Assembly: GCA_019233975.1 (NCBI GenBank)
Contig: JAFALY010000030.1
Location: forward strand, 65,550-129,549
Origin: Alphaproteobacteria bacterium
Lineage (GTDB): Bacteria; Pseudomonadota; Alphaproteobacteria; UBA9219
DNA: 64,000 nucleotides
Direction of reading: 5' to 3'
In this document: piece after piece, positions 1-64,000 of the stretch
How the letters are laid out: each line of letters starts with the position of its first letter
Position numbering within the stretch: the first letter of the stretch is position 1
The notes under the pieces: generated by a model
Told to the model about the DNA's origin: nothing
Databases searched by the model: none
What the model saw: only the letters and a program-made list of their open reading frames with translations
Program-made: the position numbers and the translations under genes

Positions 1-3
1 TCC

Positions 4-519
4 GTGGCAGAAGAGCATGACGAGGAAAAGCACGAAGGCGCGGAAGCTTCCCTAGATCCGCCCAAAGGCAAATCCAAAAAGATGCTGATCATTATCGCGG
101 CGGCTGTCGGCCTTGTTCTGGTCGCGGGCGGTGGTGCAGCGTTCTTCTTTATGTCTCATAAGCCAACGCAGGACTCACCCGAAAAACAGGCGGCCAGCGC
201 CGAAGAAAAGGCCAAGCCGGTTTATTATTCGCTGGGCGATCTACTCGTGAACCTAAGCGGTGAAGGCAAACACCCGAATTTTCTCAAGGTGAAGATCAGC
301 CTTGAACTGGCGGATGAAAAAGATCTGCCGCTGATGGACTCCATCAAACCGCGCATTATCGATAATTTCCAGGTTTACCTGCGCGAACTGCGCGTGGATG
401 ACTTGCGCGGCTCAGCCGGCATGTATCGTTTACGTGAAGAGCTATTGATGCGCGTTACCGAAGCGGCCCAGCCGGTTCGTGTGCGCGACGTACTATTTCA
501 AGAAATGCTGGTACAATAA
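4..519 (+). CDS. fliL: flagellar basal body-associated protein FliL
   Basis: FliL is an inner-membrane protein that surrounds the stator units and supports torque generation at the flagellar motor. The 171-residue product has an acidic, charged N-terminus, one membrane segment at about residues 28-49 (a run of I/A/V/G ending in FFFM), a Lys/Glu/Ala linker, and a periplasmic domain from about residue 72 that contains the typical YYSLGDLLVNLSG and FLKVKISLEL strands. It reads from a GTG three bases inside the window, so the true start could lie upstream and no ribosome site can be judged. fliM follows after 23 bases in the same direction, as in other alphaproteobacterial flagellar operons. Confidence 0.93.
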   Translation: MAEEHDEEKHEGAEASLDPPKGKSKKMLIIIAAAVGLVLVAGGGAAFFFMSHKPTQDSPEKQAASAEEKAKPVYYSLGDLLVNLSGEGKHPNFLKVKISLELADEKDLPLMDSIKPRIIDNFQVYLRELRVDDLRGSAGMYRLREELLMRVTEAAQPVRVRDVLFQEMLVQ

Positions 520-542
520 GCGTGTAACGCAAGGGTGCGACA

Positions 543-1604
543 ATGGCAGACACGCCTGAAGTGGAGATGAGCGAAGAAGAAAGGATGGCCGCCGAATGGG
601 CGGCCGCTGACGCTGCCGAAGAAGAAGGCGGCGGCAGTACTGCGCGCGTCCTGTCACAAAACGAAATCGACAGCCTGTTGGGCTTTGGCGACGGCGGTCC
701 GAGCGCGCAAGACAATTCCGGCATCATGGCGCTTATCAACAGCGCGCTCGTCAACTACGAACGCCTGCCGATGCTCGAAGTTGTCTTCGATCGTCTGGTG
801 CGCATGATGTCAACAAGCCTGCGTAATTTCACGTCTGACAACGTAGAAGTCAGTCTGGACCAAATCACATCGGTACGTTTCGGCGATTATCTGAACTCCA
901 TCCCCCTGCCCGCCATGTTGACCGTGTTCAAGGCGGAAGAGTGGGATAATTCCGGCCTGATGACCATCGATAGCGCGATGATCTATTCGATCGTCGACGT
1001 GTTGCTGGGTGGGCGTCGCGGCACCGCCGCCATGCGTATTGAAGGCCGCCCTTACACCACTATTGAACGCAATCTGGTTGAACGTCTTGTCCGCGTTGTT
1101 TTGGCCGATATGTCCGGCGCATTTGACCCGTTGTCGCCCGTCACGTTCCGTTTCGACCGCCTAGAAACCAATCCGCGCTTTGCCACCATTGCCCGTCCGG
1201 CAAACGCCGCCGTTCTGGCCAAACTACGCATTGACATGGAAGACCGCGGCGGCCGCATCGAAATACTGATCCCCTACGCGACACTCGAACCTATTCGCGA
1301 ACTGCTGTTGCAGATGTTCATGGGTGAAAAGTTCGGGCGCGACACGATTTGGGAAACCCACTTGGGTAACGAACTTTTGATGACCGACATGCATATGCGC
1401 GCGGTTCTGGATGAAGTCACCCTGCCTCTGCATGAAATTATGAGCTGGAAGCCCGGTTCGCAATTGATGTTGAACGTAAAGGCGGATGACCTGGTCGCAC
1501 TGCGCGCAGGTGACACGACCCTGTTCCGCGGCCGCATGGGGTCAATCAACAACAAAATCGCGGTCAAGGTTGAAGAAGTCACCTTGCACAAGGAAGAGGA
1601 TTGA
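543..1604 (+). CDS. fliM: flagellar motor switch protein FliM
   Basis: FliM forms the middle layer of the cytoplasmic C-ring and binds CheY-P to reverse or stop flagellar rotation. The 353-residue protein has an acidic N-terminus, then LSQNEIDSLLGF (about residues 38-49), which matches the conserved CheY/C-ring segment. A CheC-like middle domain follows (FDRLVRMMSTSLRNFTSD; VDVLLGGRRG) and a FliN-like SpoA domain ends the protein (GSQLMLNVKADDLVALRAGD). The length is normal. It lies between fliL and a DUF6468 gene whose ATG begins two bases after this stop codon, so the three are probably co-transcribed. Confidence 0.97.
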   Translation: MADTPEVEMSEEERMAAEWAAADAAEEEGGGSTARVLSQNEIDSLLGFGDGGPSAQDNSGIMALINSALVNYERLPMLEVVFDRLVRMMSTSLRNFTSDNVEVSLDQITSVRFGDYLNSIPLPAMLTVFKAEEWDNSGLMTIDSAMIYSIVDVLLGGRRGTAAMRIEGRPYTTIERNLVERLVRVVLADMSGAFDPLSPVTFRFDRLETNPRFATIARPANAAVLAKLRIDMEDRGGRIEILIPYATLEPIRELLLQMFMGEKFGRDTIWETHLGNELLMTDMHMRAVLDEVTLPLHEIMSWKPGSQLMLNVKADDLVALRAGDTTLFRGRMGSINNKIAVKVEEVTLHKEED

Positions 1605-1606
1605 GC

Positions 1607-2095
1607 ATGATGGAATGGATCCGCGCTCTGCTTGATGTTATTCTGATCGGCATGGTCGGCGTTGGGCTGGCGCAGGTGGCACGCCTGATCAAGCATCTGA
1701 CAGGCCTGCGCGAAGGTCGCATTGAAATGGAACGCTTTGTGCACGAATTCAACGCAACAGTCATTCGCGCCGAGGCGGGCATCAAGGGACTAAAGCAAGC
1801 AGCACGCGACAGCGGTGATGATCTTGAAAAGCTGGTTGATAAAGCCCTGCAAGTGCGTGATGAACTAAGCTTCATTGTCGAAAGCGCCGACCAGATTGCT
1901 GAGCGCCTGAGCCAGTCCGCCACGAACGCGGTTCGCCCGGCGGTCCCTGCGACAGAAGTGAAGCAAGCGGCAAAGCCTGCGGCACCGCCGCCGTTGCCGC
2001 CCGGCACGGAGACTGAAAAGTCGGCTAAAAAAGAAGCCGCTCCGGCGTCAAAAGCTGAGCAGGAATTGATGCAAGCTTTGAAAAAGCTGAATTGA
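1607..2095 (+). CDS. DUF6468-like flagellar-operon protein
   Basis: A 162-residue protein starting MMEWIRALLDV. It has one N-terminal membrane helix (about residues 5-25), a predicted helical/coiled-coil region (about 30-105) and a Pro/Ala/Lys-rich tail. The ATG at 1607 has an AGGAAGAGG ribosome site inside the end of fliM; a TTG at 1601 is the only longer start. I relate it from memory to DUF6468, which occurs between fliM and motE-type genes in alphaproteobacteria. A role in stator or C-ring assembly is inferred only from this position. It is single-pass, with most of the protein probably cytoplasmic. Confidence 0.75.
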   Translation: MMEWIRALLDVILIGMVGVGLAQVARLIKHLTGLREGRIEMERFVHEFNATVIRAEAGIKGLKQAARDSGDDLEKLVDKALQVRDELSFIVESADQIAERLSQSATNAVRPAVPATEVKQAAKPAAPPPLPPGTETEKSAKKEAAPASKAEQELMQALKKLN

Positions 2096-2102
2096 GGCGA
2101 AC

Positions 2103-2819
2103 ATGTTGCGGTTTTTAACAAGCCCACGTTTCTATTTCCCCGTTGTCATTGCGCTTGCGTTGACTATTGTCGGGCTGAGCGTTGATGACTTTTGGTCGAG
2201 CGTATCAAGCGGTAGGTTGTTTGCGCCGCAAGCACGCGCTGAAACCGCGGCCAGCAAGGCTGCCGCAGCGCCGCCTGAAACAGCGCCCAAAACTGACCAG
2301 ACCGCCGCGCCGGCTCCAGCTAGCGCACCTAATCCGCCCGCTGTTGACGCAGGCGCAGGCTCGCCCGACAGCCTGATCGGCGCACCCCCGCCGCCCGACG
2401 AAGAAAAATCCGCTGCTGAAATCGAAGTGTTGAAACAGCTTTCGCAACGCCGCGATAAATTGGAGCTACGCGCCAAGGAACTGGATCAACGCGAAGCCCT
2501 CATCAAAGTTGCCGAACAGCGTGTTGACCAGAAGATCCATGAAATGGAGGTGCTACGTCAGCAATTATACACCATGGTTAACCAGGTCAGCGAGGCACAG
2601 GCCGCGCAGTTGGATAATCTGGTCAAGATTTACGAGACCATGAAACCCGAAGAAGCAGCTAAGATTTTCGAAAGTCTGGACATGCCGGACCTTTTGAATG
2701 TGATCAAACGCATGAAGCCCAAGAGCACAGCACCCATCATGGCCAAAATGGCGCCGGAAAAGGCCCGGGAAATTACCGTCGCCCTGACGCGGCAAGACCA
2801 GTTGCCCGAAGTGAAGTAA
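2103..2819 (+). CDS. MotE-family flagellar protein (MgtE_N-like domain)
   Basis: A 238-residue protein with an N-terminal membrane anchor (about residues 8-27), a Pro/Ala-rich linker (about 45-105), a heptad-like coiled coil (about 108-160) and a C-terminal MgtE_N-like helical domain (IYETMKPEEAAKIFESLD, then MKPKSTAPIMAKM). This is the architecture of MotE, described in rhizobia as a periplasmic chaperone for MotC, and of the Caulobacter FlbE group. The start lies 7 bases after the upstream stop, so it belongs to the fliL-fliM operon. It is the last flagellar gene here; the downstream neighbours are lipid A genes. Confidence 0.82.
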   Translation: MLRFLTSPRFYFPVVIALALTIVGLSVDDFWSSVSSGRLFAPQARAETAASKAAAAPPETAPKTDQTAAPAPASAPNPPAVDAGAGSPDSLIGAPPPPDEEKSAAEIEVLKQLSQRRDKLELRAKELDQREALIKVAEQRVDQKIHEMEVLRQQLYTMVNQVSEAQAAQLDNLVKIYETMKPEEAAKIFESLDMPDLLNVIKRMKPKSTAPIMAKMAPEKAREITVALTRQDQLPEVK

Positions 2820-2863
2820 TACGGGTATGATGCGCCGCTTGGTGCAACCCCCTGTATGACGCT

Positions 2864-4165
2864 ATGTCCCTTTTGTCCGGTATCTATCACCTGCTGACCG
2901 ACCTTGCTGCCCCTGTCATCAAGGTATATCTGAATCGTCGCATGCAGAAGGGGCGCGAAGACCCCGAACGGTTTCCTGAACGGTTGGGACAACCATCGAA
3001 ACAACGCCCCACGGGCCGGTTGATCTGGTGCCATGGTGCCAGTGTAGGCGAGGCGAACGCGCTCCTAATACTCATCGAACGACTGCGGCAGATGGTGCCA
3101 CATATCAACATTCTGATGACAACAGGAACAGTTACATCCGCCAAACTGATGCAGGACCGCTTGCCGCCGGGCGTCATCCACCAATATATGCCTGTTGACC
3201 GCATGCCCTATGTGCAGAATTTCCTGCGCCACTGGCGCCCCGACCTCGTGTTATGGACCGAGTCTGAAATCTGGCCGAACATGCTGGCTAGCATTCATAA
3301 AATCGGCATCCCTGCCGTCCTGTTAAACGGGCGCATGTCTGAAAAATCTTTTCATAACTGGAAGCGCTGGCGCAGTTGGACAACCGAACTGCTGGGCGGG
3401 TTTCGTCTGGCCCTGACGCAAACCGAAGATGAACGCAGCCGCTTTACGGCCCTTGGCATCAAATCAGCGCACTGTATCGGCAACATGAAATATGCCGCCA
3501 AACCCCTGCCCTGCAATGAACGTGATTTAGAGCCGTTGCGGCAGCAAATCGGGAACCGCCCTGTATGGCTGATGGCTTCCACGCATCGTGGCGAGGAGGA
3601 GATTGCACTGCAGACACATGCGGCGCTACGCAAGAACTTTCCGGAATTACTGACCATTATCGCGCCACGTCACGCAGTACGCGGTGGCGAGATCGCGCAA
3701 CTGTGCGAAAAGTCAGGTATTAAATCCGTGCGCCGGTCAACCCATGAACCGCTAACGCCGGAAACACAAATTTTTGTTGGCGACACGATGGGTGAAATGG
3801 GCCTGTTCTATCGTCTGTCACCCGTTATGGTTATGGGCGGTTCTTTTGTACCGCATGGCGGGCATAATCCCATTGAACCGGCCTTGCTGGGTTGCGCCAT
3901 TATTCTGGGGCCAGAGATGTTTAATTTCACGGCCATATTGTCAGAGTTCAAACAGCACGAAGCCGCCTTGCTCCTCAACCACGCGAACGAATTGCCCTAT
4001 TGCATTACGCGCCTGCTGAACAACCAGCCCGAACGCGAACGCATGGTGCAAAACGCCCACATATTGGCAGACGATAAGCAGCATGTCATTGACCGTATCA
4101 TCGATTTGTTGCGTCCCATTATCGCTGAGATTGATTATCCTGAAAGAACGCGGGACGCATCATGA
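2864..4165 (+). CDS. waaA: 3-deoxy-D-manno-octulosonic acid (Kdo) transferase
   Basis: WaaA/KdtA adds Kdo from CMP-Kdo to lipid IVA on the cytoplasmic face of the inner membrane. The 433-residue protein fits family GT30. It has an N-terminal membrane-anchoring helix (about residues 1-24), ERFPERLG, and WCHGASVGE with the conserved Glu. LVLWTESEIWPNM and the C-terminal donor-site segment GGSFVPHGGHNPIEPALLG follow. The last four bases overlap lpxK (ATGA), so Kdo transfer and lipid A 4'-phosphorylation are translationally coupled. Whether it adds one, two or more Kdo units cannot be read from the sequence. Confidence 0.96.
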   Translation: MSLLSGIYHLLTDLAAPVIKVYLNRRMQKGREDPERFPERLGQPSKQRPTGRLIWCHGASVGEANALLILIERLRQMVPHINILMTTGTVTSAKLMQDRLPPGVIHQYMPVDRMPYVQNFLRHWRPDLVLWTESEIWPNMLASIHKIGIPAVLLNGRMSEKSFHNWKRWRSWTTELLGGFRLALTQTEDERSRFTALGIKSAHCIGNMKYAAKPLPCNERDLEPLRQQIGNRPVWLMASTHRGEEEIALQTHAALRKNFPELLTIIAPRHAVRGGEIAQLCEKSGIKSVRRSTHEPLTPETQIFVGDTMGEMGLFYRLSPVMVMGGSFVPHGGHNPIEPALLGCAIILGPEMFNFTAILSEFKQHEAALLLNHANELPYCITRLLNNQPERERMVQNAHILADDKQHVIDRIIDLLRPIIAEIDYPERTRDAS

Positions 4166-5130
4166 ATACACCCGCTTTCTGGTTCAGTAAGCCTTCGTTT
4201 TTGCAAAACGTCCTGAGCCATGCACTCATGCCCATCGGCGAGGTTTATAGGCTAGTCGGGATTCTTCGTCTCACACTGACAATACCCTATCGGGCACGCA
4301 TCCCTGTTATATGCCTCGGCAATATTGTGGCGGGCGGATCTGGCAAAACACCGACTGCGATTGCCATCGCGGCACTGTTACAAAAGAATGGACAACGCCC
4401 TGTCTTTGTCTCACGCGGGCATGGCGGACGTGAAAAAGGGCCTTTGCGCGTTGACCCCGCACAACATACCGCGGCTGATGTCGGGGATGAACCGCTACTT
4501 CTTGCGCGCACCGCCCCTGTTTACATTGCGCGCCACAGAGCCAGCGCCATACGCGCCGCCGAAGCTGATGCGCTAAACCCCACGCATATAATTCTGGATG
4601 ATGGGTTACAAAACCCGACCTTTGTTGCGTCAACCTCTCTGTTGGTTATCGACGCAGCCACGGGGTTTGGCAATGGTCGTTTGATACCCGCAGGCCCACT
4701 GCGCGAAAGATATACTGATGTGCGGTCACGCATAAACGGCGTTGTAATTATTGGTGATGGTCAGCCCCCGCTGCCGGAAACAGATGGTTTGCCGCAATAT
4801 CGCGCCGCCCTTGCGCCGCAAACGGTGACTATAAAGGCCGAGCGTTATCTGGCGTTTGCAGGCATTGGACATCCGGATAAATTCTATCGCACCTGCCGCG
4901 CGTCAGGGCTGAATATAGTCGCAACGCAAAGCTTTGCAGATCATCATCCCTATAACCGCGCAATACTGGAAAAATTGTTACAGACAGCTCAGAGCTTGAA
5001 CGCGACCCTGTTGACAACAGAAAAAGACATGGCACGCATCCCGGCCGATTTACACGGGCAGATCGCTACACTCGGCGTACATTTGTCGTTCAAGGATGAT
5101 GTGGTGCGGTTGCTGCATACCCTGGCCTAA
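4162..5130 (+). CDS. lpxK: tetraacyldisaccharide 4'-kinase LpxK
   Basis: LpxK phosphorylates the 4' position of the tetraacyl disaccharide to give lipid IVA, using ATP at the inner membrane. The 322-residue product has a short N-terminal amphipathic anchor, a P-loop GNIVAGGSGKTPTAI (about residues 52-66), FVSRGHGGREKGPLRVD, and the ILDDGLQNPTF segment corresponding to the DDGxQ motif. It overlaps waaA by four bases and converges on xseA with nine bases between stops. No stem-loop is visible in that gap. Confidence 0.96.
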   Translation: MNTPAFWFSKPSFLQNVLSHALMPIGEVYRLVGILRLTLTIPYRARIPVICLGNIVAGGSGKTPTAIAIAALLQKNGQRPVFVSRGHGGREKGPLRVDPAQHTAADVGDEPLLLARTAPVYIARHRASAIRAAEADALNPTHIILDDGLQNPTFVASTSLLVIDAATGFGNGRLIPAGPLRERYTDVRSRINGVVIIGDGQPPLPETDGLPQYRAALAPQTVTIKAERYLAFAGIGHPDKFYRTCRASGLNIVATQSFADHHPYNRAILEKLLQTAQSLNATLLTTEKDMARIPADLHGQIATLGVHLSFKDDVVRLLHTLA

Positions 5131-5139
5131 TATAATCCA

Positions 5140-6531
5140 CTAATCGTCGGCACGAACCTGCTTCTTGCCATCGTAGAATTCTACCGACAACACATCGCCT
5201 TTGCTGATCTGTTGCGCTGCGGTCACAACCTGCCCCGACGCGTTCTGCACCAGCGCATAGCCACGCCCCAGCACCGCACGGGGCGACAGATGACGCAGGG
5301 ATACATCCATTTTCTCAAACCGGATCTGGTGTTTATGCAAAACATCACGCATGGCGGCCTGTTGGCGCGTCATCAATCCCACCAACCGTTGCGCCGCTAC
5401 TTGCACAACGTCGCGCGGATGACGCAGCCGCCCTGCATATTCACGCAACAATCCACGACGACGGTCCATAAAGACAAGCAATGCGTTTTGCAATCTGTCT
5501 GCACGTTCATCCAGTCTTTGCGCCAACGGTTCCAACGCGCGCGCCGGGTCGCCCAGCGCCCGTGATAACAGGTGAATACGCTCACGACGTTCGACAAGCA
5601 TACGACGCATGGATTGTTGTGCCCGTGCATCCATACCTGCCAGTTGTTGCAACAGGTCGGCGCGCACAGGCACTGCTATTTCTGCCGCCGCCGTTGGCGT
5701 AGGCGCGCGCCTGTCGGCGGCAAAGTCGATCAGTGTCGTATCCGTTTCATGCCCAACGGCAGAGATGATGGGGATACCGCTGGCTGCCGCCGCACGCACA
5801 ACAACTTCTTCGTTAAACGGCATTAAATCTTCGACGGACCCGCCACCACGCGCCACGATCAAAATATCTGGACGGCGCAGCCCCGCCGCATTCGACGTTG
5901 CGGGCATAGCGTTAAACCCGGTAATGGCGGCGGCAATTTGCCCGGCAGCAACTTCGCCCTGTACGGCAACCGGCCACAATAAAACACGGCGTGGAAATCT
6001 GTCCGCCAACCTGTGCAGAATATCGCGAATGACTGCACCCGTGGGTGATGTCACAACGCCGATGACTTCAGGCAGAAATGGCAAAGCCCGCTTACGCGAT
6101 TCATCGAACAGGCCTTCGGCGGCCAGTTTCTTTTTGCGTTCCTCCAGCATCTTGAGCAACGCGCCGATACCCGCCAGTGCCATACCTTCGACAACCATCT
6201 GGTATTTCGACTGCCCGGGGTAGGTTGTCAGATGGCCGGTACACACGACCTCCATCCCCACCGCAGGCTTTACCGCGAGCTTGCCCACCTGCCCGCGCCA
6301 ACATACAACAGACAAAACAGCTGTTTCGTCCTTTAACGTCATATAAACATGGCCACTGCTGTGCACTTTGCAATCCGATATCTCGCCACGTACGCGCACA
6401 AGGCCAAAGGTTTCCTCCACCGTCTTTTTCAAACGGCGCGATAAGTCGCCCACACTATATTCCGGCAAATTGCTGCCGGGGCGCGGGGTATCAAACAGAC
6501 TTGGCGAGCTGGGTGCTGTGGTTTTGTTCAT
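5140..6531 (-). CDS. xseA: exodeoxyribonuclease VII large subunit
   Basis: XseA is the catalytic subunit of exonuclease VII, which degrades single-stranded DNA from both ends. The 463-residue protein starts with a short disordered leader, then an OB-fold ssDNA-binding domain (GEISDCKVHSSGHVYMTLKD, about residues 44-63). The catalytic core contains ARGGGSVEDLMPFNEE and SAVGHETDTTLIDFAADRRA, and a long coiled-coil region and C-terminal segment complete it. The small subunit xseB is also in the window at 62254, about 57 kb away. It is transcribed divergently from gap. Confidence 0.97.
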   Translation of the reverse strand: MNKTTAPSSPSLFDTPRPGSNLPEYSVGDLSRRLKKTVEETFGLVRVRGEISDCKVHSSGHVYMTLKDETAVLSVVCWRGQVGKLAVKPAVGMEVVCTGHLTTYPGQSKYQMVVEGMALAGIGALLKMLEERKKKLAAEGLFDESRKRALPFLPEVIGVVTSPTGAVIRDILHRLADRFPRRVLLWPVAVQGEVAAGQIAAAITGFNAMPATSNAAGLRRPDILIVARGGGSVEDLMPFNEEVVVRAAAASGIPIISAVGHETDTTLIDFAADRRAPTPTAAAEIAVPVRADLLQQLAGMDARAQQSMRRMLVERRERIHLLSRALGDPARALEPLAQRLDERADRLQNALLVFMDRRRGLLREYAGRLRHPRDVVQVAAQRLVGLMTRQQAAMRDVLHKHQIRFEKMDVSLRHLSPRAVLGRGYALVQNASGQVVTAAQQISKGDVLSVEFYDGKKQVRADD

Positions 6532-6657
6532 CCACCCACCCTAGCGGCTTTTGCCGTAAAAAGCGAGATAGGCCATATGCCGCCATGGGTTGCCGTGGGC
6601 CCGTGATTGTTGTAGGAATCCACATCAGTTTATAGCCCCTGTTCCGTTGGAGGTCCC
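6532..6657. promoter_or_regulatory. divergent xseA/gap intergenic region
   Basis: These 126 bases separate the divergent xseA and gap starts and must hold both promoters. A clear GGAGG ribosome site lies 8 bases before the gap ATG. No convincing operator palindrome or terminator was found by eye. Confidence 0.5.
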
Positions 6658-7665
6658 ATGTCCGTTCGCGTTTCTATCAATGGTTTTGGCCGTATCGGCC
6701 GTCTGGTTTTGCGCGCCATTTTTGAATCCGGCCGCAAGGATGTCGACGTTGTCGCCATCAACGACTTGGCCGACGCGCACACCAATGCCCATTTGTTGAA
6801 GTACGACTCGGTGCATGGCCGCTTTCCCGGCGACGTGCAGGTTGACGGCAATGACCTGATTATCAACGGCCATCGCGTCAAGGGGCTGCAGGTTGCCGAC
6901 CCGACCAAACTGGGCTGGGGTGATCTGAACATCGACGTCGCCATGGAATGCTCGGGCCGTTTCACCAAGCGCGCCGATGCGGGGCAGCATTTGCAAGCTG
7001 GGGCCAAGAAGGTTTTGATCTCTGCCCCCGCGACGGATGAAGATATCACGGTCGTCTATGGCGTTAATCACGGCGCGTTGAAGGCAGAACACACCATTGT
7101 GTCGAACGCGTCCTGCACCACAAATTGCCTGGCCCCTGTCGTCGCCACATTGCATAAGGTCATCGGCGTTGATCACGGCTTCATGACCACCATTCATTCC
7201 TATACCGGCGACCAGCGTACCGTTGACACGATGCACAGCGATTTGCATCGCGCCCGTGCCGCCGCGTTGAATATGATCCCAACATCGACGGGTGCGGCCA
7301 AGGCCATTGGCAAGGTGTTGCCCGACCTGAAGGGCAAGCTGGACGGTTCATCCATCCGCGTGCCGACCCCCAATGTCTCGGTCGTCGATTTCAAGTTTGT
7401 GGCCAAGCGTGCGACATCAGTTGATGAAATCAATAACGCCATCAAGGCCGCCGTTGCCGGTGAATTAAAGGGCGTTCTGGGCGCTTATGCGGAACCGCTG
7501 GTGTCAACAGACTTTAACCACGACGCGCATTCTTCCATCTTTGCCTTGAATGAAACCAAGGTGATTGATGGCACCTTTGCCCGCGTTCTTAGCTGGTACG
7601 ACAATGAATGGGGCTTCTCAAACCGCATGGCGGATACGGCAGTGGCCATGAAGGCGGCGAAGTAA
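6658..7665 (+). CDS. gap: type I glyceraldehyde-3-phosphate dehydrogenase
   Basis: Cytosolic enzyme that oxidises glyceraldehyde-3-phosphate to 1,3-bisphosphoglycerate. The 335-residue protein has the Rossmann motif INGFGRIGRLVLRA at the N-terminus. The catalytic cysteine is C153 in SNASCTTNC and the partner histidine is H180 in GFMTTIH. SYTGDQRTVD, STGAAKAIGKVLPDLKGKL and the C-terminal SWYDNEWGFSNRM complete the family set. Asp36 in the VVAINDLAD segment is the residue that usually goes with NAD+ preference. It stands alone: xseA is divergent and the GtrA gene converges 10 bases after its stop. Confidence 0.98.
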   Translation: MSVRVSINGFGRIGRLVLRAIFESGRKDVDVVAINDLADAHTNAHLLKYDSVHGRFPGDVQVDGNDLIINGHRVKGLQVADPTKLGWGDLNIDVAMECSGRFTKRADAGQHLQAGAKKVLISAPATDEDITVVYGVNHGALKAEHTIVSNASCTTNCLAPVVATLHKVIGVDHGFMTTIHSYTGDQRTVDTMHSDLHRARAAALNMIPTSTGAAKAIGKVLPDLKGKLDGSSIRVPTPNVSVVDFKFVAKRATSVDEINNAIKAAVAGELKGVLGAYAEPLVSTDFNHDAHSSIFALNETKVIDGTFARVLSWYDNEWGFSNRMADTAVAMKAAK

Positions 7666-7675
7666 GCGCACCACC

Positions 7676-8092
7676 TTATTTGCTGAAGACGATCCTGCGC
7701 GCGCCAAAGAAGTTGAAAAACATGCCCGCGCAGGTTCCACCCATCAGCCCCAAAACGGGGTATTGGTAAACCAGCGGCACATTGTGCGTCAGCAGACTGA
7801 ATGTTCCGCGGTTCAACACCAGACCAACCAGACAGACGGCAGCAAAACGCGACCATTCGTCGCGCAGGCTGCGCTGCGACTTACCACGGAACGTAAAGAC
7901 GCGGTTACCGAACCACGTGAATGTAACCGTGAACGGGAAGGAGAACAGCGCACTGCAATCGTGATTAAAGCCGAAAACATCCAGCGCCAGATGAAACAGC
8001 GCGACATCCAGAAAGAAGCCCAAGCCACCAATGGCGCCGAACTTCATGAACTGGATAAAAGTCGCCTTATGCGTGTCGATTAACTTACGCAT
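7676..8092 (-). CDS. GtrA-family membrane protein (putative lipid-linked sugar flippase)
   Basis: A 138-residue polytopic protein with four predicted membrane segments and the GtrA signature near the N-terminus (FIQFMKFGAIGGLGFFLDVALF) and centre (TFTWFGNRVFTFRG). GtrA proteins are thought to flip undecaprenyl-phosphate-linked sugars across the inner membrane. It is the last gene of a three-gene set (large membrane protein, GT2, GtrA), 8 bases after the GT2 gene. The set resembles the gtrABC glucosylation cassette in content. The transferred sugar and its acceptor are unknown. Confidence 0.88.
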   Translation of the reverse strand: MRKLIDTHKATFIQFMKFGAIGGLGFFLDVALFHLALDVFGFNHDCSALFSFPFTVTFTWFGNRVFTFRGKSQRSLRDEWSRFAAVCLVGLVLNRGTFSLLTHNVPLVYQYPVLGLMGGTCAGMFFNFFGARRIVFSK

Positions 8093-8100
8093 ACGCGCGG

Positions 8101-9033
8101 TTATCCGTGTTGTTCCGGCTGCACGGCCGGAACATTCAGATAACGCATACGCTTCATTTCACGACGACCACGCGTCACTGTGTCGAGGACCAGACCGCAG
8201 CTAAGGCTGAGGAACGACAGGATCATCAACCCCATCGATAACACCGCCGTCGGCAAACGCGGCACAAGGCCAGTGTCAAAAAAATCAATCACAATCGGGA
8301 TAATCAGGCCCGTTGACACAAGCGCCAACAAGATAGCCAGCAGGCCAAAGAACTGCATCGGGCGCTCTTCTTTCACCAGCACGATGATCGTCCACAAAAT
8401 GCGGAAACCGTCGCGGAAGGTACTGAGTTTGCTGACTGAACCCGGTGGGCGGTCCTTGTAGGGGGTTTCAACCTCGGCGGTCGGCATACGCAGCTCCAGC
8501 GCATGCACCGTCAATTCGGTTTCCGTTTCAAAACCGGCGGCCAGAGCCGGGAAGCTTTTCACATAACGGCGCGACATGACGCGGTAGCCGGACAGCATAT
8601 CCTTAAACCGGTTGCCAAAGGTCCATGCGACCATGCTGGTCAACAGCCAGTTACCGAAGCGATGCCCCGGACGATAGGCTTCCTGAATCTGTGTCGTGCG
8701 CGCACCATTGACCATGTCCAGCTGTTCGTTGCGCAGCATCGCGATCATGCGCGGGGCGGACGGCGCATCATACGTCGCATCACCATCCACCAGCACATAA
8801 ATGTCGGCCTCGATATCCGCAAACATGCGGCGAACGACATTCCCTTTGCCCTGCAGGCGTTCGGTGCGGACAATGGCACCCGCAGCGCGCGCAACCTCGA
8901 CCGTCTTGTCACGCGAGTTGTTGTCGTAGACATAAATCTTTGCCTGCGGCAATGCATCGCGAAAATCCTCGACCACGCGAGCTATGGCGGCTTCTTCATT
9001 ATAGCAGGGTACGAGTACTGCGATCTCGGTCAT
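8101..9033 (-). CDS. GtrB/DPM1-like family 2 glycosyltransferase
   Basis: A 310-residue GT-A fold transferase beginning IAVLVPCYNEEAAIARVV, with the metal-binding motif in VLVDGDATYD (about residues 81-90). Two C-terminal membrane helices lie at about residues 222-248 and 262-288. This arrangement is that of polyprenyl-phosphate sugar synthases such as GtrB and dolichol-phosphate mannose synthase, which charge the lipid carrier in the cytoplasm. Its ATG overlaps the upstream GT-C gene stop (ATGA), and GtrA follows after 8 bases. The donor nucleotide sugar cannot be told from the sequence. Confidence 0.88.
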   Translation of the reverse strand: MTEIAVLVPCYNEEAAIARVVEDFRDALPQAKIYVYDNNSRDKTVEVARAAGAIVRTERLQGKGNVVRRMFADIEADIYVLVDGDATYDAPSAPRMIAMLRNEQLDMVNGARTTQIQEAYRPGHRFGNWLLTSMVAWTFGNRFKDMLSGYRVMSRRYVKSFPALAAGFETETELTVHALELRMPTAEVETPYKDRPPGSVSKLSTFRDGFRILWTIIVLVKEERPMQFFGLLAILLALVSTGLIIPIVIDFFDTGLVPRLPTAVLSMGLMILSFLSLSCGLVLDTVTRGRREMKRMRYLNVPAVQPEQHG

Positions 9034-10691
9034 GGGGTTCTCACACGTTCAACGGGGCACAAATCCAGATTACCACTAGGATAAAGACGATCCAGAACCT
9101 TTTGGCAAGCCCGCCATGACGGCCGCAGGTTGAAATAAGACAACGCGTCATCGGCAAAGTGATGCTGCCATGGCGTTACCATGATCATCAGGCGGCCTTT
9201 GTGGCTGTCGACCTTGTCATGAATAAGGCGGTTAATGCCCTTATTTTCATCGGGACTGGAAAAATTGCTTTGTATCCGGACAAAGGTAACATCGGGCGGA
9301 AATAACGGGATAACGTGGGAAAACGGGTCAAACCCCGCCATCAAGACCATCAGGTTCGATGTGTTGCCAAGGGGTGGAATATCAGCCTCAACCGCGTGAT
9401 CGAGCCACCCCTGATGCCGCCCCCAGTTACCGCCTTGTATGGAGCAGGCAATAATGCCCAGTATGAACAAGCTGGCCACCTGCCGCGTCGCAATCCTAAG
9501 CGGCAGTAAATCGATCGCCAGAACGATAAGCAGCGGCGCGAGCATCTCAAGCGGCACGGCGTAGCGATAAACGCAAAACATCACAAGCCATACGAAATAA
9601 CTTATCGCCACCATCGTCATCAGGTACGGCGCAACGGCAGCCTGCCCAACGCCATCGGCGCGGGCGCGATCCTTGCCGAAGATCAGGCGCAAAATAACAC
9701 CGAGCGGCAACAGGATGTAAAGCGCCAGCAACCGCCAGTCACGCCATTCAATCTCACCCACGCGGTAGGGGCTGTCCGTGAACACCCATGGGAACAGCAG
9801 AAAATCATGCAAGCTGCGTGTTACAAATTGTGTGTCGCGGGCACTGGACAACGGCGCAAGGGGCGATTTGAAGATCTGATTAAAATAGGGGAACAGCGGG
9901 CTGCCGAAATGCGTTTGCAGGAAATGTGCCCAATGCCCCAGCGCGAGCGCAACACCTGCTAAAACGCCAAGGCCAAAGCCAAAAGCAATCAACACACGCC
10001 GCATCAACGGGCCACGCATGGCAACAATCGCCCCGCATAGACCGACGCAGAAAGTGACGCTGGGTAGTTTTAACCCCATCATTGCGCCCGCGGGCAGGCC
10101 AAAAAGAAGCGCCAGCAGAATGGCGCGCCACCATGCGGTACTGAATAACTGCCCCTGATAACGTAGCAGCAGCAAGGCTGACGTAAATACGCCCAGACTG
10201 GTTATATTATCGCCGAAATTAGTGCCGATAAGGGCGATACCGCCGCCGCCCAACATTCCCATTAAGGCAAGCACGGCGGACACAATAACTTTCTGCCGCG
10301 TGTTGTTGATAACCAGCGCGGCATAGCACAGCATAAAAAGAAGGCTGTAATTTATCCCTTGTACAGCCCCCAGAATGAAGGCAGCCACACGCGCAGGCAC
10401 ATGCGTTGCGAGCAGATAATAGGGAACATCAAGTGTCGGGTTATAAAACCACGGTGTTTGCGAGGGCAGCAGGTCAACATCATACCGGCCATTCAGAAAG
10501 GCGTACGCGTTATACCAGTGGTAATTACGCAAATCCCAGTTCGCGTCCTGCCCTAACCAGAGCGCGAGCACGCCAAAGAAGAACGGCATCGCAAAAAGGA
10601 AAAACAACGCCAGTTTACGCGCGCGGTGTCCACGCGGCGGCATAAGAAGAATCGTCTCAAAAGAGCTGTTATTTTGAAAAGCTGGAATCAT
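9030..10691 (-). CDS. polytopic GT-C-like membrane glycosyltransferase
   Basis: A 553-residue protein with roughly ten or more hydrophobic segments and a soluble C-terminal domain from about residue 440. After the first membrane helix comes DANWDLRNYHWYNAYAFLNG (about residues 49-68). Acidic residues in the first periplasmic loop are the hallmark of GT-C transferases that use lipid-phosphate sugars. It is the first gene of an operon with a GtrB-like and a GtrA-like protein, which would supply and flip the donor, so it would transfer the sugar on the periplasmic side. I do not recognise a characterised orthologue. The transferase role is inferred from fold-like features and context. Confidence 0.7.
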   Translation of the reverse strand: MIPAFQNNSSFETILLMPPRGHRARKLALFFLFAMPFFFGVLALWLGQDANWDLRNYHWYNAYAFLNGRYDVDLLPSQTPWFYNPTLDVPYYLLATHVPARVAAFILGAVQGINYSLLFMLCYAALVINNTRQKVIVSAVLALMGMLGGGGIALIGTNFGDNITSLGVFTSALLLLRYQGQLFSTAWWRAILLALLFGLPAGAMMGLKLPSVTFCVGLCGAIVAMRGPLMRRVLIAFGFGLGVLAGVALALGHWAHFLQTHFGSPLFPYFNQIFKSPLAPLSSARDTQFVTRSLHDFLLFPWVFTDSPYRVGEIEWRDWRLLALYILLPLGVILRLIFGKDRARADGVGQAAVAPYLMTMVAISYFVWLVMFCVYRYAVPLEMLAPLLIVLAIDLLPLRIATRQVASLFILGIIACSIQGGNWGRHQGWLDHAVEADIPPLGNTSNLMVLMAGFDPFSHVIPLFPPDVTFVRIQSNFSSPDENKGINRLIHDKVDSHKGRLMIMVTPWQHHFADDALSYFNLRPSWRACQKVLDRLYPSGNLDLCPVERVRTP

Positions 10692-10818
10692 GCAGGAGTT
10701 TGAACATTCTTCTCGTTCACGATCAAGAAATTGTTATATTGTTGCCTGTTCGCCAGTGCGAAAGGGCATCCTTGACCCCTTGCCCGGAAAATAGTCCCTT
10801 AGGGGCCGGAGATTTTGA

Positions 10819-11715
10819 ATGTTTGCCTCAGCCATATACGATACAGCCACGCATACAGCACCCGTACCCGCACTGGACCGCAGCCCATCCGGCGCGTTCA
10901 AAGTTGGGTCAGATGCCCACAAACGCGCGTTCTGTAGCGTACTGATCGACGTATTCGACCCCTATAAGCCGTCCGTTCTGGCATGGCCAAAATTATCAGC
11001 GGATGCAGAAAAACGCCTGACTTCACTGCCGTTCTGGAACATCGCTGTTCAAACAGAGGGGTTTGCATCATCACGCATGCAGGCCATGGCCGACACCATT
11101 GTTGACCCGACGATCAAAGAAGCACTGTCGCTCAACGCCTTTGAAGAAGGCAGGCATAAGCTCGTCATCCGCAACATGCTGCGCTTCTATGGCATTCCGT
11201 TGCAGGAAGAAAAACCTTACAGCACACCACAGAATGCCGAAGCCCTGTTTATCCGCACCGGCTATGGAGAGTGTTTTGACAGCTTCTTTGCCTTTGGTCT
11301 TTTCAAGCTGGCGAAGGACTCCGGCTACTTTCCATCGGAACTTATCGATGTGTTCGAACCGGTGGTTCAGGAAGAAGCACGTCACATTATGTTCTTCGTC
11401 AATTGGGTCGCATGGAATGCAGCCAACAAACCGTTTTTTGCGCGCCTGTGGTTCCGCATGCGTTGCCTGTACGCCCTGGGGCGCGCCGCCTTTAACCGTT
11501 TGAGCCTGGCCAGCGCGGCAGAAGACCACGGCAAAAGCAGCCATAACTTTGTTGTCGTCGGCGGTGAAACGCTGACGATGGGCCTGACCCCGCGCAAACT
11601 CATTGAAACCGCATTGGCCGAAGATACGCGGCGCATGGCACCGTTTAATCCGCATTTGTTGCGTCCGAAGATCATGCCGTTTCTCGCAAAACTCATCCTA
11701 CCCTTCCTACCCTAA
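10819..11715 (+). CDS. ferritin-like diiron-carboxylate protein of unknown function
   Basis: A 298-residue protein with the ligand pattern of a four-helix diiron protein: E80 (VQTEGF), E110-x2-H113 (FEEGRH), E151 (GYGECF) and E186-x2-H189 (QEEARH). The two ExxH pairs and two single glutamates are correctly ordered and spaced for an oxidase, oxygenase or ferritin-like fold. The C-terminal third is basic with hydrophobic stretches and ends KLILPFLP, suggesting membrane association. The ribosome site GGAG precedes the ATG. Alanine dehydrogenase follows 14 bases later on the same strand, so they may be co-transcribed. Substrate unknown; I cannot place it in a named subfamily. Confidence 0.75.
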   Translation: MFASAIYDTATHTAPVPALDRSPSGAFKVGSDAHKRAFCSVLIDVFDPYKPSVLAWPKLSADAEKRLTSLPFWNIAVQTEGFASSRMQAMADTIVDPTIKEALSLNAFEEGRHKLVIRNMLRFYGIPLQEEKPYSTPQNAEALFIRTGYGECFDSFFAFGLFKLAKDSGYFPSELIDVFEPVVQEEARHIMFFVNWVAWNAANKPFFARLWFRMRCLYALGRAAFNRLSLASAAEDHGKSSHNFVVVGGETLTMGLTPRKLIETALAEDTRRMAPFNPHLLRPKIMPFLAKLILPFLP

Positions 11716-11729
11716 CCAGAGAGGTTGCT

Positions 11730-12836
11730 ATGCGTATTGGTGTTCCAAAAGAAATCAAAGTGCATGAATATCGTGTCGGCATGACCCCCGATGCTGTGCG
11801 CGAGATGACATCCGGCGGACATCAGGTTACCGTTCAAACGGGCGCAGGCGAAGGTATTGGCCTGAGCGATGACGCCTATCGCGCCGCTGGCGCCAAGATC
11901 GCCAACGACGCGGCCAGCATTTTTGCCGACGCGGACATGATCGTCAAAGTCAAGGAACCGCAATTGCCGGAATGCGCCATGCTGCGCCCCGGTCAAATCT
12001 TGTTCACCTATTTGCATCTGGCGCCGGATCCGGCACAGGCCGAAGCGCTTTTGAAATCCGGCTGTATCGCGATTGCATATGAAACCGTGACGGACGCACA
12101 AAATCGCCTGCCCCTGCTGGCACCAATGTCAGAAGTCGCCGGACGCATGTCCATCCATGCGGGCGCACATTTTCTGGAGAAGGCGCATGGCGGGCGTGGC
12201 GTGTTGCTGTCCGGCGTGCCGGGCGTTGCTCCGGCCAAGGTTGTTGTTATCGGCGGCGGCGTTGTCGGTTCAAACGCGGCGGCTGTTGCTGTCGGCATGG
12301 GCGCGGATGTCACAGTACTGGATAAATCCCTGCCCCGGTTGGCGCAACTGGATTCCATCTATCAGGGCCGCCTGCACACCATCTATGCGACAGCGGGCGC
12401 GATTGAGGAGCAAGTTTTGGCCGCCGACCTTGTTATCGGTGCGGTCCTAATACCGGGGGCAGCAGCGCCCAAGCTTGTCACACGCAACCATATCAGCCGC
12501 ATGAAAAAGGGTGCCGTTATTGTGGACGTCGCTATCGATCAGGGTGGCTGTGTTGAAACCGCGCGCCCGACAACGCATACGGAGCCAGTCTACACGGTTG
12601 ACGGCATTATCCACTACTGTGTCGCCAATATGCCGGGCGCCGTTGCGCGCACTTCAACCTTTGCACTGAACAATGCCACGCTGCCTTACACGCTGGCGCT
12701 GGCCAACAAGGGTTGGAAGCAGGCTCTGGCCGATGATGCAGGTTTCCGCAACGGCTTGAATGTCGCGAACGGCACCATCACGCATCCGCATGTTGCTGAG
12801 GCGCTGGGCAAAACCTATACGGCTTTTGCAGCCTGA
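11730..12836 (+). CDS. ald: alanine dehydrogenase
   Basis: NAD-dependent enzyme interconverting L-alanine with pyruvate and ammonia in the cytoplasm. The 368-residue protein has the standard length. The N-terminus MRIGVPKEIKVHEYRVGMTP is the family signature and includes the substrate-binding region. The nucleotide-binding motif is VVVIGGGVVGSNAAAVAVGMG (about residues 170-190), followed by an acidic residue in TVLDKSLPRL. The C-terminal VDGIIHYCVANMPGAVARTST segment is also typical. It follows the ferritin-like gene by 14 bases and converges on lexA with five bases between stops. Confidence 0.97.
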   Translation: MRIGVPKEIKVHEYRVGMTPDAVREMTSGGHQVTVQTGAGEGIGLSDDAYRAAGAKIANDAASIFADADMIVKVKEPQLPECAMLRPGQILFTYLHLAPDPAQAEALLKSGCIAIAYETVTDAQNRLPLLAPMSEVAGRMSIHAGAHFLEKAHGGRGVLLSGVPGVAPAKVVVIGGGVVGSNAAAVAVGMGADVTVLDKSLPRLAQLDSIYQGRLHTIYATAGAIEEQVLAADLVIGAVLIPGAAAPKLVTRNHISRMKKGAVIVDVAIDQGGCVETARPTTHTEPVYTVDGIIHYCVANMPGAVARTSTFALNNATLPYTLALANKGWKQALADDAGFRNGLNVANGTITHPHVAEALGKTYTAFAA

Positions 12837-12841
12837 GCCGT

Positions 12842-13534
12842 TCAGTATTTGCGCACCAGCCCCACAAGCTTGCCCTGCACGCGGACATTATCTGCCGGCA
12901 GCAAGCGGGTTTCGTACCGGCTGTTGGCCGGTATAAGGGCGATCTTACCCGCGCGACGTTCGATGTATTTCAGGGTTGCTTCGCTTTCATCGACCAGCGC
13001 CACGACAATTGCGCCGTTTTCAGCCGTGTCGCATTTACGGATAACGACATGGTCACCATCCATGATCCCGGCCTCGATCATCGAGTCACCCGCAACTTCC
13101 AGCGCGTAATGTTCTGATGCATCCCCTACCCCACGGCGTGACGCCAGCAATCCGGCAGGCACATCGATTTGCGTTGAGGGATCGCGTAACGCCTCAATCG
13201 GCGTGCCAGCCGCAATACGCCCATACAAGGGTAGGCTAAGGCTCGACGCAGCAATAACAGCGGCCGATGGAGTTTCTGCGGGAACCGCACGGCTGCTCGC
13301 CTTTTTCCCTGTATCCAGCCCATCCGGCAGTTTGAGGATTTCTAACGCGCGTGCGCGATGCGGCAGGCGTTTGATGAACCCGCGTTCCTCCAGCCCTGTA
13401 ATCAGACGGTGAATGCCGGATTTGGAACGCAGCCCGAGTGCTTCCTTCATTTCATCGAATGAAGGTGGCACGCCGTCCTTGTCCAGATGGTTACGGATAA
13501 GAACAAGCAAATCTTTCTGTTTGCGTGTGAGCAT
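12842..13534 (-). CDS. lexA: LexA SOS repressor
   Basis: LexA represses DNA-damage genes and cleaves itself when RecA filaments form. From the ATG at 13534 the protein is 230 residues: an N-terminal winged helix ([33 protein letters not shown]), a linker, and the S24 peptidase domain. The cleavage bond is A109-G110 (RIAAGTP), the nucleophile S151 ([13 protein letters not shown]) and the general base K189 (ATLKYIE). A longer frame to 13585 exists, but it would run through the SOS box and lacks family similarity, so the shorter start is chosen. Autoregulation is indicated by the box at 13567-13581. Confidence 0.97.
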
Positions 13535-13566
13535 AGTATCAGCTCCAAGAAGAACAAAACATGAAT

Positions 13567-13581
13567 GTTCTACTTTAGTTC
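13567..13581. promoter_or_regulatory. alphaproteobacterial SOS (LexA) box
   Basis: GTTC-TACTTTA-GTTC is an exact match to the direct-repeat GTTC-N7-GTTC box bound by alphaproteobacterial LexA. It begins 33 bases upstream of the lexA ATG, in the intergenic region shared with gatC. A GAAC at 13552-13555 lies on the lexA side. The site fits lexA autoregulation; an effect on gatC is possible but unproven. Confidence 0.88.
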
Positions 13582-13663
13582 GCATGGTCGGTCAACAAAA
13601 AATTGCGCTGCGCTGCGGGAACAGGTTAAATGGCGACCTTCATCTCAATTCTCCGGAACAACC

Positions 13664-13951
13664 ATGTCCATCGACCTGAAAACAGTCCAACGCATCGCCC
13701 ATTTGTCCCGCCTGAAAATACCGGATACCGAATTGCAACAGGTGCAAGGCGAACTGAACAAGATCCTGGCCTGGGTTGAGCAGTTGAACGAAGTGAATGT
13801 GACGGGCATTGAACCTCTGGCAAACGTCAATGACGAAGCGTTGCGCGGCCGCGACGACGTCATCAATGACGGTGGCAAAGCGGCGGATATTCTGGCCAAT
13901 GCTCCCGCCAAGACGGCCGACTTCTTCACTGTGCCCAAGGTTGTTGAATAA
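13664..13951 (+). CDS. gatC: Asp-tRNA(Asn)/Glu-tRNA(Gln) amidotransferase subunit C
   Basis: GatC stabilises the GatCAB amidotransferase that converts Glu-tRNA(Gln) and Asp-tRNA(Asn) to the amidated forms. The 95-residue protein shows the family pattern: [14 protein letters not shown], then [20 protein letters not shown], then a C-terminal FFTVPKVVE. The ATG at 13664 gives the normal length; the longer frame from 13565 would read through the SOS box. gatA follows after 40 bases. gatB is not adjacent and not in this window. Confidence 0.95.
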
Positions 13952-13991
13952 CCCCCTTCTGCACAACACACCTGTTTCTATTGGATATCCC

Positions 13992-15482
13992 ATGACAAAG
14001 CTGACCAACCTGACCATGACCGAAGCCCTGAAAGGGCTTTCCAGCAAGGCCTTCACCGCAACGGAACTGACCAAGGCGCATATCGACGCCATGCAGACCG
14101 AAGTCGCACGCGGCACAAAAAGTTATATCACTGAAACGCCGGAGCTCGCACTGGCGCAGGCCAGCGCCGCCGACGCACGTTATACCAAGGGCGATGCGCG
14201 CGCCATGGACGGGTTGCCCATCGGCATGAAGGACCTGTACTGCACCAAGGGTGTGCGCACAACGGCGGCCAGCAAGATCCTGGACAATTTTGTGCCGACT
14301 TATGAGTCAACCGTATCGCAGAAACTGTTCGATGCCGGTTGCGTGATGCTGGGCAAAACAAATCTGGACGAATTCGCCATGGGTTCCACCACGATTACCA
14401 GCGCCTATGGCACCAGCATTAATCCATGGTCGGGCAAAGATCCGGCACGTGCCAACCGCCAGTTGGTGCCGGGCGGGTCGTCGGGCGGTTCATCCGCCGC
14501 CGTCGCCGCACGCATCGCCATGGCTGCAACTGCAACCGATACGGGCGGCTCGATACGTCAACCAGCCTCACTGACCGGTACGGTCGGTATTAAACCGACC
14601 TATGGCCGTTGCTCACGCTGGGGTATTGTAGCTTTTGCCTCCTCGCTAGATCAGGCAGGCCCAATGACACGTTCGGTTGAAGATGCGGCTTTGATGCTGC
14701 GCGAAATGTCAGGTTATGACCCGAAGGATTCCACTTCGGCCAACAAGGCAGTCCCCGATTTCACCGCCATGTGCGGGCAGTCGATCAAGGGCATGCGCAT
14801 CGGCATTCCGCGCGAATACCGCATTGACGGCATTGACCCGGAAGTCAACGCGCTGTGGCAAAAAGGCGCCGATATGCTGCGTGATGCGGGCGCTGAAATC
14901 ATCGATATCAGCCTGCCGCACACCAAATACGCCTTGCCCGTTTATTACATCATCGCTCCGGCAGAAGCGTCATCAAACCTCGCACGTTATGATGGCGTGC
15001 GTTTTGGCGTGCGCGTCGAAGGCGAAGGCCTGAACGGCATGTATGAAAACACGCGTGGCGCGGGTTTCGGCAAGGAAGTGCGTCGTCGTATTCTGATGGG
15101 CACCTATGTCCTGTCTGCCGGTTATTATGACGCTTATTACCTGAAGGCGCAGCGTGTCCGCCGTTGCATTCGCAACGACTTCGACACAGCCTTTGCAAAA
15201 TGCGACGCCATTCTGACACCCGCCTCCCCCTCAACCGCGTTTGGCATTGGCGAGAAGATGGACGACCCCATCCAGATGTATCTGGAAGACGTCTTCACAG
15301 TGACCTTGAACCTGGCCGGTTTGCCCGGCATTTGCGTGCCCGTCAGCCTCGCACAAAACGGTTTGCCGTTCGGGTTGCAATTGGTTGGCCGGGCCTTTGA
15401 CGAAGAAACATTGTTCAAGGCAGCATCTGCGCTTGAGAAAGCCGCAAGCTTCACCGCCCTGCCGCCGATGGTGGCCGCTTAA
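13992..15482 (+). CDS. gatA: Asp-tRNA(Asn)/Glu-tRNA(Gln) amidotransferase subunit A
   Basis: GatA is the glutaminase/amidase subunit that releases ammonia for tRNA-bound Glu/Asp amidation. From the ATG at 13992 it is 496 residues. The amidase-signature catalytic triad is visible: K80 (IGMKDLY), S163 (GGSSGGSS) and nucleophile S187 ([11 protein letters not shown]), with the usual 24-residue Ser-Ser spacing. The ATG is preceded by a poor ribosome site (GGATATCCC), and a longer frame opens at 13809 inside gatC, but its extra residues are not amidase-like. The TAA overlaps the stop codon of the convergent TPR gene. Confidence 0.96.
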
Positions 15483-17080
15483 TCCACTTCAAACACAACG
15501 GCCTGCGGATGCTGACGCAATATGCCGCCGTGCCATTGATGTGGTTTGAGCACGGATGTGTCACCCAAAAGCAGGCGTGAAAGCTCCTTGACGGCATAAT
15601 CAATCGGTACGGACCAATCCCCCGGTCGCATCTGCCGGAAAAGGCGCATGGTCGGGTACCATGGCGTGTCGGCGCGCCCCAGCATCCATCGCCAGTCTGG
15701 GTCGAAGGGCAGCAGCAACCACACAGGCCGCCCCATCGCGCCCGCCAGATGCGCGACCGATGTATCAACCGTGACGAGCAGGTCCAGTTTGGTCATCAAT
15801 CCAGCCGTGTCGGCATAGTCGCCCAGATACGCATCGACATCCAGCAATGGATAGGATGACGCGCTTATATCCGCTTTCGCCCTGCCTTTTTGCAACGAGA
15901 CACCATAACCGGCCCCCACCCGCAGCAGTGGCACGAGTTCCGCGAAGGGCACAGAACGATTGCGGTCGTTGAGATGATCCGGGTTGCCTGCCCAGACAAA
16001 ACCAATACGGGGTTCAGCCACGCCTTGCAGGTGCTGTTCCCATGGTTTGACCCACGCTTCATCAGCCGAAAGATAGGGTTTGAAAACCGGAATATCGTCC
16101 AGTGTTCCGCCGAACAAGGGTGGCAGGCTCATCAAACGCAATCGCGCATCGGCCTGCGGTACGGGTTCATCCAATGACAAAATATGGATGTCCGGCAGAT
16201 TATGGCGCAGCAACCGGACAAGCGGTGGGGTTACCTGCAAGGTAATAGTCTTGGCTTTCAGGCGTAGAAGCGGAATATAGCGCAAGAATTGCAGCGCATC
16301 CCCCATCCCCTGATCTTCATGCAGCAGCAAATGCCCAACAGGCTGCCCCTGCCATAGCGGCACATGTTGGAAACGCTGATCCATATCGCCGCGCTTTTCC
16401 CATTTGCACCAACCTTCGGCAAAGTCGCCGATTTGCAGATGAGCCATTGCCGCCATGCTCCATAACTCATGATTATGCGGACTGCGCGCGCAGGTTCTTT
16501 CAAAATAACGCAACGCTTCTTCGGGATATCCAGCAGACTTCAGGATGTTCCCCAGCGTTTGCAGCATCATGTCCGGTGCTTCGCTTTCTATACGGCGCAT
16601 GACCGCGTGCGATTTCTGCAAATCACCCAACGCGTATAGCAAAAGCGCATAATTACCCAGAAATTTAAGATCATCGGGACGTAGAGCAACCGCGCGTTCA
16701 TGACACAGGCGCGAGCGTTCCAATTCCTTCTTCTCGCGCCACAGAAAACCGGCCATATCCCAAGCCTCGGCAAAGACCGGATCGATGGCAACCGCCTGTT
16801 CTGCTGAATAAAGCGCATCATCGCGACGCCCCAGAATACGCAGGATCAAACAACGGTTATGCCAGGCCATGGCCATGTTGGGGTTGGCCCCCAACGCAGC
16901 CTCAACCAGCCCCAGCGCCAGTTCTTCATTCCCCTTTTGATGGGCAATGATCCCCAACATATGCAGGGCATCCGGATGATGCGGGTCAGTGGCAATCACC
17001 TGTTTGTACAGGACAGCCGCTTCATCCACCGATCCTTTCTGATGCAATGCGAAGGCGCGATTAAGCAGGTCAGACGTCAT
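15479..17080 (-). CDS. TPR protein with C-terminal GT9-like glycosyltransferase domain
   Basis: A 533-residue protein. Residues 1 to about 240 are successive tetratricopeptide repeats ([48 protein letters not shown]). The C-terminal half has a GT-B / heptosyltransferase-like (GT9) region with [35 protein letters not shown], and [20 protein letters not shown] near residue 440. Such fusions are frequent in alphaproteobacteria with polysaccharide or flagellin glycosylation; the acceptor is unknown. It stands alone between convergent gatA (stop codons share bases) and a divergent chemoreceptor. Confidence 0.8.
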
Positions 17081-17220
17081 ATCAACCGTTACTGGTGTAA
17101 GGGGTCTTAAATTTATTTAATGACTATTGCAAAATATTAGTTAACATAAAACAGTGCACTTTAGAGTAAGGTACAAATATCAGACGCCCTTCCTACCACG
17201 CACCTTGCACGGGGTTACGC

Positions 17221-18645
17221 ATGATCATGTTCGGTCAGGCCAAGAAAGATGTCGATGTCATTGATTCCTCGGTAGTTGAGAAGGTCCTCGTCGGAATCAA
17301 CCAACAGGTCAGCCGATTGGCTATCCTGCTGACCGATATAGTCGGCAATGCCGAAAACATTACCAAGGAAAGCGAAGCAGGCAGCAAAAGCGCCGAAGAA
17401 TTGCTGGGGTTGGCTCAGGAGTTTTCAAGCAAGACCAAAAACCTTTCGCAAGAAATGCAGCAGGTAGCCGGCACAATCGCCGTCGCTGCCGCCAGCCTTG
17501 ATGTATCCAGTGAAAAAATCCGCATATCCCTGTCCAAAACGGAAAAGCTGATTGGTTCAGTCCGGTCTGCCGAAACTCTATTATCCAGTCTTGAAACATC
17601 ACTTCAATCAGCCAGTCAGACATCCAAGGAAATTCGGTCGATTGCTAAACAGACCAACCTGCTGGCCCTTAATGCCACCATCGAGTCCGCCCGCGCGGGG
17701 GAAATGGGGCGCGGCTTTGCCGTCGTTGCAGGCGAAGTTAAAACGCTCGCCAATAAAACAAAAACGGCAACCGAGGAAATAGACCGGGCATTGGAACAGA
17801 TTACCGGTGCCGCACGCAGTTTGATTGTACAGGGGGCTGAGAACGCCAAGATTGCCACCGATGTTTCCAGTGACACGTCCACCATCATCCAGATGACCGC
17901 AGATGCTGCTGACACCCTGCACCAGATACGCGATCAGTCATCGCATATCATTCAAACCACCGCCGACAATGAAGCCGGCTTTGCCCGCCTGACCGATATT
18001 ATCAGCAAGGTGAGCAAGTCGCTGATTACAACCTCCGGTGAAATCGCCAAAGCTTCCCATAATTTGGGCGGCCTGAATGATATGGCCGAGGCAACGCTAT
18101 GGGATATCGCAAAGACCGGCATTGCGACGGATGACACGCCCATCATCGAAGCGACCAGAAGCGCAGCAAAAGAGATTCAGGGAGTCTTCCAGCGTTCAGT
18201 CGATGAGCGCGTCGTCGTTCTGGACGATTTATTCGACGATGATTACCAACCCATTCGCGGCACGACGCCGTTGCAGCATATAACGCGCCACACCAGCTTT
18301 ACGGACATGGTTCTGCCCAAAATTCAGGAAGCCCTTTTGGCGTTTGATAAAAGAATTGTGTTCGCCTGCTGCTGCGACCGCAATGGTTATATTGCTACAC
18401 ATAACCTGAAATTTTCGAAGCCTCAGGGCGCGGACCCCGTATGGAACACCGCCAATTCGCGCAATCGCCGCATCTTTGATGATCGCGTGGGCCTGGCATC
18501 AGGCCGCAACACGGAACCTTTTCTGCTGCAAATCTATCGCCGTGATATGGGTGGCGGACAGTATGTCCTGATGAAGCATATATCTTGCCCGATTAAGGTA
18601 AGCGGCAAACATTGGGGTGCGCTGCGGTGTGCCTTTACCGCGTAA
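17221..18645 (+). CDS. soluble methyl-accepting chemotaxis protein with C-terminal sensor-like domain
   Basis: A 474-residue chemoreceptor without membrane segments. The signalling helical hairpin comes first: the tip lies near residues 138-185 and contains [20 protein letters not shown] and [17 protein letters not shown]. The sensory part is C-terminal (about residues 360-474): [19 protein letters not shown], then [31 protein letters not shown] and [11 protein letters not shown]. This tail resembles a conserved Cache/PAS-like module that I have seen on other soluble receptors, but its ligand is unknown. C363, C364 and C365 form an unusual Cys triplet. It is monocistronic, divergent from the TPR gene. 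Confidence 0.88.
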
Positions 18646-18742
18646 GCCACTATTACTAACAGTAATTATAATGGTGCGCTGCACATCTATACTGCGCCGC
18701 ACAACACTTTATCATTTTCTCTAAAATACTTAATCAACCAAT

Positions 18743-18757
18743 TTAACGTACAGTTAA
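18743..18757. promoter_or_regulatory. candidate CtrA box upstream of DUF485-actP
   Basis: TTAA-CGTACAG-TTAA is an exact full CtrA consensus (TTAA-N7-TTAA), 49 bases upstream of the DUF485 ATG. The motif is established for Caulobacter and relatives; use of this copy is inferred. Confidence 0.55.
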
Positions 18758-18805
18758 GAAGAATCAGCCTCTCTTTACTGCGCAGTCACCGCCATGGAGG
18801 TATTT

Positions 18806-19102
18806 ATGACTACACCGGTTGCCCAACTCCCTGAATTCAAGGAATTGATACAGAAGCGAAGAGCTATAGCCCTTCCTCTGACCATCATTATGCTGTTGGC
18901 CTATTTCGGCTTTATTCTGACCATTGCCTTTGCACCAGATGTATTAAGCCAGAAGGTCGGCAGCGGCGTCACCAGCTTAGGGATTGCAATCGGTTTTGGT
19001 CTCATCCTGCTGACTTTTATTGTCACAGGCGTTTTCGTTCACCAGTCCAATCAAAAGCTCGAAGGTCTGATTGACACTATTCACAAGAAGATTGGGGAGT
19101 AA
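18806..19102 (+). CDS. DUF485 membrane protein (YjcH-like)
   Basis: A 98-residue inner-membrane protein with two predicted membrane helices (about residues 21-43 and 56-80) and the N-terminal [19 protein letters not shown] segment typical of DUF485. These proteins are encoded directly before ActP-type acetate symporters, as E. coli yjcH is before actP. The ATG at 18806 is chosen because GGAGG lies 6 bases upstream; the ATG at 18794 would place that ribosome site inside the gene. The stop overlaps the actP start (TAATG). The molecular role of the family is unknown. Confidence 0.88.
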
Positions 19103-20700
19103 TGACCATGCCATCACTCGATAACTTTTTTGCACATATGAACGTCACCGCGGTTCTGATGTTCCTCGTGTTCGTCTCAATGACATTGTTCATCACTTGG
19201 TGGGCATCCAAGCGTGTTAAAACAACCAAGGATTTTTATTCCGCTGGCGGCAGCATTACAGGCCTGCAAAACGGATTGGCAATTGCGGGCGACTATATGT
19301 CGGCGGCATCGTTCCTTGGCATATCCGGGCTGGTCTTCACCTCCGGGTTCGATGGGTTGATATACTCCATCGGCTTTTTGGTGGGGTGGCCAATTGTTCT
19401 GCTGCTGATCGCAGAGCCGCTACGCAACCTTGGGCGCTACAACTTCTCGGATGTTGCTTCCTATAGATTCGATAAGAAGCCGATCCGCGTTCTGGCGGCT
19501 ATTGGCTCTCTGTCGACAATCACCTTCTACCTCATCGCGCAAATGGTGGGGGCGGGTAAGTTGATCGAAGTCCTGTTCGGCCTTCCCTATGCCAGCGCAG
19601 TTGTCATTGTCGGCGTTCTGATGGTCGCCTATGTGACCTTCGGCGGTATGTTAGCGACAACATGGGTGCAGGTGATTAAGGCATGTCTGCTGTTAGGCGG
19701 TGCGACGGTCCTGTCATTCCTTGTGTTAGCGCACTTCAACTTCAGCTTTGAGGACATGTTCACAGCCGCCATCGCCAAGCACGCGAACGGCGCCAAGATC
19801 ATGAACCCGGGCACATTGGTGAAGGATCCAATCTCCGCCATGTCGCTGGGCCTCGCACTGATGTTCGGCACAGCAGGTCTGCCGCACATTTTGATGCGCT
19901 TCTTCACGGTACGTGATGCGAAGCAAGCCAACCGCTCGGTCTTCTATGCCACCGGGTTCATCGGCTACTTCTACATCCTGACCTTTATCATCGGCTTTGG
20001 TGCCATCATCTACCTGACGGGCAACACGGCCTATGTCGGGGCGGATGGCAAGCTGGTGGGTGGCAGTAATATGGCTGCTGTACAACTGGCGCACGCGCTG
20101 GGCGGGAACCTGCTCCTCGGCTTTATTTCAGCCGTGGCGTTCGCGACCATCCTTGCGGTTGTGTCAGGCCTGACACTGGCAGGCGCGTCGGCCATATCGC
20201 ACGATCTTTACGTCCATGTGTTCCTGAAAGGCACGCATGACGAAAAGAAGGAAATACAGGTATCGCGGATCGCCACAGTGGCGCTCGGCATACTAGCGAT
20301 TTTCCTCGGTCTGCAATTTGAAAAGCAGAACGTCGCCTACATGGTCGGCCTGGCTTTTGCGATTGCCGCCAGCGCCAATTTCCCCATCATCCTGATGTCG
20401 ATGTACTGGCCGCGCATGACGACGCGTGGTGCAGTTGTCGGTGGGTGGTTGGGGCTTTTGACCACGCTTGTTTTGATGATTCTCAGCAAAACAATCTGGG
20501 TCAGCGTCTTCGGCTTTGACAAACCGGTCTTTGCCTATGAATACCCGGCCTTGTTCTCCATGCCTGTGGCCTTCATTGGTATCTGGCTGTTCTCGATAAC
20601 CGACAAGTCAACACGGGCTATCTTGGACCGCGACGGATACGAAGCACAATATGTCCGCGCCCAAACAGGTGTCGGCATTGAAGCTGGCAAAGGGCACTAA
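19102..20700 (+). CDS. actP: cation/acetate symporter ActP
   Basis: A 532-residue sodium:solute symporter-family permease with about 13 membrane helices. Family features include [20 protein letters not shown] near the second helix, [15 protein letters not shown] and the [20 protein letters not shown] loop. The closest known role is uptake of acetate and related short carboxylates. It overlaps the DUF485 gene by one base, and a strong terminator at 20725-20755 ends the unit. Identity as ActP rather than another SSS carboxylate transporter rests on the DUF485 pairing. Confidence 0.9.
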
Positions 20701-20724
20701 CACCATCTTTTGCCTGAAATGAAG

Positions 20725-20755
20725 AAACCGCCGCTGCAACAGCGGCGGTTTTTTT
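20725..20755 (+). terminator. Rho-independent terminator after actP
   Basis: A perfect 9-bp GC stem (CCGCCGCTG / CAGCGGCGG) with a 3-base CAA loop is followed by seven T. On the other strand it is followed by TTTCTTC, so it may also end the convergent membrane-protein pair. Confidence 0.93.
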
Positions 20756-20769
20756 ATGCCCGCGATAAA

Positions 20770-21204
20770 CTAGGCCGACAGGCGCGACGCCAGACGACGC
20801 AACCCAAACAGCCTGCCGATTGAATTTAAGCCGGAGCCAAACCCAGCACAAAATCCGGCACCATTTTCATTTTTCCTTGCCGCGACCATCGACAAGACCT
20901 CGATACCAAACCCGATAATCTGGCTTAGCACCAGTATGCCCACAAACACACCGAATGCGAGCGGCAGATTGGCTGCTGTCAGTCCAACCCCTGCTATCTT
21001 AAAGGAGAAAATAAGCGCAGGCGCTATTTGTATAAAACTGGCCGCCCTGCCTACAATCAGGCCAGCCTGATATTGCCCATGATTGGCAGGCAGCACACGA
21101 TCTTCAAGGGTACCGTGCGCTTTTCTTGTAGGTTTATCGCCGCGGCCATCGCCTTCACCATCGCCACCTTCATAAAAAAGCGGTTCTACAAATCTATCCG
21201 TCAC
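20770..21204 (-). CDS. small membrane protein with LPxxHGQYxxG motif (distal copy)
   Basis: A 144-residue protein of no family I recognise. It has an acidic/Gly-rich hydrophilic N-terminus (GGDGEGDGRGDKP), the motif LPANHGQYQAG (about residues 38-48), two hydrophobic helices (about 52-73 and 80-103), and a basic Gly/Leu-rich amphipathic tail (GSGLNSIGRLFGLRRLASRL). The upstream neighbour at 21249 has the same motif and topology, so the two look like diverged tandem paralogues in one operon, 44 bases apart. No function can be assigned. Confidence 0.65.
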   Translation of the reverse strand: MTDRFVEPLFYEGGDGEGDGRGDKPTRKAHGTLEDRVLPANHGQYQAGLIVGRAASFIQIAPALIFSFKIAGVGLTAANLPLAFGVFVGILVLSQIIGFGIEVLSMVAARKNENGAGFCAGFGSGLNSIGRLFGLRRLASRLSA

Positions 21205-21248
21205 AACACGATCCTTCGTACTAAAACTTAATCGCTAATATTCAGAAA

Positions 21249-21626
21249 TTATGCGTCCAGTTTTGGCGGCAATGACAGCATATTGGCAATCCATCCCATG
21301 CCGCCCAGGAAACCTGTTAATCCACCCTTTGTATTACTTGGCTTCATCATCAACCAAAACAGGGTATTTGCTCCCCATGACACGCCAACCGTCGAAACGC
21401 AGAACAACGCTGCGAACCATGCCAATGCAAGCCCCGGCCCGTTCAGGCCCGTCATCATGGCACCCAGCGGTGTCGTCATAGCAAGAGTAACCACACCGGC
21501 CAGGGCCGCCATCGCCGCCACCCCAAACAGCGCACACATGCCCCAGCCTCTGCCCGATTCATACTGGCCGTGCTGGGACGGCAAAGCTTGGCTTCTGTGA
21601 AAAGTTGAACGCGTCCTGCTATCCAT
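21249..21626 (-). CDS. small membrane protein with LPxxHGQYxxG motif (proximal copy)
   Basis: A 125-residue protein of no family I recognise. A basic N-terminus (MDSRTRSTFHRSQ) leads to LPSQHGQYESG (about residues 15-25), then two hydrophobic helices (about 30-55 and 64-92) and a Gly-rich, weakly amphipathic tail (GFLGGMGWIANMLSLPPKL). The motif, its distance from the first helix and the tail match the downstream protein at 20770-21204, although the rest differs. Reading is divergent from folD. Confidence 0.65.
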   Translation of the reverse strand: MDSRTRSTFHRSQALPSQHGQYESGRGWGMCALFGVAAMAALAGVVTLAMTTPLGAMMTGLNGPGLALAWFAALFCVSTVGVSWGANTLFWLMMKPSNTKGGLTGFLGGMGWIANMLSLPPKLDA

Positions 21627-21851
21627 ACAACATCTCTATAACTGACTAATCGATGATACCTAATCCCACCGCAACCGTAAAACAAGGCGTTATATCCTGG
21701 TTTTACTTTCACAACTGCCCTGCCCGTTAAACAAGGAGAAATCACCCATGTGATGGCATTTTTCTTGCATTTCCATTCCCCCTTACCCCATGGCTTTGTG
21801 CGTCGCACATGCTATAAACAGCGCGTCAACATTGTGCAGGCAGGAGCAAAC
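21627..21851. promoter_or_regulatory. divergent region between small membrane proteins and folD
   Basis: These 225 bases carry both 5' regions. A perfect short palindrome TGTGCG-T-CGCACA lies at 21797-21809, about 43 bases before the folD GTG, followed by the -10-like TATAAA. No protein-coding signal is convincing here. Confidence 0.4.
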
Positions 21852-22736
21852 GTGAGCGCGAAAATCATTGACGGCAAAGCCTATGCTGAAGGTCTGGCCA
21901 CCAAAATTCAAACGCAGGTTGTGGCTTTCAAAGCCCAATCAGGGCGCGTGCCCGGTCTGGCGGTTGTTCTGGTCGGCCAAGACCCCGCCAGCGAGATTTA
22001 TGTCCGCAGCAAGGTGAAGAAAACAACCGAGCTGGGCATGAAAAGTTTTGAGCATGTCCTGCCCGATACCGCGACGCAGGAAGAGTTGCTGCGCGTTGTT
22101 GCGGAGCTGAACGCCAATAACGAAATTGACGGCATTCTCGTGCAAATGCCGCTGCCCAAACAGATTGATGAACTGACCGTTATCTCGGCCATCAGCCCGG
22201 CCAAAGATGTCGATGGTTTGCATCCTGAAAATGCGGGGCGTCTGGTCGCAGGCCTGCCCTGCTTTGTGTCCTGCACGCCGCTCGGTTGCCTGATGCTGCT
22301 TAAGGATCAATTGGGCGACCTGACAGGTATGAACGCGATTGTCATTGGCCGGTCGCTTCTGGTCGGCAAGCCAATGGCACAGTTGCTGTTAAATGAAAAC
22401 TGCACCGTTACCATGGCGCACTCACGCACGCGTGATCTGGCGGACAAAGTCCGTCAGGCGGATATTGTCGTGGCCGCCGTCGGCAAGGCGGAGATGGTCA
22501 AGGCGGCATGGGTCAAGCCCGGCGCCACGGTCATTGACGTCGGCACAACACGCGTTGTGGTTGATGGGAAAAAGAAGCTGGTCGGCGACGTGGATTTTGC
22601 TGCCGTACAAGCGGTTGCTGGCGCCCTGACGCCTGTGCCGGGCGGTGTCGGCCCGATGACGATCATGACCCTCATGCACAACACGGTGATAGCCGCCTAC
22701 CGCCGCCAAGGGTTGCCTGTCCCCAAGATGTTTTAA
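21852..22736 (+). CDS. folD: bifunctional methylenetetrahydrofolate dehydrogenase/cyclohydrolase FolD
   Basis: FolD interconverts 5,10-methylene-THF and 10-formyl-THF in two NADP-linked steps in the cytoplasm. From the GTG at 21852 it is 294 residues, the usual length. Motifs are [14 protein letters not shown] (with the conserved catalytic Lys region), [23 protein letters not shown], the nucleotide-binding [18 protein letters not shown] and the C-terminal [19 protein letters not shown]. The GTG has an AGGAG ribosome site; an ATG-led frame from 21750 would add 34 residues unlike the family. Confidence 0.96.
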
Positions 22737-22751
22737 GGCATGCCTGGCGCA

Positions 22752-23930
22752 TCAAACGGCCGAGCCTGCGGCCCAGCCGCTGGACCACGCCCATTGGAAA
22801 TTGTATCCACCGAGCCAGCCGGTGACATCCACCGCCTCGCCCACGAAATACAGGCCGGGCACCTGTGTCACCATCATGGTTTTGGAAGATAGCGCGGTCG
22901 TGTCGATGCCACCCAACGTCACTTCAGCCTTGGCATAGCCTTCGGTGCCGGCAGGCTCTACGCGCCAGTTTTTCAGGAACCCCGCCAGTTCTTTGACGCG
23001 TTTGTCTGTCCAGTTGCCAATCGGCTCATTGACGAAGTAGGTTGCAGCAATAGCCTGCGCCAGCCGTTGGGGCAAAATTTCGGACAAAATGGTTTTGATT
23101 TCCGCTTTGGGTCGCGTCTTTTTGCGTTCCAACAGGAATGCTTCGGCTTGCACATCCGGCAGCAGATCAAGCGTCAGGGTATCCCCCGCGCGCCAATAAG
23201 ATGAAATCTGCAAAATAGCAGGCCCGGACAAGCCACGATGCGTCATGACCATGCCTTCGCGAAACGCGCGTTTGTTACACTGTGCAATGACTTCTAGACT
23301 GATGCCGCTCAATGCACCTGTGAAGTTCTGTAACGCGCCATCCATCACCATCGGCACGAGCGCAGGCAGCGTTTCGGTTACCGGAACGCCAAATTGTGCG
23401 GCAATGCGATGCGCAAAATCCGTGGCGCCCATTTTGGGGATTGATAACCCACCGGTCGCCATCACCAAAGACGGTGCAGTAGCGATGCCTTCGCGTGTTT
23501 CCACCTCAAAAAGGTCACCTTTGGTGATAGACAAAACAGGTTGATTTAATCCGATTTTGACGCCGCCGGTGCGACATTCCTCCACCAGCATGGTGACGAT
23601 GTCCTGCGCCACATGATCGCAAAACAACTGGCCCAGCGTCTTTTCGTGATAGGCGATGTTATGCTTTTCAACCAGCGCTATAAAATCATGCTGTGTATAG
23701 GATTTCAAAGCCGATTTGCAGAAATGCGGGTTCTGGGACAAAAACCGTTCCGGCACGGCATCGCGGTTCGTAAAATTACAACGCCCACCGCCCGATATTA
23801 AAATCTTGGCACCGACCTTGTCGCCATGCTCCAGCAACAAGACACGGCGGCCACGCTGTCCCGCGCGCAGGGCGCACATCAGGCCCGCCGCACCGGCACC
23901 AATGACAATAACGTCAAACGCCGGCGTCAC
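22752..23930 (-). CDS. HI0933-family NAD(P)/FAD-dependent oxidoreductase
   Basis: A 392-residue flavoprotein of the HI0933/BaiN type. The N-terminal FAD motif is VIGAGAAGLMCALRAGQRG, followed by GAKILISGGGRCNFTNRD and VMATGGLSIPKMGATDFAH. The C-terminal GLYFVGEAVDVTGWLGGYNF contacts FAD in the family. The reaction is unknown for most members. It starts at GTG overlapping the upstream COG2509 gene stop (GTGA), so the two flavoproteins are translationally coupled. It converges on folD with 15 bases between stops. Confidence 0.92.
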   Translation of the reverse strand: MTPAFDVIVIGAGAAGLMCALRAGQRGRRVLLLEHGDKVGAKILISGGGRCNFTNRDAVPERFLSQNPHFCKSALKSYTQHDFIALVEKHNIAYHEKTLGQLFCDHVAQDIVTMLVEECRTGGVKIGLNQPVLSITKGDLFEVETREGIATAPSLVMATGGLSIPKMGATDFAHRIAAQFGVPVTETLPALVPMVMDGALQNFTGALSGISLEVIAQCNKRAFREGMVMTHRGLSGPAILQISSYWRAGDTLTLDLLPDVQAEAFLLERKKTRPKAEIKTILSEILPQRLAQAIAATYFVNEPIGNWTDKRVKELAGFLKNWRVEPAGTEGYAKAEVTLGGIDTTALSSKTMMVTQVPGLYFVGEAVDVTGWLGGYNFQWAWSSGWAAGSAV

Positions 23931-25558
23931 CCGGCCACCAGACTGAGCGCGACGGCTTCGGCAACCTTAATGCCGTCAACACCCGCCGACAGAATGCCGC
24001 CCGCATAGCCCGCACCTTCGCCTGCCGGGAATAGACCGCGCGTATTCAGGCTTTGGAAATTATCGTTGCGCTTGATGCGTATCGGCGACGATGTGCGCGT
24101 TTCAACGCCGGTTAGGACGGCATCGGTCATGTCAAACCCGCGTATCTGACGGCCAAAGGCCGTAAGCGCTTCACGGATGGCGACAATGGCGTAATCCGGT
24201 AAACAGGAGGACAGGTCCGTGGGCGTTACGCCCGGACGATATGACGGTATCACACTACCCAGATTTGTTGACGGCACACCGGTAATGAAATCGCCGACGC
24301 GTTGGGCCGGTGCTGCGTACGTGCCGCCCCCCGCAATAAAGGCAGCCGTTTCCCATTTGCGCTGGAACGCGATACCGGCCAGCGGGCCATCCGGGTAATC
24401 TTCCGGTGTAATGCCGACGACAATGCCCGCGTTGGCGTTACGTTCGGCCCGGGAATATTGGCTCATGCCATTGGTAACGACGCGCCCCTCTTCCGACGTG
24501 GCCGCCACAACGGTGCCGCCCGGGCACATGCAGAAACTGTAAACATCACGGCCATTGCTGGCATGATGCACCAGCTTGTAGTCCGCCGCGCCCAAAATCG
24601 GATGCCCGGCAGAGGCACCAAAGCGCGCAGCGTCAATCAGGGATTGCGGATGCTCAACGCGAAATCCGACTGAAAATGGTTTTGCCTCAACATACACGCC
24701 GCGATCATACAGCATCTGAAACGTGTCGCGCGAACTGTGGCCGATTGCCATCACCACATGGTCAGCGGCGATATGCTCACCGTTTTCTAAAACGACGCCG
24801 CGCACACGACGCGCACCGTCTGTATCGATTTCGACATCAAGGTCGGTGACGCGGCTTTGGAAACGATACTCACCGCCCAGCGATTCAATCGTCGCGCGGA
24901 TGTTTTCCACCATTTTCACAAGCCGGAATGTGCCGATATGCGGATGCGCCTCGGTCAATATTTCAGGCGGCGCTTCGGCCTTCACAAATTCGGTCAGAAC
25001 CTTGCGCCCCAAGTGGCGGGGGTCTTTTATCTGGCTGTACAATTTACCGTCTGAGAACGTACCGGCTCCACCTTCGCCGAACTGTACGTTCGATTCCGGA
25101 TTCAGTTTCGAATGCCGCCATAATTTCCATGTGTCTTTTGTGCGTTCGCGAACAACCTTGCCGCGGTCCAGAATAATGGGGCAGAACCCCATCTGCGCCA
25201 GCACAAGCCCCGCGAACAGGCCGCATGGACCAGCGCCGATGACAACCGGACGATTTTTAAACCCATCCGGCGCGCGCGTCACAAAACGGTAGTCGATATC
25301 CGGTGTGGGCATAATCAACCCGCCACCTTTTGTCCCGGCTTTTGCCACGTGTTTTAAAATAGTCGCTTCGTCACGCACCTCGACATCCAGCGAATAAATC
25401 AGATGGATGGCCGATTTTTTGCGCGCGTCATGGGCACGACGAAAAACCGTGCAGGACAGAAGCTCTTCCGGCTTGATCCGTAAACGTTTGACAGCAGCCT
25501 CAGCAATGGCTTCGGGCGGGTGGTTCAGCGGTAATTTGATTTCAGTCAGACGTAACAT
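23927..25558 (-). CDS. COG2509-type FAD-dependent dehydrogenase
   Basis: A 543-residue flavoprotein. An N-terminal ferredoxin-like domain of about 100 residues (VFRRAHDARKKSAIHLIYSL) precedes the FAD motif PVVIGAGPCGLFAGLVLAQM (about residues 100-119). Later come NVQFGEGGAGTFSDGKLYS, CMCPGGTVVAATSEEGRVVT and the C-terminal GLFPAGEGAGYAGGILSAG. The family is widespread and its reaction is unknown. It overlaps the HI0933-type gene by four bases. Upstream is a 166-base gap to a divergent ABC-F gene. Confidence 0.9.
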   Translation of the reverse strand: MLRLTEIKLPLNHPPEAIAEAAVKRLRIKPEELLSCTVFRRAHDARKKSAIHLIYSLDVEVRDEATILKHVAKAGTKGGGLIMPTPDIDYRFVTRAPDGFKNRPVVIGAGPCGLFAGLVLAQMGFCPIILDRGKVVRERTKDTWKLWRHSKLNPESNVQFGEGGAGTFSDGKLYSQIKDPRHLGRKVLTEFVKAEAPPEILTEAHPHIGTFRLVKMVENIRATIESLGGEYRFQSRVTDLDVEIDTDGARRVRGVVLENGEHIAADHVVMAIGHSSRDTFQMLYDRGVYVEAKPFSVGFRVEHPQSLIDAARFGASAGHPILGAADYKLVHHASNGRDVYSFCMCPGGTVVAATSEEGRVVTNGMSQYSRAERNANAGIVVGITPEDYPDGPLAGIAFQRKWETAAFIAGGGTYAAPAQRVGDFITGVPSTNLGSVIPSYRPGVTPTDLSSCLPDYAIVAIREALTAFGRQIRGFDMTDAVLTGVETRTSSPIRIKRNDNFQSLNTRGLFPAGEGAGYAGGILSAGVDGIKVAEAVALSLVAG

Positions 25559-25724
25559 AGGCGTTGTTTTGCCAGACGAAGGGGCATTTGTTCAATTTAA
25601 ATCGCCAGAAAATCAGTTTCAGCATGAAAATCTTGTTGGTCCGGGCAGCCTTGACCGCTACAAAGTCACGCTGGCCAACCACCAACGCCATGCCTGTTAT
25701 CGTTAAGAAAGACGTTTCGCCTTT

Positions 25725-27554
25725 ATGTTGTCCATCCAGAGCCTCACTTACCGCGTTGCGGGCCGCACGCTGTTGAACGATGTTTCGCTGAATATTCCGG
25801 CGGGATGGCGCGTGGGGCTGGTCGGACCGAACGGCGCAGGTAAATCCACCCTGTTTCGCCTGATTACGGGCGAGCTGGAAGCCGATGGAGGCGATGTTGC
25901 CTTTATCAAGGGCGCCACGCTCGGCACCGTACGACAAGACCTGCCGGATGACGACACGTCCATTTTGGATGTCGTGCTGCAGGCCGACAAGGAACGCACC
26001 ACCTTGCTGGCCGAAGCGGAAACGGTCGAAGATCCCGCCCGCATGGGTTATATCTATGAACGTCTGACGGAGATCAGCGCCTATGATGCGCCGTCCCGCG
26101 CCGCCGCCATTCTGGCCGGTCTGGGGTTCAGCGAGGCGGCACAGGCCTGCCCTATTTCTTCATTCTCCGGCGGTTGGCGCGCACGTGTGGCGCTGGCGTC
26201 CGCCCTGTTTCTGGAACCAAATATCCTGCTGCTCGATGAACCAACCAACCATCTGGATTTTGAATCCATGGTGTGGCTGGAAAATTTCCTGATGCGGTAT
26301 CAGCAAACGCTGATCATCATCAGCCATGACCGCGATATTCTGAACAAAACGGTGGACCACATCGTCCATCTGGAAAACAAAAAACTGGTGTCCTACACCG
26401 GCAATTACGACCAGTTTGAACGCCGCCGCGCCGAACGCCTGTTGAACCAGCAGGCGCTGCATGAAAAGCAGATGGCGCAAAAGGCGCATATGCAGAAATT
26501 CGTTGATCGCTTCCGCGCGACAGCCAGCAAAGCACGGCAGGCCCAAAGCCGCCTGCGCGCCATCGAACGCATGGATATTGTGGATGCCGTCATTGCAGAG
26601 CGCGTGACCGCCTTCACCTTCCCCGAACCCAAAGAAATGAAGTCGCCGCTCATCCGTCTGGAGGAAGTGGATGCAGGCTATATCGAAGGGCAGCCGATCC
26701 TGCGCAAGCTGGACCTGACCATCAACAATAACGACCGCATCGCTTTGCTGGGCGCCAACGGCAACGGTAAATCCACGCTGGTCAAGATCTTGTCGGGTCG
26801 CCTCCCCCCCATGGCGGGTAAAATCTATAAATCCGGCCAGTTGAAAATCGGCTATTTCGCGCAATTCCAGACCGACGAACTGGATGTCACGCTGACGCCG
26901 TTTGAAACGCTGCGCGTGGCGATGGAAGAGCCGTCGGAAGTCAAGGTTCGCGCGATGCTCAGCCGCTTTGGTTTCGATAAAAACAAGGCCGATACGCTGG
27001 TCGGCGGCCTGTCGGGTGGTGAGAAAGCGCGCCTGTTGTTTTGTCTGATGAGCTTTGACGCGCCGCATATCATGCTGCTGGACGAACCGACAAACCATCT
27101 GGATATCGACGCGCGCGAAGCGTTGATGCAGGCCCTGAACAACTATAACGGCGTTATCATTCTGGTCAGCCACGACACCCATCTGGTTGAATGCGTGGCG
27201 GACCAGTTATGGCTGGTGGCCGACAGCAAATGCGTGCCGTTTGACGATGATCTGGACGCCTATCGTCAGCAGGTCATCCGTCAGCGCCGCATGGAGCGCG
27301 AGAAGGTGAAACAGGAAGCGCGTGCACCCAAGAAAAACGCCGCGCCGGATCCGGAAAAAGAAGCCGCGCGTCTGGAAGTTCTGATTGCCGAACTAACGCA
27401 GCAGAAACATGTGATGGAAGGCGAAATTGCCGAAGGCTTCGCCAGCGATGCCGACCCGGTGCATCAGAAAAAACTGACGGCGAATTATAAGAAATTACAG
27501 GACAACCTGACCCGCGCCGAAGCTGATCTGGCCAATATTATAGGCAGCTTGTAA
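25725..27554 (+). CDS. ABC-F family ATPase (YheS-like)
   Basis: A 609-residue soluble protein with two ABC domains and no membrane part, as in ribosome-acting ABC-F factors. Domain 1 has GPNGAGKSTLFRL and FSGGWRARVAL; domain 2 has GANGNGKSTLVKI and LSGGEKARLLF. An interdomain linker rich in Arg/Gln/Lys (about residues 235-300) and a Lys/Glu coiled-coil C-terminus (about 520-609) complete it. The FSGGW signature and C-terminal coiled coil favour the YheS branch over EttA, which is separately present at 42065. It ends 16 bases before tRNA-Gln on the opposite strand. Confidence 0.93.
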   Translation: MLSIQSLTYRVAGRTLLNDVSLNIPAGWRVGLVGPNGAGKSTLFRLITGELEADGGDVAFIKGATLGTVRQDLPDDDTSILDVVLQADKERTTLLAEAETVEDPARMGYIYERLTEISAYDAPSRAAAILAGLGFSEAAQACPISSFSGGWRARVALASALFLEPNILLLDEPTNHLDFESMVWLENFLMRYQQTLIIISHDRDILNKTVDHIVHLENKKLVSYTGNYDQFERRRAERLLNQQALHEKQMAQKAHMQKFVDRFRATASKARQAQSRLRAIERMDIVDAVIAERVTAFTFPEPKEMKSPLIRLEEVDAGYIEGQPILRKLDLTINNNDRIALLGANGNGKSTLVKILSGRLPPMAGKIYKSGQLKIGYFAQFQTDELDVTLTPFETLRVAMEEPSEVKVRAMLSRFGFDKNKADTLVGGLSGGEKARLLFCLMSFDAPHIMLLDEPTNHLDIDAREALMQALNNYNGVIILVSHDTHLVECVADQLWLVADSKCVPFDDDLDAYRQQVIRQRRMEREKVKQEARAPKKNAAPDPEKEAARLEVLIAELTQQKHVMEGEIAEGFASDADPVHQKKLTANYKKLQDNLTRAEADLANIIGSL

Positions 27555-27570
27555 GTCACTGATTTTAAAA

Positions 27571-27645
27571 TGGTTGGGGCGGGAGGGATCGAACCTCCGA
27601 ATGGCGGAATCAAAATCCGCTGCCTTACCGCTTGGCTACGCCCCA
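27571..27645 (-). tRNA. tRNA-Gln (TTG)
   Basis: Read on the minus strand it is a 75-base cloverleaf: acceptor TGGGGCG paired with CGCCCCA, the anticodon stem GCGGA/TCCGC around loop TTTTGAT with anticodon TTG, T arm GGTTCGATCC, and an encoded 3' CCA. It is presumably charged by direct glutaminylation or through the GatCAB pathway, whose A and C subunits lie at 13.7-15.5 kb. Confidence 0.96.
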
Positions 27646-27776
27646 ATCGACGCACATGGATGGTCGGCTCTATCGGCCTGAAGATACAGGGGAATCTGCA
27701 CCCATCCAAGGGTCGCCATCTATAGCGGGTGAACCCCCGGCTGGCAAGTCTTTCGGTAAACGGGCCATCTGTGCCG

Positions 27777-27791
27777 TTAACCCCCTGTTAA
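27777..27791. promoter_or_regulatory. candidate CtrA box upstream of rcdA
   Basis: TTAA-CCCCCTG-TTAA is an exact TTAA-N7-TTAA site, 80 bases upstream of the rcdA ATG and in the gap between divergent tRNA-Gln and rcdA. RcdA helps deliver CtrA to ClpXP, so the site would create a feedback loop. Binding is inferred from sequence only. Confidence 0.6.
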
Positions 27792-27871
27792 ATCAAACTA
27801 CACCTGATTTTAACGATAACCTTGTATCGAGGGAGGTGAGGCCATACAGCTTTTTACAGAGGGGACACCCC

Positions 27872-28342
27872 ATGAATACCGCCAAATCCACGAGCCTGAT
27901 CGACCGCACGTTCGACGAAGGTGTCGCGCTTACGCTCGAAGTGCGCAACTACATCGCCTATCACGAACAGGCGGATCGTCGCGAAATGGACCTGAACCAG
28001 TGTCTGCAGGTCGGGTACCAGCACACGCGCGTTTCGGCGCGCCTGATCCAATGCATGACGTGGTTGCTGGCCATGAAGGCGTTACTGGCTGGTGAAATAG
28101 CCCCTGAACAATTTGCAGCGCCGCAATACCAGTTTACGCGCAGCGAAGAATGCGAAAACACCACCGGGCAGGATCAGGAAGATTTGCCGCCAGGCCTACG
28201 TAGCCTTCTGGAGCGCAGTCATGCGTTGTATTCACGCATTCAGCGTCTGGACTCCATGGTGCGCGCGAAAATGGAAGCGGGTGAAGTGCCGAATTTTGCC
28301 ATGCTGGCCGGCGGGCCGGTCATTGCAGGCGGCATGATGTAA
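27872..28342 (+). CDS. rcdA: DUF1465 protein, RcdA-like regulator of CtrA degradation
   Basis: A 156-residue helical protein of the DUF1465 family. Conserved segments are SLIDRTFDEGVALTLEVRNY (about residues 8-27), the ADRREMDLNQ loop and TRVSARLIQCMTWLLAMKAL (about 51-70). In Caulobacter RcdA acts as an adaptor with CpdR and PopA to bring CtrA to ClpXP at the cell pole. The ATG at 27872 follows GAGGGGACACCCC; the frame is open further upstream through the tRNA-Gln gene, so the longer version is rejected. A terminator follows at 28364. The exact role in this organism is inferred. Confidence 0.85.
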   Translation: MNTAKSTSLIDRTFDEGVALTLEVRNYIAYHEQADRREMDLNQCLQVGYQHTRVSARLIQCMTWLLAMKALLAGEIAPEQFAAPQYQFTRSEECENTTGQDQEDLPPGLRSLLERSHALYSRIQRLDSMVRAKMEAGEVPNFAMLAGGPVIAGGMM

Positions 28343-28363
28343 ACCCATACTGCATGAACAAAA

Positions 28364-28391
28364 AAAAGGGCGCACCCACGTGCGCCCTTTT
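28364..28391. terminator. bidirectional terminator between rcdA and rpmE
   Basis: AAAAGGGCGCAC / GTGCGCCCTTTT form a perfect 12-bp stem around a 4-base loop. Runs of A and T flank it, so it can end both the rightward rcdA and leftward rpmE transcripts. Confidence 0.93.
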
Positions 28392-28408
28392 CTTTTGTCG
28401 TAAGGTGA

Positions 28409-28711
28409 TTAGGCCTTTTTCTTCTTGACCGTGGTGGTCACCTTGATCTTTTCAGCCGGAGCTGCGTCCGTAGCCGCAGCGCCTTCTTCCTTCTTGCCAG
28501 TGATACCGGCAAAGCGCTTGTTGAACTTCGCGAGCTGACCGCCGCGGTCCACCAGACGATGTTGTCCTGTCCAAGCCGGATGCGTTTTCGGATCAATATC
28601 CAGATGCAGCTTCGCGCCGGGCGCGCCATAGGTGCTGCGCGTCACAAACTGCGTGCCATCCGTCATGATGACAGTGATTTCGTGGTAATCGGGGTGCGTT
28701 TCGTTTTTCAT
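28409..28711 (-). CDS. rpmE: 50S ribosomal protein L31
   Basis: Ribosomal protein L31 at the subunit bridge region. The first 70 residues match the family ([48 protein letters not shown]). The CxxC zinc site of the C+ form is absent, as usual in alphaproteobacteria. The protein is 100 residues long because of an Ala/Glu segment and a Lys/Thr-rich tail ending VKKKKA, which probably contacts rRNA. It converges on rcdA with a shared terminator. Its upstream region holds an AT-rich inverted repeat at 28812-28833. Confidence 0.96.
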
Positions 28712-29270
28712 TGTTATCTACCTTCCTGGAACGCGGAGTTTTAAGGAACAGCGCGGCAAAATGCAAGCAAACTGCGCCCTTTGACCTCATTTTATTGGAT
28801 AAGCGGCACAAATATCAATTAAAACATTGATATATATGTATTTTTTTAATAACAATCTCCATATTACATATTGTTTGTTGCGGCGCAATAAATAGCAAGA
28901 ATATGTCTCAGACTGCTGTATGCACCAAAATAGGTTTCTGATATATCGCAAGCATATTCTAGTGCCGATTCCGTTTCCAAGCAGTCTCTCATCTACAAAC
29001 AGTGAAGCAGCCGTCTCGCCGTACCTGAAACTCTATCCAAAGGAGCTCCAGATGACGACAGCAGCCGCCTTTTTATATGTCGCGTCTCTTTCTGCATCCC
29101 TACCCTGCCCACCCTTTTTAGCCGGGCAGATATCCCATAAAACAAGACATAGATGGTGGCGGCTCGACTGAGCGCGCACTGCCTCTGACTTTCTGACGTC
29201 TTAAGCCTTTTTACCATCCCGAGCGTTGCCGCTTCTGGGCACGGGGGATCTTTGTCTGTGGAGTTATTTT
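28712..29270. other. AT-rich non-coding stretch with inverted repeats
   Basis: No convincing gene lies in this 559-base stretch. The left part (28790-28920) is distinctly A+T-rich and must hold the rpmE promoter. It contains the perfect inverted repeat ATATCAAT-N6-ATTGATAT (28812-28833) and a weaker one, AACAAT-N13-ATTGTT (28851-28875). An 83-codon frame at 28920-29171 has no ribosome site or recognisable composition. The right end carries the ribosome site of the HNH-motif gene. Confidence 0.5.
28812..28833. repeat. perfect inverted repeat ATATCAAT-N6-ATTGATAT
   Basis: Two 8-base arms, 6 bases apart, lie 101 bases upstream of the rpmE start. The 22-base dyad has the size of a dimeric repressor operator, but no regulator can be named. 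Confidence 0.5.
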
Positions 29271-29855
29271 ATGAGCAGTCATGAGCGTCGCAAATATCAA
29301 CGTTCCCCCCTCCTCTATCTACCGTTTTTGCATTGGTTTAAAGAAGCCCGTGATTTTGTTGGTTTCCTGACCGGCAATAATTGGGAATTGGAACATCTGG
29401 ACCCTGTCAGCAATGGCGGATTGGATGATGTGCATAATCTCGGCATCGTGCCGCGGTGGATTAATCAGAAAAAGGGCAATCTCATCCTTAAAGGCGCAGA
29501 ACTAAGCGCCTATATGGCCACCGAAGTCAAAATCCTGGATTACACTGCCAAGCTGGGGGAATTGTACGGCTGGCGTTTTCTGGGAGACGCGCCCCTGTGG
29601 GCACAAAGGTTTCAGGGATTCCCCCAACCACCTGGCACATCGCTCGGGCTATCGCTGCAAAATGCGATGGGTGGCGTAGCGCAAGTGTTTCAGCATGTGG
29701 CGCAGAGCCTGACACTGACTGTCACGCAATTCTTCGGTAGCATGTCACAAAGCATGGCAAGTGGCGTTTCTGCCGTGGGTCATGTTGCGGCCCCCGTTCT
29801 GACAGGCCTGTTGCATCATGGCTTGCCGATGCTGCTGCATCTGGTTTTGCTATAG
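29271..29855 (+). CDS. HNH-motif protein with hydrophobic C-terminus, unknown function
   Basis: A 194-residue protein from the ATG at 29271 (GGAG ribosome site 8 bases upstream). Residues 38-70 fit an HNH nuclease motif: ELEHLDPVSNGGLDDVHNLG, then VPRWINQKKGN, with H42, D44, P45, N56 and N65 in place and the closing KKGN. No zinc cysteines are present. The rest (about residues 120-194) is Gly/Ser/Ala/Val-rich and hydrophobic, with HVAAPVLTGLLHHGLPMLLH near the end. No immunity, secretion or phage gene is adjacent. Nuclease activity is inferred from the motif alone. Confidence 0.65.
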   Translation: MSSHERRKYQRSPLLYLPFLHWFKEARDFVGFLTGNNWELEHLDPVSNGGLDDVHNLGIVPRWINQKKGNLILKGAELSAYMATEVKILDYTAKLGELYGWRFLGDAPLWAQRFQGFPQPPGTSLGLSLQNAMGGVAQVFQHVAQSLTLTVTQFFGSMSQSMASGVSAVGHVAAPVLTGLLHHGLPMLLHLVLL

Positions 29856-29861
29856 CCACGT

Positions 29862-30410
29862 TTATACGACGTAGCTGACAGTGACGATTTCCAACGCCTC
29901 GCGCCCGGCGGGTGTGCGTACTTCGACAGTGTCCCCCACACGCGCCTTCATCAACGCACGTGCTATGGGTGAAAGCCAACTGATTTTACCCTGCGTCAAA
30001 TCCGCTTCATCCACGCCAACAATCGTCACGGTCTGTTCCGTGTCATCGGTGCGCACAAAGCAGACGGTCGCGCCAAAGAAAACCTGTTTCAGGTGTTGTT
30101 GCTTCGCGGGGTCAACAACTTCTGCCCCCTCTATACGCTTGGTTAGATAACGCACACGGCGGTCGATCTCGCGCAACCGCTTCTTGCCATAGATGTAGTC
30201 ACCGTTTTCAGATCTGTCACCGTTACCGGCGGCCCACGAAACAACCTCGACAATCTTGGGACGTTCTTCCGACATCAGATGCCGTAACTCCGCCTGCAAG
30301 GCAGCAAGCCCCGTTGGAGTCATGTAGTTTTTTTGTCCGGCAGGCAACGCGTCGGCTTCTTCAACATCCGCCTCGTCGCCATCGGTTTCTTTGGTGAAGG
30401 CTTTGGACAT
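29862..30410 (-). CDS. greB: transcription elongation factor GreB
   Basis: GreB enters the RNA polymerase secondary channel and stimulates cleavage of backtracked RNA. From the ATG at 30410 the protein is 182 residues. It has an N-terminal MSKAFTKETDGDEAD leader typical of GreB rather than GreA, a coiled coil whose tip GDRSENGDYIYGKKRLREID carries the acidic catalytic pair, and a C-terminal FKBP-like domain (GKISWLSPIARALMKARVGD). It lies 10 bases after rlmB on the same strand. Its stop is 6 bases from the convergent HNH-motif gene. Confidence 0.95.
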   Translation of the reverse strand: MSKAFTKETDGDEADVEEADALPAGQKNYMTPTGLAALQAELRHLMSEERPKIVEVVSWAAGNGDRSENGDYIYGKKRLREIDRRVRYLTKRIEGAEVVDPAKQQHLKQVFFGATVCFVRTDDTEQTVTIVGVDEADLTQGKISWLSPIARALMKARVGDTVEVRTPAGREALEIVTVSYVV

Positions 30411-30420
30411 AGGTGACAGC

Positions 30421-31464
30421 TTATTTTCTGGTCTTCTGCCGCTTCCATTCATAAAGCGCGACAGCGGCGGCATTAGAGACGTTCAGGCTGCCGATCTCAC
30501 CGCCTGTAGGCAGACGCGCCAGTTCATCACATTTCTTACGCGTCAGTTGGCGTAGGCCGTCGCCTTCTGCCCCCATGACCAGAACTGTACGACCCGTGAG
30601 ATCAAGCTCGGCCAGGTCACGTTCGCCTTCTTCGGCCAAACCGACACACCAGTATCCCGCCTGTTGCAATTCATCCATGGCACGCGCCAGATTGACGACA
30701 TGTACTTGGGGCACATGCTCCAAAGCGCCTGATGCAGTTTTCGCCAGTACGCCGGTTGTACCCGGCGCGTTACGCTCGGTCATAATGACGCCACCTGCGC
30801 CAAACGCCGCCGCTGAACGCAAAATCGCGCCGACATTGTGCGGGTCGGTTACCTGATCCAGCATTAACAAGGCATCCGGCGGTGTGTCGCCAGCGATTAA
30901 TTCACTTAACATCGGTTCATGCAGGGCATTGGCTTCCATCACGATGCCCTGATGCACGGTGCCGGGCGGCGTCAGACGATCCAATTCCTGCCGGTCCACC
31001 AGTTTGGCATCCGGACGTTTCAGCAACGCTTCGCGTCCATCGGCCATGGTTTGCTCCATGCTGGTGCGGCCTGCTTCTGTCAGCCACAAACGGTGGCAAC
31101 GACGCGCGGGGTTTAGCCATGCAGCGCGAACCGCATGCAAACCCCATATCAGGTTGCCCTCAACGCGACGCGGCTCTTCACGGCGTGCCTCATGGCGCGG
31201 TTCGGGCCGCACTGAACGTGCGGGTTTGGTCTTGGTATTATGGGATGCTTGCTGTGCCTTACGGTCGCCACCAGCAAATCTGCGGCCTTCGTAACCGCCT
31301 GTTGCGGCCTTATCACCATGACGCGCAGGTCGCTTGTCGCCACGGTGTTGTGGCTCGGCCTTTTTACCCTCACGCGCATCCTGACGACGGCCATAGGGTT
31401 TGGAATCAGCTTTTGCGGCACGTTGGGCAAAACGCCCGCGCCCGGATGAAGATTTGTGTTTCAT
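30421..31464 (-). CDS. rlmB: SpoU-family rRNA 2'-O-methyltransferase (RlmB type)
   Basis: A 347-residue SPOUT enzyme. RlmB methylates the 2'-O of G2251 in 23S rRNA using SAM. The three SpoU motifs are LDQVTDPHNVGAILRSAAAF, VLVMGAEGDGLRQL and IGSLNVSNAAAVALYEW. A substrate-binding domain precedes them (NLIWGLHAVRAAWLNPARR). The first 100 residues are an unusual basic, Arg/Lys/His/Gly/Ala-rich extension, probably disordered and RNA-binding. The ATG at 31464 is chosen over a frame extending to 31593 because the extra residues are not family-like. It probably forms an operon with greB. Confidence 0.92.
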   Translation of the reverse strand: MKHKSSSGRGRFAQRAAKADSKPYGRRQDAREGKKAEPQHRGDKRPARHGDKAATGGYEGRRFAGGDRKAQQASHNTKTKPARSVRPEPRHEARREEPRRVEGNLIWGLHAVRAAWLNPARRCHRLWLTEAGRTSMEQTMADGREALLKRPDAKLVDRQELDRLTPPGTVHQGIVMEANALHEPMLSELIAGDTPPDALLMLDQVTDPHNVGAILRSAAAFGAGGVIMTERNAPGTTGVLAKTASGALEHVPQVHVVNLARAMDELQQAGYWCVGLAEEGERDLAELDLTGRTVLVMGAEGDGLRQLTRKKCDELARLPTGGEIGSLNVSNAAAVALYEWKRQKTRK

Positions 31465-31606
31465 GGCGCCAACATAAGGCAGTTCAGGCTGCAAAGATAC
31501 GGCTTTATGCCATAAAAACGTTAAATAACGGGGTTTTCCATCTGCGGCATTGACTTTTGGCGGCAAATTCCGTACGCACGCTGTCCTGCCCAACAGGCGG
31601 CATCAA

Positions 31607-31692
31607 GGACAGGTGGCCGAGTGGTTAATGGCAGCAGACTGTAAATCTGCCCTCTCACGAGTACGAAGGTTCGAATCCTTCCCTGTCCACCA
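31607..31692 (+). tRNA. tRNA-Tyr (GTA)
   Basis: An 86-base class II tRNA with a long variable arm. Acceptor GGACAGG pairs with CCTGTCC, the anticodon stem GCAGA/TCTGC surrounds CTGTAAA (anticodon GTA), the T arm contains GGTTCGAATCC, and CCA is encoded. Confidence 0.96.
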
Positions 31693-31705
31693 TTATTCCC
31701 TTTGC

Positions 31706-32884
31706 TTAAGCGGCGGCGTTCTTGGGCGGCTCGATCTGATGGTCGTCGTTGGCGGCCACGGGTTCGGGCGCAGACGGGAATGCCGTGATAACCCCGTTCG
31801 TCTTAACGGTGCGGACCAGAACACGCTCAGGCGTAATATGGAAACGCTCATCAAGCATCTTATCATATCCCGCCGTATCCAGAATACCGTCAACAACACC
31901 AAGTCGTGCCGCATCCTGGGCAGACATCATGTCCGAACTATACAGGAAGCAGTACCACAACACATCATCAGCGTTACGCTGCAAGACGATATCTTTTTCT
32001 GCCTTCAGGCGCAGTGACCTAATCAGGTTACTCGGCTTGATCGTATCAGCCTGCAAAAGCGTTTTGCCATCCGGCCCCACCCAATCACTCTGCTGTTGAA
32101 TGGTCGCCAGATGTTTTTGAATGCTGGGCATACCTGCCAATTCAGCCGGCAATTCTGGCGCCACAAACAGAACGCCTTGCTTTTGCGAATCCGAATAAGC
32201 CTGAACAATTTCGATGGCGTATTTTTCGGCAATCACCTGCGCCGCAACGACTTCATCACGCAATGCCTGCATGGCTTTCAGGTCAACCTTGGCCCCTTTG
32301 CGGGTTAAGTGGTCGGCAACAGCAGAGAAAAAGGCCGCGTGTTTACCTTGCACATCTTCACGACCCAAATGTGCGGCCAGATCAGTAGCCTGCCCTTTAC
32401 CATCGGTCGAAGCAATCACCACCTCTGGATCGGAGACTTCCGGCAATGTCGCCATGATGCCAATGGAGCCCACTTCGCCTTCGGGACGTAAATAGACTTC
32501 ATCACAGTGCGCGGCAATCATAAGACCGGCGGACGCAACCTGATTACCATGCATGATAATCAAAATATCCGGATGATCTTTTTTGAATGCTTTGATCTGC
32601 TCAATGATGGCGTTTGCATCTGCTACACCACCGCCGGGCGTGTTCAGAACAAGGTTGACAACCTTAACGGTATCACGACCTGACGCAGCCTGCTCAGCGA
32701 TAACATCGCGAATGAGCTTGATTTCTTTCTCAAATCCGGAAGCACTTAATACGGACCCCGGGTTATCCGACAAGCGTCCAGATGCATGGACTCCCCCATC
32801 GACTTCAACCGTTACTGCTTCCGCGCCAAGGCATTTTTGAATAAATTCGTCCCTGGAATCTTTCGGTTTGTTATTGTCCGCCAT
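31706..32884 (-). CDS. S49-type (SppA/ClpP-fold) serine peptidase homologue
   Basis: A 392-residue protein with ClpP/crotonase-fold features of the S49 family: VLNTPGGGVADANAI, then GNQVASAGLMIAAHCDEVYL with candidate nucleophile S118, and GEVGSIGI. K163 (STDGKGQ), 45 residues later, is a candidate for the Lys of a Ser-Lys dyad. There is no signal peptide or membrane anchor, unlike SppA, so it should be cytoplasmic. A Pro/Ala/Asn-rich tail ends it. It sits alone between tRNA-Tyr and nadC. Substrates are unknown. Confidence 0.78.
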   Translation of the reverse strand: MADNNKPKDSRDEFIQKCLGAEAVTVEVDGGVHASGRLSDNPGSVLSASGFEKEIKLIRDVIAEQAASGRDTVKVVNLVLNTPGGGVADANAIIEQIKAFKKDHPDILIIMHGNQVASAGLMIAAHCDEVYLRPEGEVGSIGIMATLPEVSDPEVVIASTDGKGQATDLAAHLGREDVQGKHAAFFSAVADHLTRKGAKVDLKAMQALRDEVVAAQVIAEKYAIEIVQAYSDSQKQGVLFVAPELPAELAGMPSIQKHLATIQQQSDWVGPDGKTLLQADTIKPSNLIRSLRLKAEKDIVLQRNADDVLWYCFLYSSDMMSAQDAARLGVVDGILDTAGYDKMLDERFHITPERVLVRTVKTNGVITAFPSAPEPVAANDDHQIEPPKNAAA

Positions 32885-32973
32885 TTAAAAACTCTCTCTT
32901 CAAATGCAATAATCAAATGTCATACGTAAAGTATCACAGAAGCCTGCAAGTAAAGAGAATATTAACCAATATT

Positions 32974-33822
32974 TCAGGCGATATCGAGGCCGACATCAAG
33001 AATGGGCGCGCTGTGCGTGATCCAACCACTTGAAATGAAATCAACACCGGTGGCGGCAATGGCCTTTACCGTGTCGATAGTTACATTGCCTGATGCCTCG
33101 GTCACAAAGTGGCCTGCGACCATCTTAACGGCCTTGGTCAATTGCGCAGGCTTCATGTTGTCAAGCAGTACGGCGTCAACAGGCAGGTCCAGAATCTCCT
33201 GCAGTTGATCCAGCGTATCAACTTCTACTTCCAGTTTGGTCATGTGTCCGATGACTTCGCGGGCCGCAAGAATGGCCGGACGCACACCGCCAGCTACGGC
33301 AATATGATTGTCCTTAATCAACACTGCGTCATCGAGCCCAAGGCGGTGATTACTGCCACCACCCGCGCGGACAGCATATTTCTCAAGCGTACGAAGGCCG
33401 GGGGTTGTCTTGCGCGTGCTGCAAATGCGCGCCTTGTGCGGACGCGCGGCCTGCACCAGCGCGTGTGTCGCGGTCGCGACGCCCGACAGACGTGAAAGGT
33501 AATTCAAAGCCACGCGTTCGGCCATAAGGATAGAACGCATACTGCCCTTCACAATCGCCAGCACGTCGCCCGCCTTCACCGCGTGCCCATCTTCAACGCA
33601 GCATGTGACTTTCACCGCAGGGTCAACAGCGTGAAAGGCCAAGCGAACAAGATCAAGTCCGGCAATAACACCCTTTTTACGTGCCACAAAAATGGCTTCG
33701 CCCTTCTTCGTTGCCGGGATAATGGATGTCGTCGTTATGTCCCCGGCACGGCCCAAATCTTCCAGCAACGCCATGCGCACAAATGGCTCCAGCATCACAT
33801 CGGGTAAGGGTTGTAACGTCAT
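32974..33822 (-). CDS. nadC: nicotinate-nucleotide pyrophosphorylase (carboxylating)
   Basis: NadC converts quinolinate and PRPP to nicotinate mononucleotide, the last step of the de novo branch encoded here. The 282-residue protein has the family segments LLEDLGRAGDITTTSIIP, ERVALNYLSRLSGVAT, STRKTTPGLRTLEKYAVRAG, GGGSNHRLGLDDAVLIKDNH and VEVDTLDQLQEIL. It is third in the nadA-nadB-nadC operon, 18 bases after nadB. A weak AATATT stem-loop follows. Confidence 0.97.
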   Translation of the reverse strand: MTLQPLPDVMLEPFVRMALLEDLGRAGDITTTSIIPATKKGEAIFVARKKGVIAGLDLVRLAFHAVDPAVKVTCCVEDGHAVKAGDVLAIVKGSMRSILMAERVALNYLSRLSGVATATHALVQAARPHKARICSTRKTTPGLRTLEKYAVRAGGGSNHRLGLDDAVLIKDNHIAVAGGVRPAILAAREVIGHMTKLEVEVDTLDQLQEILDLPVDAVLLDNMKPAQLTKAVKMVAGHFVTEASGNVTIDTVKAIAATGVDFISSGWITHSAPILDVGLDIA

Positions 33823-33840
33823 AGGTGGAACCTCTGTTGT

Positions 33841-35367
33841 TTATAGGCTTCGCATGTGTCGGGATGGGCGGTGCAATCCCAAATTCTGAACGTAGTCATT
33901 GGTGCTATCCAGTGTCCAAATTTGCTGCGCGGGTGGTTGCGGCAATGTTTGCGCAAAATCGGTACGCGCATGCGCTCCGCGGCTCTCCTGCCTGTTATGC
34001 GCGGCAACGGCGACCATCATACCGACCAGCGCATGACCTGAAACATGGCTGTGGGGGTGCATGAACCCAATCGCACGCGCCAGACCGGACGCATCGCGCA
34101 CAACACCGACATCGCGCGTCATAACCGCGCGCATATCTTGAATCCTATCGGAAACAGAGGTGCGTACGGTCGGTTTCGGCATGCGCCGTCTGGGTAAAGA
34201 TTGCGTAGCGTATCCTAAAATATCCTCACCCGCGCGATGACCACAGGCCGCCGCTTCCAATAGCGAATTGCTGGCCAAGCGGTTTGCGCCATGTAAACCG
34301 GTGCACGCCACTTCGCCACAGGCCCAAAGTCCAGCAATGCTGGTACGTCCATCAGTGTCAGCACGAACACCGCCCATATGGTAGTGCGCCGCTGTCGCAA
34401 CCGGTATCGGCTGTGCTACGGGGTCGATACCCGCCGCCTGACATAACGCATAGATAGCCGGAAACCTTTGCGCAAAACGAGAGCCTAACGCCTGCCGTGC
34501 ATCCAGGTAGGTTTTATGCCCTGCCTGACGTTGTTGCCAAATAGCGCGCGCCACGATATCACGCGGCTCCAACTCACCCTGCGCATAGCTTGCCATAAAG
34601 CGTTCGCCCGCTTCGTTGATGAGCGTGCAGCCTTCACCACGCAACGCCTCGCTGGCCAACGGCATGGGGTCGCGCCCTACATCCATGGCGGTTGGATGAA
34701 ATTGCACATATTCAAGGTCGGCGAGTTCAGCGCCTGCGCGTGCCGCGAGCGCAAGACCGCTGCCCCACGAACCATGCGGGTTGGTTGTATGTTGCCACAA
34801 CGCAGACGCGCCGCCGGTGGCCAGTAACACGGCATGGGTCGGCACATAACCTGTAACGCCGTGATGTTTAAAAAACACACCCTGTACCGCACCGTCACGC
34901 ACCACAATTTCAGTGGCAACGGTTTCCTGCATGACCTCTATCGACGGTGTCGCCAAAACACGCGCAACCAGTGCCGCCATGACAACAGCACCCGACCGGT
35001 CACCGCCCGCATGCACAATGCGTTTGCGGCTGTGCGCCGCTTCCAGCCCCAGTCGCAATTGCCCCGCTGTGTCCCGATCAAACGCAACGCCGTACTGCGT
35101 CAACCGTTCGATAACCGATGCGCCTGCCTGAATTGTATGAGTAACCGACGTGGCATGGCACACGCCCGCACCGGCAGAAAGCGTGTCTTTGATATGCAGA
35201 TCAACGGCATCATCCGCGCCAACCGCCGCCGCAATACCACCCTGCGCCCATGCGCTGCTGCATTCCGTACCGAGCGTCCGGGGCGACAGCAGGATAACCG
35301 GCCGTGGCGCCATAGCCAAAGCCGCGCTTACTCCTGCCAATCCTGCGCCGATAATGACAGGTTTCAT
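33841..35367 (-). CDS. nadB: L-aspartate oxidase
   Basis: NadB oxidises L-aspartate to iminoaspartate using FAD with oxygen or fumarate as acceptor; NadA uses the product. The 508-residue protein starts with the FAD motif VIIGAGLAGVSAALAMA. It contains the succinate dehydrogenase-like SSAWAQGGIAAAVGADDAVD, FHPTAMDVGRDPMPLASEALRGEG, HYHMGGVRADTDGRTSI and LWACGEVACTGLHGANRLAS. It begins 9 bases after the nadA stop, and nadC follows after 18 bases. Confidence 0.97.
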   Translation of the reverse strand: MKPVIIGAGLAGVSAALAMAPRPVILLSPRTLGTECSSAWAQGGIAAAVGADDAVDLHIKDTLSAGAGVCHATSVTHTIQAGASVIERLTQYGVAFDRDTAGQLRLGLEAAHSRKRIVHAGGDRSGAVVMAALVARVLATPSIEVMQETVATEIVVRDGAVQGVFFKHHGVTGYVPTHAVLLATGGASALWQHTTNPHGSWGSGLALAARAGAELADLEYVQFHPTAMDVGRDPMPLASEALRGEGCTLINEAGERFMASYAQGELEPRDIVARAIWQQRQAGHKTYLDARQALGSRFAQRFPAIYALCQAAGIDPVAQPIPVATAAHYHMGGVRADTDGRTSIAGLWACGEVACTGLHGANRLASNSLLEAAACGHRAGEDILGYATQSLPRRRMPKPTVRTSVSDRIQDMRAVMTRDVGVVRDASGLARAIGFMHPHSHVSGHALVGMMVAVAAHNRQESRGAHARTDFAQTLPQPPAQQIWTLDSTNDYVQNLGLHRPSRHMRSL

Positions 35368-35376
35368 AAAATCGCC

Positions 35377-36378
35377 TCATCCCACCGCGATCATGCGCTC
35401 GACCGCCTGACGCGCGCGGCCTGCAATGTCATCTGGCACCGTCACGGCATGCGTCAAATTCTCAAGCGAAGCGCGGATGTTCTTGAGCGTGATTTTCTTC
35501 ATATGCGGACAAAGCTGGCACGGGCGCACAAATTCCACATCGGTATGTTGGGCCGCGACATTGTCGCTCATGGAACATTCGGTCAGCAAAACAACACGCG
35601 CCGGTTTTTCGCGGCCAACCCAGTCGATCATATGGGCGGTTGATCCGGCAAAGTCAGAGGCAGCCACCACTTCGGGCGGGCATTCCGGGTGCGCCAGCAC
35701 GACAACACCCGGATGCTGCTTGCGGAACGCATGAATGTCATCCGCCGTGAAGCGTTCATGCACTTCACAATGACCCTTCCAGGTAATGATCTTGACGTTC
35801 GTTTGCTTGGCAATGTTTTGCGCCAGGTATTCGTCAGGCAGCATAATGACTTCGGGCACACCCAAAGACTCAACCACCTGCACCGCATTACCCGAGGTGC
35901 AGCAGATGTCCGACTCTGCCTTCACCGCCGCCGATGTGTTGACATAGGTGACAATCGGCACGCCGGGATAACGTTGACGCAACAGGCGCACATCATCCGC
36001 CGTAATGGATTCCGCCAGCGAGCAACCCGCTTCCGTGTCGGGGATCAGGACCGTGCGCGACGGGTTCAACAGTTTTGCGGTTTCGGCCATAAAGTGAACA
36101 CCGGCCAGCAGAATGACATCCGCATTCTTTTCCTTTGCCGCCTCACGCGCCAACGCAAGGGAGTCGCCGCGAATATCCGCCACGCCGTGAAAGATCTCAG
36201 GCGTTTGATAGTTGTGCGCCAGGATAATGGCGTTCCGTTCTTTTTTCAGACGCACGATTGCTTCGACATCTTCAGCAAAGGTCGCCCACTCCACTTCCGG
36301 TATCACATGGCGGACGCGGTCATATATGGTCATGGTCTGGCGCAAGGCTTCGACAGTGCGCGGCGGTAGGACACCCAT
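35377..36378 (-). CDS. nadA: quinolinate synthase
   Basis: NadA condenses iminoaspartate with dihydroxyacetone phosphate to quinolinate on a [4Fe-4S] cluster. The 333-residue protein has [44 protein letters not shown] and [15 protein letters not shown], which supply the conserved cluster cysteines. It is the first gene of nadABC. The ribosome site AAGGGAG lies inside the palindrome at 36384-36402, so a bound repressor would cover it. Cluster assembly would depend on the SUF operon at 54-60 kb. Confidence 0.97.
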
Positions 36379-36383
36379 CTATT

Positions 36384-36402
36384 TATACTCCCTTTGAGCA
36401 TA
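36384..36402. promoter_or_regulatory. nadABC operator, proximal copy
   Basis: TATACTC-N5-GAGCATA is one mismatch from a perfect palindrome and begins 6 bases upstream of the nadA ATG, overlapping the ribosome-binding site. Its half-sites match those of the distal copy at 36446. The regulator is not in the window; NadQ, known as the nad repressor in some alphaproteobacteria, is a candidate by pathway only. Confidence 0.7.
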
Positions 36403-36445
36403 ATACGTCGCCAAGAAAAGGGGCCATGCCCCGGCGCCGTTTCAA

Positions 36446-36464
36446 TATACTCGGTCTGAGTATA
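36446..36464. promoter_or_regulatory. nadABC operator, distal copy
   Basis: TATACTC-N5-GAGTATA is a perfect 7-base inverted repeat with the same 5-base spacer as the proximal copy. The two centres are 62 bases apart, close to six helical turns, which would put both dimers on the same DNA face. Confidence 0.72.
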
Positions 36465-36540
36465 AGACAAATACGCACAAAAAGATATAATCTTGCGCAA
36501 CCGGCCACGCGACACGGCAAGTCATTGATTTAATGAAATA

Positions 36541-37788
36541 TTATGCGCCGCATTTCGCGAAATAGGGTTGGGGCGGCTTGAAATTGAAAGTGAAATAGCT
36601 GTGCATAATAGCAAGTTCCACAATGTCATTCACCATCGTGTCAAAGGTGCGCGTGCGCAATTGCCGCTCGGATACTTGCCACGCGACATTCGCCGCCGTG
36701 ACCGGATCAGCCAGTACCTTCTCAACAACAGCAGCCACGGGACGATCGCGGAAGTCAAAACTATAGGGCATCAGATCGGGATAATTTTTCTCCCACCACG
36801 GATTGATGTCGGAGATCGGCAAGGCCCCCGCCCCCATCGCGGAATAAGGGCGATCATGGCATTCATCGTCAATATTCGGGTTCATGGAGATGATGGCAAA
36901 GGCTTCGCCGAATTTATCAATCAGCGCGTCATAGCCGAGCGGCGGCAAAATCTGCCCGCGCGCGCCGGTTGTGTCGATATAATCCAACCCGCTGCCATAA
37001 ATATGCACCGGCTGGCTGAGCAACTGCCGCACCATGATGTTGACTTTACTTTTGCGAATATAGTCGTCGATCTGCGTAATGAAAAAAGTGAACAGGGTCA
37101 GGTCGTTTCGCAGCTCCAACCCTGCCGCGTCGGCCGCCGCCAGAACGGATGCCTCAACCGGACCGCTGCGCGCCGTCTGCCCCCAGTAATGGTCGATACT
37201 GTCATGAATGACCCGCTGCATAAGCCGCGGCAGGAGCGCCCACACTTCTTCGATCTTGCGCGGATCACTGCCGGATTTCGGGAAGATAATCAGGGGTTGC
37301 TGCCCCGCCTTGGGTTCGCGACGCACTGCCGGACGGCCATACGTCATCGCCCCGAACTTGCAGTAAGATGTGCGGTAGGGTGAACGGATATAGTCGCGGT
37401 GGAATGCCATAAAGTTCGCATTCGGGTAAACGCGCATGACGGCGGGCGACGGCGTTTTGTGTCGCGCCAGGAAATAGCACGGATGGTCCAGTAAAATGGT
37501 CAACATGGGTATGCCCATGCGTTGCCATAAATTCCCTTGCTCGGTCCAGTCACCCAGTTCAACGGCAAAACCGCTGAAGCTCAGGCAGGCGGCAATGCGC
37601 TTCGGGTAATCCTGCACAGCCTGTCGTAAAACCTGATTGAACAGTTCGGGATTATCAGCATCCAGATAAATGACATCAAAGCCGATATTTTGCAGAACGC
37701 GCCCCAGTTCGCGATTAAAAGCGCCGATGCTATTATAGGCCGTTACGCCGTCGATGACGAGAAAGGCAAAACGTTCCGCAGAAGTCAT
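36541..37788 (-). CDS. putative glycosyltransferase (CgeB/GT1-like C-terminus) next to glf
   Basis: A 415-residue soluble protein. The N-terminal half has GT-B-like strands (RFAFLVIDGVTAYNSIGAF; GFDVIYLDAD; MLTILLDHPCYFLARH). The C-terminal part resembles the CgeB/Glyco_trans_1_2 donor-site region: FAIISMNPNIDDECHDRPYS, then AMGAGALPISDINPWWEKN. It is third in an operon with an MFS exporter and UDP-galactopyranose mutase, 39 bases after glf. A galactofuranosyltransferase role is suggested by that position but not shown by any motif I can read. Confidence 0.62.
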   Translation of the reverse strand: MTSAERFAFLVIDGVTAYNSIGAFNRELGRVLQNIGFDVIYLDADNPELFNQVLRQAVQDYPKRIAACLSFSGFAVELGDWTEQGNLWQRMGIPMLTILLDHPCYFLARHKTPSPAVMRVYPNANFMAFHRDYIRSPYRTSYCKFGAMTYGRPAVRREPKAGQQPLIIFPKSGSDPRKIEEVWALLPRLMQRVIHDSIDHYWGQTARSGPVEASVLAAADAAGLELRNDLTLFTFFITQIDDYIRKSKVNIMVRQLLSQPVHIYGSGLDYIDTTGARGQILPPLGYDALIDKFGEAFAIISMNPNIDDECHDRPYSAMGAGALPISDINPWWEKNYPDLMPYSFDFRDRPVAAVVEKVLADPVTAANVAWQVSERQLRTRTFDTMVNDIVELAIMHSYFTFNFKPPQPYFAKCGA

Positions 37789-37827
37789 AAGTGCACCTGA
37801 GCCGGTGAAAGAAGCCCGTGCAGTTTC

Positions 37828-40265
<2,438 letters not shown>

Positions 40266-40405
40266 AAGCGGTTACCAGAGAATCACAGGGGCACAATCAC
40301 AACCTCTTCTTACACGATTTTTTGGGTCTTGCGCCATCCCACCCGCATTGACTCCGGCAAACCCGTTCTATAGTTTTGCAAAACCTTCGTGATTTTGCGG
40401 TTCCC

Positions 40406-41182
40406 ATGAATCCCCTCGCTCTTATCGGTCATACCTTTCTGGAATTTCTGGCAGCCACTGGCCGTCTGGGGCATTTTACGTCGCGCTCCATTTCACACTG
40501 CTTTCGCCGCCCATTCTACTGGTCGCAAATCGGCAGGCAGTTTGTTGACATCGGTTACTTCTCATTACCCGTCGTCGGATTGACGGCCCTGTTCACCGGC
40601 ATGGTGCTGGCCCTGCAGAGCTACAGCGGCTTTTCACGCTTTGATGCAGAAAGCGCCATTCCAACCGTCGTCGTCCTGTCGATCACACGCGAACTGGGTC
40701 CGGTCATGGCGGGTTTGATGGTCGCGGGCCGCATCGGCGCCGCGATTGCCGCAGAACTTGGCACCATGCGCGTGACGGAACAGATCGACGCGCTGACCAC
40801 CCTTTCAACCAACCCGCAAAAATACCTGATCGCGCCGCGCCTGATCGCCAGCACGCTGGTTATGCCACTGCTGGTTTTGATCGCCGATATCATCGGTGTT
40901 TTTGGCGGCTTTCTGGTTTGCGTTTACCGCCTGAAATTCAACGCAGCCAATTACATCAGCCAGTCATGGCAATATCTGGAATTCCGCGACGTTACATCCG
41001 GCCTTTGGAAAGCCGCCGTGTTCGGCTTCATCATCGCACTGATGGGCTGCTTTAACGGGTTTAATTCCAAGGGCGGCGCACAAGGTGTCGGCGCTGCGAC
41101 CACCAATGCCGTCGTCACGGCCTCCATCCTTATTCTGGTCAGCAACTATCTGCTGACCGGCATTTTCTTCTCTGGCAAATAG
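40406..41182 (+). CDS. mlaE: MlaE-family ABC transporter permease
   Basis: MlaE is the membrane subunit of the MlaFEDB-type lipid transporter that moves phospholipids between the inner and outer membranes. From the ATG at 40406 the protein is 258 residues with about five membrane helices. MlaE features are LPVVGLTALFTGMVLALQSY, ELGPVMAGLMVAGRIGAAIA and AELGTMRVTEQIDAL. A TTG-led frame from 40376 adds 10 residues and is less likely. mlaF follows after one base. No MlaD-type (MCE) gene is adjacent. Confidence 0.93.
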   Translation: MNPLALIGHTFLEFLAATGRLGHFTSRSISHCFRRPFYWSQIGRQFVDIGYFSLPVVGLTALFTGMVLALQSYSGFSRFDAESAIPTVVVLSITRELGPVMAGLMVAGRIGAAIAAELGTMRVTEQIDALTTLSTNPQKYLIAPRLIASTLVMPLLVLIADIIGVFGGFLVCVYRLKFNAANYISQSWQYLEFRDVTSGLWKAAVFGFIIALMGCFNGFNSKGGAQGVGAATTNAVVTASILILVSNYLLTGIFFSGK

Positions 41183-41183
41183 C

Positions 41184-41978
41184 ATGACCGAAACCGCGCA
41201 TCCCGATCATCAGCCGAAGATTGAATTAACCGGCGTCCATAAATCCTTTGGCGAAAAAAAGATTTTGCGCGGCGTCAACCTGTCTATTGGCAAGTCTGAA
41301 TCCGTTGTTGTCATCGGCGGGTCGGGCACCGGCAAGTCTGTCCTTTTGAAATGCATTCTGGGCATCCTGCATCCCGAGTCAGGCAACATTAAAATCGACG
41401 GCAAGGATGTCGTCGGCGTGCGCGGTCGTGCCAAAGACAAGCATCTGCGTAAATTTGGCATGTTGTTTCAGGGCTCCGCCCTGTTTGACTCCCTGCCCGT
41501 ATGGCAGAATGTCGCGTTTCGTCCCCTCCAGGCGCAAGGCATGAAAAAGAAAGAAGCGCGCGACCTTGCAATTGCAACGCTTGGCTCTGTCGGCCTCAGC
41601 CCCGCTGTGGGCGACCTGTATCCTGCTGAACTTTCTGGTGGCATGCAAAAACGTGTGGCTCTGGCCCGCGCCATCGCCGCAAAACCAGAGATTATCTTTT
41701 TCGACGAACCCACGACCGGCCTCGACCCCATTATGTCGGACGTCATTAATGAACTGATCGTCAAATGCGTGCGCGAACTGGGGGCGACGACGCTCACCAT
41801 AACGCATGACATGGCGAGCGCGCGCAAAATCGCTGACCGTATCGCCATGCTGCATGAAGGTCATATTATCTGGCAGGGGCCAAAGCGGGATATCGACCAT
41901 TCAGGCAACCCCTATGTCGACCAGTTCATCCATGGCCGCGCCGAGGGCCCCATTCGCATGCAGGTGCGGAAAGTATAA
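41184..41978 (+). CDS. mlaF: MlaF-family ABC transporter ATP-binding protein
   Basis: A 264-residue ATPase that drives the MlaE permease. It has Walker A VVIGGSGTGKSVLLKCI (about residues 37-53), signature LSGGMQKRVALARAIA, Walker B EIIFFDEPTTGLDPIMSD and the H-loop TITHDMASARKIAD. The GTGKSV form of the P-loop and GMQKR signature are typical of MlaF. It directly follows mlaE. The next gene is ettA, so the MCE protein that completes the family's complex must be encoded elsewhere. Confidence 0.94.
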   Translation: MTETAHPDHQPKIELTGVHKSFGEKKILRGVNLSIGKSESVVVIGGSGTGKSVLLKCILGILHPESGNIKIDGKDVVGVRGRAKDKHLRKFGMLFQGSALFDSLPVWQNVAFRPLQAQGMKKKEARDLAIATLGSVGLSPAVGDLYPAELSGGMQKRVALARAIAAKPEIIFFDEPTTGLDPIMSDVINELIVKCVRELGATTLTITHDMASARKIADRIAMLHEGHIIWQGPKRDIDHSGNPYVDQFIHGRAEGPIRMQVRKV

Positions 41979-42064
41979 GCGTTTGCGGGCGTAAAAGCGT
42001 CCCTTGCCACCCTGCCCCCATCCCTGTAAAACCGCTGGGCAACCTTTTGAACAGCGGTGAAAAA

Positions 42065-43747
42065 ATGGCCTCATATCAATATATCTATGTCATGAAATCC
42101 TTGTCCAAGGCGTGGCCGGGCGGCAAGAAGGTTTTGGATGATGTGTGGCTGTCATTTTATCCGGGCGCCAAAATCGGCGTGCTGGGCCCGAACGGCGCGG
42201 GTAAATCAACGTTGCTGAAAATCATGGCCGGTCTGGATACCGATTTTGCGGGCGAAGCCTGGGTTGCCGAAGGCGCAACTGTCGGCTATCTGCCGCAGGA
42301 GCCGCAACTGGACCCCAACCTGACGGTTGAGCAGAACGTTCTGTCCGCACTGGCGGAAACCAAGGGCTTGCTGGACCGGTTCGAAGAAGTCAGCAACAAA
42401 CTGGGCGAAGTGACCGACCCCGATGAAATGCAGGCACTGATCGATGAACAGGCCGCGCTACAGGAAAAGATCGACGCCGCCGACGCGTGGGATCTGGGCC
42501 GCACGGTTGAGATTGCGCTGGACGCGCTGCGTTGCCCGCCGGGTGACTCGCTCGTCACCAATCTTTCGGGCGGTGAACGCCGCCGCGTGGCGTTGTGCCG
42601 CCTGCTGCTGCTGAAACCCGATCTGCTGCTGCTCGACGAACCGACCAACCATTTGGACGCGGAATCGATTGCGTGGCTGCAAACCCATTTGGGGCAATAT
42701 CCCGGCGCGGTCGTCATGATCACCCACGATCGTTACTTTCTGGATAACGTCACGGGCTGGATTCTGGAACTGGACCGCGGCAAGGGCATCCCCTACGAAG
42801 GCAATTACACGTCGTGGCTCAAGCAGAAGCAAAAACGTCTGGAGCAGGAAGCGCGTGAAGAAACAGGCCGCCAGAAAACGCTGGCCCGCGAATTGGAATG
42901 GATCAGCGCTTCGCCCAAGGCACGTCAGGCCAAGAGCAAGGCCCGCATCACCGCCTATGAAAACCTGCTGGCGCAAAGCGGTGAGGCTGCGCCAGATACA
43001 GCGCAGATTATCATCCCGACACCGCCGCGTCTGGGCAACAACGTTATCGACGGCGACCATATCCGCAAGGCGTATGGCGACAGGCTGCTCATCGACGATT
43101 TGTCCTTTAAACTGCCGCCCGGTGGTATTGTCGGCATTCTGGGTCCGAACGGCGCGGGTAAATCCACCTTGTTCCGCATGATCACCGAACAGGAAAAGCC
43201 CGACAACGGCAACATCAAGGTTGGTGAAACGGTTAAGCTGGGGTACGTCGATCAAAGCCGTGACAGCCTGCGCGCCGACAAAACTGTGTGGGAAGAAATC
43301 TCGGATGGACTGGACATTATCGACCTTGGCAAAAAGTCGATGCCGAGCCGCGCCTATGTCGCCGCGTTTGGCTTTAAGGGTGTCGATCAGCAAAAGAAGG
43401 TCGGCGTCCTGTCTGGCGGTGAACGCAATCGCGTGCATATGGCCAAGATGTTAAAATCCGGCGCGAACGTCCTGCTGCTCGACGAACCCAGTAACGATCT
43501 TGACGTCGATACGCTGCGTGCGCTGGAAGACGCGATTGTCAGCTTCCCCGGCTGCGTTGTCGTTATTACCCACGATCGCTGGTTTATGGATCGCGTCGCC
43601 ACGCACATCCTCGCCTTTGAAGGCGACAGTCAGGTCGTGTGGTTCGAGGGTAATTATCAAGATTACGAAGCCGACCGCAAACGCCGTCTGGGCACCGATG
43701 CCGACCAACCGCATCGCATCAAATACAAACCGCTGGTCCGGTCGTAA
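42065..43747 (+). CDS. ettA: energy-dependent translational throttle protein EttA
   Basis: EttA is an ABC-F ATPase that binds the ribosomal E site and gates entry into elongation according to ATP/ADP. From the ATG at 42065 it is 560 residues, the usual length. It has two P-loops (GPNGAGKSTLLKI, GPNGAGKSTLFRM), two signatures (LSGGERRRVAL, LSGGERNRVHM) and the N-terminal YQYIYVMKSLSKAWPGGKKV characteristic of EttA. An arm insertion lies at about residues 95-140. It is distinct from the YheS-like ABC-F at 25.7 kb. Confidence 0.96.
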   Translation: MASYQYIYVMKSLSKAWPGGKKVLDDVWLSFYPGAKIGVLGPNGAGKSTLLKIMAGLDTDFAGEAWVAEGATVGYLPQEPQLDPNLTVEQNVLSALAETKGLLDRFEEVSNKLGEVTDPDEMQALIDEQAALQEKIDAADAWDLGRTVEIALDALRCPPGDSLVTNLSGGERRRVALCRLLLLKPDLLLLDEPTNHLDAESIAWLQTHLGQYPGAVVMITHDRYFLDNVTGWILELDRGKGIPYEGNYTSWLKQKQKRLEQEAREETGRQKTLARELEWISASPKARQAKSKARITAYENLLAQSGEAAPDTAQIIIPTPPRLGNNVIDGDHIRKAYGDRLLIDDLSFKLPPGGIVGILGPNGAGKSTLFRMITEQEKPDNGNIKVGETVKLGYVDQSRDSLRADKTVWEEISDGLDIIDLGKKSMPSRAYVAAFGFKGVDQQKKVGVLSGGERNRVHMAKMLKSGANVLLLDEPSNDLDVDTLRALEDAIVSFPGCVVVITHDRWFMDRVATHILAFEGDSQVVWFEGNYQDYEADRKRRLGTDADQPHRIKYKPLVRS

Positions 43748-43759
43748 GAAGGTCGCCGC

Positions 43760-44653
43760 ATGAAATTGACCCGCCTTCAGGCGGATGGCCTGCTGTTCTT
43801 TACGACTATTGTCTGGGGCGGCGCGTTCGTTGCCCAGAAATTTGGCAATGCGCAGATTGATCCCTCCATGTTTGTGGGGATCCGCTTTGCCATCGCCGCC
43901 CTGCTGCTGTCCCCGTTTGCGTACCGCGAGCGGGCAAAAGCACCGATCAAACAAGCGTCATTCTGGCTTTATATCGCTATCGGCCTTTGCCTTGCCATGG
44001 CCAATATTATACAGCAATGGGGCCTGACGATGACCCGCGTGACGAACAGCGGTTTCATAACATCGCTTTACGCCGCCATGGTTCCGTTTGCGGCGCTGTT
44101 CATCAACAAAACACCGTTACGCCTGCTGCCCACACTGGCGGCCGTGATCGCCGTAGCTGGCGCGTGGCTGCTCAGCACCAACGGGCAGTCGATTAGCTTT
44201 GACACTGGCGACCTGATCACACTGGTGTCGGATATCGGCTGGGCATTACAGATTATCTTTATTGCCCGCGCGGTTAAGCTGGATCAACAACCGCTCTGGA
44301 TCGCCTTCGTTCAATACGCTGTGACGGCGGCCATTGGTATCGCGCTGGGCTTATTCGGCAAACCGCTGACATGGCATGATCTGTCGCTGACCATGACGCC
44401 GCTTCTGTACACAGGTGTGTTATCAAGCGCCATCGGCTTTACGCTGCCCTGCATCGCCTTGCGCTATACGCCAGAGGCGGAAGGGGCCGTCATTATGTCG
44501 TTGGAGGGCGTGTTTTGCGCGCTGGCCGGCGCCATCTTCTTTGACGACAAGCTGTCCGTGCTTGGCATGGCCGGATGCGGCCTGATTTTTCTGGGCGTCC
44601 TGATGGTAGAGCTGTCACCCCTGCTCACCCGACAAACCAAAACGGCGGGTTAG
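43760..44653 (+). CDS. DMT-superfamily (EamA) transporter
   Basis: A 297-residue permease with ten predicted membrane helices in two EamA repeats. The first has LLFFTTIVWGGAFVAQKFG and RFAIAALLLSPFAYRERAK; the second ends with EGAVIMSLEGVFCALAGAIF. EamA proteins export or import small metabolites, and the substrate cannot be read from sequence. It starts 12 bases after ettA, so it may be co-transcribed. Its stop overlaps the convergent TlpA-like gene by four bases. Confidence 0.88.
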   Translation: MKLTRLQADGLLFFTTIVWGGAFVAQKFGNAQIDPSMFVGIRFAIAALLLSPFAYRERAKAPIKQASFWLYIAIGLCLAMANIIQQWGLTMTRVTNSGFITSLYAAMVPFAALFINKTPLRLLPTLAAVIAVAGAWLLSTNGQSISFDTGDLITLVSDIGWALQIIFIARAVKLDQQPLWIAFVQYAVTAAIGIALGLFGKPLTWHDLSLTMTPLLYTGVLSSAIGFTLPCIALRYTPEAEGAVIMSLEGVFCALAGAIFFDDKLSVLGMAGCGLIFLGVLMVELSPLLTRQTKTAG

Positions 44654-45189
44654 AACGCGCCGGTTTTTTCGTGGATGGTGGTGGTAATTTCGGGCGCGGT
44701 CCAATCAATGCTGCCCTGCCAATAACCTATAACCTTGCCATCTTTGCCGATCAGGAAAGTCGTCGGCATGCCATCTGCATGCAAAACAGAGGGCGCACGA
44801 CCCGATGCATCAATATAGATTTTCAAATGGGTTAGCTGGTGTTTCTTAAAGAAAACATCAACGGCATCCTGCCCACGGCTGTCCTCCGACAGGGCCAAAA
44901 CCTCAAACCCCGGACTGCCATGGGCGGCCTGTAATTGATCCAGAGCGGGCATTTCCTTGACGCAGGGACCGCACCATGTTGCCCACAAGTTCAGCAGGAC
45001 AATTTTGCCCCTGAAATCCTGTAACGCTACCTGATGGCCGGGTTTGTCTTCAAACACCAGCGCAGGCACCGGGGCCGCCTGATCCAGCACATGAAATGAC
45101 CCTTTGACCTCATCAGCCATGGCCGCACGGCTGCTCATCACCGATGTCAGCAGCAGCGTCAGCAGGTATAATCTTTGGCGAACAGGCAT
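44650..45189 (-). CDS. TlpA-like thiol-disulfide oxidoreductase
   Basis: A 179-residue exported thioredoxin-fold protein. A signal peptide (MPVRQRLYLLTLLLTSVM, then SRAAMADE) precedes a TlpA/ResA domain with NLWATWCGPCVKEMPALDQL. The CxxC pair is WCGPC. The role is probably periplasmic disulfide reduction, for example in cytochrome c maturation, but no such genes are adjacent. The start at 45189 is preferred because it gives a clean signal peptide and leaves 54 bases before the divergent lptM. A longer frame to 45252 would overlap lptM. Confidence 0.88.
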   Translation of the reverse strand: MPVRQRLYLLTLLLTSVMSSRAAMADEVKGSFHVLDQAAPVPALVFEDKPGHQVALQDFRGKIVLLNLWATWCGPCVKEMPALDQLQAAHGSPGFEVLALSEDSRGQDAVDVFFKKHQLTHLKIYIDASGRAPSVLHADGMPTTFLIGKDGKVIGYWQGSIDWTAPEITTTIHEKTGAF

Positions 45190-45243
45190 TGCATCATGTC
45201 CAAAAAACATCTTTAATGACCACAGGCTAAGAGAAAGAAGCTG

Positions 45244-45480
45244 ATGCAACACATCATAATCAAACGGAGCGCAAAGTCACGCCTCCTTGTCACGTTGGGG
45301 GGCGCAGCCGCATTGGTGGCCGCCCTGACTTTGACGGGGTGTGGAAAAAAGCCCGGGTCGGTTGACCCGCCACCATGGGTTGAAGATGACACATACCCCG
45401 CCAGCTACCCCGATGTCAGCACGGACCCCAAGCCGACCTGGACACCCGACGCAACAACGCAAGACAAGACCAAACAATGA
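45244..45480 (+). CDS. lptM: LptM (YifL)-like small lipoprotein
   Basis: A 78-residue lipoprotein. A basic N-terminus and hydrophobic helix lead to the lipobox LTGC with C33 as the lipidated residue; the mature part is Pro/Asp/Thr-rich and disordered. The KPGSVDPPPW segment and its position immediately before lysA fit LptM, which in E. coli helps mature LptD disulfides in the LPS translocon. The stop overlaps the lysA ATG (ATGA). The nearby TlpA-like protein is divergent. Confidence 0.82.
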   Translation: MQHIIIKRSAKSRLLVTLGGAAALVAALTLTGCGKKPGSVDPPPWVEDDTYPASYPDVSTDPKPTWTPDATTQDKTKQ

Positions 45481-46751
45481 CCGAAAGCTTTACCTATGTG
45501 AACGGCATCCTGCATGCCGAACAAGTTGACGTTGCCCGTATTGCCGCCGAAGTGGGGACGCCCTGCTATATCTACTCTGCGGAACGGCTGCGCCATAACT
45601 ACAAGGAATTCCGCGACGCCTTTGCGGGCATGGATATCCACATCCATTATGCCAACAAAGCCAATCCTAATCTGGCCGTCACGCGTGTACTGGCCGCCTG
45701 TGGCGCCGGTGCCGATATTACATCCGGTGGCGAGCTGGAACGCGCGCTGGCTGCGGGCATCAAAGGACAGAACATTATCTACTCCGGCGTCGGAAAAACC
45801 GAGGTCGAAATTGCCGCTGCTCTCAAGGCCGATATTTATCAATTCAATGTCGAGTCGATGCCTGAGCTGCACGCTATCAACAAAGTCGCGGCGCAAATGG
45901 GCAAAAAAACCGCCGTGACACTGCGCGTTAATCCGGATGTTTCAGCGCGAACCTATAAGAAAACATCGACCGGCGAGCTGGGCACCAAATTCGGCATTGA
46001 TATGGTGCAGTTAGAAGAAGCGATGGCGTTGTTCAAGACACTGCCCGCGCTGGATTTCAAAGGATTTCAGGTCCATATCGGTTCGCACGTCTATGACTAT
46101 GAACCTTTCCGCGAAGCCTTTCTGAAACTGGCGGAATTGACGCATGCTTGGCGCGCGCGGGGTTACACCGTCGAACGTCTGGATCTGGGCGGCGGCGTCG
46201 GCATTCCCTATGATGGGCAAAGTCTGGCGCCGTTTGCCGATTATGCGCGCACTGTGCGGGAAACCGTCGGCAATCTGGGCTGTCAGATCGCGTTTGAGCC
46301 GGGCCGCCGTCTGGTTGGCGATGCCGGTATTCTGCTCAGCCGCGTCACCTACGACAAACAGGGACACAGCAACCGCTTTCTTATTCTGGATGCGGGCATG
46401 AACGATTTGATCCGCCCCGCGATGTACGAAGCACGTCACAGCATTATTCCCGTTAAACAGTCAGGCGCAGAACAGACCGCGTTGGCCGATATCGTCGGTC
46501 CGGTTTGCGAAACCAGCGACCTGTTCGGCGTCGATTATCGTTTGCCGGGTGTCGGGACGGGTGATCTGGTCGCCATACTGCAGGCGGGTGCCTATGGCGC
46601 CGCCATGGCCAGCACCTATAACGGCAGAGCTCTGATTCCAGAAGTTATGGTGTCAGGCAATCAATACGCCGTTGTGCGCAGGCGCATTGCTATACAGGAA
46701 CAAATTGACTGGGAAAGCGTGCCTGATTGGGCTAATGTTGCAACGCATTAA
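45477..46751 (+). CDS. lysA: diaminopimelate decarboxylase
   Basis: LysA decarboxylates meso-diaminopimelate to L-lysine with pyridoxal phosphate. The 424-residue protein is a fold-type III enzyme. The PLP lysine is in IHYANKANPN, with GADITSGGELERALAAG, FQVHIGSHVYDYEPF, LDLGGGVGIPYDG and EPGRRLVGDAGILLSRV for cofactor binding. The substrate cysteine is in PVCETSDLFG, and AYGAAMASTYNGR completes the site. It overlaps lptM by four bases. Downstream is a weak AGCC/GGCT hairpin with a T-rich tail. Confidence 0.97.
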   Translation: MTESFTYVNGILHAEQVDVARIAAEVGTPCYIYSAERLRHNYKEFRDAFAGMDIHIHYANKANPNLAVTRVLAACGAGADITSGGELERALAAGIKGQNIIYSGVGKTEVEIAAALKADIYQFNVESMPELHAINKVAAQMGKKTAVTLRVNPDVSARTYKKTSTGELGTKFGIDMVQLEEAMALFKTLPALDFKGFQVHIGSHVYDYEPFREAFLKLAELTHAWRARGYTVERLDLGGGVGIPYDGQSLAPFADYARTVRETVGNLGCQIAFEPGRRLVGDAGILLSRVTYDKQGHSNRFLILDAGMNDLIRPAMYEARHSIIPVKQSGAEQTALADIVGPVCETSDLFGVDYRLPGVGTGDLVAILQAGAYGAAMASTYNGRALIPEVMVSGNQYAVVRRRIAIQEQIDWESVPDWANVATH

Positions 46752-46898
46752 CACTGTTTGCGCTGCAACAGCCTGATACGGCTTTGTTTTTATCTTAAAT
46801 GCTCACGAATTCTTTAACTTTTTCTGGCACAGTGAGTGCAAGGGTTTCAGAAGGTTAGGCGCAGGGTCTGATCTTCGGAAAAGGAAACGGGGTAGGTC
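46752..46898. other. lysA-DUF4175 intergenic region
   Basis: These 147 bases hold a weak AGCC-TGATAC-GGCT hairpin followed by TTTGTTTTT (about 46771-46795), which could be a leaky terminator for lysA. The ribosome site of the next gene follows. No small gene is visible. Confidence 0.4.
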
Positions 46899-49289
46899 AT
46901 GGAAGTTAACAATAACCCCCGAACAAAGATTAAAACCGAACTGCTCGGCAGCCTCAAACTCACCCTCGCACATTTCGCCCTCACTCTTGAAAATCTGCTC
47001 CACGCATATGGCCGCGCGATGGCCCTTGTGCTCGCGTTTCTGGTACTCGCCTGCTTCGGGTTCTTCTCGGACATACCCGGTTGGGTGCATTTGATCCTTC
47101 TTGCCGCCTTCCTCGGCGCTTTCTTCACCAGTTTTGGCCACGGCCTGAAGAAATGGCGCCCGGTTACGGCATCGCAGGCACGCCGTCGCGTGGAGGCGGC
47201 CAGCAAACTTCAACACCGCCCACTCGACATACTGGACGACAAACTGGTTGCGTCAGGGAAAAAGGAACTGGAAATCTGGGAACATTACGTCGCCCAGACA
47301 CGTGAACGCATTCGCCGTTTGGCGTGGCCTGCGCTGCATGTCGACTGGAAGAAACGCGACCCCTACCATCTGCGTTATGTTGTTCTGGTTCTGCTGGCGT
47401 TGGGTAGCGTTGCAGGCTGGGGCGTTTTGGGCGGCCGTGTTGTAGCGGCTCTAAACCCCGCTCTTGCTATTATGCCGGTATCTGCGCCCACAGTTGCCGC
47501 ATGGATCACACCACCCGAGTACACGCATAAACCCACGATCATGATTGCCACCGCTGCCGGCATTAACTTGACCCACGAGGTTATTGATGTACCCGAAGGC
47601 AGCCTGCTCTCCATCCATCTGGCGGAAAAAGACGGCACAACCCCGGTCTTGTCTGTCAATGATACAACCGTTGATCTGGCCGCCTCTGACGGCAAGGATT
47701 TCGAAGCCCAGCAAGTTATTACCAAGGGCGATAGCATCAGTCTGCGCCGCGGATGGCGCACCTTGGGTTCATGGCATGTCAATGTTGTAACCGACCGCGC
47801 GCCGCAGATTGCCTTTACAGACACGCCGGACAAAACCGAACGCAAAAGCCTGCGCGTCGCGTTTGAAGCCGATGATGATTACGGCGTCACCAATGTTCTG
47901 ATGCGCATTACACCACGCCAGTCGATGCCGGGTGTTAGCGATGCGCCACAGGAGATAACACTCAGTACCTCCGATATAGCGCATATCAAACGCACGGCCT
48001 ATGTTGACTTGACCGCCAGCCCATGGGCAGGCATTCCTGTTGATATACAGTTGATCGCTACCGATGCCGTTGGGCACCGTTCAGAAAGCGATACGGTGAA
48101 TGTCGTCCTTCCCGAACGCACCTTCTTCCACCCCGTTGCACGGGCGCTGATTGATGAGCGGCATCATCTTATGCTGACCCCCTTTGATAATGACACACGT
48201 AACGAAGCCGCAAACCTGATGGCTGGCCTCGCCAATGATCCGGGTACTTTGTACAACGACCCGCTGAGCGTCATGGCGTTACGCGCCGGCGCCGTGCGGT
48301 TGTTGCTGGAACCCAATCAGGAAGCCACGGAAACGGTCGACAATATCCTGTGGCAAACGGCAACCCGTCTTGAAGATGGCGGCACAGGCAGTGCCGAGCA
48401 GAACCTGCGCGACGCACAACGCGAGCTTGGTGATGCGTTGGACCGTAATGCCGGCGAAAAAGAAGTACAACGGCTGATCGACCGCCTGCATCAGGCGATG
48501 GCCGAATATCTTTCGCAATTATCAGTACGCATGGCGCACCAGCCCGGCATCCCCCAAGATTTGGCCCCCGTTTTGGGTCAACGCACAAACATGCTGACAC
48601 CAAACGATCTTGACCAGATGCTGAACCAGATGCGTGGCCTGTCCGCCAGCGGTAACCGTGACGCCGCAAGACAGGAGCTGGCCCGCCTGCAGCAGATGCT
48701 GGAAAACATCCGCACCGAACCGCAACCGCTGACCGCGCAACAACAAGCGGCGCTGGAACGCCTACGCGGCCTGCGCGCCATAGCAGCAGAGCAGCAAAAG
48801 CTGATGGATAAGACCTTCCAGGGCAGCCAACAGGGCAAACTGGATCGCACCTTGCAGGCGCAGCAGAATGATCTACTCAAGGCACTCAAAGGTTTGATGC
48901 CGAACGCCGCACCGAGCAGCAACGCAGCACAAGGCATGGAATCCATGCATGAAGCCAGCCAGTCTTTGGGACAAGGACAGGGTCAGCCAGCCCTAGAGCA
49001 ACAGGGCGAAGCCCTTAAGGCTCTGCAAGCGGCGGCGGATCAATTGGCCGATGACCTGCAGAAAAACATGTTGATGTTACCCAACGGCGGCTCCGGCATG
49101 GCGGATAATGACCCGCTGGGGCGTGGTGGCCCCATGCTCCAGCCGGAAAACGGTAAGCCCGTTGTGCCTGAACATATGAATGCCCTGCGCGCACGGCAGA
49201 TTATGGATGAGCTGCAAAAGCGTTCAGGCGATCAGGGCCGTTCGCGTTCTGAACGCGACTATATCGACCGTCTTCTACAAAACTTCTGA
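46899..49289 (+). CDS. TIGR02302/DUF4175 membrane protein
   Basis: A 796-residue protein. Two membrane helices lie close together (about residues 37-58 and 66-86) and a third at about 165-190; a large periplasmic part follows. Around residues 300-420 there are beta-rich segments ([20 protein letters not shown]). The C-terminal 300 residues are helical, Gln/Leu/Arg-rich and coiled-coil-like ([40 protein letters not shown]). The family is usually found downstream of lysA in alphaproteobacteria and has no known role. The end overlaps the convergent rdgB by 15 bases. Confidence 0.88.
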
Positions 49290-49898
49290 AACCTTACGCA
49301 TGTAATCCGCCAACAGGGCAACCGCCTGCGCGCGATGACTTATGGTGTGTTTTTCTACTTCTGGCATCTCACCGAATGTGCGCATATCCCCCTGGGGCAC
49401 AAAGCATGGATCATAACCAAACCCCAAGCTGCCGCGTGGCGGCCATGTCATGGCGCCTTCACACCGTCCTTCAAAAACATGCTCCCTGCCGTCTGGGTCG
49501 ATGAGTGCCAGAACGCATATAAAATACGCGCTGCGATCATTGGTGTTAGCGAGCCCATCATGTACGCGCCGCATCGCCATCTGAAAATCTTTCTGGGGTC
49601 CCGCCCAACGGGCAGAATAAAGCCCGGGGTCACCACCCAAGGCGTTGACGCAAAGCCCACTGTCATCTGCCAGGGTCCAATACCCTGCCCCGGCTGCGGC
49701 CCGCGCCTTCAGCAGGGCATTATCCGCAAAGGTTTGACCTGTTTCTTCCGGTTCAGGCAGGTTTAATTCGGCAGCGGATACAAAACTTTGCCAATAAGGG
49801 GCCAATAAGGCCCCAAATTCCTTGACCTTGCCCTTGTTATGCGTGGCCACGACCAAACGTCCCTGCATAAAAAAATCTATAGATTGTGACGTGGTCAT
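49275..49898 (-). CDS. rdgB: XTP/dITP diphosphatase (RdgB/HAM1)
   Basis: RdgB hydrolyses non-canonical purine nucleotides (XTP, dITP, ITP) to monophosphates, keeping them out of DNA. From the ATG at 49898 it is 207 residues. Motifs are [57 protein letters not shown] and the C-terminal [11 protein letters not shown] and [11 protein letters not shown]. The ribosome site AAAGGAAAAGCTT supports this start; an open frame to 49994 would cross the start of the divergent cheY-like gene. Confidence 0.95.
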
Positions 49899-49971
49899 AA
49901 GCTTTTCCTTTTCTTTAAGGATTATGGTTATGATATGAGTCTCATCCGTCTGACAACCCGATTTAAATCCT

Positions 49972-50388
49972 ATGCATTCATCACAACAACTCAAGATCCT
50001 GATCGTTGATGATCATTTTCTGGCGCGCCAGATTGTCACCAACGTCCTACGCGAACACAACATCGAAGCGGTTGATACGGCCACCAACGGCAACGAAGCC
50101 AAGGAAGCCATTTGCAACGCTTTCGAACAGCACAAGCCCTATGACATCGTGTTTCTAGACTGGAATATGCCGGGCATGGAAGGCATCGATGTCCTAGCCC
50201 ATTTCCGCGCCGACAGCCGGTTCAACAAAACGGCCTTTGTCATGTTGACAGCCGCCGCCGATCAAAGCGATGTCATTCGTGCAATCAAGGCTGGCGCCAC
50301 TGGCTATATCGTCAAGCCCGTTTCCCGCTCGACAGTCAGCAAGAAGCTGGTTGAAGTACAAGAGTGGTTGAAGAACGCGCAACGCTAA
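49972..50388 (+). CDS. single-domain CheY-like response regulator
   Basis: A 138-residue receiver with all phosphorylation-site residues: D13/D14 (LIVDDHF), phospho-acceptor D63 ([12 protein letters not shown]), T93 (MLTAAAD) and K115 ([10 protein letters not shown]). There is no output domain, so it acts by binding a partner such as FliM, a kinase or a phosphotransferase. The Y/F switch position is the Tyr of GYIVKP. No chemotaxis genes are adjacent; flagellar switch and receptor genes are at 0.5 and 17 kb. Its stop abuts the convergent pagL. Confidence 0.93.
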
Positions 50389-50952
50389 TCAGTAACGATG
50401 CGGCGTATCTAACGGCACATGCAGATAGATACCTGCAATTTCAGCACCGGGATTGCGCCCAGTGATATGGGCGTTTGATATATGACTGGCTTGCAACGTC
50501 AGGCGTGTCTGATCCGTAAAACGCCAACCGACTTCCGCCTGTGACCTGAATTCTATCACGGACCCCATCGGCTGCATGGCGCCGGGATAGAATAACCCCA
50601 CCCCCTCGCTCCATGTAAAAATGCCATGCGGCCCCATATACAGGTCCATGCCAAGCCCGCCCATGCCGTAAAGGGCGCCGCGGCTAGTGGTTTCTGTTGC
50701 AAAGATGGGATGTACCTGCACCGAATGGTCCCAACGCTGCCATGACGGTTGCAACATGGGCAACAGGGATGTACCCCAACGATATTCAAAACGAAAATCT
50801 GCGGATTCTCTATGGCTCTCGGTTTTATCGAAGTCCATATAACCGACGCTAAAGGAAAAAAGGTCTGCTTGACGTATGGCCTGCGCCTGTACGGACATGG
50901 GCAATACGCACCCACAGATGAGTAGCAACATCCAGCCTATAATGCGCACCAT
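50389..50952 (-). CDS. pagL: lipid A 3-O-deacylase (PagL-like)
   Basis: PagL is an outer-membrane beta-barrel that removes the 3-O acyl chain of lipid A. From the ATG at 50952 it is 187 residues. A signal peptide (MVRIIGWMLLLICGCVLP, cleaved near VQAQA) precedes alternating amphipathic strands. The active-site residues H157, S159 (ASHISNAHI) and E171 (NPGAEIAG) have the same +2/+12 spacing as the His126-Ser128-Glu140 triad of characterised PagL. It lies 64 bases after pepN on the same strand. Its presence implies that lipid A is remodelled in this organism. Confidence 0.88.
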   Translation of the reverse strand: MVRIIGWMLLLICGCVLPMSVQAQAIRQADLFSFSVGYMDFDKTESHRESADFRFEYRWGTSLLPMLQPSWQRWDHSVQVHPIFATETTSRGALYGMGGLGMDLYMGPHGIFTWSEGVGLFYPGAMQPMGSVIEFRSQAEVGWRFTDQTRLTLQASHISNAHITGRNPGAEIAGIYLHVPLDTPHRY

Positions 50953-51016
50953 GTTTGCCCCGCAAGAATCAGGTTCGGACATTGTGCCCATCCCCCGCCT
51001 GCTGGCAAGGGTGCAT

Positions 51017-53632
51017 TTAGGCCTTCAGACTTTTATTGACAATTTCCGATACGCTGGACGACAACTTCTTGTGCGCTGCAATGCGGCGCAGCTCGGTCTG
51101 CATCAACTTCTGCCGCTTCAGCTCATAATCGCGCCAACGGGCAAAGCCTTTCGCCAGTCGCGCCGCGCTGTCCGGATTGAACGCATCAATATGCACAATC
51201 ATATCCGCAACAAACTTGTACCCGCTGCCATCCACCGCATGGAACCCGACAATGTTATTGGCAAACGCGCCAACCAAGGCCGAAATGCGGTTCGGGTTCT
51301 TACCATCATAGGCCGGGTGTTTTGTAAGGCGACGCACATCCTTCAGTACATTCTTACGCTTCGCGCGCGCCTGTGCTGCAAACCAACTATCCATGATGGT
51401 TGGCGCGTTGCCCCAACGCTTTTCAAACAACGCAAAGGCTTCATCACGTTCGACGGTCTTTGTGCTGGACAAAATACCGAGACCGGCAACCTGATCCGTC
51501 ATATTGGTTGACTGGATAGCGGTTGCCATAATCAGTTTACGCGTTGCGACCTCTTCATCCTGCGCCAAATAAGCCAGGCACAAATTCTTCAGGCTACGCT
51601 TACCCATGCTGACGCCGTCTGTCGCCTTGGACGACAAGGTTTTAAGCTGGCCATAAACATGTTCGATATCCGGACGCAGGGCATAAGCAATGCGCAACAT
51701 CATGGCCTTGCGCGCATCAACCAGAGCATCCGGGTCGATTTTCTGGCCGCCTGCTACCTGCGCCAGCCCCAACTCGCCTTCGGTCGGCAAGGACAGAACC
51801 ATAGCGCGGAAATCGGCATCCAATTTCTCATCGCGCAGAACGGCGCGCAGACCGTCCATCAACGCATCCGCTGTTTTCTCGGCAACTGTTTTGCCATTCG
51901 CGAGCGCCAGCATGTATTTGGTCAGAAGCTTGACGCTTGCTTCCCAACGGCAGAACGCATCGCTGTCATGCGCCAGCAGGAACAGCAATTCCTGATCCGT
52001 ATACGGATAATCGAGGCGCACGGGCGCCGAGAAGTCGCGCAAAAGTGACAGAACCGGCCTGGTCTTGACGTTGTTAAAGACAAATTCCTGCGCTGGTTTC
52101 TTCAGTTCCAGAATGCGGGTCGGAATCATATTCCGACCTTTTTCATCCAGCAGGCCAACGGCCAGCGGGATATGTAGCGGCTGCTTCTTTTTCTGATCTG
52201 CCGTGGGTTTTGTCTTCTGTTTAACAGACAGATGCAGTTTGCGCGTTTTGGCGTCATAGCGGCTGCGCACTGTCACGGTCGGCGTGCCGGACTGGCTGTA
52301 CCACAGCATAAACTGGCGCAGGTCTATTTTGTTCGCGTCCGCCATGGCTTTGACGAAGTCGTCGCAGGTCACGGCCTGTCCGTCATGACGTTTAAAGTAC
52401 AAATCCATGCCCTTGCGGAACCCTTTTTTGCCCACAAGCGTCTGGATCATACGAATGACTTCCGATCCCTTTTCATACACGGTCGCCGTATAGAAATTGC
52501 GGATGGATTGATATTTGTCGGGTCGCACGGGGTGCGACATGGCGCCCGCATCCTCGGCAAACTGAACGTTACGCATCATGCGTACATTACCCAGACGCTC
52601 GACCGGGATGGAATTCATGTCACCCATAAATTCCTGTTCGCGGAACACGGTCAAGCCTTCCTTCAGGCTCAGTTGGAACCAATCGCGGCAGGTGACGCGG
52701 TCACCGGTCCAGTTATGGAAATATTCATGCCCGACGACGCGCTGAATGAACGAGATAATGTTATCCGAAGCGGTTTCGGCACGCCCCAGAACGCATACAT
52801 CGTTAAAGATGTTCAACCCTTTGTTTTCCATCGCCCCCGAATTAAAGTTAGGCGTGGACACGATCATAAAGCGGTCAAGGTCATATTCGAGGCCGAATAC
52901 GTCTTCGTCCCATTTCATGGCCTGCTTGATAGCGCGCATGGCAAAGGCCGTTTCCGGCTTCTTGCCCTTTGCAACATACATTTCAATCGCAACCTTGCGG
53001 CGTGAACGCGTGACAAAACTATCCGTGACCTTGTCCAGATCCCCCGCCACAACGGCGAACAGATAGCACGGCTTCGGGAACGGGTCGTGCCACACGGCAA
53101 AATGACGACCATTCTTTTCCTTGCCGGTACTGACCGGATTACCATTCGACAGCAGGATGGGATATTTTTTGCGGTCAGCATGCAGCGTAACCGTAAAGAC
53201 GGTCAGCACATCCGGACGGTCAAGCGCATAGATGATTTTGCGGAACCCTTCGGATTCGCATTGCGTGTTGAGCATATTACCCGCCGCATACAGGCCGTAT
53301 AATTCCGTGTTTTCATAGGGGTTGTGCGTGCTGGCGACCTCAAGTGTAAACGCGCGCGCCTTGATGTTTGGGATCGTCAAATCCTTGTCTGTCAGTTTGT
53401 ATTCCTTGTGCGACAGAACCGTGCCGTCCAGCGTCACGCCCATCAGGCGTTGCTTCTCACCGTTCAAAACCAGCGACGCGTTCTTGTTTTTGCTTTTGGG
53501 ATTACGGCGCATGTTGTAACGCGCGGTAACGCGGGCATGGTCATCGCGAATGTCGATATCGACAACGGCCTGGTCAATTAGAAAATCAGGCGGTGTATAG
53601 TCGGCCAGACGTTTTTCGATGAGTTTAGACAT
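51017..53632 (-). CDS. pepN: aminopeptidase N
   Basis: An M1 zinc metallopeptidase of 871 residues that removes N-terminal residues from peptides in the cytoplasm. It has the substrate-recognition motif GAMENKGLNIF and the zinc site VVGHEYFHNWTGDRVTCRDW followed by LSLKEGLTVF, giving HExxH-x18-E. The C-terminal helical domain, with VDGSGYKFVADMIVHIDAFN and ARWRDYELKRQKLM near the end, matches the E. coli-type PepN. The ribosome site GGGG lies 8 bases before the ATG. pagL follows on the same strand. Confidence 0.97.
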   Translation of the reverse strand: MSKLIEKRLADYTPPDFLIDQAVVDIDIRDDHARVTARYNMRRNPKSKNKNASLVLNGEKQRLMGVTLDGTVLSHKEYKLTDKDLTIPNIKARAFTLEVASTHNPYENTELYGLYAAGNMLNTQCESEGFRKIIYALDRPDVLTVFTVTLHADRKKYPILLSNGNPVSTGKEKNGRHFAVWHDPFPKPCYLFAVVAGDLDKVTDSFVTRSRRKVAIEMYVAKGKKPETAFAMRAIKQAMKWDEDVFGLEYDLDRFMIVSTPNFNSGAMENKGLNIFNDVCVLGRAETASDNIISFIQRVVGHEYFHNWTGDRVTCRDWFQLSLKEGLTVFREQEFMGDMNSIPVERLGNVRMMRNVQFAEDAGAMSHPVRPDKYQSIRNFYTATVYEKGSEVIRMIQTLVGKKGFRKGMDLYFKRHDGQAVTCDDFVKAMADANKIDLRQFMLWYSQSGTPTVTVRSRYDAKTRKLHLSVKQKTKPTADQKKKQPLHIPLAVGLLDEKGRNMIPTRILELKKPAQEFVFNNVKTRPVLSLLRDFSAPVRLDYPYTDQELLFLLAHDSDAFCRWEASVKLLTKYMLALANGKTVAEKTADALMDGLRAVLRDEKLDADFRAMVLSLPTEGELGLAQVAGGQKIDPDALVDARKAMMLRIAYALRPDIEHVYGQLKTLSSKATDGVSMGKRSLKNLCLAYLAQDEEVATRKLIMATAIQSTNMTDQVAGLGILSSTKTVERDEAFALFEKRWGNAPTIMDSWFAAQARAKRKNVLKDVRRLTKHPAYDGKNPNRISALVGAFANNIVGFHAVDGSGYKFVADMIVHIDAFNPDSAARLAKGFARWRDYELKRQKLMQTELRRIAAHKKLSSSVSEIVNKSLKA

Positions 53633-53699
53633 GGCAATTTCCCCAAAAGATAACGGGTAATGTTAGAACGCTTAAACCTTACAAAAGATTTAACGTGCC

Positions 53700-54101
53700 C
53701 TAGGTAACCGTGAAGCTTTCGCCGCAACCGCAGCGTCCCGTTTCATTCGGATTGATGAAGTCGAAGCCTGAGCGTGTAGGCGTTTCAACATAGTCCATCG
53801 TGGAACCGACGATATAAAGCGTGGCCTTGGGATCAACCACAACCGTTACGCCATGCTGTGTGACGACATCGGCAAATTTCGGCCTGTCAGCCAGATGGTC
53901 AAGATATTGCAGATCGTAACGCAGGCCGGAGCAACCCTTGCTGGTGACCCCGATGATAACGGCCTCCGGCTGCGGTGATTTTTGCGACAATAAATATTTC
54001 ACGCGTTCGGCGGCAGCCGGCGTAATGACCAATATCTGCGGCGGCGCCTGCAAAGGCGGCATGGTGGCCTGTTCCGGCCCGGATATATTGTCGATCGTCA
54101 T
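53700..54101 (-). CDS. sufA: A-type iron-sulfur carrier (HesB/IscA/SufA)
   Basis: A 133-residue carrier that receives Fe-S clusters from the SUF scaffold and passes them to target proteins. The three conserved cysteines are in TSKGCSGLRYDL and GRCGCGESF. An N-terminal extension of about 20 residues is Pro/Gln-rich. It is the last gene of the operon sufR-B-C-D-S-U-T-A, 9 bases after sufT. No terminator hairpin is visible in the 67 bases before pepN. Confidence 0.95.
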   Translation of the reverse strand: MTIDNISGPEQATMPPLQAPPQILVITPAAAERVKYLLSQKSPQPEAVIIGVTSKGCSGLRYDLQYLDHLADRPKFADVVTQHGVTVVVDPKATLYIVGSTMDYVETPTRSGFDFINPNETGRCGCGESFTVT

Positions 54102-54110
54102 GCGCCCCCC

Positions 54111-54497
54111 TTAAAACATATTCAATTGCAACCTGGCTTCATCCGTCATGCGCGAATTATCCCACGGCGGCGACCAAACCAGTTCAACCTGAACATCGCC
54201 GACATCCGGCACACGCTGCACAGCCTGCTGCACCATGGCGGGCATTTGCCCCGCGACAGGGCAATTTGGCGTCGTCAACGTCATGGTGATGGCAACATCG
54301 GCCTTGCCACCATCGGTCGGCTTAATATCGACTGCGTAAATCAGACCCAGATCATAGACATTCACCGGGATCTCGGGATCGAAAACGGTGCGTATTTCAT
54401 TGATGACTTTTTCACCAATGGTATTGACGACATCCATAACGGCTTCCGGTGAAGCCATTTCTGTCAGCGGTGCCTGTATTGCGTTTTCCTGCGTCAT
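54111..54497 (-). CDS. sufT: SUF-associated MIP18/DUF59 protein SufT
   Basis: A 128-residue DUF59 (MIP18) protein needed in some bacteria for Fe-S maturation under high demand. The signature is DPEIPVNVYDLGLIYAVDI and TLTTPNCPVAGQMP with the conserved Cys, then VELVWSPPWDNSRMTDEARL. It overlaps the sufU stop by four bases. An N-terminal stretch of about 35 residues is extra relative to the minimal domain. Confidence 0.94.
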   Translation of the reverse strand: MTQENAIQAPLTEMASPEAVMDVVNTIGEKVINEIRTVFDPEIPVNVYDLGLIYAVDIKPTDGGKADVAITMTLTTPNCPVAGQMPAMVQQAVQRVPDVGDVQVELVWSPPWDNSRMTDEARLQLNMF

Positions 54498-54955
54498 TCC
54501 GTGGATACCTTTTGTTCATCCTTCAACGCGGCCTGTAACGTGTGCCACGGTAATGTCGCGCATTTGACGCGCATCGGGTAATGGCGCACCCCGGCCAAAG
54601 CCTCGATACGGTCACGCGCATCTTCGTCAATGGTCGCGTCGTTTGTTTCACCACCCGTGCAGGCTGCGTGCATGTAATCGAACAAATGTTCGGCTTCCTG
54701 CACCGGTTTGCCTTTCAGCATTTCCGTCATCATGGAGGCCGACGCGACAGAGATCGCGCAACCGCTGCCCTGAAAGCCGATATCACGGATGATGTTACCG
54801 TCATCGACATAGAGATAGAGCGCCAGCCTGTCACCACACAGGGGGTTGTGGCCCAGCGCTTCATGATTCACCTGCCCCGGCTTCGCAAAATTGCGCGGAT
54901 GCTTGCTGTGATCCAGAATAAGGTCCTGATAAAGGTCGCGTAAATCGTCGCTCAT
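54494..54955 (-). CDS. sufU: SufU-type Fe-S scaffold or sulfur-transfer protein
   Basis: A 153-residue IscU-like protein of the SufU type. The three cysteines lie in NPLCGDRLALYLYV, FQGSGCAISVASASMMTEML and RVKCATLPWHTL, and D43 (CGD) is conserved. SufU takes sulfur from SufS; with sufS, sufB, C and D present, this is the SufSU rather than the SufSE arrangement. It overlaps sufS and sufT by four bases each. Confidence 0.95.
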   Translation of the reverse strand: MSDDLRDLYQDLILDHSKHPRNFAKPGQVNHEALGHNPLCGDRLALYLYVDDGNIIRDIGFQGSGCAISVASASMMTEMLKGKPVQEAEHLFDYMHAACTGGETNDATIDEDARDRIEALAGVRHYPMRVKCATLPWHTLQAALKDEQKVSTE

Positions 54956-56229
54956 GCAAATATCTCCTGCACCTTGTGCAGCGCCTGCGCCAAGGCATCG
55001 ACTTCTTCGTGTGTGTTATAAAGGCCAAAGGACGCGCGCGCCGTCGCTGGCACACCCAGGTGCTCCATCAAAGGCTGCGCGCAATGGTGGCCCGCGCGCA
55101 CGGCGACGCCCTGCCTGTCCAAAATGGTGCCGACATCATGCGGATGCGCGTTCTTCATGACAAAGGAGATAACACCGGCGCGTTGTGCATCGGCGCCGAT
55201 GATTGTCAGTCCATCAATGTGCGTCAGTTTCTGTAACGCATAGCGTACCAAGGTGTCTTCGTAATGCGCGATACGATCAAGGCCGATACCCGTCACATAA
55301 TCAATAGCGGCAGCCAAGCCAACCGCCTGCGTAATGGCAGGCGTGCCCGCCTCAAACCGGCCGGGCGGCGGTGCAAAACTGGTTCCCTCAAAGGAAACGG
55401 AGGCGATCATCCCCCCACCCGTCTGATAGGGCGGCATGGTGTTTAACAAAGCTTTTTTGCCATACAAAACGCCAATGCCCGTTGGACCATATAATTTGTG
55501 TCCTGAGAAAGCATAGAAATCCACATCCAGCGCGCGCACATCAACCGGCATGCGAGCAACAGCTTGACACCCGTCGATCAACACACGAATGGGCTGATCC
55601 TTCTTTTCATAGGCGCGAATGGCGGTGATGATTCTTTGCGCGGGCAGTAGTGTGCCGAGCGCGTTGGACACATGCGCAAACGCAACCATCCGCGTGCGTG
55701 GCGACAAAAGGCCCGCGATCGCTTCAACCGTAACCTCACCCACATCATTGATGGGGGCAACGCGAATGACGGCGCCGGTAGCCCCTGCCACCATTTGCCA
55801 CGGCACGATGTTGGAGTGGTGCTCCAGCGTGGTCAGAATAATCTCATCGCCCGCGCGCAGCTGACTGCGCCCCCAACTGGCAGCGACCAGATTGATGGCC
55901 TCCGTACCGCCGCGCGTAAAGACGATTTCATCGCGACTGGCTGCATTCAGAAAACGTGCAACCGTCTGGCGTGCTGCTTCATAACGTTCGGTCGCGCGCA
56001 CGCTCAATTCATGCACCCCGCGATGGATATTGGCATAGGCATGCGCCTCGAACTGCACCATCGCCTGCGTTACCTGTGCGGGGCGTTGCGTGCTGCCTGC
56101 ATTATCCAGATACACGAGCGGCTTGCCGTGAATTTTCTCGGCCAAAATAGGGAAATCGGCGCGGTACGCGTCAACGTCATAGGCCAGATTATGTTCCGGT
56201 GGAAATTCCAGACGTTCAGACATTTTCAT
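54952..56229 (-). CDS. sufS: cysteine desulfurase SufS
   Basis: A PLP enzyme of 425 residues that takes sulfur from L-cysteine for cluster assembly. Motifs are YLDNAGSTQRPAQVTQAM, VFTRGGTEAINLVAASWG, ILTTLEHHSNIVPWQ, FSGHKLYGPTGIGVLYGKK (with the PLP lysine) and AVRAGHHCAQPLMEHLG with the catalytic cysteine. The ATG at 56229 is chosen for its GGAGG ribosome site nine bases upstream (spacing within the sufD end); the next ATG at 56223 is an alternative. It overlaps sufD by 14 bases. Confidence 0.94.
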   Translation of the reverse strand: MKMSERLEFPPEHNLAYDVDAYRADFPILAEKIHGKPLVYLDNAGSTQRPAQVTQAMVQFEAHAYANIHRGVHELSVRATERYEAARQTVARFLNAASRDEIVFTRGGTEAINLVAASWGRSQLRAGDEIILTTLEHHSNIVPWQMVAGATGAVIRVAPINDVGEVTVEAIAGLLSPRTRMVAFAHVSNALGTLLPAQRIITAIRAYEKKDQPIRVLIDGCQAVARMPVDVRALDVDFYAFSGHKLYGPTGIGVLYGKKALLNTMPPYQTGGGMIASVSFEGTSFAPPPGRFEAGTPAITQAVGLAAAIDYVTGIGLDRIAHYEDTLVRYALQKLTHIDGLTIIGADAQRAGVISFVMKNAHPHDVGTILDRQGVAVRAGHHCAQPLMEHLGVPATARASFGLYNTHEEVDALAQALHKVQEIFA

Positions 56230-57292
56230 GAAACCATTCCTCCAGCAAAGCGGCGGCGACTTCATGCCCCTCACCCGCATGCAGATTTTCAACCACTTCA
56301 TCGGCAAAGGCACGCAGCAGCAAGCGACGCGCAGCCGCATCAGACAGCCCGCGCGAACGCAGGTAAAACAGCGCGTTGTCGTCCAAGTCACCAACCGTAC
56401 TGCCATGGCTGCATGAAACGTCATCTGCGTCGATTTGCAGTTCAGGCTTCGCGTTCATTTCCGCCTGATCCGACAGCAACAAGGCGCGGCTTAACTGCTG
56501 GCTGTCCGTTTTTTGCGCGTCCGGCGCGACGATGACCTTGCCCTGAAACACGCCGCGCGCGCTTTCGGTCAAAATAGTTTTGAAAAGCTGATTACTGGTG
56601 CCCTGCGGCGCTTCGTGCGTCACGCGCCATGTCGCGTCGCCATGTTCATGGCCCGCCAGCAGCATGACACCCGACAGGCTGCATTGTGCGTTCAGCCCCT
56701 GTAATCGCACATCCACTTCATGGCGAGTCAGGCGCGCATCTTTCAGAAGCGCGAAATGATGATAATGCGCGCCGCTCGCAACCGATACCTGCGTCCGCGT
56801 CAGGTGTACCGCAACGGCCTGTTGATGCATCAACTTGCTGTGTCGTAGTTTAGCCTGCGCCGACAGCGTGACATTCATTTCCACAACATGCGGTGCCGTA
56901 GCACTGCCAGCATGATGCTCAATGAGGGTAAGGCTGCTGCTCTCTCCCAACTCGATATACAACTGCACAGGTTCCGCCTGCGCAGTGTTGTCATAGGCAA
57001 AATGCAGCTCAACCGGCGTTGTCACCAGGCAATGACGACCACCCACCGTTATACGGCAGGCATTGTCACCCTCCACCTGAAACATACCGACAGGCAATTT
57101 TTCAAGGCGTGATGTGGCTGCATAATAGCGGCCATTCCGGAAAGCAATAACAGGATGCCCCGCCTCGCCGACCAAGGGCTGCACAGCCGTGTCCGGCGCA
57201 GAAATCGGCGTCGCCAATAGTTTTTCAAGCGGCGTGTAGCGCCAGCTTTCTTTTTGTACACGGCTGCGTTCAATCAGGGCGGCAAGCGTCAT
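56216..57292 (-). CDS. sufD: SUF scaffold subunit SufD
   Basis: SufD forms the SufBC2D complex that builds Fe-S clusters. From the ATG at 57292 the protein is 358 residues. The C-terminal beta-helix segments are FQGKVIVAPDAQKTDSQQL, LLSDQAEMNAKPELQIDADD and VSCSHGSTVGDLDDNALFYL, which carry the His used at the SufB-SufD interface. An open frame to 57511 overlaps sufC and is not protein-like. sufC precedes it by 16 bases. Confidence 0.95.
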   Translation of the reverse strand: MTLAALIERSRVQKESWRYTPLEKLLATPISAPDTAVQPLVGEAGHPVIAFRNGRYYAATSRLEKLPVGMFQVEGDNACRITVGGRHCLVTTPVELHFAYDNTAQAEPVQLYIELGESSSLTLIEHHAGSATAPHVVEMNVTLSAQAKLRHSKLMHQQAVAVHLTRTQVSVASGAHYHHFALLKDARLTRHEVDVRLQGLNAQCSLSGVMLLAGHEHGDATWRVTHEAPQGTSNQLFKTILTESARGVFQGKVIVAPDAQKTDSQQLSRALLLSDQAEMNAKPELQIDADDVSCSHGSTVGDLDDNALFYLRSRGLSDAAARRLLLRAFADEVVENLHAGEGHEVAAALLEEWFHENV

Positions 57293-57308
57293 GGCAACAC
57301 CCCGGCAA

Positions 57309-58058
57309 TCATGCGGCCTCCGGCGCAAAGGCTGCATAGCCTTTTGCTTCCAGCTCCAGCGCCAGTTCCGGCCCGCCTGAGCGTTGAATGCGGCCATAGG
57401 CCAGCACATGCACATAGTCGGGTTTAATGTAGTCCAGCAAGCGTTGATAATGCGTGATGACCAGCATGCTGCGGTCCGCGGCGCGCAGGGTGTTGACGCC
57501 TTCGGCCACAACCTTCAACGCATCGATATCAAGGCCGCTGTCCGTTTCATCGAGCACGCACAGTTTGGGCTCCAGCACCGCCATTTGCAGAATGTCGTTA
57601 CGCTTTTTCTCGCCACCCGAAAAACCGACATTGACGGCGCGTTTCAGCATTTCTTCGCTCATACCCAGCAATTTCGCCTTGGCACGCAGCAGCTTCAGCA
57701 TTTGCATGGCATCCAGTTCAGATTCACCGCGCGCCTTGCGGATGCTGTTCAACGCGGTCTTAAGGAAATTCATGTTGGTAACACCCGGAATTTCAACCGG
57801 ATATTGGAAGGCCAGAAACACACCGGCGGCTGCACGTTCTTCCGGCTTCATAGACAGAACATCCTGCCCGTTCAGCAGAACCTGCCCCTCTGTAACCGTA
57901 TAGCCATCGCGCCCCGACAGGACATAGGACAGCGTGCTTTTACCTGCGCCGTTCGGCCCCATGATCGCGTGTACCTCGCCCGCCTTTATCTCCAGATCAA
58001 GGCCCTTGAGGATCGGCTTACCATCAATTTCGGCGTGAAGATTTTTGATGCTCAACAT
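57309..58058 (-). CDS. sufC: SUF complex ATPase SufC
   Basis: SufC is the soluble ABC ATPase of the SufBCD complex. The 249-residue protein has Walker A MGPNGAGKSTLSYVLSG (about residues 33-49), the SufC-specific EERAAAGVFLAFQYPVEIPG, signature FSGGEKKRNDILQM and Walker B LCVLDETDSGLDIDAL, and the H-loop LVITHYQRLLDYIKPD. It lies three bases after sufB. Confidence 0.97.
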   Translation of the reverse strand: MLSIKNLHAEIDGKPILKGLDLEIKAGEVHAIMGPNGAGKSTLSYVLSGRDGYTVTEGQVLLNGQDVLSMKPEERAAAGVFLAFQYPVEIPGVTNMNFLKTALNSIRKARGESELDAMQMLKLLRAKAKLLGMSEEMLKRAVNVGFSGGEKKRNDILQMAVLEPKLCVLDETDSGLDIDALKVVAEGVNTLRAADRSMLVITHYQRLLDYIKPDYVHVLAYGRIQRSGGPELALELEAKGYAAFAPEAA

Positions 58059-58061
58059 GAC

Positions 58062-59522
58062 TTAACCTACGCTTCCTTCCAGACTGATGCCGACGAGCTT
58101 CTGCGCTTCGACGGCAAATTCCATCGGCAATTCCGCCAGCACTTCTTTGCAAAAACCGTTGACGATGAGGGCCATCGCCTCTTCGGCGTTCAGACCGCGC
58201 TGCTGACAATAAAACAATTGGTCTTCGCTGACCTTTGACGTGGTCGCTTCATGCTCAACACGCGCCGAAGGTTGCCGTGATTCAATATAGGGTACCGTAT
58301 GCGCGCCGCATTGGTCGCCGATCAGCAAGCTGTCGCACTGTGTGCGGTTGCGGGCACCCTTGGCGGTACGCAGCATGCGCACAAGGCCACGGTACGTGCT
58401 TTGCGCGCGCCCCGCGCTGATACCCTTGGCGATGATAGTCGAACGCGTGTTCTTGCCGATGTGGATCATCTTCGTGCCGGTATCGGCCTGCTGATAATTG
58501 TTGGTGATGGCCACCGAATAAAACTCGCCCACCGAGTCATCCCCCTGCAAAACGCAACTGGGATATTTCCACGTAATGGCGGAACCGGTTTCGACCTGCG
58601 TCCACGAAATTTTCGACCGCTTGCCACGGCACGCGCCACGCTTGGTCACAAAATTATAGATGCCGCCCTTGCCGTCCTTATCACCGGGGTACCAGTTTTG
58701 AACGGTTGAATATTTAATCTGCGCATCATCATGCGCGACCAGCTCAACCACAGCAGCGTGCAGTTGGTTTTCATCGCGCTTTGGCGCCGTGCACCCTTCA
58801 AGATAGCTGACATAGGCCGCGTCGTCGGCGATAATGAGCGTGCGTTCAAACTGCCCCGTATTTTCTGCATTGATGCGGAAATAGGTGGACAGTTCCATCG
58901 GGCAGCGCACCCCCTTGGGGATGTAGACAAACGAGCCGTCCGTGAACACGGCGGAATTCAGCGCAGCAAAGTAATTATCCGTCACCGGCACGACCGAACC
59001 CAGATAGCGCTGCACCAGTTCGGGGTGTGTTTTAACGGCCTCTGATATCGGGCAGAAAATGATGCCTGCGTCTTCCAGCGTTTTCTTGTAGGTTGTCGCG
59101 ACCGACACGCTGTCGAACACGGCATCAACCGCAATACGCGGCGTTACACCCGCCAGCACTTCCTGTTCACGCAGCGGAATACCCAATTTTTCATAGGTGC
59201 GCAGCAGTTCCGGATCGACCTCATCCAAGCTCTTGGGTTTGTTTTTCTGCTTGGGCGCGGCGTAGTAGGAAGCAGCCTGATAATCAATCGGCGGGTATTT
59301 GACCATCGCCCAATCCGGCTCTGCCATTTTCTGCCAATGGTGGAAGGCCTTTAACCGCCATTCCAGAAGCCATGACGGCTCCTCCTTCTTCGCAGAAATA
59401 AAGCGAATGGTGTCTTCACTTAATCCCGCAGGTGCCACTTCGGATTCGATGTCCGTCACAAATCCGTATTTATAGGATTGCTCGGCAATCGCGCTGGCGC
59501 GTTCTTTGGTCAATGCATTCAT
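58062..59522 (-). CDS. sufB: SUF scaffold subunit SufB
   Basis: SufB is the scaffold on which the cluster assembles. The 486-residue protein contains [80 protein letters not shown] and [20 protein letters not shown], which supply the conserved Cys/Glu ligands. It follows the Rrf2 regulator by nine bases and is the first structural gene of the operon. Confidence 0.97.
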
Positions 59523-59531
59523 GGCCGCCCC

Positions 59532-59999
59532 TTAAACCCGTTCTGTCTGTGTGACAGGCGAGGCCGGAAATGCCGCCAACCATTGTGTGCCAAGCGATGG
59601 CCCGGCCATATCTTCAAGAGAAATACGTTCCAGCGCGCGGCGGATTTCGATATTAACGCGGTTCCAGTTCGCCATCATCGGACAGCTTTTTTTCATCTGG
59701 CAATCATGCTCGGCGCCTTCGGCGCAATCGGTGATGGCGATCGGACCGTCGATGGCCTCAATGAGGGTAGCGATGCTGATCTCGCCCGCCGGCCGCGCCA
59801 GCTTGTACCCGCCCGCAGCGCCGCGTTGCGCCGACACAAGGCCGGTACGCGCCAGTTGCTTCATGATTTTGGAAACCGTCGGCATGGGCAGGCCTGTCTG
59901 TTCTACCAAATCGGAGGCAGCCAAAAGCTGTGCGGGATGGCGAACCATCTGCCCCAGCAAAACAACGGCATAATCTGTAAGTCGGCTTAATCTAATCAT
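59532..59999 (-). CDS. Rrf2-family SUF operon regulator (IscR/SufR-like)
   Basis: A 155-residue regulator: an N-terminal winged helix (MIRLSRLTDYAVVLLGQMVR; GLPMPTVSKIMKQLARTGLV; GAAGGYKLARPAGEISI) and a C-terminal helix carrying three cysteines in ITDCAEGAEHDCQMKKSC, the IscR-type Fe-S ligands. It heads the suf operon and probably senses cluster status to repress it. A 25-base IscR-like site lies at 60014-60038, 15 bases upstream of the start codon. Related annotations are SufR and IscR; the sequence does not decide between them. Confidence 0.93.
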   Translation of the reverse strand: MIRLSRLTDYAVVLLGQMVRHPAQLLAASDLVEQTGLPMPTVSKIMKQLARTGLVSAQRGAAGGYKLARPAGEISIATLIEAIDGPIAITDCAEGAEHDCQMKKSCPMMANWNRVNIEIRRALERISLEDMAGPSLGTQWLAAFPASPVTQTERV

Positions 60000-60013
60000 G
60001 AGCGTAAATTAGC

Positions 60014-60038
60014 AATCTATACCAATTTAGTCCAGATT
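60014..60038. promoter_or_regulatory. candidate IscR type-1-like operator of the suf operon
   Basis: On the minus strand, the 25 bases read AATCTGGACTAAATTGGTAT then AGATT. By my count this matches the E. coli IscR type-1 consensus (ATASYYGACTRWWWYAGTCRRSTAT) at 17 of 25 positions, including all of GACTRWWWY. The outer bases form an AATCT/AGATT inverted repeat. It is a hypothesis from sequence alone. Confidence 0.5.
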
Positions 60039-60147
60039 AATCTTTGTGATTTTATTAGGAGTACGAAAGGGGCAGCAGGCCGCGCCAACCACCCCTCCCT
60101 GATAGAATTAAACTGGCACTTTATCAAGCCAAATCAACTGTTACCGA

Positions 60148-60717
60148 TCAACCCGCGTTGGCTTCTGCTTCGATATCGATCGTCACTTCATCGCCCAGAT
60201 TCGGGATGTAGGTCGTCATGCCGAAATCGGAGCGCTTCAGCTTGCCGGATGCCGTAAAGCCCGCCGTCTTCTTGCCCATCATGTTCTGGCCGATCTTGTT
60301 CAGATGAACCGCAAGTGTGATGGGCTTGGTAACACCATGCAGGGTGAGGTCGCCAGTCACGGTTGCCGTATCGGCACCCGTTTGTTCAACCTTTGTGCTG
60401 ACAAAATGCGCGGTCGGGAATTGTGCGACGTCAAAGAAGTCTTTGGTCTTCAAATGCTCGTCCAGCTTGGCCACGCCCGTATTGATGGCCGTCACATCAA
60501 TGTCCAGCTCGACCTTGCTGTTGTCCGGCGTTTTTTCATCAAGCGCCAAGGCCCCCTTCGCGCTCATGAACTTGCCCGACGGGTTGGAAAAACCAAAATG
60601 GTTGATATGCCATGTCACGGCCGTATGCGACGCATCAAAATTATACGTGTCGGCAAGGGTCGGCGCCGCGATCATCAACGTCAATGTCATTACGGTCGAT
60701 GTTAAAAATTTGGTCAT
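60148..60717 (-). CDS. YceI-family periplasmic protein
   Basis: A 189-residue protein with a signal peptide (MTKFLTSTVMTLTLMIAA, cleaved near TLADTY) and the YceI lipocalin-like domain: FDASHTAVTWHINHFGFSNP, GALALDEKTP and KLKRSDFGMTTYIPNLGDEV. YceI proteins bind polyisoprenoid or amphiphilic molecules; the physiological ligand is unknown. It begins 27 bases after a flavodoxin-like gene on the same strand, pointing to a shared transcript. Confidence 0.93.
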   Translation of the reverse strand: MTKFLTSTVMTLTLMIAAPTLADTYNFDASHTAVTWHINHFGFSNPSGKFMSAKGALALDEKTPDNSKVELDIDVTAINTGVAKLDEHLKTKDFFDVAQFPTAHFVSTKVEQTGADTATVTGDLTLHGVTKPITLAVHLNKIGQNMMGKKTAGFTASGKLKRSDFGMTTYIPNLGDEVTIDIEAEANAG

Positions 60718-60744
60718 GCTGTGTTCCTTTCGTGCGGGGTGGGA

Positions 60745-61311
60745 TTAGGCGGCCTTGAAACGGGCGGCAAGGCTTGCCACGCGCTGGCCTAGATGTTCTG
60801 CGGTTTTCAGGTCGCTGGCAATAGGGCCGTGTTCGGGCCCCTGGTCGGCATTTGACTGTGCCATGGCGCCCAGCGAACTGCCCAGACGGTTCAGATCTTC
60901 GACCGAGCCTTTGCTGCTATTATTACCGGGTGGCAAGCCAAGGCTGACCCATAACATTTGATGCTGGGCAGCAAAGACCGCCAACGTGTTCAGCGTGTTA
61001 TGCTTATCGCCATTCTGGCTGGCGGAATTTGTGAAACCCGCAGCCAGCTTGTCTTTCCATTTGCCGCCGTACCAGATCTTGGAACTCGCATCCATGAACT
61101 TCTTAAAGTCGGCACTCACGCTGCCCATGTAGGTCGGGCTGCCAAAAATAATGGCCTGTGATTGCTCCAGACCATCCCAATGCTGTTCAATGTCGGCAAC
61201 TGGCACCAGCAACGCTTCAGCACCGTCGACTTGTCCAACACCACGCGCAACAGCCTTAGCCTGCTCCGCCGTGTGGCCATAGCCACTATGATAAACAACT
61301 GCGATTTTCAT
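60745..61311 (-). CDS. flavodoxin-fold NAD(P)H:quinone oxidoreductase-like protein (WrbA-like)
   Basis: A 188-residue flavodoxin-fold protein from the ATG at 61311. The FMN phosphate loop is YHSGYGHTAEQAKAVARG (residues 7-24) and the flavin ring site includes FGSPTYMGSVSADFKKFMD. WrbA-type FMN-dependent NAD(P)H:quinone oxidoreductases reduce quinones by two electrons. Divergent hxlR and downstream yceI suggest an electrophile/quinone response unit. A perfect 8-base inverted repeat lies 24 bases upstream of the start. Confidence 0.85.
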   Translation of the reverse strand: MKIAVVYHSGYGHTAEQAKAVARGVGQVDGAEALLVPVADIEQHWDGLEQSQAIIFGSPTYMGSVSADFKKFMDASSKIWYGGKWKDKLAAGFTNSASQNGDKHNTLNTLAVFAAQHQMLWVSLGLPPGNNSSKGSVEDLNRLGSSLGAMAQSNADQGPEHGPIASDLKTAEHLGQRVASLAARFKAA

Positions 61312-61334
61312 GATCTTTTCCCCACTCAGTCGAA

Positions 61335-61358
61335 TCACATACTGCTTGTTGTATGTGA
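61335..61358. promoter_or_regulatory. inverted repeat TCACATAC-N8-GTATGTGA upstream of the flavodoxin gene
   Basis: A perfect 8-base dyad with an 8-base spacer, 24 bases upstream of the flavodoxin-gene ATG and within its presumed promoter. It is a candidate binding site for the divergently encoded HxlR regulator; a transcript hairpin is the alternative. Confidence 0.55.
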
Positions 61359-61395
61359 TGATATTAGTTGATTTTATATACTATAATATATATAA

Positions 61396-61439
61396 TAACT
61401 TACATGCTTAAAAGTAGGCATATATAGATTTGTAAGTTA
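61396..61439. promoter_or_regulatory. inverted repeat TAACTTACA-N26-TGTAAGTTA upstream of hxlR
   Basis: Nine-base arms, 26 bases apart, in A+T-rich DNA. The right arm, with the next base, includes GTAAGTTAC (itself GTAA-N-TTAC) and ends 17 bases before the hxlR ATG. Two such half-site elements would fit autoregulation by a dimeric winged-helix protein. Confidence 0.5.
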
Positions 61440-61455
61440 CAAAAAGGTAAGTGAT

Positions 61456-61833
61456 ATGAACATGGATACTGCAGAATGCACCGGTGACAAGCCCTGCCCC
61501 TTGCGTGAACTGCTCAGCCGGCTTGGTGATAAATGGAGCCTTCTGACCATCATGGCCTTAGCTAAGGCAGGCGAAAATCCCTGCCGTTTCTCTGAGTTAA
61601 TGCGGAATATTAATGGAATATCTCAGCGTATGCTGACAACGACCTTGCGTCATTTGGAACGTGACGGCGTCATATCACGGCGCGTTTATGCCGAAGTGCC
61701 GCCGCGCGTGGAGTATGCCCTGACGGAGCGCGGGCGCAGCCTGCTGATCCCCGTTAAATCACTCGTGACATGGGTTGAAGGAAACTGGCCGGAGATTGAG
61801 AAAGCCAGAAACGCCTTTGATGCCTCACAATAA
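61456..61833 (+). CDS. HxlR-family transcriptional regulator
   Basis: A 125-residue winged-helix regulator of the HxlR family. The start MNMDTAECTGDKPCPLRELL carries Cys8 and Cys14; the core is LGDKWSLLTIMALAKAG, NINGISQRMLTTTLRHLERD and VISRRVYAEVPPRVEYALTE. Several HxlR proteins (YodB, HypR, QorR) sense electrophiles or quinones through N-terminal cysteines. It is divergent from a flavodoxin/quinone reductase-yceI pair with inverted repeats between them. AAAGGTAAGTG precedes the ATG. Confidence 0.9.
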   Translation: MNMDTAECTGDKPCPLRELLSRLGDKWSLLTIMALAKAGENPCRFSELMRNINGISQRMLTTTLRHLERDGVISRRVYAEVPPRVEYALTERGRSLLIPVKSLVTWVEGNWPEIEKARNAFDASQ

Positions 61834-61858
61834 GGCGAATCAAGCGCGGCAAATCGGC

Positions 61859-62038
61859 TTAAAATTCAAGAGCATCCCAGCTTCTGTCGTCAAACCCTTC
61901 CGGTGGACTGGGCTGAGGGAGTACAGGTTCGAGCAATGCTTTCACAAGATCACTCAAGCTACCGGATTTTGCCCTACCACGAATGTCCTCAATTTCTTCA
62001 CCACTGAGGGGACCTTCACTACTACCAAATACCTTCAT
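61859..62038 (-). CDS. 59-residue hypothetical small protein
   Basis: An ATG-started frame of 59 codons with an in-frame stop 8 codons upstream. The product starts MKVFGSSEGPLSGEEIEDIR and ends PEGFDDRSWDALEF. It is acidic, with a short helix-like centre (SGSLSDLVKALLEPV) and a Pro-rich segment (PVLPQPSPPEG). No ribosome site is strong (GTTGGTGG precedes). I do not recognise it. Codon use looks protein-like, and it fills the otherwise empty gap between hxlR and xseB. Confidence 0.5.
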   Translation of the reverse strand: MKVFGSSEGPLSGEEIEDIRGRAKSGSLSDLVKALLEPVLPQPSPPEGFDDRSWDALEF

Positions 62039-62253
62039 AAAACCACCAACCCACGATCAAAACTAACCAACAAAACTGCCTCGCGTTCATTTTCATATAA
62101 AAGCGACCATGAAATCAAATAAAGATTACGACTGTGATCAAAATTATCCACAGGCCACGTGTAACATGGCTACGGGCAGCCCCACCCCATAACCCCAGAT
62201 GCCACCTTCATAATCCTTGCCCATCTTAAGAAATAGCCTTAAGGTCTGCCCCA

Positions 62254-62508
62254 ATGTCAAAAAATGCCTCTGCCCTGCCCGCCGATATCGCCAAACTCAG
62301 CTTCGAAGAAGCGATGACTGAGCTGGAAAAACTCGTGCGGCAACTGGAAGATGGCAAGGCCAAGCTGGATGACGCTATCACCGCCTATGAACGCGGTGCC
62401 CTGTTGAAGCGCCATTGCGAAGCCAAGTTGCGCGACGCACAAGCCAAGATCGAACAGATCAGCCTGTCCGCCGACGGCAACGTCACGACGACACCCTTCA
62501 ACCCGTAA
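62254..62508 (+). CDS. xseB: exodeoxyribonuclease VII small subunit
   Basis: XseB binds the XseA coiled coil and regulates exonuclease VII. The 84-residue protein has the family core LSFEEAMTELEKLVRQLEDG and KLDDAITAYERGALLKRHCE. It is followed after 15 bases by ispA, the common xseB-ispA arrangement. A TTAAG repeat pair (62226-62242) lies in its upstream region. Confidence 0.95.
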   Translation: MSKNASALPADIAKLSFEEAMTELEKLVRQLEDGKAKLDDAITAYERGALLKRHCEAKLRDAQAKIEQISLSADGNVTTTPFNP

Positions 62509-62523
62509 CAATCTGGTATAGCT

Positions 62524-63423
62524 ATGCCTTCCGTAAGCCCTAATCTTGCCGCCGCCATGTCTGACTCGGCCAAAGCCGTTGCCGATGCCCTGGAACGTTT
62601 GCTGCCCAAATCCGATTTTCCCGAACGCAAATTATTCGACGCGATGCGCTACGGCGCCCTGAATGGTGGCAAACGCCTGCGTCCCTTCCTGGTGATGAGC
62701 GCGGCCAAGATTTTCGGCGTCGCGGACGAATGCGCCCTGCGCGCTGCCGCAGCGGTTGAATGCATTCATTGCTATTCGCTGATCCATGACGATCTGCCCG
62801 CTATGGACAATGCCGACCTGCGTCGCGGCGTGCCGACAACGCACAAGCAATATGACGAAGCCACCGCCATTTTGGCGGGCGACGCGCTGCTAACGCTCGC
62901 CTTTGAAATTCTGGCCGATCCACGCACACACGAAGACCCGCAGGTACGCTGCCGCCTTGTGACCGCATTGGCTAAGGCGTCGGGCGTACACGGCATGGTC
63001 GGTGGGCAAATGCTCGACCTGATCGCTGAAACCACGCAACTGGATATCGGCGCGATCACACGCCTGCAACGCCTGAAGACCGGCGAATTGATTGCTTTCT
63101 CAACCGAAGCCGGCGCCATTTTGGGCAAAGCTTCGTTGCAGCACAGCAATGCGTTGCGCGCCTATGCGCATGATCTGGGCCTTGCATTCCAGATCATCGA
63201 TGATTTGCTGGACGCCGAAGGCACAGAAGAGGAAACCGGCAAGTCTGTTGGCCGCGACGCACAAGCAGGCAAAGCGACCTTTGTCACCATTCTGGGTGCA
63301 GACCGCGCCCGCCAGCAGGCGAAGCTTCTGTCGGAACAAGCGATCCAGCATCTGTCCGTGTTCGAAGGCCGCGCACAGCATCTGGAAGACGTCGCCCGCT
63401 TTGTGGTGGACCGCAAGAAGTGA
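62524..63423 (+). CDS. ispA: farnesyl diphosphate synthase
   Basis: IspA condenses isopentenyl diphosphate with dimethylallyl and geranyl diphosphate to farnesyl diphosphate, feeding undecaprenol and quinone synthesis. The 299-residue protein has GGKRLRPFLVMSAAKIFG, the first Asp-rich motif in HDDLPAMDNADLRRG, DALLTLAFEILAD, GGQMLDL and the second motif QIIDDLLDAEGTEEETGKS. An internal ATG (MSDSAKAVADALERL) 12 codons in is an alternative start. Its stop overlaps the next gene's GTG. Confidence 0.96.
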   Translation: MPSVSPNLAAAMSDSAKAVADALERLLPKSDFPERKLFDAMRYGALNGGKRLRPFLVMSAAKIFGVADECALRAAAAVECIHCYSLIHDDLPAMDNADLRRGVPTTHKQYDEATAILAGDALLTLAFEILADPRTHEDPQVRCRLVTALAKASGVHGMVGGQMLDLIAETTQLDIGAITRLQRLKTGELIAFSTEAGAILGKASLQHSNALRAYAHDLGLAFQIIDDLLDAEGTEEETGKSVGRDAQAGKATFVTILGADRARQQAKLLSEQAIQHLSVFEGRAQHLEDVARFVVDRKK

Positions 63424-64000
63424 GGATAGGTCGCGCAACCCTGCTGGTATTCCTGATCGGAATAAGCGCAGGGTTGTGCTTCACCACCGCAGCACAAGCC
63501 GTAGAAACAACAGCCATCGCCATGCATGGCGTGCCGAAATACGCGGATGGCTTCGATCATTTCGATTATGTGAACCCGAACGCGCCGAAAGGCGGCGCGC
63601 TGCGCCTTGGCATAACAGGGACATTCGACAGCCTGAACCCGTTTATCGTTCGCGGGCAACCGCCGCTGGGACTGAACACTGGCTTGATGTCGTTGGTTTA
63701 TGAACCGCTGATGATGCGCAGCGCCGATGAACCGCTTACTCTCTACGGCCTGTTGGCTGACAAGGTTGACATCGCGGATGACAGGTCCAGCATAACCTTT
63801 CATATCAATAAGTCTGCGCATTGGTCCGACAACGTGCCGGTGACGGCAGACGATGTTTTGTTTTCGTACGAAACGCTGAAAAGCCAGGGTCGCCCCAACC
63901 ACCGCACTTATTACAAGAAGGTTGCGCAAGCCGCAGTCCTGGACCCGCAACGTATCCGCTTCACCTTCAAACCGAATGCGGACGGCAGCATAGACCGCGA
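63420..64000 (+). CDS. family 5 extracellular peptide-binding protein, partial
   Basis: The frame starts at GTG 63420, overlapping the ispA stop (GTGA), and runs open to the window end, so the C-terminus is missing. About 193 residues are visible. A signal peptide (MRIGRATLLVFLIGISAGLC, ending near TTAAQAVE) precedes a solute-binding protein family 5 domain: KYADGFDHFDYVNPNAPKGG, LRLGITGTFDSLNPF, FHINKSAHWSDNVPVTADDV and LFSYETLK. The DYVNPNAPKGG opening is typical of YejA-like peptide-binding proteins. An ABC permease operon may follow beyond the window. Confidence 0.85.
   Translation, partial: MRIGRATLLVFLIGISAGLCFTTAAQAVETTAIAMHGVPKYADGFDHFDYVNPNAPKGGALRLGITGTFDSLNPFIVRGQPPLGLNTGLMSLVYEPLMMRSADEPLTLYGLLADKVDIADDRSSITFHINKSAHWSDNVPVTADDVLFSYETLKSQGRPNHRTYYKKVAQAAVLDPQRIRFTFKPNADGSIDR

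Follow-up and report, generated by a model that had tools for sequence, protein, structure and literature searches.

An orphan gene, here called the HNH gene after the motif in its product, lies at positions 29271-29855 on the forward strand of the window, the whole 64,000-nucleotide stretch of DNA that was analysed. ORF calling and codon usage define a frame of 194 amino acids that opens with an ATG, and a Shine-Dalgarno sequence, GGAG, can be read directly 7 nt 5' of that start (29260-29263, forward strand). The gene has a synonymous-codon score of 0.14, compared with 0.22 +/- 0.10 for the genes of the window and -0.22 +/- 0.07 when synonymous codons are drawn at random, and each of its segments (1-75, 76-120 and 121-194) scores better in the annotated frame than in any other. 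With a good Shine-Dalgarno sequence and native codon use in all three parts, the gene is real; because every one of these parts, the tail included, has its best score in the translated frame, the tail belongs to that frame and is not a read-through artefact.

The flanks are housekeeping genes, as a sequence-only reading of the locus had stated. They were assigned by Pfam as rpmE (28409-28711) and a greA/greB-type gene (29862-30473), both on the reverse strand; the latter is convergent with the HNH gene, and six bases separate the two stop codons. Between rpmE and the HNH gene lies an intergenic gap (28712-29270) that has the 559 bases given in that reading; it had been described as A+T-rich, which holds only for about 28780-29000 (GC about 0.34), the remainder having a GC of about 0.5. 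The reported absence of immunity and phage neighbours is borne out: no ORF from 28712 to the Shine-Dalgarno sequence scores as coding, which removes a hidden immunity or antitoxin ORF as a candidate, and phage genes were not found nearby. No Rfam RNA above threshold was found in the gap, the scan having returned only tRNAs and sub-threshold matches (28364-28391, terminator region), and no excess of RNA structure was detected in 29000-29290, which is less structured than its shuffles. A 20-nt direct repeat, 85% identical, links the A+T-rich part of the gap (28799-28818) with the start of the HNH gene (29281-29300), and may be due to chance.

The HNH core, without zinc ligands, occupies residues 36-70 (29376-29480, forward strand) and comprises E41, H42, P45, G49-G50, N56, N65 and K68. 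Residues E41-H42, N56 and N65 follow the superfamily order D/E-H ... N ... N/H. The motif had previously been listed as H42, D44, P45, N56 and N65 with a closing KKGN, and all of these are present in the 194-residue protein; however, D44 falls at a variable position, and the motif acid is instead E41, in a stretch that reads WELEH here versus WEIDH. The protein has no cysteine at all, in agreement with the earlier remark that zinc cysteines are absent, and such a lack is ordinary in the HNH subgroup that it matches. That subgroup consists of small HNH proteins that stand alone and lack zinc cysteines; it came from a second GTDB scan and was the source of a family profile, which hhalign aligns with residues 36-70 at a probability of 95.1% (E 3e-8, 43% identity over 35 columns). 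Scored with the corresponding family HMM, the protein reaches 28.2 bits, whereas the best of 20,000 shuffles reaches 7.2 and the next-ranked ORF of the window 5.1. Across a 39-row HNH alignment, some rows of which were found through likeness to the protein itself, H42, P45, G49, G50, N56 and N65 are invariant; the loss of H42 and N65 from relatives, which the sequence-only reading had named as evidence against an HNH protein, is thus not seen.

Matches of the full-length protein to Pfam, NCBIfam and PHROGs all fall on residues 32-89, and each of the profiles concerned includes an HNH nuclease. These include Pfam HNH_4 (E 0.022, 15.2 bits against a cut-off of 22), NCBIfam NF040563, the HNH part of IscB (E 0.018, residues 37-71, 14.2 bits against a cut-off of 175), and seven PHROGs profiles down to E 0.006, six of them HNH endonucleases and one endonuclease VII. 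No single match from the three libraries passes a curated cut-off, a threshold set for annotation and not a criterion of structure, and no other Pfam domains were found in the protein.

The AF2 model built with the 39-row alignment has strands at 38-42 and 57-61 and a helix at 62-68, the beta-beta-alpha arrangement whose absence the sequence-only reading had also named as refuting, with a pLDDT of 88-92 over residues 41-70. It also places a helix before the core (residues 13-34, 29307-29372, forward strand), for which relatives were not found, and another after it (residues 75-99, 29493-29567, forward strand). The alignment rows were picked from HNH sequences and bias the model to that fold, so that the model is supportive and not independent proof; the single-sequence model is poor and all-helical (pLDDT 46) and has no beta-beta-alpha element. 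In the PDB, Foldseek gave only HNH nucleases at a probability above 0.5, mostly Cas9 HNH domains, plus the Geobacter nickase 4h9d, and the best-placed named matches among viral models are phage HNH proteins. None of the Foldseek matches reaches E 0.001, as expected because the core has only 35 residues. It is very probable that the protein contains an HNH fold.

The C-terminal part of the protein is a charge-free tail (residues 114-194, 29610-29852, forward strand) composed of an amphipathic helix at 124-166 and a terminal hydrophobic helix at 173-193, with a pLDDT of 58-81 from residue 131 onward. Its run of 81 residues free of Lys, Arg, Asp and Glu is the longest among 60 ORFs of the window, and shuffling the protein 20,000 times gave runs of 73 at most. 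The second longest in the window, 68 residues, belongs to a short membrane protein encoded at 21249-21626 on the reverse strand, which offers a genuine transmembrane counterpart to the tail. On a simple, position-independent insertion scale, the most hydrophobic 19-mer of the tail (KD 1.67) has an insertion sum of +4.7, close to that of the soluble RlmB (+4.66), whereas four membrane proteins of the window have KD values above 2.1 and sums from -0.07 to -1.84. No segment of the tail is as hydrophobic as the real transmembrane helices of these four proteins, and a transmembrane anchor was rejected, the tail falling short of the hydrophobicity of a membrane span that would mark an integral membrane nuclease. 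The helix at 124-166 is strongly amphipathic, with a mean hydrophobic moment of 0.355, which is reached by 5e-5 of shuffles and is best at 97 degrees per residue. Of the membrane-active or polymerising tail proposed earlier, a classic membrane span is therefore lost, but an uncharged amphipathic helix that would allow surface binding or self-association is retained. With a Ser/Thr/Gln/Gly face opposed to a Val/Phe/Leu/Met face, the modelled helix would suit either. Any role of the tail is read from its composition and helix geometry; no sequence relatives were found to show conservation of the tail. Sharing of the tail with other proteins of the genome was rejected, the search giving only a match at E 0.13 (L052) inside a predicted membrane protein.

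A full-length homologue was found in none of 96 related genomes, 385 alphaproteobacterial genomes and 33 genomes of the same order, and plasmids, phages, viral contigs and GTDB contigs gave matches to the HNH core only. Judged by these sequence searches, the protein is an orphan, so far unique among the genomes searched, as had been claimed. The greB-type loci of 13 genomes of the same family (L005-L017) have no rpmE, rlmB or HNH gene nearby, and no orthologue at the same site was recovered; since the greA/greB neighborhood is not conserved, there is no orthologous site for comparison. The HNH proteins fetched from the order are of other types, in most cases a single conserved protein that binds zinc, and all of them lack a tail of this kind.

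The same genome encodes a second HNH-like orphan of 265 amino acids with a hydrophobic C-terminus (P0002; G000:C4:62517-63314, reverse strand, also L054:1018-1815 and L138:6518-7315), whose gene sits among housekeeping genes. Its HNH-like stretch, 'DDHIKPKKFGG...NRQLLFHSINQEKG', is weak (PF01844 E 0.0083; hhalign 62.5%), and no relatives of it were found. When it was compared with the 194-residue protein (P0001), the observed score was matched by 13 of 2000 shuffles for the cores, 30 of 2000 for the tails and 3 of 2000 globally, which is no more than suggestive of paralogy.

On balance, these observations favor an orphan HNH nickase without zinc ligands whose uncharged tail acts through its hydrophobic face. 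Building on what was computed (the gene, its core and predicted fold, the amphipathic tail and the orphan status), we infer a scheme for catalysis, metal use, nicking and tail action. The protein would be a chromosomal, stand-alone HNH enzyme of phage or mobile-element type, most likely a metal-dependent DNA nickase, in which a single Mg or Mn ion would be bound by E41 and N65, and H42, oriented by N56, would act as the general base; that this putative nuclease is active is likely. The core is followed on its C-terminal side by a lineage-specific, uncharged helical tail. Its hydrophobic face could pair enzyme subunits, so that two nicks in opposite strands yield a double-strand break, or the tail could lie against the cytoplasmic membrane from the inside and confine the nuclease there; a role through this face is somewhat better supported than not. 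HNH cores are common; the unusual feature is that such a core carries an 81-residue uncharged tail in a gene without detectable relatives. Should the tail hold the nuclease at the membrane or gather it into clusters, it would be a simple means of confining a dangerous enzyme, and the small size of the protein allows direct testing.

The main rival is a domesticated or decaying phage or homing HNH gene, whose product binds DNA or is being lost and whose tail is an add-on without a defined job. This reading is compatible with the core: phage HNH proteins supply the closest profiles and folds, the gene is missing from every relative searched, and its native-looking codon use is that of an old arrival. 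It is nonetheless rather unlikely, given that the catalytic residues E41, H42, N56 and N65 are intact, as is the ORF, which keeps a good ribosome site, and that phage genes are absent nearby. That the HNH likeness arose by chance in an unrelated helical orphan is extremely improbable; the sub-threshold library matches and the single-sequence AF2 model without an HNH fold would fit such a protein, but none of the 20,000 shuffles comes near the HMM score, three independent libraries point to the same residues, and all six core residues are conserved.

A third possibility is a secreted antagonistic toxin, either a bacteriocin or an effector, with the HNH domain as its killing part and the uncharged tail as an aid to crossing or entering the target membrane. 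The uncharged amphipathic tail, the restriction of the orphan gene to its lineage and the second HNH-like orphan, whose C-terminus is hydrophobic, all speak for it. However, nuclease bacteriocins carry the nuclease at the C-terminus, the reverse of the domain order here, and neither the adjacent immunity gene nor the delivery system of an effector was found, as judged from the ORFs of the gap, scored for coding, and from the T6SS marker VipB and the T4SS marker VirB4, both absent. A PADLOC-DB search with the protein likewise gave no match to a known anti-phage defence protein. In the absence of an immunity ORF, VipB, VirB4 or a PADLOC match, a secreted toxin is less likely, and we consider it improbable. 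A more speculative extension, in which an HNH domain with an uncharged, curvature-sensing-like amphipathic tail, on membranes or in oligomers, would be a new architecture, and at least two such lineage-specific orphan nucleases of one genome, including the 265-residue protein, would form an undescribed module for self-defence or antagonism, is very doubtful.

The favored reading, a tailed HNH nickase, can be compared with several known systems. Cas9 and IscB (PF13395, NF040563) have the same HNH core and supply the top Foldseek matches and weak profile matches, but they comprise several hundred amino acids or more, whereas the 194-residue protein has no RuvC domain, bridge helix or guide-RNA parts. 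Membership in either family was rejected, the core (residues 37-71) being the sole match to NF040563 and other Pfam domains being absent. In another alphaproteobacterium (L035, L002), an HNH match lies inside a Cas9-like protein of about 1100 amino acids with a Cas1-like frame alongside. The conserved HNH endonuclease of the order, of 185-210 amino acids (e.g. L053, L143-L159), brings an HNH core into the same genomes, but it has zinc cysteines, is conserved order-wide and has no charge-free tail; the longest charge-free run among the HNH frames fetched from the order is 28 residues. Gmet_0936 from Geobacter (PDB 4h9d), a Mn-dependent HNH nickase that nicks DNA weakly in experiment (PMC3765158), is likewise a stand-alone HNH fold encoded by a chromosomal gene, but it has a four-Cys zinc site and no tail.

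The nearest subgroup is formed by stand-alone HNH proteins of about 100 amino acids without zinc cysteines, of the PF01844/PF13395 type (L034, L037, L040, L042, L043, L045, L046 and L058). In uncultured Alphaproteobacteria (L034/L041), a small HNH gene of this kind is preceded upstream by the gene of an XRE regulator and that of an ImmA/IrrE-like peptidase, an arrangement that is possibly a mobile or defence unit. Although the proteins of this subgroup stop soon after the core, have a different N-terminal part and lack the charge-free tail, they share with the 194-residue protein the WEIDH-PVS-GG-DD-NL-N-KG core and the lack of zinc cysteines, with 43% identity over the 35 aligned columns.
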